DNA from: Leptospiraceae bacterium
GTDB lineage: Bacteria; Spirochaetota; Leptospiria; Leptospirales; Leptospiraceae
Length of the DNA: 36,741 nucleotides
NCBI GenBank assembly: GCA_947458405.1
Contig: CANGZW010000025.1
Coordinates: forward strand, 1 to 36,741
Reading direction: 5' to 3'
The notes below the pieces were generated by a model that was not told the origin of the DNA, made no database searches, and saw only the letters and a list, made by a program, of their open reading frames with translations. The position numbers and the translations under genes were made by a program. Positions 1-36,741 of the stretch are shown here, piece by piece (position 1 is the stretch's first letter; the number at the start of each line of letters is the position of its first letter).

Positions 1-105
1 AGAGTCTATTAACGGGAGTTGTATAGTATCTTTGCATCTCAACTGACAGTCTATCTTTAATAGAATTATATACAAATCAAAATGTCAAAATTCGTGAAAA
101 TCTAT

Positions 106-1386
106 TTATTTTTGTGGGAGGGAGATTTTCTGTCCTGAGAAGATTAGCTTTGGATTTTTTATTTTTTTTCGATTGATCTTGTAAATTTCTTTCCAGTTGT
201 TTCCTTTTATATAGTAAAAAGCAGAAATTTTTACCAAAGAGTCCCCTTTTTTTACAGTATGTGTTCCGGGAATCTTTTTACCGGAAAAATGTCTGGGCTC
301 TTTTGGTTTCGCAGGTGGATTTTCTTCCATATCCTCATCGTAAAGTTTTTTTTCGGGAATGCTCGCATGAGAAATGTCTTCTCCGAATCTTTCTGTTAAA
401 AAGAGGGACTCTTCGCTTTTAGCTATCGAATCTAAAAATTTATCTTCCTGAAATAGGGTTTCGGAGATGTGAATTGTTTCACTTGCCGCCCGTAAATTGT
501 CTTCTAGTTGTGCTAGAATATCGGGATCTTCTAGGAATCGATTCCGTTCTCTATTGAGGGATTCTTCAGCAATGTTTAATTTCTTTTTTGCATCCTCAAT
601 TTTTTTTCTGGAGTAAACTTTAAAGTCTTCATGGACTAAATCATCTAACTTTTTACGACAATCCTCTAGTTTATAGAATGCTTTTTTGACCTTTCCTGTT
701 GAAAAAGTATCCATCCCTTCTTTGATGTCTTTCTCTAGAAGGGTAAGCTCTACGGAGTCATTTTTTTCGGAGGAACGATATTTCCTGAGGAGGGCTATTG
801 TTTCCTCTAAATCGGATTGAGCGGATTTTAAAGCATCTGCTTGGGCAAGGGATAGAGAGGTAGCTTTTGAGCTCTCCTGGATGGATTCTTCCCATTTTTT
901 TAGGCAATTTTCACTATCTTCGAGGATTGTATCTATTAAATTAATTTGCTTTTGTGGATTCTCTTCTTCCCATGCTTCTTTGAGTCTCTGGTTCATTCCC
1001 GCGATTAATAAATCTCCTTCCGAGTAGAGGTCATTTGCGTGGGTGAAATATTCTACAGAGAGAGATTCTGCGAAGCTATCCTCTGCTACTTCCATTGAGG
1101 ATAATACTATTTCCCGTTCTTTTGTGAGTTTAGGGGAAATCGAGTTTAAGGCTGCCTTTTTTAAGAGGGAGATTGCTAATTTGTATTCATTTGCAGCTTC
1201 CTCGGTAGGAGGAAGAGTCTTCAGATCTTCAAATTTAGAAAAATAAGTTTTACCTTGTTCAAATTCTTTGGGAGAATACTTTTCTGCCTCTAAAAATATA
1301 GAGAGTTTGTATATTTTCATTAAACTTTCAAAGGGAATCTCTTGAGAAAATAGAGAAGAAATTAAGAATAAAAAAAAGATTTTAAT
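106..1386 (-). CDS. Exported LysM-domain protein with helical repeats
   Basis: The last ~50 residues form a LysM peptidoglycan-binding domain (HTVKKGDSLVKIS, then NRKKIKNPKLIFSGQKI). The ~330 residues before it are charged, helical and coiled-coil-like, repeatedly rich in E, K and L. The product is probably periplasmic or envelope-bound and touches the cell wall. The open frame extends up to a TTG at 1503, but that start lies upstream of a textbook terminator (1446-1468) and has no ribosome binding site. Downstream of the terminator the frame encodes a clear signal peptide (KIFFLFLISSLFSQ), and the only codon that could begin it is ATT at 1386, so I annotate that start. A promoter (TTCAAA, 17 bp, TATAAG) ends six bases before the ATT, which implies a leaderless message. 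The first in-frame ATG (near 1322) would remove the signal peptide. Domain call is firm; start is inferred. Confidence 0.8.
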   Translation of the reverse strand: MKIFFLFLISSLFSQEIPFESLMKIYKLSIFLEAEKYSPKEFEQGKTYFSKFEDLKTLPPTEEAANEYKLAISLLKKAALNSISPKLTKEREIVLSSMEVAEDSFAESLSVEYFTHANDLYSEGDLLIAGMNQRLKEAWEEENPQKQINLIDTILEDSENCLKKWEESIQESSKATSLSLAQADALKSAQSDLEETIALLRKYRSSEKNDSVELTLLEKDIKEGMDTFSTGKVKKAFYKLEDCRKKLDDLVHEDFKVYSRKKIEDAKKKLNIAEESLNRERNRFLEDPDILAQLEDNLRAASETIHISETLFQEDKFLDSIAKSEESLFLTERFGEDISHASIPEKKLYDEDMEENPPAKPKEPRHFSGKKIPGTHTVKKGDSLVKISAFYYIKGNNWKEIYKINRKKIKNPKLIFSGQKISLPQK

Positions 1387-1421
1387 TAATAACTTATAGT
1401 TAACTAAAAGTTTACTTTGAA
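1384..1421 (-). promoter_or_regulatory. Promoter of the LysM gene, possibly leaderless
   Basis: On the minus strand TTCAAA (1421-1416) is followed by a 17-base spacer and TATAAG (1398-1393). The predicted transcription start, seven bases further on, falls on the ATT start codon at 1386. The site lies just downstream of the STAS terminators, as expected for an independent unit. Confidence 0.45.
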
Positions 1422-1439
1422 AGGAAATGACATATCTAA

Positions 1440-1468
1440 TAAGAACAAAAAAGAACCCCCGAAGGGGT
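1440..1468 (-). terminator. Intrinsic terminator with UUCG tetraloop
   Basis: On the minus strand ACCCC-TTCG-GGGGT (1468-1455) is followed by TCTTTTTTGTTCTT. This is a C(UUCG)G tetraloop hairpin with a U-tract and is the second of two terminators behind the STAS gene. Confidence 0.85.
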
Positions 1469-1519
1469 CGTTTGTTAGTTGGCTTATTTCGTTTTATAAA
1501 CAAGATAGTGTATAAAACA

Positions 1520-1565
1520 AAAAGAGTAAAAAGAGGCTTTAAATAAGGTTTGAACCTTATTTAAA
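1520..1565 (-). terminator. Terminator at the STAS stop codon
   Basis: A perfect 13-bp inverted repeat (arms 1538-1550 and 1553-1565) contains the STAS stop codon and is followed on the minus strand by CCTCTTTTTACTCTTTTT. It forms a tandem terminator with the one at 1440-1468. Confidence 0.7.
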
Positions 1566-1892
1566 TGCCGCTACTGCATCTGCCTCTGCATCAAAGATTT
1601 CAAAAAAGGAAGTTAATTTTGTTAATTCAAAAACTTTTCTAACAGAGCCTGCTACGTTGATAATTTTTAAGCCACCCTGGTATTTTTTTAAATTTGACAG
1701 ACTTGAAATTAGAGCACCGATACCGGAAGAATCTATGTAGGAAACCTTTTCAAGATTGATAACGATTTGGTATCTCTTTTCATCAATCAACTTCGCAATG
1801 ACATCTTTGATTTCCGGGGCGTTGTAAAGATCAATCTCACCATTGATGTCGAGAAGGATGATATTGTTGTTCTCTCTTCTATTGATTTCCAT
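1557..1892 (-). CDS. STAS-domain anti-sigma factor antagonist
   Basis: This is a single-domain STAS protein of 111 residues, the usual size for SpoIIAA/RsbV-type anti-anti-sigma factors. The conserved phosphorylation motif YIDSSGIGAL is present; by alignment with SpoIIAA the phosphorylated residue would be Ser56, the second serine. Such proteins bind an anti-sigma kinase when dephosphorylated and so release a sigma factor; the partner kinase is not in this window. The ATG start is supported by AAGGAG 12 bases upstream. The gene has its own promoter in the 88-bp gap after tgt and two terminators behind it, so it is probably monocistronic. Family assignment is firm; the regulated process is unknown. 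Confidence 0.93.
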   Translation of the reverse strand: MEINRRENNNIILLDINGEIDLYNAPEIKDVIAKLIDEKRYQIVINLEKVSYIDSSGIGALISSLSNLKKYQGGLKIINVAGSVRKVFELTKLTSFFEIFDAEADAVAAFK

Positions 1893-1941
1893 TCTTTATG
1901 TTCCGCTCCTTGGCTATGGTTGGATGTTTATAGTAGTTATG

Positions 1942-1970
1942 TATGTATCCATTTAACGATTTTTAGTCAA
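1942..1970 (-). promoter_or_regulatory. Promoter of the STAS gene
   Basis: On the minus strand TTGACT (1970-1965) is followed by 17 bases and TACATA (1947-1942). It is close to the sigma-70 consensus and leaves a leader of about 45 nt to the ATG at 1892. Confidence 0.6.
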
Positions 1971-1980
1971 CACTAAATTT

Positions 1981-3096
1981 CTATACAGAGTATAATTTTT
2001 TCCAATTTTTATAATTTTCTGCAAAAGTTCCATTTTTAATAGAGTCCTGTATGGATTTCATGAATCCCTGCATAAAATATAAATTATGATAGGTACTGAG
2101 CTGAAAAGCTAGCAGCTCTTTTACTTTATGAAGATACCTGATATATCCCAAACTATATCTTTTACAAACTTTACAGTTACAGGTGGGATCTATGGGTTCT
2201 TCCTTCTCTCTATGAGCCTCATTTCGGAGATTTACCTTGCCGAAGGAAGTAAATACCTGTCCATTTCGGGCATTTCTCGTGGGTAGAACGCAATCAAACA
2301 TGTCTATACCATTCATAACACCATCTAAGATGTCATTCACAGTCCCCACTCCCATCAAATATCGTGGTCTGTTGGAATCAAAATAAGGGGAGAGAGTTGT
2401 AAGGATTTCTAAAAACTCTTCTCTCGTCTCTCCAACCGATAACCCACCAATTGCAATACCTGAAAAGGGGAGGCTGTTAATATATTGCAGGGATTGTATT
2501 CGTAGTTCTTTGTCTGTTCCCCCCTGTGCAATGCCAAATAGATTTTGTGAGTTCTGATTTTTATGCCAATGTAAAATAGAATTTTCTGCCCAAAGATGTG
2601 TTCTTTCAAGACCAAGCTCCAATCTTTTTCTATCGGAGCCGTAGGGAGCACAATCATCTAAGACCATCATTATATCGGACCCAATGGATCTTTGAATATC
2701 GATCACTTTTGCGGGTGTAAATTCGTGATACGAACCATCGATATGTGATTTGAACTTTACTCCATCTTTATTGAATTTGAAGAGATCACCCAGACTGAAA
2801 ACTTGAAAGCCTCCACTGTCTGTAAGAAGGGCTCTTTTGTACGACATGAAGTTTTTTAGTCCACCAAACTTATCCAAAATTTCAGTGCCGGGTCTGAGAT
2901 ACAAGTGATACGTATTCGCCAAAATAAGATCTAGATTAAGATCATCAATATCATCGGAAGAAAGAGATTTAATTGTACCGCGTGTTCCAACGGGCATAAA
3001 TACGGGAGTTTGCACTTTTACTGAGCTAAAGGTGAGTTCCCCCAAGCGTGCATTTGAAGAGGAATCTTTGACTATCTCTTTGAAAATAGGATTCAT
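1981..3096 (-). CDS. tgt: Queuine tRNA-ribosyltransferase (TGT)
   Basis: This enzyme exchanges guanine for a 7-deazaguanine base (preQ1 in bacteria) at the wobble position of GUN-anticodon tRNAs, a step of queuosine synthesis. The 371 residues match bacterial TGT along the whole length. Visible motifs are [12 protein letters not shown], the catalytic-region [41 protein letters not shown] and the zinc site CNCKVC with a later His in STYHNLYF. The ATG overlaps the TGA of the upstream Fur-family gene (ATGA), so the two are translationally coupled. No other queuosine gene is in the window. Confidence 0.97.
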
Positions 3097-3587
3097 TTGT
3101 AATTGGAATTTAGATGCTCACAAGAACTTCCTTTTTTGCAATTCGCGTAAATATTGAGACTGTGTCCCTTTATGGTAAAATTATTAGATTCAGCGATTTT
3201 TTCTTGTAATTCTTCGATTTTCGGTTCAAAAAATTCTACGATTCGATTACAATCCATGCAGATGATATGATCGTGATGTTCATGACCGATGATATGTTCG
3301 TAGTATTTATAATCCTTCCCAAAATCATTTTCGATGAGTAGATTAGCTTTTACCATGATACTGAGAATACGATAGATCGTGGCTTTTGAAATTTCGTCTC
3401 GTTTGTCTTTAAACATATCACTCAGACTTTCAGCGGTAAAATGACTGTGGAGAGAAAATATTTTTTCAGCTACGAGAAGTCTTTGGGCAGTTACTTTAAG
3501 CCCATCTTTTTTGAGTAGATCTTCGAAGATCTCCATTTCTTTTTCGACTTCTTTCTGGAAGTGTTGTTTCTTGATTTCTTTTTTCAT
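3093..3587 (-). CDS. Fur-family metal-dependent regulator
   Basis: An N-terminal winged helix (residues ~25-95, [27 protein letters not shown]) is followed by a dimerisation/metal domain with [12 protein letters not shown] (~102-113) and the second cysteine pair C150/C156. This is the layout of Fur, PerR and Zur. Which metal or signal it senses cannot be told from these residues. An extra charged N-terminus of ~20 residues precedes the usual start. The gene overlaps both neighbours by ATGA and has no clear ribosome binding site, so translation is probably coupled to the quinone reductase gene upstream. Pairing of a Fur regulator with tgt and an oxidoreductase hints at stress- or metal-linked expression, which is inference. 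Confidence 0.93.
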
Positions 3588-4555
3588 GCTATTTTTAAAA
3601 TGGCCTTGCCATAACTTTTACGTGAGGTGACATCCCGTAGTGCAGTAGGTGCATCTTTTAAGTCATACGTTTTATAAATCACAGGGGAGAGTTTTCCCTG
3701 ATTGTACCACTCATTGAGTTGCTTGACAGCTTCATGAATTTTAGCAGGGTGATTTTGAACATAAAGATTCCAAAATAGACCCAAAAGACCTATGTTATTT
3801 AAGAGCAAAAGATTGGATGCTACTTGTGCAATCTTCCCGGATGTAAATCCCACAATTACAATTCTACCCTCAAAGTTTGTGCAAAGAATTGACTTTTCGA
3901 GAATTTCTCCACCAACGGGGTCTATTACAACGTCTGCACCACCATGTTCTTTTCTGATTTTTTTGGACCAGAGGGTGTCAGTGTAATTTAGAGAGAGATC
4001 GGCACCGCATCTTTTGGTGATTTCTAATTTTTCTTCACTACCGGCGGTGGCATAAACCTTGGCTCCAATCGCTTTTCCGATCTGAATGGAGGAAGTACCT
4101 ATCCCACCAGCTCCCGCATGCACGAGGAGAGTCTCTGTTGGCCGGAGATGGGCACGCTCAACTATACCAAAATAAGACGACTGATAAATTACATGAAAGC
4201 CTGCTGCTTCCTCAAAGCTCATTTTGGGAGGAATGGGAAAGGTATAGAGGGGGTTCACACAAACTTTCTCGGCATATCCACCAATCCAAGTGATAGCAGA
4301 CACGCGATCACCAATTGCAAATCCCTTGACATTTTTCCCCATCGCTTGAATAACCCCTGCAACTTCAGTTCCTGGGGTAAAAGGGCGTTTGGGTCTAGCT
4401 TGGTATTTGCCTTGGATGATTAGGATGTCGGGAAAGTTGACTCCGGCAGATTTTACATCAATTAGAATTTCGTCCTCACCGGGAACGGGTTCGGGAATAT
4501 CGGAATAAACCATTTCTTCCGGTTCGCACCATTTCTCTACAATATAAGCCTTCAT
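3584..4555 (-). CDS. Zinc-free MDR-family NADPH:quinone oxidoreductase
   Basis: This is a medium-chain dehydrogenase/reductase of the quinone oxidoreductase type (QOR/zeta-crystallin-like). Visible are the N-terminal SAGVNFPDILIIQGKY with PFTPGTEVAGVI, the nucleotide-binding HAGAGGIGTSSIQIGKAIGA, and no structural or catalytic zinc cysteines. It would reduce quinones or other activated carbonyls with NADPH in the cytoplasm. The start is ATG at 4555 because GAGAGGT lies seven bases upstream; an in-frame TTG at 4570 would use part of that ribosome binding site. The stop overlaps the start of the Fur-family gene. Exact substrate unknown. Confidence 0.92.
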   Translation of the reverse strand: MKAYIVEKWCEPEEMVYSDIPEPVPGEDEILIDVKSAGVNFPDILIIQGKYQARPKRPFTPGTEVAGVIQAMGKNVKGFAIGDRVSAITWIGGYAEKVCVNPLYTFPIPPKMSFEEAAGFHVIYQSSYFGIVERAHLRPTETLLVHAGAGGIGTSSIQIGKAIGAKVYATAGSEEKLEITKRCGADLSLNYTDTLWSKKIRKEHGGADVVIDPVGGEILEKSILCTNFEGRIVIVGFTSGKIAQVASNLLLLNNIGLLGLFWNLYVQNHPAKIHEAVKQLNEWYNQGKLSPVIYKTYDLKDAPTALRDVTSRKSYGKAILKIA

Positions 4556-4626
4556 CAATTTACCTCTCAATCAGGAAATCCAAGTTTTGAAAACAAGTCA
4601 CGAGATTTTTTTGTACCTAACTAAAA

Positions 4627-5325
4627 TTATGGAACAGGTTCCTCTGTATTAGAATTTTCGGGTGCACTCTCTCCCATAGATTCCTGCATATCACCTCGAG
4701 GGAAAACGGTTTCTAACATTTCAGATTCCAAAATATCTTTGGGAGAAATGACGGTTTCTTCGAGGGGGATTTCCTTGCCAAATTTTTGAGAAAGGATGAG
4801 TTTTACATAAGGATTGCTTAGGTCAAAGTCTTTCATTTTTTTGAGAGGTGCAATTTCAATCCCTAGGGTATCTTTTAAGAATTTCCAGATGAGTTCGGCT
4901 GAATATAATTTTTCATCCCCCCATCCGTAGTACAAATCATAAGGCCTCCCCATAAATGAGTTGGAATTTTCGCGTAGCTTTCCTAAATTTTCCTCAGTCA
5001 TTATATCTTTATAGTTCTTAAATCTTTTAACTAAGTACCAGCTATTTACACCCCGTTTGATAAATTTATTTAAATCTGTCTTACGAACATTTCCATTGGA
5101 TTCAAGTACTACAAATTTTCCCCTATACTTAAGGATGATACCCAGATTAGTATATCTACTGTTGGTGGCGATTTTTACGGCTTTTGCAGTTGAATTTCGA
5201 CTCTCTTGAAATAGGATATCGCCTTCTTGGAATCGGAATGTTTCAGCTGATATTGTTTGATTTAAGAAAGTGATACTAAAATAAATTATCAAAATGATTG
5301 AACTCTTTATGAATATTTTTTTCAA
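4627..5325 (-). CDS. YiiX/YaeF-like (NlpC/P60 superfamily) protein lacking catalytic Cys and His
   Basis: A signal peptide (residues 1-27, cut near ISAETF) precedes a domain matching E. coli YiiX, a permuted papain-like amidase. Matches are GDILFQESRNSTAKAV, GRPYDLYYGW, FDLSNP and IPLEETVISP. In YiiX as I remember it, the catalytic His is in YSHTG and the Cys in YCSE. Here the matching positions read YTNLG (Asn60) and YSAEL (Ser142), so both are replaced. The protein is probably exported and may bind rather than cleave its ligand. A Pro/Glu-rich tail of ~20 residues follows. The TTG start is supported by AAGGAG eight bases upstream. It lies 19 bases after the polyphosphate kinase gene, likely in the same transcript. 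Confidence 0.85.
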   Translation of the reverse strand: MKKIFIKSSIILIIYFSITFLNQTISAETFRFQEGDILFQESRNSTAKAVKIATNSRYTNLGIILKYRGKFVVLESNGNVRKTDLNKFIKRGVNSWYLVKRFKNYKDIMTEENLGKLRENSNSFMGRPYDLYYGWGDEKLYSAELIWKFLKDTLGIEIAPLKKMKDFDLSNPYVKLILSQKFGKEIPLEETVISPKDILESEMLETVFPRGDMQESMGESAPENSNTEEPVP

Positions 5326-5344
5326 ATGTATGTCTCCTTATACA

Positions 5345-6253
5345 TTAGTAAATTTCGGGAATATACAATTCTTTGGGAGGACGTATTCGAGTATAAGTTT
5401 CGTTGCGTATCCTTTCAGGTAATAAAACAGGTGGTCTTTCTACTTCCATATAATCGAATTGTTTCAGAAGGTGGTCTATGCAATTGAGTCGGGCTCTTTT
5501 TTTGTCCACAGCTTTTACGACCCACCAAGGGGCTTCTGGAATATGAGTTCTATTTATCATAATCTCTTTTGCTTTGGTATAATCCTCCCATCTTTTTCTG
5601 GATTCTAAATCCATAGGACTGAGTTTCCATTGTTTGAGTGGATCTTTGATTCTCGCAATGAATCGCATTTCTTGTTCTTCATCTGTAATAGAAAACCAGT
5701 ATTTTATAAGGTGAATTTTTGAGCGTACCAGCATTTTTTCAAATTCGGGTACGGTTCTAAAAAATTCTTCGTACTCCTCGTCATTGCAAAAACCCATTAC
5801 CCTTTCAACACCTGCCCGATTGTACCAACTCCTATCAAATAGTACCATCTCTCCAGCGGCAGGAAGGTGTGGTACATATCTTTGAAAATACCATTGTGTG
5901 CGTTCTCTGTCATTGGGAGCAGGGAGGGCTGTGACTCTGCATACTCTGGGATTTAATCTCTGTGTGATACGTTTAATTGCTCCCCCTTTCCCTGCCGCAT
6001 CTCTACCTTCAAAGAGAATCACTACTTTTTTACGAGTATGAACAATCCAATCCTGTAATTTTACAAGCTCACCCTGAAGACGAAAGAGCTCCTGAAAATA
6101 TTTCTTTCTAGAGTCTTTTTCTTCTTTGGAAAAAGTAGAGATTTTATTTATAGAGTCTGCTGTTCTATCCTCATATTCCATCTCCCATTCTTCGTCGTAC
6201 CCATCTAGAATATCATTTTGTATTTTCCGAATTTGCTCTTCGTTTAATTCCAT
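5345..6253 (-). CDS. ppk2: Polyphosphate kinase 2 (PPK2)
   Basis: This cytoplasmic enzyme transfers phosphate between polyphosphate and nucleotides. The Walker A motif is FEGRDAAGKGG (residues 81-91). The Walker B region is VLFDRSWYNRAGVERVMGF (Asp140), and the lid segment is RIKDPLKQWKLSPMD. PNDRERTQWYFQRY is also typical. At 302 residues with a single domain it fits class I PPK2 enzymes, which favour NDP to NTP or the reverse; the nucleotide preference cannot be read here. AAAGG precedes the ATG by nine bases. It lies 22 bases after the band-7 gene and 19 bases before the YiiX-like gene, so the three are probably one operon. Confidence 0.95.
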   Translation of the reverse strand: MELNEEQIRKIQNDILDGYDEEWEMEYEDRTADSINKISTFSKEEKDSRKKYFQELFRLQGELVKLQDWIVHTRKKVVILFEGRDAAGKGGAIKRITQRLNPRVCRVTALPAPNDRERTQWYFQRYVPHLPAAGEMVLFDRSWYNRAGVERVMGFCNDEEYEEFFRTVPEFEKMLVRSKIHLIKYWFSITDEEQEMRFIARIKDPLKQWKLSPMDLESRKRWEDYTKAKEIMINRTHIPEAPWWVVKAVDKKRARLNCIDHLLKQFDYMEVERPPVLLPERIRNETYTRIRPPKELYIPEIY

Positions 6254-6275
6254 TTTAATTGACCTTTTCGAAAAT

Positions 6276-7091
6276 TTATTTTGGACTAATATTTATGAAA
6301 GGAAGAGTGCCATTTCCAATCATGTACTGGGGTAATTTGCCATCCCATTTATCTATTGCATTTAACTGAATCATAAGAGGTGACACAGAAACATTTTTTA
6401 AACGTAGAGTTTCTGCCTCTGCTCTTGCGGTTGCAATTTGTTGCTCAGCTTCTATCTTGATTCTTTGAAGGTCTCTCTCTGCTTTTAATGCCAACTGTTC
6501 TGCTTCCTGCTTGGATTCAATAGCACGTGCAAAAGTCTGGGAAAATTCAAAATCTTTTATTGAAAAATCATCTATAATGATAAAATATTTTTGGATTCGC
6601 AAATCAAGTCCATTTTTTATTCCAATGCTTACTTCTTCCCGGAGAGTGATTAGTTCAGCGGCAGTGTATTTAGCAGTAACGGATTTTACAATCTCCTGAA
6701 CGGCAGGATCAATTACTTTGTCTTCATAATCTAATCCGACAGTTTTGTACAATTCATTCACTCTATCGTGCTTTAAATGATAATTGAGTGCAATCAATGT
6801 AGAGATATTTTGCAAATCTTTGGATGCCGCGGCGGCTTTGGTTTCTTTTTTTAATATTCGAACATCTACCAACTTTATCTTTTGAATGATGGGAATTCGG
6901 AAATGAATCCCTTCATCTAAAATTGTTTCCGAAACAGCCCCCATATTTAGTACTACACCTTTATGTCCTGCATCTACTTGAATGCAAGGATTTAGAAATA
7001 TAATGAAAAATATGAATAAAACAGCTAAGACTATCTTTGTGTATATTTTTCTCTTTTCGTCATCGTACATATTGACCACTTTCTCTGCCAT
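6276..7091 (-). CDS. Band-7/SPFH (prohibitin-family) membrane protein
   Basis: A cytoplasmic N-terminus of ~18 residues is followed by one transmembrane segment (about 19-37, IVLAVLFIFFIIFLNPC). Then come a band-7 domain (VDAGHKGVVLNMG, ILDEGIHFRIPIIQKI, ITLREEVS) and an alanine/glutamate-rich coiled coil (EAEQLALKAERDLQRIKIEAE). This is the prohibitin arrangement, known to form large membrane-bound rings that organise proteases and lipids. Length (271 aa) is normal. AGAGGT lies seven bases before the ATG. It is the first gene of a leftward unit with ppk2; a good promoter lies ~240 bases upstream. Confidence 0.93.
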   Translation of the reverse strand: MAEKVVNMYDDEKRKIYTKIVLAVLFIFFIIFLNPCIQVDAGHKGVVLNMGAVSETILDEGIHFRIPIIQKIKLVDVRILKKETKAAAASKDLQNISTLIALNYHLKHDRVNELYKTVGLDYEDKVIDPAVQEIVKSVTAKYTAAELITLREEVSIGIKNGLDLRIQKYFIIIDDFSIKDFEFSQTFARAIESKQEAEQLALKAERDLQRIKIEAEQQIATARAEAETLRLKNVSVSPLMIQLNAIDKWDGKLPQYMIGNGTLPFINISPK

Positions 7092-7332
7092 TTTGGTACC
7101 TCTATATAGTATAGTTCCTTCTATAATGGATTAATTCAATCCTTTGCTTATTTTAAAATAGATTTTTTTTTTATAATATTGATTTTTGTAAGAATTCAGT
7201 CTATCCATTGGAAATGGAATAATTGCCTATTGACGAGCTAGTCTACCGTATAAATTCGTGGATTCTGAATATATAAATAAAATTTCCTCTCTTTATAAGC
7301 AAAAATATTTGGTATAAATATCTATAAAGTCG

Positions 7333-7360
7333 ATTATGTAATACAATAATATCCTGTCAA
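7333..7360 (-). promoter_or_regulatory. Promoter reading towards the band-7/ppk2 genes
   Basis: On the minus strand a perfect TTGACA (7360-7355), 16-base spacer and CATAAT (7338-7333). The nearest gene downstream starts at 7091, giving a long leader. Confidence 0.5.
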
Positions 7361-7524
7361 CATAAAACTTTAATTGTAGTACGAAACTATTGATAATTTG
7401 CTCGATACGGAATGCGATTTTTCTTATTCAAGAGCGATTTTTACTACTTTACATATTAAAAAGATAGTAATCAATTTTAATTAAAATGAAGGAATTTTTA
7501 AAAACTAAATTCAAGTAATTTAGT

Positions 7525-7556
7525 TTGACTATTTCTTTATTTTGGGGCTGTATATT
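7525..7556 (+). promoter_or_regulatory. Promoter of the metallo-beta-lactamase-fold gene
   Basis: TTGACT (7525-7530) is followed by 18 bases and TGTATA (7549-7554), about 45 bases before the TTG start at 7602. Confidence 0.5.
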
Positions 7557-7601
7557 TAATAGATGGTTCTTATGATAAAATCCTAAAGACGGAGTTGAGT
7601 T

Positions 7602-8378
7602 TTGCCTAAGAAATTTAGATTATTTTTATTTATTTTCATAATTTATCCAATTCAAAGTAGTTTTGCAGAAAAACTTTACCTTGTCAAATATGGGGAGAGT
7701 CAATATCCGTCTTCATTAACTAATCGATTAAGTAGTAAATATTTAAAGTTAGGTTGGTATTTTTACTACTTTGAAAAGGAAGAGTATAGAATTTTGATAG
7801 ATGCGGGCACTGTGGATTTAAATCAAGTTCAAAAATTCAAGATAAAAAACTATGAGAGCTCTGAGATACTTCTTAAAAAAAAAGGCATTTCTCCTGAAAG
7901 TATCACAGATATTTTTATCACACACAGTGATTTTGATCATATAGAAGGGGTATTAAAATTTCCAAATGCAAAAATTCATATTCAATCTTTAGAATACAAT
8001 CAATTTAAGAAAAGTACTTATTACAAGATCAATAAAAATTTATTTTTGAAAAAGGAAAAAAATAAATTAGTCGTACAATATGAAGGTATTTCGACTCTTT
8101 ATGAAATGATAAAATTAATACCTACTGGTGGTCATACGATCGGTTCGCAGGCAATCGAAATAAAAACTGAAAAGTCACATTACTTATTTACAGGAGATGA
8201 GTGTTACTTTGTGGAAGAGTGTAAAAAGGGAATAGGAACTTTTTCAAAGGCATTATATTCCCCTAGAGATAACTCTATTTTTATGAAAAAAATAATTGAA
8301 TACCAAATGAATCCAACTTTAAAAATTCTAACCATGCACGATCCCGATTTGGAAAAAGTAATCGAAGTGATTGAATAG
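7602..8378 (+). CDS. Exported metallo-beta-lactamase-fold hydrolase
   Basis: A signal peptide (residues 1-22, FLFIFIIYPIQSSFA) precedes an MBL fold with the metal motif THSDFDHIEG (His108, Asp110, Asp112, His113), then His178 (GGHTIGS), Asp199 (FTGDE) and His246 (MHDP). The motif is HxDxDH rather than HxHxDH, a known variant in lactonase-like subfamilies, so a metal-binding hydrolase is still likely. Candidate substrates are lactones or other esters; none is shown. Export is unusual for lactonase-like members. The TTG start is supported by GGAG seven bases upstream. The gene is convergent with the next one, 15 bases apart. Confidence 0.85.
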   Translation: MPKKFRLFLFIFIIYPIQSSFAEKLYLVKYGESQYPSSLTNRLSSKYLKLGWYFYYFEKEEYRILIDAGTVDLNQVQKFKIKNYESSEILLKKKGISPESITDIFITHSDFDHIEGVLKFPNAKIHIQSLEYNQFKKSTYYKINKNLFLKKEKNKLVVQYEGISTLYEMIKLIPTGGHTIGSQAIEIKTEKSHYLFTGDECYFVEECKKGIGTFSKALYSPRDNSIFMKKIIEYQMNPTLKILTMHDPDLEKVIEVIE

Positions 8379-8393
8379 TGGGATTTAAAAAGT

Positions 8394-9530
8394 TTAGTTG
8401 GCGTTAACTATTGAACATGGACTATAGGATTTAGATATTGTGAATCTATCTAAATGAATCTTAAAAGGTTTACCCCTATGTTTGTACTCTTCTGACCATA
8501 CAAGTTTATCACGACATACAGTTGTTAGTGATACTTCATCATTTGAAAACTTTTCTAATAGATATATTGCAGAGAGATTTCTACCACCTGCCTGGTATAT
8601 GAGATATGCTTTTTGATCTGCATAGAGATTATTGGAGAGTCTATCAAGAAATATTTTAAATTGGTTGTATGTCGTATACTCAGGATCTATTGCATTACTG
8701 AGATACACAACTACAGTTTTATCAGTTTTTACCCTAATATCTGAATGAGTAAGTGTAGATAGTTGGAGTTCTATTCTACTTAAGTTAGGAAACATAGACT
8801 GATAATTTATCAAGGAATCATTGCAATCCTCTAAATCTCCAAGACTACAGAAAGAGCTTATATTAGTATTTCTTTCTTTTGCCCTTGGTTTAGGCCCAAA
8901 AACAGCAGTCCAGGAAACTGGAATTGCAGATATAATTTCGGGATCAATTTTTCCCTCATCACCTGCACGTATGGATTCATTCTTAAATAATTGGTACATT
9001 TCTAAATGACCAAATAAAATTTTCCAATTCATATCTAACATTGTCAATGTACTACAATCTAAAGTACTATGCATTATATAAGGTTGCATAAAACCAACAG
9101 AGTAACAGTCTTTGAGTCCCGAAATTTTATACGATAGATACGTAAAAGTTTTTTTAACTTTTATATCATTCATTTGAAAGAAATTAAAACAACCAGCATA
9201 GAGAGATGGTATCAATCTGTCATACCACTTCTCATCTTCTTTCTTTTTTAGAGAAAATTCTCTTATATAATTTCTTAATAAGCCCAGATCATATTTTTTA
9301 TATTTATAAAGTATATTACAAACATCTTCACTCTTTTTTTCCATTTTAAGAAATAAGGCTTTTGCTGTATCTTCATCATAATAGGTAGAGTTTACATCTA
9401 CAAGAATTTGGGTATGATCTACAGAGACGGTCATTGATATAGGTGGAATATGGTAATTTTGAGGTATCAATGAAATCACGAATAAAGTGATGAATATGAA
9501 AAGGATTATTAGTTTCTTTTGCAATTTCAT
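8394..9530 (-). CDS. Cysteine-rich exported or membrane-anchored protein, function unknown
   Basis: I do not recognise this 378-residue family. The N-terminus has a hydrophobic segment (residues 6-23, KLIILFIFITLFVISLIP) with no clear cleavage site, so it may be a signal anchor. The rest is soluble and contains eight cysteines (for example DVCNI, AGCFN, KDCYS, LDCST, EDCND), suggesting disulfides and a periplasmic location. TKTVVVYLSNAI and KAYLIYQAGGRNLSAIYLLEKF look like alternating strand and helix, possibly a protease-like or Rossmann-like core, but no catalytic motif is clear. The gene is convergent with the MBL gene and divergent from the patatin gene. The ATG is at 9530. Confidence 0.7.
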   Translation of the reverse strand: MKLQKKLIILFIFITLFVISLIPQNYHIPPISMTVSVDHTQILVDVNSTYYDEDTAKALFLKMEKKSEDVCNILYKYKKYDLGLLRNYIREFSLKKKEDEKWYDRLIPSLYAGCFNFFQMNDIKVKKTFTYLSYKISGLKDCYSVGFMQPYIMHSTLDCSTLTMLDMNWKILFGHLEMYQLFKNESIRAGDEGKIDPEIISAIPVSWTAVFGPKPRAKERNTNISSFCSLGDLEDCNDSLINYQSMFPNLSRIELQLSTLTHSDIRVKTDKTVVVYLSNAIDPEYTTYNQFKIFLDRLSNNLYADQKAYLIYQAGGRNLSAIYLLEKFSNDEVSLTTVCRDKLVWSEEYKHRGKPFKIHLDRFTISKSYSPCSIVNAN

Positions 9531-9883
9531 AGAAAGAATTTTGGATCAATATAGTAATTTAAGTATTTGGAGAATTGAAATGAAAACTTTTGAAAATAAA
9601 GGGCGTCATTTTTTTCTCCTATACCTTTATATTATGCTCAATTATGGGGGCAAATCAATTTTTTTAGTAGTTTTGAGTTTATAAATATTAGAAAATATTT
9701 AATTTTTAAGTTAGAGAAAACTCGAAAAATCAACATAATTGTATATTTTTATCGAAAATTTAGTTCGAGAAAGATTGATAAAAAATTAGACTACCATTTT
9801 TGGAAAATGATAAAAATTATGATTTAGTATACAATAATTGCGAAATCGAAAAATAGACTAATTTATGAATAAAAAAGGAAAGT
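9531..9883. other. 353-bp AT-rich divergent intergenic region
   Basis: No coding sequence is supported here. It separates two divergent genes and must hold their promoters, but A/T runs are so frequent that I could not choose convincing -35/-10 pairs. AAGGAAAG precedes the patatin ATG. Confidence 0.5.
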
Positions 9884-11614
9884 ATGACAGAATTTAAAAC
9901 ACAGGGTAGATTTTTTCTTTTATCTTCAATTTTTGCATTCCACTCCCTCTCGGATCATGATAAAAATCTTATAGCAGAAAGATGTCAAATTTTAGATTTG
10001 AAAAGACATGATTTATTGTATTCAAAGGGCGATACAGGAAAATATTTTTATATAATAATAAATGGGAGTGTTGAAATATTTTATCCCACCTCCAATGATA
10101 ATAGTAGATCAGAAGTAGTTGTGGATATAATGAGGAAGGGTGATACATTAGGAATCGTATCTATTTTAGAGAAAAAACCCCATTCATTCAGTGCAAGGGC
10201 TTTGGGTTCTGTGAGAATGTTAGTTTTAAATGAAACTAATTTGAACTTCGTTATGGAAAAGGTAAGTTCATTTAATATTATAATCACAAGGATCCTTTCC
10301 AAGAGATTACGTATAACACAGGGAGATACTGAAAGAAAAGTTGTAGAAAGCTCAATAATATCAGTATTTTCTCCAGATAATGAAGATATTGGTTCTAAAT
10401 ATGCAGTTCATTTGGCAGAGAATATTATTAATGAATCAAAAAAGGCCGTTATTGTAATCAGAGTTTGTAAGACAAATACTATACCTATAAGAGCAAGCTC
10501 TAAAATAAAAAATATTTCCTATGATGATATAAATACCGCCTTACAGACTATTGAAAAATATATTTTTTCTTATCATTTTATAATTATAGATACACCTATT
10601 AATAAAAAAGAATTAAGTGAAAAAATATTTTCTGAGTCAGATTATTGTCATTATCTTACATATTCAGATAATATTACTGAATCTGAATTTATAAAAAAAT
10701 ATTCTTTAAAATCTAACAAATTAAAATCAAATTTTTTCAAATATATAAAACTTTCACGGTCAAAGGGACTGCCTGAGATTAATGATTTTGCCAAAAAAAT
10801 TGCTAGGGAAGTTGCCGAAGTAAGAGTTGGTCTGGCTTTGGGGGGAGGAGCTGCTTTTGGATTGGCTCAAATTGGAGTTCTTAAGGTACTTGAAAAAGAA
10901 AAAATAAAAATCGATATGGTTTCGGGAACAAGTATTGGCTCTCTTATCGGTGCAATTTGGTGTGCAGGAGTTCCGGCTTCTGAAATAGAAAAGTCAAGCA
11001 ATGAAATAAATTCTATGTACAATCTTATAAAGCTAGTAGATTTTTCTATTATGCCTAGAAAAGGACTTATTAACGGTAATAATATTCGAAAGTTTTTAGA
11101 AAAATTTCTTGGAAAAAAAACATTTGAAGATTTGAATATTCCATTAAGGGTTATCGCTTGTAATATAAACTCGAGAGAAGAAGTTGTCATACAATCAGGA
11201 GGAGTTGTTGATGCGGTAATGGCAAGTACTGCGATACCGGGTCTCTTTAATCCAATTAGAACTATGGACAATATGATTTTGGTGGATGGTGGTATAGTGA
11301 ATCCTCTCCCGGTCTCCTCTTTAACTATTGAAGGAATAAATCGAATCATTGCCATCAATGCGATGCCTTCCCCTGAGGATGTAGTACGATCTAATAATTT
11401 GGACCAATCAATAATGGATATTTTTATAAATAGTTTTTACTCTTTACAATATCGATTATGTAAATACTCTGCACAAAGTAGTGATGTGTATATTTCCCCA
11501 ATTTTACCAAATTCAGCTTGGTTTGAATTTTTTCGTGCTAAAGAATTCATTGATTTTGGGGAAAAAGTTGGTTATGAGAAAATACGTTTAATAAAAAAAC
11601 TTGTACGGAAGTGA
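9884..11614 (+). CDS. cNMP-binding / patatin phospholipase (NTE family)
   Basis: There are three parts. Residues ~15-145 are a cyclic-nucleotide-binding-type domain (LLYSKGDTGKYFYIIINGSVEIF, GDTLGIVSIL). Residues ~155-300 resemble a MinD/ParA fold without its P-loop (VFSPDNEDIGSKYAVHLAE, then YHFIIIDTP). Residues ~314-520 are a patatin domain with LALGGGAAFGLAQIGVL, nucleophile Ser350 in GTSIG and Asp468 in VDGG. The layout is that of bacterial neuropathy-target-esterase relatives, serine lysophospholipases acting on membrane lipids. The oxyanion loop has Phe where GGGARG enzymes have Arg; other patatins vary here too. AAGGAAAG precedes the ATG. Four bases separate it from the EcsC gene, so they are co-transcribed. 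Confidence 0.92.
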   Translation: MTEFKTQGRFFLLSSIFAFHSLSDHDKNLIAERCQILDLKRHDLLYSKGDTGKYFYIIINGSVEIFYPTSNDNSRSEVVVDIMRKGDTLGIVSILEKKPHSFSARALGSVRMLVLNETNLNFVMEKVSSFNIIITRILSKRLRITQGDTERKVVESSIISVFSPDNEDIGSKYAVHLAENIINESKKAVIVIRVCKTNTIPIRASSKIKNISYDDINTALQTIEKYIFSYHFIIIDTPINKKELSEKIFSESDYCHYLTYSDNITESEFIKKYSLKSNKLKSNFFKYIKLSRSKGLPEINDFAKKIAREVAEVRVGLALGGGAAFGLAQIGVLKVLEKEKIKIDMVSGTSIGSLIGAIWCAGVPASEIEKSSNEINSMYNLIKLVDFSIMPRKGLINGNNIRKFLEKFLGKKTFEDLNIPLRVIACNINSREEVVIQSGGVVDAVMASTAIPGLFNPIRTMDNMILVDGGIVNPLPVSSLTIEGINRIIAINAMPSPEDVVRSNNLDQSIMDIFINSFYSLQYRLCKYSAQSSDVYISPILPNSAWFEFFRAKEFIDFGEKVGYEKIRLIKKLVRK

Positions 11615-11618
11615 GAAA

Positions 11619-12437
11619 ATGGAACCATATAATGAAAAAATAAAAAGAGAATTTGATGAATGGAAGAATAGGGAGCCAGGGACTATTGAAAAGATATCAG
11701 GATTTGTAGGAAAACCTGTTGAGATGGTAATTCAACCATTTATTGAAAAAATAGGACCTTTACTGGAGGATGTATTAAAAAATTCTAATAAATATATCGC
11801 AGAGGCAATTCAAAATTCTCATGAACCTCCAATGGATATTACTAAATTTACACCGGATGAGTTTGTAGAGTGGCACAAAAAAGCAGATTCTGATTCAGAT
11901 ACACTCATCAAAGCAGGTATTACAGCACTTTCTGCGGAGGGAGCAGTTGGAGGGTTTTTAGGATTTAATGCACTATTAGCCGAAGTTCCTGTATCATTTG
12001 GAACTATTATTGCATTTGCAAATAAAATTGCAGTGACATATCACTTGGATGTATCTAACGAGGCTACACAAGTTGAAATCCTTAAAGCTATTACTGCAGG
12101 ATCATCCTCAACGATAGAATCAAAAACAGAAGCAACATCTACATTTTCAATTTCAAATATTATCATTCAAAAAACATCATGGGGATCTATAGCTAGTGGT
12201 AATTTATATGGGGCTAATTCTGTAATACTAACTGTAAGACAATTACTCAAAACTTTAGGAATTGGAATATCTAAACGAAAAGCTACCCAATTCTTACCTG
12301 GTTTAGGAGCTGTCACCGGAGGAGTCATCAATGGTGCATGGGCAAATGAATCCTTAAATGGAGTAAGAGAGTATTGTCGATATACCGTAACACAAAAATA
12401 CTTTGAATTCTATACTGAACCGAGTGCTAATTCTTAA
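11619..12437 (+). CDS. EcsC-family protein
   Basis: The product has 272 residues and matches the EcsC family: EGAVGGFLGFNALLAEVPVSFGTIIAFANKIAVTYHLD (quoted here only in part: EGAVGGFLGF, EVPVSFGTI, IAVTYHLD) and a C-terminal glycine-rich FLPGLGAVTGGVINGAW. The family has no established biochemical role; EcsC sits with an ABC transporter in Bacillus. There is no signal peptide; hydrophobic stretches at ~100-140 and ~235-255 may associate with membranes. ATG at 11619 is preferred to an ATG at 11601 inside the patatin gene because GGAAGTGAG lies just upstream. Close coupling with a phospholipase suggests a role in lipid homeostasis (inference). Its 3' end overlaps the convergent lipase gene by 11 bases. 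Confidence 0.85.
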   Translation: MEPYNEKIKREFDEWKNREPGTIEKISGFVGKPVEMVIQPFIEKIGPLLEDVLKNSNKYIAEAIQNSHEPPMDITKFTPDEFVEWHKKADSDSDTLIKAGITALSAEGAVGGFLGFNALLAEVPVSFGTIIAFANKIAVTYHLDVSNEATQVEILKAITAGSSSTIESKTEATSTFSISNIIIQKTSWGSIASGNLYGANSVILTVRQLLKTLGIGISKRKATQFLPGLGAVTGGVINGAWANESLNGVREYCRYTVTQKYFEFYTEPSANS

Positions 12438-13725
12438 TAAAATTTATTGTAGCCCTAGCTGTTTCAGTGTCGTTTAAAAGTTCGGAGTGTTCTGCTTTAG
12501 ATATATAAAGAGAGAAAGGAATACCGGGGGGAGGTAGGGCATTTTCAATTGTCACCCTTCCATCTCCGGCAGTCCTTTCTCCCTCTATAACCTTCCATTT
12601 CCAACCCTCTTTCAACTCTTTTCCGAAAATTCTTCGGATGGTTCCATTATTTTCTGCCCGTATTACGAGTACAGGTGGGTATTTAAAATCTTTTTTCGCT
12701 TCTAATGATTCTCTAAACTTTAAGGCTTTATCTAATCTTTTTTGTAATACATCAGTCGGCTCATTACTACAGGGAGATCCAATTTTATAGGGTCCCAAAT
12801 TATAATTCTTCCAAAAAAGGGCAGAATAAAATTTAGTCTCAATTGGTTTTCTATTTTCATCGAATAATACTTCTCTTGTATCAAAACTTACTTCTCTAGG
12901 GAAGAAGGTAAATACAGATTCAAAAGTCTGAACTACGCATGGAGAAGCAATTCTTTTGTTTAAACCTGTGGGAATCCCTTCCATAAGATCTTCTAAGAAA
13001 CCAACTCCACCGGAAAATGGTGCACCGGCAAAAACTACTTTTGAGAATAGATCACGATTTTTATGTAGTACAGATAAACTGAGTAATGCACCATTACTGT
13101 GTCCTATTACTACTGGATTTTTCCCGGTTTTTTGTTTAATTTCTATTAAATATTTTTCTAGTTTTAAAGCTGTCTCACCATTATCAATTCTCCAATCGTA
13201 AGAAAAAAAGTAAGGATCAATATTATCATCATTTTTAATAAAATTGATCCATGGTTCATATATTTTAACTGAGAGTAAAAGTGGAATTGTAACACTTTCT
13301 AGTATTCCATCTTCTGAAATTGTATCATTATTTTTTAATCTGAGATCAGGGGTAGAAAATCCAAGTGCTTGTGATGGATTCAGCCAGACTCTTGAAATGC
13401 TGTTTTTATCGATTTCTTTTAAATTTGAACCTTTATATCCCGGCACGAAAACCACTGGGGTTTTATTTGAATTGATGGTAATCTTTTGTGTTGGATTATT
13501 ACATTTTAATAATATAATTATAAATAATAAAATTTGGATATATGTCAATGAACATACTATATGAAGAAGACCTTTAATGAGTAATTTTTTTAATAACAAG
13601 GTCTTATGGAGATTTTTTTTTCTTGATTTAGTTTCAAAGATTGAATAAAAAATTTCTAACTTAGAAGGTACTTCCTCTTTTTTTTGTCCTGTAAGGCTAA
13701 TTCGAATATTGTTATCAGAATACAT
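12427..13725 (-). CDS. LCAT-like alpha/beta-hydrolase (lipase/acyltransferase)
   Basis: The hydrolase part resembles lecithin:cholesterol acyltransferase/PDAT enzymes: PVVFVPGYKGSNLKE (residues 90-104), SYDWRIDN, nucleophile Ser210 in GHSNG, FAGAPFSGG and a C-terminal His in KAEHSELL. The acidic residue of the triad is not obvious. Before it lies a hydrophobic segment ending in ILLKCNNP (Cys75), which looks like a lipoprotein signal. If so, translation may begin at TTG 13548, giving a 16-residue signal (MTYIQILLFIIILLKC) rather than at ATG 13725; neither has a clear ribosome binding site. The likely role is acyl-ester hydrolysis or transfer in the envelope. Confidence 0.85.
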   Translation of the reverse strand: MYSDNNIRISLTGQKKEEVPSKLEIFYSIFETKSRKKNLHKTLLLKKLLIKGLLHIVCSLTYIQILLFIIILLKCNNPTQKITINSNKTPVVFVPGYKGSNLKEIDKNSISRVWLNPSQALGFSTPDLRLKNNDTISEDGILESVTIPLLLSVKIYEPWINFIKNDDNIDPYFFSYDWRIDNGETALKLEKYLIEIKQKTGKNPVVIGHSNGALLSLSVLHKNRDLFSKVVFAGAPFSGGVGFLEDLMEGIPTGLNKRIASPCVVQTFESVFTFFPREVSFDTREVLFDENRKPIETKFYSALFWKNYNLGPYKIGSPCSNEPTDVLQKRLDKALKFRESLEAKKDFKYPPVLVIRAENNGTIRRIFGKELKEGWKWKVIEGERTAGDGRVTIENALPPPGIPFSLYISKAEHSELLNDTETARATINFIKN

Positions 13726-13858
13726 GGGCTATAATTGCCTATCGGTAGCCATTCGGAGAAAGAAAACTTTATTTCTAAAGAAAAAAGAAACTCAAAAATA
13801 GCCCTGTAAAATAAAAAAAGAGTGAAAAAAACCTCAAATATAGCGAAGAGAATAGTAA

Positions 13859-15895
13859 ATGCTAATTTTGTTTTATTATATACTGACCGTCCTTTCTATT
13901 TATTCTCAGGACTTTGCCGGAGAGGCAAAATTTCCATATCCCCTCAATACTCAAAATTCTGAGTATTCTCCAGTAATTGCACCTAATTCGAGATATATTG
14001 TTTTTCAGTCAAATAGACCCGGTGGATCGGGTGGAATGGATATTTGGATTTCTGAAAATAAAAATTTTCGAAATCGAATGGGAGTCCCTGTATGGGGAGA
14101 ACCCCAAAATTTTAGAGAATTAAACACACCTGATTTTGAAGGACCATTCTCAATTTTATTTGATGGAGATGGACGACCTTCTGAAATTTATTTCACATCT
14201 CAAAAATCAAACTCGAATGGTAGGGATGGATTAAAGGGTCTGAATATTTATTATACACAAAATGTAACAGGAAAAAATCCTTCAACAGACAGATGGTCGC
14301 AACCCACACATATACTTGAAATAAATTCTAACTTTGAAGATAAGATGCCAACAATTTCTCCCGACGGAAAAACGATTGTATTTAGTTCCAATCGACCGGG
14401 AGGTTATGGCGGTTTTGATTTATGGGTTTCAAACCGCGATAAAAAAGAAAATAAATGGTCAGTGCCCGTAAATTTAGGGCCCGTAATAAATAGCTCTGCA
14501 AATGAAATCATGCCTTCCTACCATTATGATGGTACTACAATTTATTTTAGCTCTGATAGAAAAGATGAAAATTATAAATTTAGTTTTTACAGTGCAGACC
14601 TTGCGGATGATTCTCTTTTATCGGCAGAGGATGGCATAGAGAGATCTAAAAAGGAAAACCAATCTCCCTCTATGCCTAAGATTAGAGAGATAAGAAAGTT
14701 AAGCTCTCCCTTTAATAGTAAATACGATGACGAGGGATTGTCTCTATCCCATGATGGAATTTGGGTGTATTACAGTTCGAATCGACCGGGAGGGGAAGGA
14801 CAGTTTGATATTTATCGTGCCCCCATAACCGATGATATGCGAAAAAACTATGCATTTGACTTATCGGGACTTGTTGTGGATGGCTCAGAGGGAACTATGA
14901 TTGGTTTGGATAGTTCCATTAAGATATACAATGAAAAAGGTTTGGTTCGCCTTTTAACCTCCAAAAGAATCGGTGGTGATATAACTTCCAGAAAAGCAGA
15001 AGGTGAAATTTTTAATTTTAAAACTAAATTGCTAACGGGTTATAAATATAAGATTGAAGTTAGCTCTCCAGGATTTAATCCCAATGAGTTCAATCTGGAT
15101 TTATCGGGAAATATTAGTTATGGAAAGTCTAAGTTTGTCCGTGTAATACTAATGCCACTTAAAGAAGAGTCAGATATTGTAGAGCCTGTAATCAATACTC
15201 CTGAAAAAAAATCGGATTCGGTTACAGTGCAGTCTGAACCAAAAAAAGAGCCAGCTAAGGAAAATCCGGCACCTACATCTTCAATGGGAGCAAAAGTTAT
15301 CTTAAAAGATTTTGATTCAAAGAGAATTATTTTTGAGGGAAGTGTTAAAATTTTCAGTGACTCTCAGAAAGATGGATTGTTACTTCAAAAAGAAAAAGAT
15401 TCTTTTGTGTTAGAAAAAATTCCTGATGGAGCCTTTGAACTCACAGGCTCCGCTAACGGATATTCTACGGAGACATTGGTAATACAAAAAGAAGATAAAG
15501 CCCTAAGAGATAAAAAAGAATTTGAAATTATTCTTAAAAAGTCATCTTCAAAAATTGGAGTCTTCGATAAGATTGTGCTTTTTGACTTTAGTGAGTCTAA
15601 AATAAAGGCAGACCAAATCCCAATTTTAGCTGAAATCATAAAGCATTTACAGGCAAATATTAAAGATAGAATTGAGGTTGCTGGTCATACAGATAATATT
15701 GATAGTAAAGATTTTAACGTAAAGTTAAGTCAAAAGAGAGCGGATGTTATTAAAGAATATCTGGTTTCAAAAGGTATAGATGAAAAAAGAGTAGAAACAA
15801 AAGCTCTCTGGTATTCCCAACCCGTAGCAGATAACAATGCGGAGGAGGGAAGGGCAAAAAATAGACGGGTAACTTTTAAAAAGCTAGACAAATAG
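13859..15895 (+). CDS. PD40 beta-propeller / OmpA-domain envelope protein
   Basis: A short signal peptide (residues 1-17, ending SIYSQ) is followed by PD40 (TolB-like) propeller blades, e.g. SNRPGGSGGMDIW, SPDGKTIVFSSNRPGG and SHDGIWVYYSSNRPGG. A Lys/Pro/Glu-rich linker follows near residues 440-475, and the last ~110 residues form an OmpA peptidoglycan-binding domain (VLFDFSESKI, VAGHTDN, DFNVKLSQKRADVI, EEGRAKNRRV). The Asp and Arg used to bind diaminopimelate in OmpA are present (SKDFN, KRAD). It probably links the outer envelope to the wall and binds partners through the propeller. AAGAGA precedes the ATG. A terminator follows the stop. Confidence 0.93.
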   Translation: MLILFYYILTVLSIYSQDFAGEAKFPYPLNTQNSEYSPVIAPNSRYIVFQSNRPGGSGGMDIWISENKNFRNRMGVPVWGEPQNFRELNTPDFEGPFSILFDGDGRPSEIYFTSQKSNSNGRDGLKGLNIYYTQNVTGKNPSTDRWSQPTHILEINSNFEDKMPTISPDGKTIVFSSNRPGGYGGFDLWVSNRDKKENKWSVPVNLGPVINSSANEIMPSYHYDGTTIYFSSDRKDENYKFSFYSADLADDSLLSAEDGIERSKKENQSPSMPKIREIRKLSSPFNSKYDDEGLSLSHDGIWVYYSSNRPGGEGQFDIYRAPITDDMRKNYAFDLSGLVVDGSEGTMIGLDSSIKIYNEKGLVRLLTSKRIGGDITSRKAEGEIFNFKTKLLTGYKYKIEVSSPGFNPNEFNLDLSGNISYGKSKFVRVILMPLKEESDIVEPVINTPEKKSDSVTVQSEPKKEPAKENPAPTSSMGAKVILKDFDSKRIIFEGSVKIFSDSQKDGLLLQKEKDSFVLEKIPDGAFELTGSANGYSTETLVIQKEDKALRDKKEFEIILKKSSSKIGVFDKIVLFDFSESKIKADQIPILAEIIKHLQANIKDRIEVAGHTDNIDSKDFNVKLSQKRADVIKEYLVSKGIDEKRVETKALWYSQPVADNNAEEGRAKNRRVTFKKLDK

Positions 15896-15900
15896 ATTTT

Positions 15901-15944
15901 AAATAAAGCGTTCTTTCTCTAGCTCAATTCAGAGCGCTTTATTT
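15901..15944. terminator. Bidirectional terminator
   Basis: AAATAAAGCG (15901-15910) pairs with CGCTTTATTT (15935-15944) around a 24-base loop. The flanks give U-rich tails in both directions. It lies between the convergent PD40-OmpA gene and the small lipoprotein gene, whose stop codon is inside the right arm. Confidence 0.7.
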
Positions 15945-16142
15945 TCTTACTTCTCTTGCTGGATCAATTTTATTATTAAACTCTTTTTGTGTTTGGGTAC
16001 AATTTGATACTGCAGAAGGATAGTCCTTATCTCTGTTCCTTTCACAGTCAATAATTTCTTTAATTGTAGCACAGCTTAAATTCAAGAGAACAATTAATAT
16101 AAGACAGTTTAAAAATTTTAAGTAATTTCTATTTATACTCAT
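15939..16142 (-). CDS. Small lipoprotein, function unknown
   Basis: A 67-residue product begins with a lipoprotein signal peptide (FLNCLILIVLLNLSC, lipid-modified Cys near residue 24). The mature part is ~44 residues, charged, with two further cysteines. ATG at 16142 is chosen because GAGGAA lies just upstream; the in-frame GTG at 16157 overlaps that site. I do not recognise the family. Confidence 0.65.
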   Translation of the reverse strand: MSINRNYLKFLNCLILIVLLNLSCATIKEIIDCERNRDKDYPSAVSNCTQTQKEFNNKIDPAREVRK

Positions 16143-16207
16143 TCTATTCCTCACCAAGTCCTATTGTACAAGAAAAATAGATAAAATCAATTCTAATTTC
16201 ACTTGAT

Positions 16208-16237
16208 TTGACAATTTAGACTTCCTAAAAATAATAA
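16208..16237 (+). promoter_or_regulatory. Promoter of the amidohydrolase gene, probably leaderless
   Basis: Perfect TTGACA (16208-16213), 18 bases, TAATAA (16232-16237), or 17 bases to ATAATA. Transcription should start at about 16242-16244, on the ATG at 16242. No ribosome binding site is present. Confidence 0.55.
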
Positions 16238-16241
16238 AACT

Positions 16242-17225
16242 ATGATTCCTTGTTGTGCCTCCTTGAATATAGAAAAATCTTCCCCATTTCCATGGAAGGA
16301 TGATAAAAATAGACCTCCTTTGAAGGATACTTTCTCCCATTTACCACTTTTGGAAGAATTCTCTATTCCTTTTATTGCTGATATTCATACTCATTTTTTT
16401 CCCGAATTGGTTATGAAATTAATCTGGAAATGGTTTGATAAAGTGAATTGGGAGATTGCTTATCGAAAAAACGATTTGGAAAGGGTTGAAATATTAAAAA
16501 AAAATAAAGTAAAATTATATACTACATTAAACTATGCTCATAAAAAAGATATGGCAGATTCTTTAAATTTATGGGTTTATCAAAATTATCATAAATTTGA
16601 AGGTGTGATTCCTTTTGGAACCTTTTATCCAGAGCCTAAGGTCCTGGACTACGTTAAAAAAGCGGTAGAAGAGTATGGAATACTGGGTTTTAAATTGCAT
16701 TTGGAAGTGGGAAAGTTTGATATAAACGAAAAAGTCCTCAGTCCTGTTTTCAAGTATTTAGAGAAAAAAAAGATCCCCTTGGTAATACATACAGGTACCG
16801 CCCCTTTGCCTGGAGAATTTACGGGGATATCTTATTTTGCCAAGTATCTTCAAAAATTTCCCGAGATCTATACAATAGTAGCTCACATGGGAGCCCACGA
16901 GATAGAAGAATATGCTTCGAAATTGGAAATATATCCTCATCTATATTTAGATACCACAATGGTCTTTGTGGATTTTTTTGCTACGGGAGAGAATACAGAT
17001 TCCAGTTTGGAGATTCTAAAAAAATACCCTGAAAAAATTCTATTTGGCTCTGATTTTCCCAATATTCCATACAATTACTCCCATCCAGTCGAAAAATTAC
17101 TCCAATCGGGTTTGGAAAAAGATGTTTTGCATAAGATATTCTATAAAAACTTTTTATCCTTACCATTGGTAGGGGAAAACAAAAGGGCTTTTCTTGAGAC
17201 AGAACTAAACTTAGCCGATTCTTAA
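16242..17225 (+). CDS. Amidohydrolase-family metal-dependent hydrolase
   Basis: A TIM-barrel of the amidohydrolase-2/ACMSD type. Metal-ligand candidates are His49 and His51 (DIHTHFF), His183 (VIHTG), His215 (VAHMGA) and Asp271 (LFGSDFP), with a conserved GFKLHLE at 149-155. The 327-residue length is normal and there is no signal peptide. Substrate cannot be inferred; relatives hydrolyse C-N bonds or decarboxylate aromatic acids. The ATG at 16242 has no ribosome binding site and sits at the predicted transcription start. It lies ten bases before the next gene, so the two are probably co-transcribed. Confidence 0.87.
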   Translation: MIPCCASLNIEKSSPFPWKDDKNRPPLKDTFSHLPLLEEFSIPFIADIHTHFFPELVMKLIWKWFDKVNWEIAYRKNDLERVEILKKNKVKLYTTLNYAHKKDMADSLNLWVYQNYHKFEGVIPFGTFYPEPKVLDYVKKAVEEYGILGFKLHLEVGKFDINEKVLSPVFKYLEKKKIPLVIHTGTAPLPGEFTGISYFAKYLQKFPEIYTIVAHMGAHEIEEYASKLEIYPHLYLDTTMVFVDFFATGENTDSSLEILKKYPEKILFGSDFPNIPYNYSHPVEKLLQSGLEKDVLHKIFYKNFLSLPLVGENKRAFLETELNLADS

Positions 17226-17235
17226 GGTAAGATAA

Positions 17236-17991
17236 ATGAAACTAATATTATTATTGCATCTTCTATTCCCAATAATTTTGGGCTCCTATCCAGTTGAGTC
17301 AGATTATAGATTGAATTTGGATATGGATTCGGAGTCTGAATCCAAGAGTGGACTGAAAACAAAATTTTCAGAGTGGGTTCCCTATAAATTAAATAAATTT
17401 CAACCTAAGTTTTTGGAAGATTATTATGAGCTTTATGGGTTAAATCTTCATTATGGAGAAAATGATTTACGAAAGGATATTTATTTTTTAAAAATTGGTC
17501 TGCAAAGTAGATTTCGTCATCCCAAAAATGCCCTCTGTGAAATAAAAGATGAAGAATCGTACTACAAATATAGATTACTTATTACGATGCATCTCAATTT
17601 ACAAATAATGAGAGCCTATATGAGAATTGGTTCCTTATTTGATAAACGATTTGTATATTTTCATAATTTAGACTTTGCCCATGATTTGAAAAAATCTTTC
17701 AATGTCGCAAGGGGATTCTACAAAGAAGCTGTTCCATATTGGAAGGTCGCCCGAGAAAATGCTATGAAAGCTAGTAAGATTCCAAAAGATATTAATTTGG
17801 GCACACTCGAGTCAGAAAGATATGAAATTGAGCAAGGAAAATTAAACTTTGAGTTTATCATTGATGACCATCTCGAGAGATTGGATAAAAAACAAAAAAT
17901 GGTAGAAGAATACTTAAAGAAAAATCCCGATGCGGATAAGCCTCTTTTTTCGGAAGAGGATGAAAAGCCTCAATCTGAAAATTCTAAATAA
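17236..17991 (+). CDS. Exported protein, function unknown
   Basis: This 251-residue product has a signal peptide (MKLILLLHLLFPIILGSYP, cut around 17-20) and a mature, mainly helical, Lys/Glu-rich sequence. An aromatic middle (FLEDYYELYGLNLHYGENDL) comes first and long charged helices follow (ESERYEIEQGKLNFEF). I do not recognise a domain. GGTAAG precedes the ATG. It lies between an amidohydrolase gene and an outer-membrane barrel gene in one rightward run, so an envelope role is likely. Confidence 0.75.
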   Translation: MKLILLLHLLFPIILGSYPVESDYRLNLDMDSESESKSGLKTKFSEWVPYKLNKFQPKFLEDYYELYGLNLHYGENDLRKDIYFLKIGLQSRFRHPKNALCEIKDEESYYKYRLLITMHLNLQIMRAYMRIGSLFDKRFVYFHNLDFAHDLKKSFNVARGFYKEAVPYWKVARENAMKASKIPKDINLGTLESERYEIEQGKLNFEFIIDDHLERLDKKQKMVEEYLKKNPDADKPLFSEEDEKPQSENSK

Positions 17992-18019
17992 CAGAATTAT
18001 AGCTGGAAAAAATTAAGAA

Positions 18020-19018
18020 ATGTACTATGTAATACTAATTATTATTTTCCACTCAATTTCTATCTATTCTCAATACTCCTCTTTTGATTTATTACCTACT
18101 CACACCATTGGAGCCGGAATGGCAGTCGAAGGAGTGGGAATTCGTGATACAGTTTTAAACCTCAGTTCTAATCCTGCATTTTTAGCGGGTAAAAATGAAA
18201 AAGTAATTGATGGTGGAGGCGTGGTACCTTTTCAGGGAACTCAGTCGTCTTCCCTTAGACCCTCCCACTTTGGGGGATACTTCCCTCTAAATGAGGTATC
18301 TGGAATAGGAGTAAGGGGTCGTACTGTATTCCAATCTTCTTTTCCGACCGATTCTAGGTTTACATATTTACAGACACATATATTTTATTCTAGGGTATTC
18401 TATGAATCAATTTATGTCTCTGTAGGTTTGGGGCCCGGAGTGGGATTGAGGGGACAGGAACAGTCTAATTTATCTGTATCGCCATATTTGTCTCTGGGAT
18501 ATGTTATAGGTAAAATTACAATGGGCTTTTCAGTTCAAAGTCCCGGGGGAAATTATAATTATAAACTTTACCGAAATGGGGATTACCTAAAAGAAAGATT
18601 ACCCCCCACAGTTATATTAGGAATATCTTATAATGTATCTCAAAACTTTCAATTTTATTCCGAATTAAAAAGAGTTTTGTATGAAAAATCATCTTTTACT
18701 TTAAACGATGAAGAAAATAAACCTAAATTTGATAGAGGTTTTGGTGCAGAGCTTAAGGCGGCTTTTGGAATGAGTCTTGCTATAAGGGAAGAATCTGTTT
18801 GGAAGATTAGAACGGGGATTGAATTGGGTGGTAAGTATGACGAGACGGGTAAAAATCGAAGAGGAACGGGTTTAGGATTTGGGTTTGGGTATTCTCCAAA
18901 TCCCGATGAAAAAGGATTTCAGTTTAATTTTTCAGTTTTGGATTACTCGCTATTATCAAATAAAAATGGGTATCCATCGGAGACTTTATTTTTTGCGGGT
19001 CTGGGATACCTGTATTAA
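18020..19018 (+). CDS. Outer-membrane beta-barrel protein (FadL/UPF0164-like)
   Basis: A signal peptide (residues 1-17, ending SIYSQ) is followed by GAGMAVEGVGIRD and LSSNPAFLAG, the N-terminal pattern of FadL/PorV/UPF0164 barrels. Amphipathic strands rich in Gly, Tyr and Phe follow (YVSVGLGPGVGLRG, GRGTGLGFGFGY) to a C-terminal aromatic strand ending LGYLY. It is probably a hydrophobic-compound channel or an accessory barrel in the outer membrane; the ligand is unknown. The stop is immediately followed by the ATG of the next gene. Confidence 0.8.
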   Translation: MYYVILIIIFHSISIYSQYSSFDLLPTHTIGAGMAVEGVGIRDTVLNLSSNPAFLAGKNEKVIDGGGVVPFQGTQSSSLRPSHFGGYFPLNEVSGIGVRGRTVFQSSFPTDSRFTYLQTHIFYSRVFYESIYVSVGLGPGVGLRGQEQSNLSVSPYLSLGYVIGKITMGFSVQSPGGNYNYKLYRNGDYLKERLPPTVILGISYNVSQNFQFYSELKRVLYEKSSFTLNDEENKPKFDRGFGAELKAAFGMSLAIREESVWKIRTGIELGGKYDETGKNRRGTGLGFGFGYSPNPDEKGFQFNFSVLDYSLLSNKNGYPSETLFFAGLGYLY

Positions 19019-20149
19019 ATGCGAATTGAAGTAGTAGCTGAAAAATGGGTGAACGATGGATTTTGTATAGGATATGAAAATGGAAAAACGATTTTTATCT
19101 TGGGGGCAATCCCCGGAGAGAAAGTCATTTGTGAAATTTATGAAGAAAACTCCAAATATTTAAAAGGCAAAACACTTTCCGTAGTACACCCTTCCGAAAA
19201 CAGAAAAATACCCCCCTGTCCAGCTTTTTTAGAGTGTGGCGGATGTACTTTTCAGCATATTGAATATACCGAGGAGAGACAATTAAAAGTTAACTTACTT
19301 TATGATGGTCTATTTTTTCATGGATTACTGAAAAATTCTAAATTTCAAAGAGAGAATATTTCTATAAAATTTAACAATGAGTATGGATATAGAAATAATG
19401 TTCAGCTAAAAATTAAAAATAGTTTAAAAGGATTCTATAAGCCTAAATCCAATGATATAGTTCCTCTTCCTAAAGCGGGGTGTTTACTTTTGAGTAGTGA
19501 ACTAAATAATTATATATTAAATAAAAATAATACAATACCAGAAGATGGAAAACTGAGATACAGTAATAATGGAATTAAAAAGTATAAAAAAGAAATATCT
19601 AAATTTATGATTAAAAATAAAGAAATATTAATTCCCGAAGATGGATTTTTTCAAATAAATCAATATTTAATTGAAGAATGGATTGAAGATATTCTTAATT
19701 TATCAGGACAGAATGAAAATGTAATTGAACTATTCTGCGGAGCGGGAACCTTAAGTATCTTTTTAGCAGCTGTACATAAAAATTTAAAAGGGTATGAAGT
19801 TTCTCTTAAATCAATAGAATACTGCAAGAAAAATTCTGTAGTACACAATTTGAAAAATACTTCTTATGAAAAAAAAGACCTTTACCAGAACACTCTATAT
19901 AGTAATAAAAAAGACGATTTTATTTGCATTGCAAATCCACCGAGAGCTGGACTCGGAAAAATAATGAAAAAATATTTATTGGAATCAACTCCTAAAAAAA
20001 TAATTTATTCGAGTTGTAATTACACGACACTTTTGCCAGATTTAAAGGATTTAAAGGAGAAATACGAAATTAATGGAATTGATATTTATGATTTTTTCCC
20101 CCGAACTCCCTATTTTGAGACTCTAGTTTTATTAGAGAATAGAAAATAA
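19019..20149 (+). CDS. RlmD/TrmA-family RNA (uracil-5)-methyltransferase
   Basis: It would methylate C5 of a uridine in rRNA or tRNA using SAM. Present are a TRAM-like N-terminus and the four cysteines of a 4Fe-4S cluster (C67, C73, C76, C155). FFQINQ (residues 210-215), the SAM motif VIELFCGAGTLSIFLA, catalytic Cys333 in YSSCNY and Glu367 near the C-terminus are also present. The usual DPPR motif reads ANPPRAG (Asn306). The cluster suggests an RlmD/RlmC-like enzyme on 23S rRNA, but the target uridine cannot be assigned. At 376 residues it is somewhat short. The start directly abuts the stop of the barrel gene (TAAATG). Confidence 0.88.
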   Translation: MRIEVVAEKWVNDGFCIGYENGKTIFILGAIPGEKVICEIYEENSKYLKGKTLSVVHPSENRKIPPCPAFLECGGCTFQHIEYTEERQLKVNLLYDGLFFHGLLKNSKFQRENISIKFNNEYGYRNNVQLKIKNSLKGFYKPKSNDIVPLPKAGCLLLSSELNNYILNKNNTIPEDGKLRYSNNGIKKYKKEISKFMIKNKEILIPEDGFFQINQYLIEEWIEDILNLSGQNENVIELFCGAGTLSIFLAAVHKNLKGYEVSLKSIEYCKKNSVVHNLKNTSYEKKDLYQNTLYSNKKDDFICIANPPRAGLGKIMKKYLLESTPKKIIYSSCNYTTLLPDLKDLKEKYEINGIDIYDFFPRTPYFETLVLLENRK

Positions 20150-20245
20150 AGTATAGAGTATTCTTAAATAGAGTTTACATAGAAATCAATTCATGAAAAA
20201 TACTGGCTTGTTAGGGTATGAGTAAAAAAGGAAAATCTAAAAACC

Positions 20246-21157
20246 ATGATAGTTTTCTTGCTAATTTTAGGCTTATTTGCAATTCTTATCGGTCTTGGAA
20301 TATACATGGGGCAGAGATTACTGCATCCACATAGGGTTTCCCCTGAAGAAGCATTCCAAATGCAATTAGCCAATGGCGAAATTTCAGAGGAGTTTGTAAA
20401 ACGGGATAAATTTCCTTTTAGATTAAAGTCAGAGTTTGGGTACGAACTGGCGGGATTTTATTTTAAAGGGAATGGCAAAAAGACAGTTATCTTTTGTCAT
20501 GGGATTTCTTGGAATAAGTTGGGCTCGGCAAAGTATCTCTCTCCTTTCTTTGCCGAAAATTGGAATATAATTTTATATGATCACAGAGGAGCCGGAGAGA
20601 GCGGAAAGGCGTATCCTAGTTTTGGATATTATGAAAAATATGATCTTCAAAAAGTAAAAGAATTTGCAAAAACAATATTTCCCGAAACAAAGATATGGGG
20701 TCTCTTTGGAGAATCAATGGGTGGAGCTACTGTAATGCAATATGCAGTATTGGATAAAGAGCTCAATTTTATTGTGGCTGTTTGTCCCTTTTCAGATTTA
20801 GAAGAGCTTATGTACTACCATTTAAAAAAAGTAAAAGTCCCGAGAATATTTAGACCAATAATTGTTTACATATCAAAAATATATATTTATATAACAGCTA
20901 AATTCTTAGTTTCAAAAGTCACTCCCGGTAAGGATATATGTAGTACAAATATTCCAATGTATTTATCCCATGGAGATAAAGATTTACTTGTGCCTTATGA
21001 TATGTCTCTTCGATTGAAAGAAAAAAGAGAAAATCTCGCCCCCACTGTTTTTTTTACAGGCAAAGATTCGGGTCATACCCCCTATCTATATACCGAGCAC
21101 AAAGAGGAATTCGAACGAATCTTAATAAATTTTTTGGAATTGTACTCTGAAATTTAA
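20246..21157 (+). CDS. Membrane-anchored alpha/beta hydrolase
   Basis: A single N-terminal transmembrane segment (residues 2-22, IVFLLILGLFAILIGLGIYMG) precedes an alpha/beta-hydrolase of the YqkD/BAAT-like type. FCHGISWNKLG gives the oxyanion region, YDHRGAGES the conserved loop, Ser in GESMGG the nucleophile, Asp in SHGDKDLLVP and His in DSGHTPY the rest of the triad. Probable esterase or peptidase at the membrane; substrate unknown. GGAAAA lies rather far (~13 bases) upstream of the ATG, so translation may be weak. First of three consecutive alpha/beta-hydrolase genes. Confidence 0.87.
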   Translation: MIVFLLILGLFAILIGLGIYMGQRLLHPHRVSPEEAFQMQLANGEISEEFVKRDKFPFRLKSEFGYELAGFYFKGNGKKTVIFCHGISWNKLGSAKYLSPFFAENWNIILYDHRGAGESGKAYPSFGYYEKYDLQKVKEFAKTIFPETKIWGLFGESMGGATVMQYAVLDKELNFIVAVCPFSDLEELMYYHLKKVKVPRIFRPIIVYISKIYIYITAKFLVSKVTPGKDICSTNIPMYLSHGDKDLLVPYDMSLRLKEKRENLAPTVFFTGKDSGHTPYLYTEHKEEFERILINFLELYSEI

Positions 21158-21221
21158 AAAATACTTGCAAGTCTTATAAAAAATTAGTTTTCTAATTACT
21201 AGTTTTCAAGCGGACGTAAAA

Positions 21222-22307
21222 ATGAAGAAAATCAATATTATATTACTCGGGCTAATGCTTTTTTTCTCCTGCTCATCTATCAAGATTAAAGGGGAAAATA
21301 GAATTATAGAAACCAAAGATGGTTGGAAAATTGGTATAGAAAAGTTTGAAGCCTTCCCTAACTCTCCTAAAAAGAAAAATCCAGTCATTCTTTGCCATGG
21401 CTTAATGGGTACCAAAGAATATTTCAAACAAAATGATGAAGAGTCAATTGTTTATCAACTCACCAAAGAAGGATATGAAGTATATGTCCTCGATCTCCGT
21501 GGTAGAAAATCAGATGGTCTGAATGAGAAAGGGAAAGAGGATTCCTCGACAACTTCTGGCTATTGGTTTGGAAAAACTTATAATGATTATAGTTTTGATG
21601 ACTATGCACGATATGATGTGGATGCCGCAATAACCTATGTATTGGCAACAACAAAAGCGGAAAAAGTCAATTGGATAGGACATAGTATGGGTGGTATGGT
21701 TATCTATGCCAGAGCGGGTTCTATGGGAGAAAATAGGATAGCTAATTTGATAACCATAGGTTCCCCATTTTCATTTCCCTTTAAATCCAAAAAGTTAAAC
21801 CTCCTTAGTTCATTGGAACCTTCTCTGAAGGTGTTACCAACTGTTCCTGTTGGCTCTCTTGCAGAGTTTGCATCTTGGACTCCATTTGATTATTATTATG
21901 CTATGAGTTTGTATTACTACCCTGAAAATATGGATAAAGAGCAAATTCGAAGACTTACCAGATTTGGAGCCAATAACGAAAGTCCGAAAGTATTTAAGCA
22001 ATTTGCCAATGGTATGGGAAAATGGAATTTTGAAAGTGAAGATGGAAATATAAAATATACTGACAACCTCACGAATATTACAATGCCTGTACTACTTGTG
22101 GCAGGTAGAAGAGATCATTTAGGTTCCCCTTATATCATACGCCATGTATATGAAAAACTCGGGAGTAAAGATAAAACAATCATGATGATCTCAAGGGCGG
22201 ATGGTCATTCAGAAGATTACGGACATGTAGATTTGGTCGCTGGAAAGGGAATAGTAAAAGATGTGATACCAGGAATAGTTTCTTGGATGAATGAAAGGAC
22301 TAAATAA
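21222..22307 (+). CDS. Alpha/beta-hydrolase lipoprotein
   Basis: The lipoprotein signal peptide ends at LMLFFSC (Cys17). The catalytic domain shows LCHGLMGTKEYF, VYVLDLRGRKSDG, nucleophile Ser in GHSMGG, Asp in AGRRDHLG and His in GHVDLVAG. Lipase/esterase of the envelope is the likely role, resembling lysosomal acid lipase-type enzymes. GCGGACG lies before the ATG. The TAA stop overlaps the ATG of the next hydrolase gene (TAATG), so the two products are made together. Confidence 0.88.
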   Translation: MKKINIILLGLMLFFSCSSIKIKGENRIIETKDGWKIGIEKFEAFPNSPKKKNPVILCHGLMGTKEYFKQNDEESIVYQLTKEGYEVYVLDLRGRKSDGLNEKGKEDSSTTSGYWFGKTYNDYSFDDYARYDVDAAITYVLATTKAEKVNWIGHSMGGMVIYARAGSMGENRIANLITIGSPFSFPFKSKKLNLLSSLEPSLKVLPTVPVGSLAEFASWTPFDYYYAMSLYYYPENMDKEQIRRLTRFGANNESPKVFKQFANGMGKWNFESEDGNIKYTDNLTNITMPVLLVAGRRDHLGSPYIIRHVYEKLGSKDKTIMMISRADGHSEDYGHVDLVAGKGIVKDVIPGIVSWMNERTK

Positions 22308-23320
22308 TGATTTACTTTAAGATTAAAAGAAGATTTTTTTTATTATTACTGGTTATATATTTAGTAAATTGTAGCTCCTATCAAGTTATAAAAGAAGAAG
22401 ATTGGGAAAATAAGAGAAAATCGGTAACTACAAAAATTGGGAGCTTAATTTTAAGAAGTTTTGAGGTAGAGGATAGTAAGGGAGCTGTCTTACTATTTGA
22501 CCCTATCTTTGTAAAAAAAGAAAATTTACACCCTTCATTAAATCTCCCCATGATTCCTTCTGATAAAACCTATTTATCAAATTATACTATTTATGATGAA
22601 ATTAATTACCCTGACAAATGTAGGGGGGTATTAATTCCTTATCTAAATAAAAGAGGATATTCAGTTTATCTTGTATCACCAGAAAATTTGGATAATTTTT
22701 CTCTTAAAAAAATAGGACAGGAAGGATTAAAGGATATTATTGCAGAGATAAAAGATGACAAAATTATTTTGGGTGGAATTTCCCTAGGAGGACAGGCGAT
22801 TGCTTATTATTTAGCTTCCCCAAATGTATCTCCTAAAATCCAAAAAGCATTTTTTCTGGGAACAGGTTTGGATTATAAATACAGTGGGAGTCTTTTGAAC
22901 CAAATAGAGAAGATTTATAAAAAAGAAGAGAATATAAAATGTAAAATCACAGAAAAAGATAATTTTTGCAATCGACTTGTAACTTCTCTAGCAATAGAAA
23001 AATCTCATCCCCGTCGTGCAATTACTTATCCCAATATAATACCTATATTAGAAAAAGATCCTACTCAGTTTTCAGGTATTACAAATCAAAACTTAGAAGT
23101 CTTAGTGATCTATGGAAAATTGGATCCTGTATCACCAGAAGAGTCAATGCTTGCGCCTTTCTTTAATGGATGGGGTAAGGAGTTTGTTTTAAAGTATCTC
23201 GAGGCAAGTACATCCTCTAATTTTGGTCATGATTATGATCATTTTGATTTATTTTATCACAAATCTGCTGAAAGTGAGATATATAGTGTGATAGCCAATT
23301 GGATTGGAAAAAAGAAGTAG
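22307..23320 (+). CDS. Second alpha/beta-hydrolase lipoprotein
   Basis: The lipoprotein signal ends LVIYLVNC (Cys22), with Asn at -1 as spirochaetes allow. The hydrolase core has Ser in GISLGGQA, Asp in YGKLDPVSPEE and His in DYDHFDLFYH. The N-terminal oxyanion HG motif of its neighbours is replaced by LLFDPIFVKK, so the oxyanion loop is different. It is translationally coupled to the gene before. Probably surface or periplasmic; substrate unknown. May act as a partner or diverged duplicate of the preceding lipoprotein hydrolase. Confidence 0.82.
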   Translation: MIYFKIKRRFFLLLLVIYLVNCSSYQVIKEEDWENKRKSVTTKIGSLILRSFEVEDSKGAVLLFDPIFVKKENLHPSLNLPMIPSDKTYLSNYTIYDEINYPDKCRGVLIPYLNKRGYSVYLVSPENLDNFSLKKIGQEGLKDIIAEIKDDKIILGGISLGGQAIAYYLASPNVSPKIQKAFFLGTGLDYKYSGSLLNQIEKIYKKEENIKCKITEKDNFCNRLVTSLAIEKSHPRRAITYPNIIPILEKDPTQFSGITNQNLEVLVIYGKLDPVSPEESMLAPFFNGWGKEFVLKYLEASTSSNFGHDYDHFDLFYHKSAESEIYSVIANWIGKKK

Positions 23321-23329
23321 TAGTAAAAA

Positions 23330-23746
23330 ATGGCAGAAGTAGAACCCTCTGACTTAGTGGCTCTCTTGGCAGAGCCCAAGTCGGATGAATTTAGGGTCAA
23401 AGAAAGAGAAAAATTAAGGGCTACAATTTCTAAAGAAAAAGTAGAGGAAATATATAAGCAGGTCTTAGAATTAATTCCAGAAAATATAGATAACAATTTA
23501 AAAAATGGAATTAATTCAGCTTTGATTGGGGCTATCTATGGTTTTTGTGATAGGGACTTAGATCCATTTTCACAAAAGCATTACCCACTTTTTAAAGAGA
23601 TAATTTCTGAAATTGAAGAAGCCTACAAAATAGTATCACATGGTAATTTGAACACTGAACTTTGGATATTTGAAACATTTGATTATGGAATCAAAAAAGT
23701 TTATTATTTAGACTGGAAATTATACCTATCTCAAATCTGTTACTAA
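23330..23746 (+). CDS. Protein of unknown function, 138 residues
   Basis: This is a soluble, acidic, helix-rich product with no signal peptide and no family I recognise. N-terminal MAEVEPSDLVALLAEPKSDE is followed by charged helices and an aromatic C-terminus. It starts nine bases after the hydrolase stop and is the last gene of that run, ending in an inverted repeat. Probably real because of spacing and composition. Confidence 0.6.
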   Translation: MAEVEPSDLVALLAEPKSDEFRVKEREKLRATISKEKVEEIYKQVLELIPENIDNNLKNGINSALIGAIYGFCDRDLDPFSQKHYPLFKEIISEIEEAYKIVSHGNLNTELWIFETFDYGIKKVYYLDWKLYLSQICY

Positions 23747-23767
23747 AAAAATAAATAGTAACAGATT
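23734..23767. terminator. Terminator-like inverted repeat between convergent genes
   Basis: AATCTGTTACTA (23734-23745) pairs perfectly with TAGTAACAGATT (23756-23767) around a 10-base A-rich loop, over the stop of the 138-residue gene. The U-tract is poor in both directions, so it may work as a bidirectional terminator or only protect 3' ends. Confidence 0.5.
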
Positions 23768-23775
23768 ATATAGTA

Positions 23776-25023
23776 TTATTTTACAGTAAAGGTAATGCCT
23801 ACTTTTTCTAATCTACTTTTGAATCCTAGACCGAGGGCTGAAGCTGGAGTAACTACACCATACAGTTGTGATACTTCCCCTTTGGCTATGGATACAGCAG
23901 ATTCACCTATCATACGACAAGTTGCACCATATCCGGGATCCCTTTTTCCATACACATCAACTTGAATAGAAGCATTATCAGAAATTTTATCTTTGAATCC
24001 CAAGATGGAAATATTAAAATAGCCATTTTCTCTGTCTTCTTCCGAAGGACCCTCACCTGCGGCTGGTAGTACGTACTTTTTCAAAATATCTCTGGTAAAA
24101 GGTATCGCACCCAATCCCAATATACTTCCAATTGTAGCCCGAACCGATTGAGCTAAAAACCAACCCCCAATTCCATTTCCAAAACCCATACGTTCCTGAT
24201 AGCGAAAATCAGGGCTATACTTATTATTCAAAAGAGCATTTGTTCTTCGTACTACACGTGTATTGACGGGACCCATAACAAAGGGAGCTGTCCATGTATT
24301 TAATGCTGGAATGAATTCTATACTTACCGGATCCGGTTCATCGGGTCCCCTAAAGCCCTCGGGATTAAGAGAGTAGGGATCGGATAGAAATCTACGTGTA
24401 TCCTCATTGGAAACGGCTTCCTCGACTACTCCTAAGAGACTGGCAATAGTTCCACCACTAAAACTCCCTTTGGAGTCGCCTGCTATAAATAGTACTTCTT
24501 TACAATAGGCTCCTAATTTTTCCATTGATTGAGTCTGTAAAAATAAGGTTCCCATATCGGATGGGATGGAATCAAAACCGCAACTATGAATAAAGTGTAA
24601 TTTTTTAGATAAGACTTTTTGGTGAAAATTATCTATACTGTAGCGAATAAAATTCGGCTCACCTGTTAGATCGCAGTAATTAGTTTCAGTATCCAGACAG
24701 GCTTGTAAAATTGTTTTGCCATATAAATTATAGGGACCAACTGTAGTACACAAAACTTTTGTTTTACTTGTTATACTTTTTAGAGTATCCAAATCATCAA
24801 TATTAGCTGTTAAAATTGGGATTTTATTTATTTCAGGACTTGTAGGCGCAATCCAATTTTGAACTTCTTTTAGTTTTTCTAGACTTCGGCCGGCCATTGC
24901 CCACTTTAGGGATTCTCCATCGCAACCATAAGTATTTGCATAATATTGAGCCACTAATTTACCTGTAAAACCGGTAGCTCCCCAAATGATTACATCAAAA
25001 ATTTTCTTGTTATCGTTACTCAT
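23776..25023 (-). CDS. Saccharopine dehydrogenase-like / trans-acting enoyl reductase-family oxidoreductase
   Basis: An N-terminal Rossmann fold (IIWGATGFTGKLVAQYYA, MAGRSLEKL) and FIHSCGFDSIPSDMGT are the marks of the saccharopine-dehydrogenase-like family that includes mycobacterial trans-acting enoyl reductases and mammalian SCCPDH. At 415 residues it is full length. Its probable role is NAD(P)H-dependent reduction of a lipid-linked substrate; lysine metabolism is unlikely because no partner genes are present. AAAAGG precedes the ATG. It lies 115 bases after ydcV on the same strand, possibly read through from the transporter operon. Confidence 0.85.
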   Translation of the reverse strand: MSNDNKKIFDVIIWGATGFTGKLVAQYYANTYGCDGESLKWAMAGRSLEKLKEVQNWIAPTSPEINKIPILTANIDDLDTLKSITSKTKVLCTTVGPYNLYGKTILQACLDTETNYCDLTGEPNFIRYSIDNFHQKVLSKKLHFIHSCGFDSIPSDMGTLFLQTQSMEKLGAYCKEVLFIAGDSKGSFSGGTIASLLGVVEEAVSNEDTRRFLSDPYSLNPEGFRGPDEPDPVSIEFIPALNTWTAPFVMGPVNTRVVRRTNALLNNKYSPDFRYQERMGFGNGIGGWFLAQSVRATIGSILGLGAIPFTRDILKKYVLPAAGEGPSEEDRENGYFNISILGFKDKISDNASIQVDVYGKRDPGYGATCRMIGESAVSIAKGEVSQLYGVVTPASALGLGFKSRLEKVGITFTVK

Positions 25024-25138
25024 TTCTTTTTACCTTTTGATATAAGTTTCTCAGCTACGATTTAGTTTGGCTATAATAATTTTATATAAGGAAATATTTT
25101 ATAATCCAAAAAAAATTTGGAATAGATATGGTGATTAG

Positions 25139-25942
25139 TTATCTATTCTGTTCTGATTCTTCTTTTGTAAGGTAGTATGCAATTAGTATTGGAAGAGTTG
25201 TTGCAAGTATTACAAAGACAGCTACAACGTTTGTTACGGGTCTCTGGCGTGGACGGGTGAATTCACTTAGCATCCAAATAGGTATAGTTTGTTGTTGTCC
25301 TGCTGTGAATGTAGTTACGATTACTTCATCAAATGAAAGAGCAAATGAGAGCATTGCTCCAGCGAGAAGGGCAGTAGAAATATTTGGTAAGATCACATAA
25401 ATAAATGTCTGAAAAGGATTTGCTCCCAAATCCAAAGAAGCTTCTATTAATGAATAAGAATTTCGTCTTAAACGTGCTAATGCATTATTATAGACAGTTA
25501 CAATACAAAATGTAGAATGAGCAATTACAATTGTGATTGTACTGAATGGAATCTCTAAAAGACTGATAGCGGATCCCATTGAAATACCTGTCACTATTCC
25601 CGGTAATGCAATCGGAAGTATGACGAGAAAACTAATTGTTTCCTTTCCAAAGAAATCATGCCTATAGATTGCAAGAGCGGAGAGAGTTCCCAACACAATT
25701 GCTATTAGTGTAGAAATAAAAGCAACATTCAATGATAAGTACAAAGCTTTCCATATATCCTCTCTCCCATAAGCAACATAGAACCACTTAAGAGTATAAC
25801 CGGAAGGTGGAAATTCTAAAGTTTTTTCATCAAGAGAAAAAGAATAAAATATAATTAGAGCAATAGGAATATGTAAAAAAAGATAACATAAGATAGTAAT
25901 TGCTGTTGTAATAATTCTACCAAAATTTATTTTAGAGAGCAT
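25139..25942 (-). CDS. ydcV: Polyamine-type ABC transporter permease YdcV
   Basis: Binding-protein-dependent permease with about six membrane segments and the EAA loop EASLDLGANPFQTFIYVILP, which contacts the ATPase. The family is PotC/YdcV. ATG at 25942 is preferred over an adjoining TTG because AGGAG lies six bases before it. It overlaps the end of ydcU by 11 bases. In E. coli ydcSTUV is a putative putrescine importer next to patD; the same set is found here, so putrescine or a related polyamine is the likely cargo. Confidence 0.92.
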   Translation of the reverse strand: MLSKINFGRIITTAITILCYLFLHIPIALIIFYSFSLDEKTLEFPPSGYTLKWFYVAYGREDIWKALYLSLNVAFISTLIAIVLGTLSALAIYRHDFFGKETISFLVILPIALPGIVTGISMGSAISLLEIPFSTITIVIAHSTFCIVTVYNNALARLRRNSYSLIEASLDLGANPFQTFIYVILPNISTALLAGAMLSFALSFDEVIVTTFTAGQQQTIPIWMLSEFTRPRQRPVTNVVAVFVILATTLPILIAYYLTKEESEQNR

Positions 25943-26825
25943 CAAATGCTCCTATTTTCTTTGCAAGTATCAAATAAATTATCATAATTATAATCGGTAT
26001 GATGGAGAATGCCGCGGCAAGAGGTATGTTGCCAGATGTTCCTTGGTGCGTATAAACTGCCATGCCAATGAAGTAGCTAGAGTTTCCAATGATTGTCGGA
26101 ACAATGTAGTCGCCTAGTGTAAGACTAAATGTAAATATTGAACCTGCCACAACCCCCGGAATTACAAGAGGAAGTATTACCTTTGAAAAAGTTTTACTTG
26201 GAGTTGCTCCTAAATCTTCAGATGCTAAAATTAAATTTATAGGGATCCTCTGGAGACTTGCATATATTGGAATAATCATATATGGAAGCCACATATATAC
26301 AAATACTAAGAATATTCCTATATAGGAAAAAGAGAGAGAGGTACCACCAATCACAGGAATAGAAAGGATTGAATCTAAAATAAAACCTGTGCTTGTTAAC
26401 TCAACAAAATAATTGACTATCCCCTGTTTGGCTAATATTAGTTTCCAGGCATACACTTTCACAAGATAACTAGACCATAGGGGTAACATAATTCCTAAGT
26501 AAAGGATAGGTTTAAGAAATTGATTTTTATTATTGTACATAAAAAGCGCAATGGGAAAGGCTATTAAAATACATGTAATTGTCACTGAGGATGCCATTGC
26601 CACGGTTCTAAAAATAATATCAAGATTGGTTCTTTGACCGAACAAGTCTTTGAAAGTACTAAGGCTAACTTCACGAACAATCACCCCTGAAAAGTCATCA
26701 ACTCTAAAAAAACTATTCAGAAGAAGAGTAAATAAAGAGCCCAGATATACAATTCCTAACCAAAGTAGTAGGGGTAATAGCAAAAGGAATATGGTTAATT
26801 TTTTATTATAATATAATTTCCACAT
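25932..26825 (-). CDS. ydcU: Polyamine-type ABC transporter permease YdcU
   Basis: This is a PotB/YdcU-family inner-membrane permease of 297 residues. About six hydrophobic segments are visible (first LTIFLLLLPLLLWLGIVYLG, last IIPIIIMIIYLILA), and the EAA-type motif is ASEDLGATPSKTFSKVILP. The gene lies four bases after the ATPase gene and overlaps ydcV, so the three are one operon. It forms a heterodimeric channel with YdcV. Confidence 0.92.
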   Translation of the reverse strand: MWKLYYNKKLTIFLLLLPLLLWLGIVYLGSLFTLLLNSFFRVDDFSGVIVREVSLSTFKDLFGQRTNLDIIFRTVAMASSVTITCILIAFPIALFMYNNKNQFLKPILYLGIMLPLWSSYLVKVYAWKLILAKQGIVNYFVELTSTGFILDSILSIPVIGGTSLSFSYIGIFLVFVYMWLPYMIIPIYASLQRIPINLILASEDLGATPSKTFSKVILPLVIPGVVAGSIFTFSLTLGDYIVPTIIGNSSYFIGMAVYTHQGTSGNIPLAAAFSIIPIIIMIIYLILAKKIGAFDAL

Positions 26826-26829
26826 ATAA

Positions 26830-27819
26830 TTAATCGTTCAAAGGTTTTAAGTCTTTGCGATACATACCGAGTATTACTTTTGAGTTTTTTTCTAATTTTT
26901 TCTGGGAGTACGCTAGATAGTCTTTGTTATTATATGTTAAAATATGCTTCATTGTAATACCTGTATAAATAAAATCTTTTGAGTTAAATTCTATTTCAAA
27001 ATCAAATTTTTCATTAGAATCAGATTTAAAATATAAATTTTCAGGTCGTATCATACATGATTTTGAAATTCCAAAAAGAGACTCACACATATCTTTTTTA
27101 AAAATATTAGATTCACCTACGAATGTTGCTACAAATTCTGATGTAGGCTCGCCATACACCTCTTCGGGAGTACCTATTTGAACAATTTTCCCTTTATTGA
27201 AAATTGCTATTCTGTTCGACATTGAGAGTGCTTCCTGTTGATCATGTGTCACAAAAATAAATGTGATTCCGATTTTTCTTTGAATCTCTTTGAGTTCAAT
27301 TTGCATTTCTTGACGGAGCTTTAAGTCAAGAGCACTTAGGGGTTCATCTAAAAGAAGAACGCGGGGTTTATTTACTAAGGCCCTAGCAAGGGCAATTCTT
27401 TGCTTTTGACCACCACTGAGCTCGGATGGTTTTCGATCCTTCAAGTGAGGCAATTGCACCATTTCTAACATGGAGGTAACTTCTTTCTCAATAGTGACTG
27501 CATCATATTTTTTAATTTTTAGTCCATATGCAATATTCTCAAAAACGGAGAGATGGGGAAATAAAGCATAATCTTGAAAAACTGTGTTTACATTGCGTTT
27601 AAAAGGTGGAATTGCAGAACTCTCTTTGCCTTCAATGAGTATTTTTCCTGAGGTGGGTTGCAAAAAGCCTGCAACTAAACGAAGAGATGTTGTTTTTCCG
27701 GAACCACTCGGTCCGAGGAGAGAAAAAAATTCTCCACTTTTCACTCCTAAAGAAATAGAATCAAGGGCTATAAAATTCTGAAATTTACAGGTTGTATTTT
27801 GGAATTCGATGTCAAACAA
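26830..27819 (-). CDS. ydcT: Polyamine-type ABC transporter ATPase YdcT
   Basis: This is the cytoplasmic ATPase of the importer. Walker A is GPSGSGKTT, signature LSGGQKQR, Walker B VLLLDEP and H-loop FVTHDQQEA. The C-terminal ~90 residues correspond to the TOBE regulatory region of PotA/YdcT proteins. The TTG start at 27819 is supported by AGGAAG ten bases upstream. It is separated from ydcS by 177 bases containing a hairpin terminator, so it is probably expressed below the binding protein. Confidence 0.93.
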   Translation of the reverse strand: MFDIEFQNTTCKFQNFIALDSISLGVKSGEFFSLLGPSGSGKTTSLRLVAGFLQPTSGKILIEGKESSAIPPFKRNVNTVFQDYALFPHLSVFENIAYGLKIKKYDAVTIEKEVTSMLEMVQLPHLKDRKPSELSGGQKQRIALARALVNKPRVLLLDEPLSALDLKLRQEMQIELKEIQRKIGITFIFVTHDQQEALSMSNRIAIFNKGKIVQIGTPEEVYGEPTSEFVATFVGESNIFKKDMCESLFGISKSCMIRPENLYFKSDSNEKFDFEIEFNSKDFIYTGITMKHILTYNNKDYLAYSQKKLEKNSKVILGMYRKDLKPLND

Positions 27820-27957
27820 TTTAGTCTTACTTCCTACTATTTAATAAAACGCTACTCTACTTATTAAGAAATCTACTTATATTAAATACTCTCACTAAAT
27901 TAATTAGGAGAATATTTTTTCTAAAATATATCTGATAAAAGGACAAACAAATAAACA

Positions 27958-27981
27958 CCCGGAGTCTTGTGAAACTCCGGG
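27958..27981 (-). terminator. Attenuating hairpin between ydcS and ydcT
   Basis: CCCGGAGT (27958-27965) pairs with ACTCCGGG (27974-27981). On the minus strand it is followed by TGTTTATTTGTTTG. The site lies 15 bases after the ydcS stop. It probably ends or reduces transcription so that the binding protein is made in excess over the membrane parts, and it may stabilise the ydcS message. Confidence 0.7.
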
Positions 27982-27996
27982 CCATTACTTCTTATC

Positions 27997-29166
27997 TTAT
28001 TTTGAACCAATTATGGAGATATAATCCTCAGACCATTTCTTATAAGGAATACATTTTCTTCCTCCTCCGCATTCTGCAACCGGAGTTTTCCAAAAACTTA
28101 TTTTATCGAAATTATCATAACCATTTGTTTTACAACCATCCTCTCCTAAAAGGGGGTGACCTTTACAGGTTTCGGGAGTTACAGGCACGGATCCAAACCA
28201 AGAAGCTACACTTCCCTGCACATCTTTAGAAATAGAATGCTCCATCCATTTGTAGGCACAGTTAACGTGTTTTGAATTTTTGTGAAGCATAGTTGTATCT
28301 GCCCATCCTGTTGCCCCTTCTTTAGGGAAGACGGATCCCACGGGTTGGTTTTCCCCTTTTAAAAGGTTAACCTGGAAAGGCCAGGATGAGGAGGCTACTA
28401 CACCTTCTTTTTTGAAATCGTCCACATGAACGGTTGCATCATGCCAATATTTTGGAACGAGAGTTCTTTGTTTTTTAAGAAGTTCAATCACTTTTGCATA
28501 TTGGTTTTCATCTAAAGCATAGGGATCTTCAATTTTGAGTTCGGGCATTTTCATTTTTAGATAAAGGGCACCATCAGCGATATAAATAGGTCCATCAAAT
28601 GCCTGGACTCTACCTTTGTTCGGCTTTCCATCGGGGAGATTCATTTCTTCAAAAACCACTTCCCAGCTTGTTGGAGCATCTTTGAATACTTTTGTATTGT
28701 ACATCAATACATTCGGACCCCATTGGTAAGGAACTCCGTAGTGTTTACCATCCACAGTATGCCATGCCGCATTTTGTAATCTCTCATCAACAAGTTTCCA
28801 GGAAGGTATAAGATCTGTATTGACTTCTTGAACCTTTCCACCACTCACCAAACGCAGGCTGGCATCTCCTGATGCAGTTACGAGATCAAAATCTCCCCCT
28901 TCTTGGTTCATCAATGCTACCATCTCATCAGAGGTGGCGGCTTCTTTTACGGAAACTTTACAACCACTGGATTCTTCAAATTTTGTGACCCAGTCATAGC
29001 TTTTATCTGAAGCACCACGTTCAATGTAGCCAGGCCAAGCGATGATATTTAGAGCACCCTCACCCTGTCCAACTTGCAGTAACTTTGATTCTTTTTTTCC
29101 GCAGTTTATTGCGAAAAATAGGAATAAAAGAAACAAAAATCCAACTAACTTTATTTTATTTTTCAT
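27997..29166 (-). CDS. ydcS: YdcS-like periplasmic binding lipoprotein (polyamine ABC transporter)
   Basis: The 389-residue product matches E. coli YdcS over nearly its whole length: IIAWPGYIERG, AATSDEMVALM, DLVTASGDASLRL, YQWGPNVLMYNTK, NKGRVQAFDGPIYIADGAL, FPKEGATGWADTTMLH, SWFGSVPVTPE. It is the substrate-binding part of the putrescine-type importer. Unlike the E. coli protein it begins with a lipoprotein signal (FLLFLFFAINC, Cys22), as expected for a spirochaete. ATG at 29166 is chosen because GGAG stands six bases upstream; that GGAG overlaps an alternative ATG at 29178. E. coli YdcS has also been linked to polyhydroxybutyrate synthesis; nothing here tests that. Confidence 0.94.
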   Translation of the reverse strand: MKNKIKLVGFLFLLFLFFAINCGKKESKLLQVGQGEGALNIIAWPGYIERGASDKSYDWVTKFEESSGCKVSVKEAATSDEMVALMNQEGGDFDLVTASGDASLRLVSGGKVQEVNTDLIPSWKLVDERLQNAAWHTVDGKHYGVPYQWGPNVLMYNTKVFKDAPTSWEVVFEEMNLPDGKPNKGRVQAFDGPIYIADGALYLKMKMPELKIEDPYALDENQYAKVIELLKKQRTLVPKYWHDATVHVDDFKKEGVVASSSWPFQVNLLKGENQPVGSVFPKEGATGWADTTMLHKNSKHVNCAYKWMEHSISKDVQGSVASWFGSVPVTPETCKGHPLLGEDGCKTNGYDNFDKISFWKTPVAECGGGRKCIPYKKWSEDYISIIGSK

Positions 29167-29339
29167 GTCCAACTCCATTTGAATTTTCTTTAAATATATC
29201 AGTAACTAACGATATCAATATCTTAAACAAACTGGAGGGTAAATTTTTTTATCACTCTTTTTTTATATTTTTTAGAAAAATAAAGTGATCTAGAATTTAT
29301 TGTAGGCTAAAGCTAATAATTGTAGTTGGTTTCCTACAG

Positions 29340-29368
29340 GTTACATAAAAGAATAGACTCAATATAAT
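29340..29368 (+). promoter_or_regulatory. Promoter of gabT-patD
   Basis: GTTACA (29340-29345), 17 bases, perfect TATAAT (29363-29368), giving a ~40-nt leader to the ATG at 29415. It lies in the 248-bp region shared with the divergent ydcS gene. Just upstream TGTAGG and CCTACA form a spaced inverted repeat that could bind a common regulator. Confidence 0.55.
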
Positions 29369-29414
29369 ACTTCGTAATTTTTACAATTATTAAAAAGAAA
29401 CCCGGAGGGAAACT

Positions 29415-30704
29415 ATGGAATCAGGAAAAAATTCAGATCTCCTGACAAGAAGACAGAAAAATATTCCGAGGGGCATTTCAACAGCATTTCCTATTTTTGC
29501 ATCTAGTGCAAAAAATGCCGTAATACATGATGTAGAGGGTAAGAGATACATTGATTTTGCCGGAGGTATTGGAGTCTTAAATACAGGTCACTGTCACCCT
29601 AAAGTTATAAAAGCTATCGAAGAACAGGCCAAAAAATATATTCACACTGCATTTCAGGTATTGGGATATGAACCCTATATAGCAGTCACAGAAAAACTAA
29701 ATCAGTTAGCTCCAATTTCAGGAGATAAAAAGTCCATCTTATTTTCAACGGGTGCAGAAGCTCTTGAGAATGCCGTCAAAATCGCAAGGTATGCCACCAA
29801 ACGCACAGGGTTTATTTCCTTCACGGGTGGATTTCATGGGAGAACAATGATGGCACTTGCTTTGACCGGTAAAGTTGTTCCCTATAAGAAAGGGTTTGGT
29901 CCTTTTCCGGGAGATGTATATCATATTCCTTTTCCTATAGCTTATCATGGTATCACAGAGGATGACTCACTCAATGTCTTACAAAGTTTATTCAAATCAG
30001 ATATTGACCCAGAAAGGGTTGCGGCGATTGCAATTGAGCCAGTTCAGGGTGAGGGCGGTTTTTATATCGCTCCCTATGGATTTTTAAAGAAACTAAGAAA
30101 ACTATGTGATGATTATGGTATTTTATTAATTAGCGATGAAGTCCAATCAGGTTTTGCTAGAACGGGTAAGCTCTTCGCGATTGAACACAGTGAGGTACAA
30201 CCCGATCTAATTATTTCCGCAAAGTCCCTTGCAGGGGGTATGCCACTCAGTGCTGTAATAGGAAAAGCAGCTATTATGGATTCGGTGGAGCCTGGAGGGC
30301 TCGGAGGAACCTATGCAGGAAATCCTTTAGCCTGTGCTGCAAGTCTTGCAGTTATGGAGATTATTGAAGAAGAAAGAATTCTGGAAAAATCCATAAGGCT
30401 AGGAGACTTGCTCCAAAAAGAATTAAAAAAAATGGCAGAGTCAATTCCCGAAATAGGGGAAGTAAGGGGACTCGGTGGAATGGTGGCTGTTGAGTATGTA
30501 AAAGAGGGAGATCCTCACAAGCCAGATGCTGATCTTACTAAAAAAATAAGCATGAAATGTTTAGAAAATGGTCTTATTATTTTGAGTTGTGGAGTATATG
30601 GAAACGTACTACGAATTCTTGTTCCCATCACTGCTGATGTAAGAGAAATTGAAGAGGGAATTGAAATTTTACAAAAATCTACATTACAGGTATTGAATCG
30701 CTGA
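29415..30704 (+). CDS. gabT: 4-aminobutyrate aminotransferase
   Basis: Class-III PLP aminotransferase that moves the amino group of GABA to 2-oxoglutarate, giving succinate semialdehyde and glutamate. Strong similarity to E. coli GabT/PuuE: DFAGGIGVLNTGHCHPKV, FSTGAEALENAVKIAR, IEPVQGEGGF, DEVQSGFARTG (Asp241 binds PLP) and Lys270 in SAKSLAGG. Length of 429 residues is normal. GGAGGG precedes the ATG. Six bases separate it from patD, with which it forms an operon. It could accept putrescine in addition, but the sequence resembles GABA enzymes more than PatA. Confidence 0.94.
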   Translation: MESGKNSDLLTRRQKNIPRGISTAFPIFASSAKNAVIHDVEGKRYIDFAGGIGVLNTGHCHPKVIKAIEEQAKKYIHTAFQVLGYEPYIAVTEKLNQLAPISGDKKSILFSTGAEALENAVKIARYATKRTGFISFTGGFHGRTMMALALTGKVVPYKKGFGPFPGDVYHIPFPIAYHGITEDDSLNVLQSLFKSDIDPERVAAIAIEPVQGEGGFYIAPYGFLKKLRKLCDDYGILLISDEVQSGFARTGKLFAIEHSEVQPDLIISAKSLAGGMPLSAVIGKAAIMDSVEPGGLGGTYAGNPLACAASLAVMEIIEEERILEKSIRLGDLLQKELKKMAESIPEIGEVRGLGGMVAVEYVKEGDPHKPDADLTKKISMKCLENGLIILSCGVYGNVLRILVPITADVREIEEGIEILQKSTLQVLNR

Positions 30705-30710
30705 GGTAAT

Positions 30711-32156
30711 ATGAAAGAATATAAACTTTGGATAGATGGGGAGTGGAAAACTCCAAAGCATGGTAAGACTAGAATAATCGAAAATCCTGCAGATGAATCA
30801 CAGGTGGCAATTGTGAGTGAGGCTACTCAGGAGGATGTGGGACATGCTGTGGAGGTTGCCAATAAGGCTTTTTATGATGGACGTTGGTCAAGTATCACGC
30901 CAGGAGAGAGATCAAACATACTCTGGAAATTTGCTGAGTTGTTGGATGCACATAAAGAAGAATTGGCAAAGGCAGAGTCTCTCAATACAGGAAAACCTTA
31001 CAAAACTTTAAGTCTTGGTGGGGATATCCCTTTCAGTATTGATAATCTTAGGTTTTTTGCATCTGCCGCTCGCGATACACATGGAAGTAGGACAGGAGAG
31101 TTTGCAAGTGGATATACATCATTATTTCGAAGGGAACCCGTTGGTGTTGTAGGACAGATTGCCCCATGGAATTATCCTTTTCTCATGGCTATTTGGAAAA
31201 TAGGTCCCGCTCTTGCTGCAGGATGTTCTGTGATACTGAAACCAGCTCCCACCACCCCTCTCACTGCACTTATGATGGCAGAAATTTCTAAAGAGGCAGG
31301 TATTCCAGATGGAGTGTTCAATGTGGTGACAGGCTCTAATGATGCAGGGCAGGCGCTTGTAGAACATCCGTTGGTAAGAATGATTTCGCTTACAGGCTCA
31401 ACCGAAACTGGCAAAAAAATAATGGAAATAGCCTCAAGATCACTCAAAAGAGTTCATTTGGAACTGGGAGGAAAGGCACCCCTTTTGGTATTTGAGGATG
31501 CTGATATTGATATTTTAGCTGCAAAAGCGACCTTCGGAACTATTTGTAATACAGGACAGGACTGTACTGCGGCAACACGACTATATGTACACAAATCGAA
31601 ATTGAATGCTGTAACAGAAGCTTTGGTAGAAGGAATGAAAAAGGTTGTCTATGGTAATCCATTTGAGGATGCTACCGAGATGGGACCTCTGATCTCTAAG
31701 ATTCACAAAGAGAGAGTTTCCGGATTTGTGGAGAGGGCTATAAAATCCGGTGCAAAGGTACTAACTGGTGGTGATACACCTAAAGGTTTTGAGAAAGGAT
31801 ACTATTATTCTCCCACTGTAATTGTCGCAGCCGATCAAAAATCAGAAGTAGTACAAAATGAGATATTCGGACCTGTGATAACAATATTACCATTTGACAG
31901 TGTGGAGGATGCCATCTCGCTTGCCAATGATGTTAACTATGGTTTAGCTTCCTCTATTTGGACAAAAGATATTGGGCTTGCTATGAAAGTTTCTAGAAAG
32001 TTAGAATTTGGGACAGTATGGATCAATGATCATTTGCCACTTGCTTCCGAAGCACCTCACGGAGGCTTTAAACAAAGTGGATTTGGAAAAGATCTCTCCA
32101 TTGAAGCTGTTTCAGACTATTTAGTTACCAAGCATGTTATGATTGGAGGAGTCTAG
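30711..32156 (+). CDS. patD: Gamma-aminobutyraldehyde dehydrogenase
   Basis: NAD-dependent aldehyde dehydrogenase oxidising 4-aminobutanal to GABA. Catalytic residues are Asn154 (PWNYPF), Glu251 (LELGGKAP) and Cys285 (GQDCTAATR). GQDCTAA and the C-terminal SEAPHGGFKQSGFGKDLS with DYLVTKHVMI are typical of PatD (YdcW) rather than succinate-semialdehyde dehydrogenase. Length is 481 residues. GAGGTAAT precedes the ATG. Its setting next to ydcSTUV repeats the E. coli ydcSTUV-patD cluster, with gabT added. A betaine-aldehyde activity cannot be excluded. Confidence 0.92.
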   Translation: MKEYKLWIDGEWKTPKHGKTRIIENPADESQVAIVSEATQEDVGHAVEVANKAFYDGRWSSITPGERSNILWKFAELLDAHKEELAKAESLNTGKPYKTLSLGGDIPFSIDNLRFFASAARDTHGSRTGEFASGYTSLFRREPVGVVGQIAPWNYPFLMAIWKIGPALAAGCSVILKPAPTTPLTALMMAEISKEAGIPDGVFNVVTGSNDAGQALVEHPLVRMISLTGSTETGKKIMEIASRSLKRVHLELGGKAPLLVFEDADIDILAAKATFGTICNTGQDCTAATRLYVHKSKLNAVTEALVEGMKKVVYGNPFEDATEMGPLISKIHKERVSGFVERAIKSGAKVLTGGDTPKGFEKGYYYSPTVIVAADQKSEVVQNEIFGPVITILPFDSVEDAISLANDVNYGLASSIWTKDIGLAMKVSRKLEFGTVWINDHLPLASEAPHGGFKQSGFGKDLSIEAVSDYLVTKHVMIGGV

Positions 32157-32267
32157 GTAATACAATAAAATCATTTGGGCTACGAAGTACACCAACTATT
32201 TTTGGATATACTAAGCCTGAATTTTTCCTTATTGATATTTATCTTTCTATCGCTCACAATAGAACAC

Positions 32268-32558
32268 ATGCAAACCACCTTGGATCTTAAAAAACTTTAT
32301 GAAAAGGATGAGCATCTCTGGCTCATCGAAAATGCAAGATTACTCCGGGAAGGTCATTTGGATTTGGCAGATATCGAACACATAGCGGAGACTTTAGAAG
32401 AGATGGGAAAAAGGGACTTAAGGGAGATACTCAGTAGAATGAGGGTTCTAAATTCTCATCTCTTGGAATGGAATTACCAGAAAGATCGAAGGGGTAACAG
32501 CTGGAATTATACCATCACAGAGTTAAGGATTCATAAAATTCATCCTGAACGGGTATAA
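32268..32558 (+). pseudogene. DUF29 gene truncated at its 3' end
   Basis: The product matches DUF29: LYEKDEHLWLIENARLLREG, IEHIAETLEEMGKRD, LRVLNSHLLEW-type spacing and RRGNSWNYTI. DUF29 proteins are usually about 140-150 residues; this one stops at 96, right after the NSW-TI-R motif, and its last codons (HPERV, stop) lie inside the first operator-like repeat of the hip operon. The ATG at 32268 is preferred over a TTG at 32175 because DUF29 begins there. The C-terminal third appears to have been replaced by the incoming toxin-antitoxin module. DUF29 has no known function. Confidence 0.7.
32541..32557. promoter_or_regulatory. Operator-like repeat 1 of the hip operon
   Basis: CATCCTGAACGGGTATA, with imperfect dyad symmetry (ATCC and GG-TAT halves) like the TATCC-N8-GGATA sites bound by HipB. 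It matches repeat 2 at 15 of 17 positions and lies exactly 40 bp before it. Confidence 0.6.
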
Positions 32559-32580
32559 ATATTAGAAAAATGCTTGCTTT

Positions 32581-32599
32581 CATCCCAAACGGGTATAGT
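32581..32599. promoter_or_regulatory. Operator-like repeat 2 and -10 box of the hip operon
   Basis: CATCCCAAACGGGTATA (32581-32597) runs into TATAGT (32594-32599), a good -10 box; the -35 is weak. Bound repressor would cover the promoter. Transcription should begin about two bases before the hipB ATG at 32608, so the message is nearly leaderless. Confidence 0.6.
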
Positions 32600-32607
32600 T
32601 TTAATAT

Positions 32608-32826
32608 ATGCTTTCAGAATTTGTAAAATTAAAACGAAAGACTTTAGGGCTCACACAGGAGAGACTTTCCGAAATCAGCGGAGTAGGTATTCGTTTTATT
32701 AGAGATTTAGAGCAAAATAAAGCTACACTACGTCTCGATAAGATTAATCAAGTTTTATCTGTTTTTGGATGTTGTGTTGGTGTAGTACAGATTCCTAAAG
32801 AAATGGATGCAAATCAAATTAAATGA
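32608..32826 (+). CDS. hipB: HipB-like antitoxin, XRE-family repressor
   Basis: A 72-residue helix-turn-helix protein: LTQERLSEISGVGIRFIRDLEQNKATL is the XRE motif (quoted in part: LTQERLSEISGV, FIRDLEQNKATL), followed by a short hydrophobic dimer strand (LSVFGCCVGVV). It probably binds the two upstream repeats and represses the operon. There is no ribosome binding site. Its TGA overlaps the next ATG (ATGA). In HipBST systems HipB is the DNA-binding part while HipS neutralises the kinase. Confidence 0.88.
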   Translation: MLSEFVKLKRKTLGLTQERLSEISGVGIRFIRDLEQNKATLRLDKINQVLSVFGCCVGVVQIPKEMDANQIK

Positions 32827-33140
32827 GAAAAGGGTTGGTCTATTTTCATACGCATTTAGCAGGTGTGCTATTTGAATCAGATAAAGGATATGTATTTCAG
32901 TATGACCAAAATTATTTAGATTCTCTTCATGCAATGCCTTTAGGATTAAATTATCCTCTAAAGAGAGAACCATATTACACTAAAACTATTCCTCCTTATT
33001 TTGATGGTTTGATTCCCGAAGGTTGGCTATTAAACTATATCACGAAAAATTGGAAAATTAATCCTAGAGATAGAATGAGTCTTTTACTCAAAGTATGTAA
33101 TGACTGTATAGGTGCTGTCTCAGTCATAGAGCAGGAATAA
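32823..33140 (+). CDS. hipS: HipS-like antitoxin (HipA N-terminal domain as a separate protein)
   Basis: The 105 residues correspond to the N-terminal subdomain of HipA (GVLFESDKGYVFQYDQNYL, YFDGLIPEGWLLN, DRMSLLLKVCNDCIGAVSV). In E. coli HipA this is fused to the kinase; in tripartite HipBST it is a separate antitoxin. GAVSV at the end is the usual boundary. Overlap with hipB and a two-base gap to hipT show coupled translation. Function as antitoxin is inferred from the known HipBST family. Confidence 0.87.
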   Translation: MRKGLVYFHTHLAGVLFESDKGYVFQYDQNYLDSLHAMPLGLNYPLKREPYYTKTIPPYFDGLIPEGWLLNYITKNWKINPRDRMSLLLKVCNDCIGAVSVIEQE

Positions 33141-33142
33141 AT

Positions 33143-34084
33143 ATGAGAGTTTGTTATATATGTAATAAACTAATTAATGAATCTCAAGAAATGTATCACA
33201 AAAAATGTAGTTTGCAATTTTTTAATACATATCCTCCTCCGAGTCTAGATATAAAACAAGAACTTTTAGAAGAATATGCACAAATTCTAACAGGCCATAA
33301 GATAACAATTCCGGGAGTACAAAAAAAAATTTCTATAGCATATACTGATGATAGCTTAAAAAATTCATCACGTCTAACAGTGATCGGTCTCGGGGGTGGT
33401 TTTATATTAAAACTTCCCACAGAAGAGTTCCCTTTTTTGCCAGAGTTAGAATATGCTAGTATGCATTTAGCCAAACATTTTGAAATACAAACTGTACCTT
33501 TTGCCCTTATTCCTATGCAAACAGGCGAATTGGCATATATTACTCGAAGAATCGATCGAGATCAAAATACAAAGAAAAAAGTTCCAATGGAAGACTTTTG
33601 TCAAATTATGGAAAGATTGACCGAGGATAAATACAAGGGATCTTTAGAATCTGTTGGAAAAAGATTGAAATCTATTTCCATTTATTCTGTATTAGATGTT
33701 TATAATTTTTTTGTAGTCAATTTATTTTCATGGCTTATTGGAAATTCCGATATGCATTTAAAAAACTTTTCAATGTATTACACTATAGATGGTTACAGAC
33801 TTACTCCTCTTTATGATCTATTGGCTACTCATTTACTACTTCCAGAAGATAAAGAAGAAGTAGCTCTTACCCTAAATGGAAAAAAGGCAAATATTAATAA
33901 AAGAGATTGGTTTTTATTTGCTGAAAATATAGGTATTACAGAAAAGACAAGGATGAAACTTTGGGCAAGAGTTCAAAAAATAATTCCCACTGTTTTAGAA
34001 TCTATCTCAGAGTATCCTTTACCCACTGAGATACAAAATAAATGGAAAAAGTTAATTTCAGATAGATGGAATCTAATTCTTTAG
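33143..34084 (+). CDS. hipT: HipT-like Ser/Thr kinase toxin with N-terminal zinc finger
   Basis: The HipA-type kinase core lacks the N-terminal subdomain, which is encoded by the gene before. The Gly-rich loop is TIPGVQKKIS (55-64), ATP-binding Lys90 (FILKLP), catalytic GNSDMHLKNFS (Asp203, Asn208) and metal-binding Asp225 (PLYDLL), so the kinase looks intact. A short Zn site C4-C7-H19-C22 precedes it, as in many HipA-like proteins of other phyla. Known relatives phosphorylate aminoacyl-tRNA synthetases (GltX for HipA, TrpS for HipT). The target here is unknown. Confidence 0.9.
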   Translation: MRVCYICNKLINESQEMYHKKCSLQFFNTYPPPSLDIKQELLEEYAQILTGHKITIPGVQKKISIAYTDDSLKNSSRLTVIGLGGGFILKLPTEEFPFLPELEYASMHLAKHFEIQTVPFALIPMQTGELAYITRRIDRDQNTKKKVPMEDFCQIMERLTEDKYKGSLESVGKRLKSISIYSVLDVYNFFVVNLFSWLIGNSDMHLKNFSMYYTIDGYRLTPLYDLLATHLLLPEDKEEVALTLNGKKANINKRDWFLFAENIGITEKTRMKLWARVQKIIPTVLESISEYPLPTEIQNKWKKLISDRWNLIL

Positions 34085-34134
34085 AGAAAGAGAAGAGAGG
34101 ATTTAATTATTTGAATAATTATATCTTACAGGAT

Positions 34135-34152
34135 CTGAGATACTAATCTCAG
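34135..34152. repeat. Small inverted repeat after hipT
   Basis: CTGAGAT-ACTA-ATCTCAG, a 7-bp stem with a 4-base loop, lies 50 bases after the hipT stop and over the stop codon of the PIN remnant. It has no U-tract, so its role as terminator is doubtful. Confidence 0.4.
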
Positions 34153-34325
34153 TTCATAAACTTTAAACCATATTTTTCATAGGACTCTAACTTGGAGTCT
34201 GAGCTAATTAAAGTAATTTTGTTTTGAATACATTGCCAGATCAACATTCGATCAAATGGATCTTTGTGCTCTAATGGTAATTTATAAAAACTAATAAGGT
34301 CTCTATAGGGTGATATGAAGTGATA
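34149..34325 (-). pseudogene. Remnant of a PIN-domain (VapC-type) toxin gene
   Basis: Reading leftwards, a 58-codon stretch encodes KLPLEHKDPFDRMLIWQC, then NKITLISSDSKLESYEKYGL and a TGA stop. HxDPFDRMLIxQ and TLISSD are the C-terminal hallmarks of PIN-domain ribonucleases of the VapC type. The first ~70-80 residues, with two of the acidic active-site residues, are missing; an in-frame TAG stands at 34326-34328 and beyond it lies a repeat region. No antitoxin gene is left. A decayed toxin-antitoxin module. Confidence 0.8.
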
Positions 34326-34327
34326 CT

Positions 34328-34516
34328 AAGAGAGTAGAACTATATTGTTTAAATTTATATTAATTTTTAATTAAAATTTTTCTTTAATCTCAAATTTCTT
34401 TATACTTTAATTCTTATTTTTTAATTTCATAGAGATTAGAACTTTATTGTTCAAGTTTATATATCATTTTTAATTTCAATTCTTCTTTAATCTCAAATCT
34501 CTCTGTTACTTTTTTC
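34328..34516. repeat. Imperfect tandem direct repeat of about 85 bp
   Basis: Copy 1 is ~34328-34413 and copy 2 ~34430-34516, 102-103 bases apart. They share AGAGNTAGAACTNTATTG near the start and CTTTAATCTCAAAT near the end; by eye about 85% of aligned bases agree. It begins exactly where the PIN remnant breaks off, so it may mark an old rearrangement. Confidence 0.7.
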
Positions 34517-34544
34517 TTCTCTTTTTGGAAAGAGAAGAAAAAAG
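34509..34544. repeat. Perfect 16-bp polypurine/polypyrimidine hairpin
   Basis: CTTTTTTCTTCTCTTT (34509-34524) pairs with its complement (34529-34544) around the loop TTGG. There is no U-tract beyond. The arms are purely purine or pyrimidine. Unknown role. Confidence 0.7.
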
Positions 34545-34640
34545 GTTCCAAAAAAGAAGAGAAACCCGGACGGTCGTGGAACTGGTCCCCGAGTAGGGAC
34601 ATCTTTAAGTCCCGTATCGAGGGGAATCCTCCGGGGTGTT
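34545..34640. other. GC-rich element with nested stem-loops
   Basis: It stands out from the AT-rich surroundings. GGGAC (34596-34600) pairs with GTCCC (34609-34613), a symmetric GTA/GTA internal loop follows, then CCCCGA (34587-34592) pairs with TCGAGGGG (34617-34624) with one bulged A. GTTCCA and TGGAAC further out (34545-34582) can pair as well. It may be a small RNA, a folded 5' leader or a dispersed repeat. A 103-codon open frame on the minus strand crosses it, but I do not accept that as a gene. Confidence 0.5.
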
Positions 34641-34845
34641 GTATTACTTTGTAGTTATCTAAAATACTTACCTTACGAACTGAAATGGACCAAAGGTAAA
34701 TATATAGAGCGATTAATCTAAAACCCATACTTTTTTCATATATTTTCCTTTCCATTTCGATAAAATATTGCTGAATATGTTAAAATTTAAAATATTCAGA
34801 ATTATCATCATAAATTAACAAAAGAAACCCAAAGCGAGAGCAAAT

Positions 34846-36384
34846 ATGGATCATACAGAAATTGTAAGAACAGTTGAATGTCCCAAGTGTAGATTGAAGA
34901 ATTTGGCAGGGACGAAGTTTTGTGCGGATTGTGGTACTCCGCTTGTTTCAGGAGTTAAGATGATCTGCACAAAGTGTAGTCATGAGAATCCTCCGGGTAC
35001 TAAATTTTGTGGGAATTGTGGGGCTTCGTTTGAGCTCAATGTGGAGAGTGATCCTGACATTCATCTTTTGCAGAGGGCGTTGAAGGGGCGGTATGTCGTA
35101 CAGAAATCTCTGGGGGAAGGGGGATTTGGTCGGGTGTTTTTGGCTCTGCATGAGGGTCTTAAGCGAAAGGATGTGATCAAACTTTTAGGTGCCGATCAGA
35201 GCAGAAGCGAGGATATCAAGAGAAGATTTTTACAGGAAGCACAGGCAATTGCCAAGCTGAGTCATCCAAATATCATTGAAATCAAAGATGTGGCAGAATT
35301 TGAGGGCAGACCGTATTACATCATGTCGTACAGAGAAGGGGGAAGCCTCGAAGATCTTTTACAAAAAGAAAAGAAACTCTCCCCCGAACGGGCAATCGAA
35401 CTCTGCAAAGGCATTCTCTCGGCACTCTCCGAGATACACGCAAAGGGCATCATCCACAGAGACATCAAGCCCGACAATGTTTTAATCGGAGACAAAGGAG
35501 AAGCAATCCTCATAGACTTTGGAATTGCTAGAGTGGAGGAGGATTCCACACTCAAGCCCAAGACGGGCACGGGTATGACAATTGGTACAGTGACCTACAT
35601 GAGCCCTGAACAATTGGAAGGTAAGTCCATCGATAGCCGCTCTGATCTCTATTCTACAGGGATACTCCTCTATGAACTCCTTGTGGGCGAACCTCCCTTT
35701 CAGGGCTCACTCCCATCGCTCATTTTAAAACACACCACGGAAGAAGTTCCGGGTATTACCGACAAACTGAACAACCATAAGTTTGCTCCCAATCTGGAAT
35801 ATGTGATCAAAAAAGCCTGTGAAAAGAAGGCAGAAGATCGATTTGGAAACGCTCTGGAGATGCGGGATGCGTTTGGATTGGAGACTACGGAGATTCCCGT
35901 AGAACAAAAACAGAATCAGAAACCAAACTCGGAAGTGAGTGACAAAAATATTAAGGACAACGCTCAGAATCTTGGGACGATTATTAAGGAAGAGTTCCCA
36001 TTTTTAACGAAATTATACTATCTTATTAGTGGGAAATTTATAAAACTCCCAATATACGGGAGGATTTTGGTTATCATATTTTCCTTATTTATAGGTAACA
36101 AATTTTATGGGATTTTCAAACCTTGGGGTCCCTATATGGGGCAAACAAGTTGGGGATATGCAAACATGAGGTGCTGGATGCTTGGTATGAGATTGCCGTC
36201 AAAAGATGAATTAAAAGACGCATATAACAATGGAGAAACAGAATCATGGCAAAAAGATACCAAAGATTACTGGTCTTCTACCCCGTATGGCTCGGAGGGG
36301 CTCTACTTTTTCAATGTCTACAATGGTAAATCCTACTACGTCATATTTAATATCTATGACTACGGTGTACGTTGTCATCGTTAG
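34846..36384 (+). CDS. Transmembrane Ser/Thr kinase with two zinc ribbons and a DUF1566 (C-type-lectin-like) domain
   Basis: Residues 12-29 and 41-58 are two CxxC-x10-CxxC zinc ribbons. Residues ~83-343 form a Hanks-type kinase: GEGGFGRV loop, Lys112, HRDIKPDN (Asp206), DFG (224-226), MSPEQLEG and DLYSTGILLYELL. All catalytic residues are present. A Gln/Asn-rich linker and a transmembrane segment (~403-423, ILVIIFSLFIG) follow. The end is a compact DUF1566 domain (WGYANMRCWMLGMRLPSKDEL, then YWSST and GVRCHR at the stop). The domain order suggests a receptor kinase with the C-terminal domain outside the cytoplasm. DUF1566 folds like formylglycine-generating enzyme and is a frequent target domain of diversity-generating retroelements. 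Bases favour G over C until about 35345 and C over G after it, hinting at a mosaic gene. Confidence 0.9.
   Translation: MDHTEIVRTVECPKCRLKNLAGTKFCADCGTPLVSGVKMICTKCSHENPPGTKFCGNCGASFELNVESDPDIHLLQRALKGRYVVQKSLGEGGFGRVFLALHEGLKRKDVIKLLGADQSRSEDIKRRFLQEAQAIAKLSHPNIIEIKDVAEFEGRPYYIMSYREGGSLEDLLQKEKKLSPERAIELCKGILSALSEIHAKGIIHRDIKPDNVLIGDKGEAILIDFGIARVEEDSTLKPKTGTGMTIGTVTYMSPEQLEGKSIDSRSDLYSTGILLYELLVGEPPFQGSLPSLILKHTTEEVPGITDKLNNHKFAPNLEYVIKKACEKKAEDRFGNALEMRDAFGLETTEIPVEQKQNQKPNSEVSDKNIKDNAQNLGTIIKEEFPFLTKLYYLISGKFIKLPIYGRILVIIFSLFIGNKFYGIFKPWGPYMGQTSWGYANMRCWMLGMRLPSKDELKDAYNNGETESWQKDTKDYWSSTPYGSEGLYFFNVYNGKSYYVIFNIYDYGVRCHR
36283..36384 (+). other. Candidate variable region of a diversity-generating retroelement
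   Basis: The last 33 codons of the kinase gene after YWSST are nearly all of the form NNY at surface positions (TAT, GGC, CTC, TAC, TTC, GTC, TCC, ATC, GAC and so on), as expected if AAY codons of a template were randomised at adenines. The constant end GVRCHR and a C/G-rich stretch right after the stop (TAGTCCCCCCCGGG) fit the usual layout. No template copy or reverse transcriptase is in the window, so this stays a candidate. Confidence 0.35.
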
Positions 36385-36442
36385 TCCCCCCCGGGTGTTT
36401 CCCATTGCACTTGACCTTCCCCCGTCTGTCCCATTGGTTTGG

Positions 36443-36494
36443 CGTCTCGATACAAATTTTGCAAGGGGATGCAAAATTCACTCGACGACCGTAC
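36443..36494 (+). repeat. REP-like palindromic element 1
   Basis: The order is CG, TCTCGATACA, a 9-bp stem (36455-36463 with 36470-36478, loop AGGGGA), then ACTCGA, CG and ACCG. The TCGA pair and CG/CG form an outer stem with a bulged TC. ACTTTTTTG follows ACCGT. Confidence 0.75.
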
Positions 36495-36574
36495 TTTTTT
36501 GTATAGAGGTGATTGAGAGAGATGCTGTTAATAAAGTGATTTATACGTAGTATGTTTAGCTAAACAAAAAAGTT

Positions 36575-36664
36575 CGGTGGTCGAGTGCTGGCGTAATACA
36601 TAAAGGCTTATCTATCATTGGAAAAATTCCTAGTAAACAAAAAATCTGCCAGTGTATCGAGACC
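36575..36664 (-). repeat. REP-like palindromic element 2, inverted
   Basis: Read on the minus strand: GG, TCTCGATACA, stem CTGGC (36652-36648) and GCCAG (36592-36588) around a loop of ~55 bases, then CACTCGA, CC and ACCG, followed by AACTTTTTTG as in element 1. It faces element 1, making an inverted pair. Confidence 0.7.
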
Positions 36665-36693
36665 CCCACGTATACAGACAAATTCTGTATTTC

Positions 36694-36741
36694 GGCATCT
36701 CGATACATCCGCGAGAAGATGCGGATACTCGATGACCGTAC
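36694..36741 (+). repeat. REP-like palindromic element 3, at the window end
   Basis: The order is CA, TCTCGATACA, a 6-bp stem ATCCGC (36707-36712) with GCGGAT (36721-36726), then ACTCGA, TG and ACCGTAC. The window ends within or just after it. Confidence 0.7.

Follow-up and report, generated by a model that had tools for sequence, protein, structure and literature searches.

The DNA analysed in the current work (referred to as the window) is a stretch of 36,741 nucleotides from a Leptospiraceae bacterium, which represents an entire contig (C25) of the genome assembly. Close to its 3' end the window contains a gene encoding a receptor-like Ser/Thr kinase, the features of which are listed in Table 1. 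The contig ends at position 36741, being 357 bases past this gene, which limits the downstream view. Directly upstream of the kinase gene, at positions 32823-34084, a HipA-like protein is split in two adjacent ORFs, one corresponding to the HipA N-terminal domain and the other to HipA_C.

Table 1 Features of the kinase gene, its 3' flank and the retroelements of two class relatives (DGR, diversity-generating retroelement; RT, reverse transcriptase; TR, template repeat)
Feature	Position	Strand	Basis or remark
Receptor-like Ser/Thr kinase gene, 512 aa: zinc ribbons, kinase, membrane segment, Lcl_C/DUF1566 domain	34846..36384	+	ORF, Pfam
Double zinc ribbon (CPKC, CADC, CTKC, CGNC)	34879..35019	+	Pfam Zn_Ribbon_1 42 bits, DZR 38 bits; motif positions
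Protein kinase domain	35092..35847	+	Pfam Pkinase 180.8 bits, residues 83-334
Kinase motifs HRDIKPDN; DFG	35455-35478; 35515	+	Sequence
Predicted membrane segment, residues ~398-417	36037..36096	+	Hydropathy
C-type-lectin-like Lcl_C/DUF1566 domain	36130..36381	+	Alignment, PDB profile matches including TvpA 2y3c, Pfam
Variable-region-like stretch; amino-acid changes relative to C55b mostly at codon positions 1/2, with most third bases retained	36259..36366	+	Paralog comparison
Constant 3' codons GTA CGT TGT CAT CGT TAG (VRCHR stop), same in C55b except for one base	36367..36384	+	Sequence comparison
C-rich block spanning the stop codon and beyond, possible IMH-like target determinant	36380..36435	+	98% identical (56 bp) to C55:24043-24098
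Hairpin left arm CCCCCGTCTGTCCC	36419..36432	+	Hairpin complete in C55, C84, C12; right arm lost in window
9-bp hairpin AATTTTGCA/TGCAAAATT, part of dispersed hairpin repeat	36455..36478	+	Sequence
DGR (RT + adjacent TR), two class relatives	L264:1827-1950 and L262:1378-1499		Targets: dispersed FGE-type genes

Architecture and 3' flank of the kinase gene

The initial annotation had described a protein in which zinc ribbons are fused to an intact Ser/Thr kinase, followed by a membrane segment and a DUF1566 domain; this architecture was confirmed by Pfam, motif inspection, hydropathy and alignment. The kinase motifs GEGGFG, VIK, HRDIKPDN, DFG and SPE are all intact, while a hydropathy scan of the 512-aa protein revealed a single hydrophobic segment (maximum Kyte-Doolittle mean of 2.03). 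The protein displays the catalytic motifs, the membrane segment and the extracytoplasmic domain of a Hanks-type Ser/Thr receptor kinase, with a membrane orientation that is predicted. When the whole protein was used in a single scan of genome contigs, the matches obtained were generic kinases only.

The C-terminal domain scored below the Pfam cut-off of 34.9 for Lcl_C/DUF1566 (12.5 bits within the full protein and 16.8 bits when used alone). In an alignment of this domain and 12 homologs, Lcl_C was matched by 12 of the 13 sequences, and the residues A21, C25, LP 32-33, E37, W58, V90 and C92 are common to them. A profile of the domain compared to the PDB retrieved the Treponema denticola variable protein 1, C-type lectins and formylglycine-generating enzymes, with E values from 0.0005 to 1. 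An AlphaFold model of the isolated domain reached a mean pLDDT of 50 and was set aside as a query for fold searching. The gene ends at this C-type-lectin-type domain and the variable-region-like stretch is located near its 3' end, which is the arrangement of a DGR target. As previously noted for the final 33 codons, these are rich in NNY (26/33, being 79%), above all 446 other 33-codon windows of the kinase gene. The caution that the codon argument is weak by itself is upheld, since the DUF1566 ends of some relatives without an RT likewise reach 0.7-0.8 NNY; NNY content was consequently rejected as sufficient evidence for a DGR variable region.

The constant VRCHR end and the adjoining C/G-rich stretch are both present as annotated. 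A block at C12:39584-39646 (L199:5585-5647) is 94% similar to the C-rich block of the window, and no lectin gene is found there. This copy of the 3' flank of the DUF1566 gene includes its last bases ATCGTTAG, is located downstream of a probable toxin-antitoxin pair and is possibly the remnant of a lost target gene. In contig C55 the shared block is followed by the hairpin CCCCCGTCTGTCCC/GGGCAGATGGGGG, versions of which occur in C84 and C12, and in the window another repeat starts where the right arm of this hairpin is lost. In two genes of group I (see below) a hairpin directly follows the stop codon.

The 9-bp hairpin noted downstream of the kinase gene does exist, as part of a dispersed repeat of the general form CGATAC-hairpin-ACTCGAYGACCG, which occurs in the window at 36448-36491 and 36700-36741. 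Its interpretation as a DGR cruciform was set aside, since the dispersed repeat also adjoins Rpn-like genes. The stems of this repeat vary with compensating changes (ATCCGC/GCGGAT, TTCCGC/GCGGAA, GCCACTA/TAGTGGC, AATTTTGCA/TGCAAAATT and AAATTTCTGTC/GACAGAAATTT). The 3' flank of the window gave 27 matches, many of them next to Rpn/PD-(D/E)XK-like genes and at contig ends, and copies of the repeat are present in L199, L201, L203-L206, L210, L211, L214 and L215.

Codon-position bias among dispersed lectin genes

Searches for FGE-sulfatase domains and for proteins related to the kinase retrieved dispersed C-type-lectin genes of the same genome, which fall into two clearly supported and two weaker groups. 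Besides the window gene, at least nine of these carry the mutation pattern of a variable region. Group I consists of C147a (a kinase fusion), C141 and C47, all of which end in GFRLARTP, and group II of C144, C145, C30, C147b and C116, ending in GFRLVLLP or close variants. Group III contains the window gene and C55b only, whereas C12, C46, C44 and C127, with FGE-like ends and RPLR/RPVY termini, are kept as a possible group IV due to indels and weak statistics.

The comparison of C147a and C47 identified 10, 9 and 0 differences at codon positions 1, 2 and 3, respectively, in 28 variable codons, versus 14, 15 and 39 upstream (Fisher p 2.1e-6). For C144 and C116 the corresponding counts are 14, 8 and 2 in the variable codons, thus placing 22 of the 24 differences at positions 1 or 2, versus 1, 5 and 9 upstream (p 8.7e-4); the bodies of these two genes differ at 15/240 sites (~94% identical) and their variable stretches at 24/84 (29%; p 5e-7). 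The amino-acid-changing codons of group I retain their third base in 14/14, 11/12 and 10/11 cases, compared to 7/23, 8/26 and 4/19 upstream, and the third bases of the variable regions show 0-2 differences. Conditioned on the amino acids, this retention goes far beyond what codon usage predicts in most pairs of groups I and II, the exceptions being C30/C147b and C30/C116. Adenine occupies 3/59 and 2/38 of the invariant variable-region columns in groups I and II, versus 63/217 (29%) and 96/298 (32%) upstream. The bias toward positions 1 and 2, together with invariant columns poor in adenine, is the pattern expected from mutation at template adenines and not from selection acting on ordinary mutations or from cassette shuffling. 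This linkage to adenine is deduced from comparisons between paralogs. Some C/T differences at position 3 in group II point to drift or to several templates.

For the window gene and C55b, the differences at codon positions 1, 2 and 3 amount to 18, 11 and 7 within 36259-36366, versus 10, 10 and 13 upstream (Fisher p 0.06 for positions 1/2 against position 3). Third positions differ in 7/35 codons of the variable region and in 13/28 upstream (p 0.03, falling to 0.01 for the best gap). Amino-acid-changing codons kept the third base in 17 out of 22 cases within the variable stretch (6.4 expected, p 5e-5) and in 6 out of 13 cases upstream of it (3.3 expected, p 0.07). Because this retention owes partly to common ancestry, the case is moderate and not decisive, and its statistics are weaker than those of groups I and II. 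Judged from paralogs, the pattern is strong in groups I and II and moderate in group III. The two genes also differ by a one-codon indel within the variable stretch, which counts against a DGR origin, as such an indel should not occur among copies of one template.

Side by side with these comparisons it was observed that the N-terminal 400 aa of C12, C46 and C127 are nearly identical and their FGE-like C-termini very different, lengths included, and that C127 carries a DUF1566 domain added after the FGE-like one.

Search for a reverse transcriptase and a template

The initial annotation had called for a template-like copy of the variable region and a DGR-type RT in the genome, and neither of them was found in the assembly of 3.94 Mb (198 contigs, 96.5% complete). 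RVT_1 (PF00078) gave no match in this assembly, nor did a DGR-type RT profile, built from three RTs with the IGNxxSQ motif, at E<=10. The same profile gave no confident match in seven other genomes of the family, the E values in one of these being 0.016 and 0.1. The RTs that occur in the same order (G011, G014 and G022) were discarded as DGR RTs, since they contain QG instead of SQ, as in group II introns, and a weak RT match in G003 was not DGR-like either. DNA queries of the four groups against the assembly returned no non-coding TR-like copy, the matches being the ends of coding genes, the flank in C12 and short chance matches. For the variable region of the window, these were C55 (75% identity), a 24-base copy of the 3' end at C12 and short chance matches. 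The two components of a complete DGR, being an RT of the DGR clade and a non-coding template repeat of ~100 bp, are thus both missing from the assembly as searched. The smallest listed contig (C194) measures 3,203 bp, and contigs below ~3 kb were probably outside the searched set, so that a small contig carrying RT and TR may have escaped. Searches of phage, plasmid and IMG/VR sequences with the window domain or the constant 3' ends gave no matches.

Three other genomes (G033, G042 and G053) were matched by the DGR-type RT profile. In the two class relatives G033 and G042 the RTs carry IGNQTSQ, and each is adjoined by a template of 122-124 bases with AAC runs, which matches FGE genes of both genomes at 71-88%. 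In G033, the 34 adenines of the TR account for 12 and 17 mismatches and its remaining 90 bases for 3 and 4; the contrast is weaker in G042 (12-21 versus 8-15 mismatches). The detection of these complete DGRs demonstrates that the searches for RT and TR work, and a TR present in the assembly would probably have been found by the same search. The codon-position test applied to the variable regions of G033 and G042 gave p values of 0.04-0.25, weaker than those of groups I and II, so that these two groups seem to match the DGR pattern no less well than targets whose template is known. The variable regions of these relatives are of the FGE type and mostly end in GFRPVRRP, and their TR and target sequences differ from those of the genome studied here. 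A brief literature search found no paper describing the DGRs of these two relatives, and a search for DGRs together with Leptospira returned no paper with Leptospira as its subject by title.

Origin of the variable end and known systems

Considering these results, the window gene probably carries a DGR-type variable region, as an orphan (remote) target that is or was diversified in trans. Of the earlier proposal that its lectin end is diversified by a retroelement, the variable-region-like pattern relative to C55b stands, as does the occurrence of further such lectin genes, at least one of which is fused to a kinase; the RT and the template that it involves were not recovered from the assembly. 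The protein would be a membrane-anchored Ser/Thr kinase with a cytoplasmic kinase end and a C-type-lectin-like sensor presumably outside the inner membrane. The last ~36 codons before VRCHR would constitute the variable region, in which adenine-specific mutagenic retrohoming from a template copy may have altered codons, mostly of the NNY form, at their first and second positions, with no change in scaffold, third bases or 3' end. RT and template would act, or would have acted, in trans, being encoded on sequence missing from the assembly or having been lost, and variable ligand binding could then set which signal drives the kinase. A DGR variable region in this domain would mean that a hypervariable sensor is coupled across the membrane to a kinase, and diversification would alter the input of a pathway and not the adhesion of a surface protein. 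Against this explanation are the lack of RT and TR in the assembly, the family genomes without DGR RTs and the lost arm of the downstream hairpin.

A broader reading, which is conceivable and rather doubtful, is that the genome contains at least ten remote, retroelement-diversified receptors on FGE and DUF1566 scaffolds, membrane kinases included, with several template families and one small or separate RT/TR locus acting in trans. If true, this would represent a repertoire of rewritable signalling receptors.

A realistic possibility, which we hold with some reservation, is that these genes are fossil targets, rewritten by a past DGR whose RT and TR have since been lost, so that the window gene would now encode a normal kinase whose variable end no longer changes. 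This is a sub-case of the explanation of an orphan target given above, and the confidence attached to the different readings therefore does not add up to one. The absence of RT and TR from a 96.5% complete assembly, some third-position drift in group II and the lost right arm of the window hairpin agree with such a history, as do Treponema denticola isolates without RT or TR that keep 2-6 leftover target genes (PMC4891356). In contrast, the ~94% identical bodies and 29% different variable regions of C144 and C116, and the 0-2 third-base differences in group I, indicate that diversification is recent relative to divergence, while a small RT/TR cassette between repeats could sit on one of the contigs below ~3 kb.

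It is unlikely that the window gene and C55b are ordinary paralogs which share their 3' end by duplication or gene conversion, the variable stretch being a fast-evolving, NNY-rich DUF1566 loop. The NNY-rich ends of relatives without an RT, the one-codon indel, the restriction of group III to two close members and the near-identical 3' block in C12 without a lectin gene are all in line with this alternative, which does not account for third bases being kept in 17/22 changed codons where silent sites upstream diverge normally, nor for the parallel and much stronger signatures of groups I and II in the same genome. Cassette shuffling without a retroelement, in which lectin ends would be transferred from one scaffold to another by recombination and the dispersed hairpin repeats, is very improbable: it fits the variable-hairpin repeats downstream of several lectin genes and at contig ends and the near-identical N-termini with very different C-termini of C12, C46 and C127, yet it leaves changes confined to positions 1 and 2, constant third bases and adenine-poor invariant columns unexplained, and the same repeats adjoin genes without a lectin domain.

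Orphan DGR targets are already known from Treponema denticola, as are kinase targets from cyanobacteria. The Treponema denticola TvpA family (PMC4891356, PDB 2y3c), TvpA being among the best PDB profile matches of the window domain, similarly carries its variable regions in C-terminal domains of the C-type-lectin/FGE type, encoded at scattered sites of the genome; unlike in that species, the targets here form several groups that differ in their 3' ends, and they include a DUF1566-type end as well as a membrane kinase fusion. Among the multidomain DGR targets of cyanobacteria, the commonest are kinases joined to a C-type-lectin variable domain (PMC7517822). As in the window gene, the Ser/Thr kinase of these targets is N-terminal and the C-type-lectin variable domain C-terminal, and remote targets are numerous. 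The cyanobacterial kinase targets are mostly predicted to be cytosolic and are tied to a known RT/TR, whereas the window gene encodes zinc ribbons and a membrane segment together with a lectin of the DUF1566 type, and its RT/TR was not found. In human microbiomes, according to the part of the survey drawn on here (PMC4159848), DUF1566 and FGE-sulfatase are the two commonest DGR target domains, with a C-terminal DUF1566/Lcl_C that holds the variable region as in the window gene, and that part reports no kinase fusion for the DUF1566 targets. What sets the present case apart is a kinase that combines zinc ribbons and a membrane anchor with a variable end of the DUF1566 type, in an orphan set made up of several groups. 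A genome in which about ten targets are supported and an RT/TR is not seen would be a clean case for asking if DGR targets persist after the loss of their retroelement or depend on a missing one that acts in trans.

C169 and C1 encode additional membrane kinases that end in an FGE-sulfatase or DUF1566 domain. The codons of these ends do not look variable, so that the fusion of a kinase to a lectin-like end also exists without the signature of a variable region.
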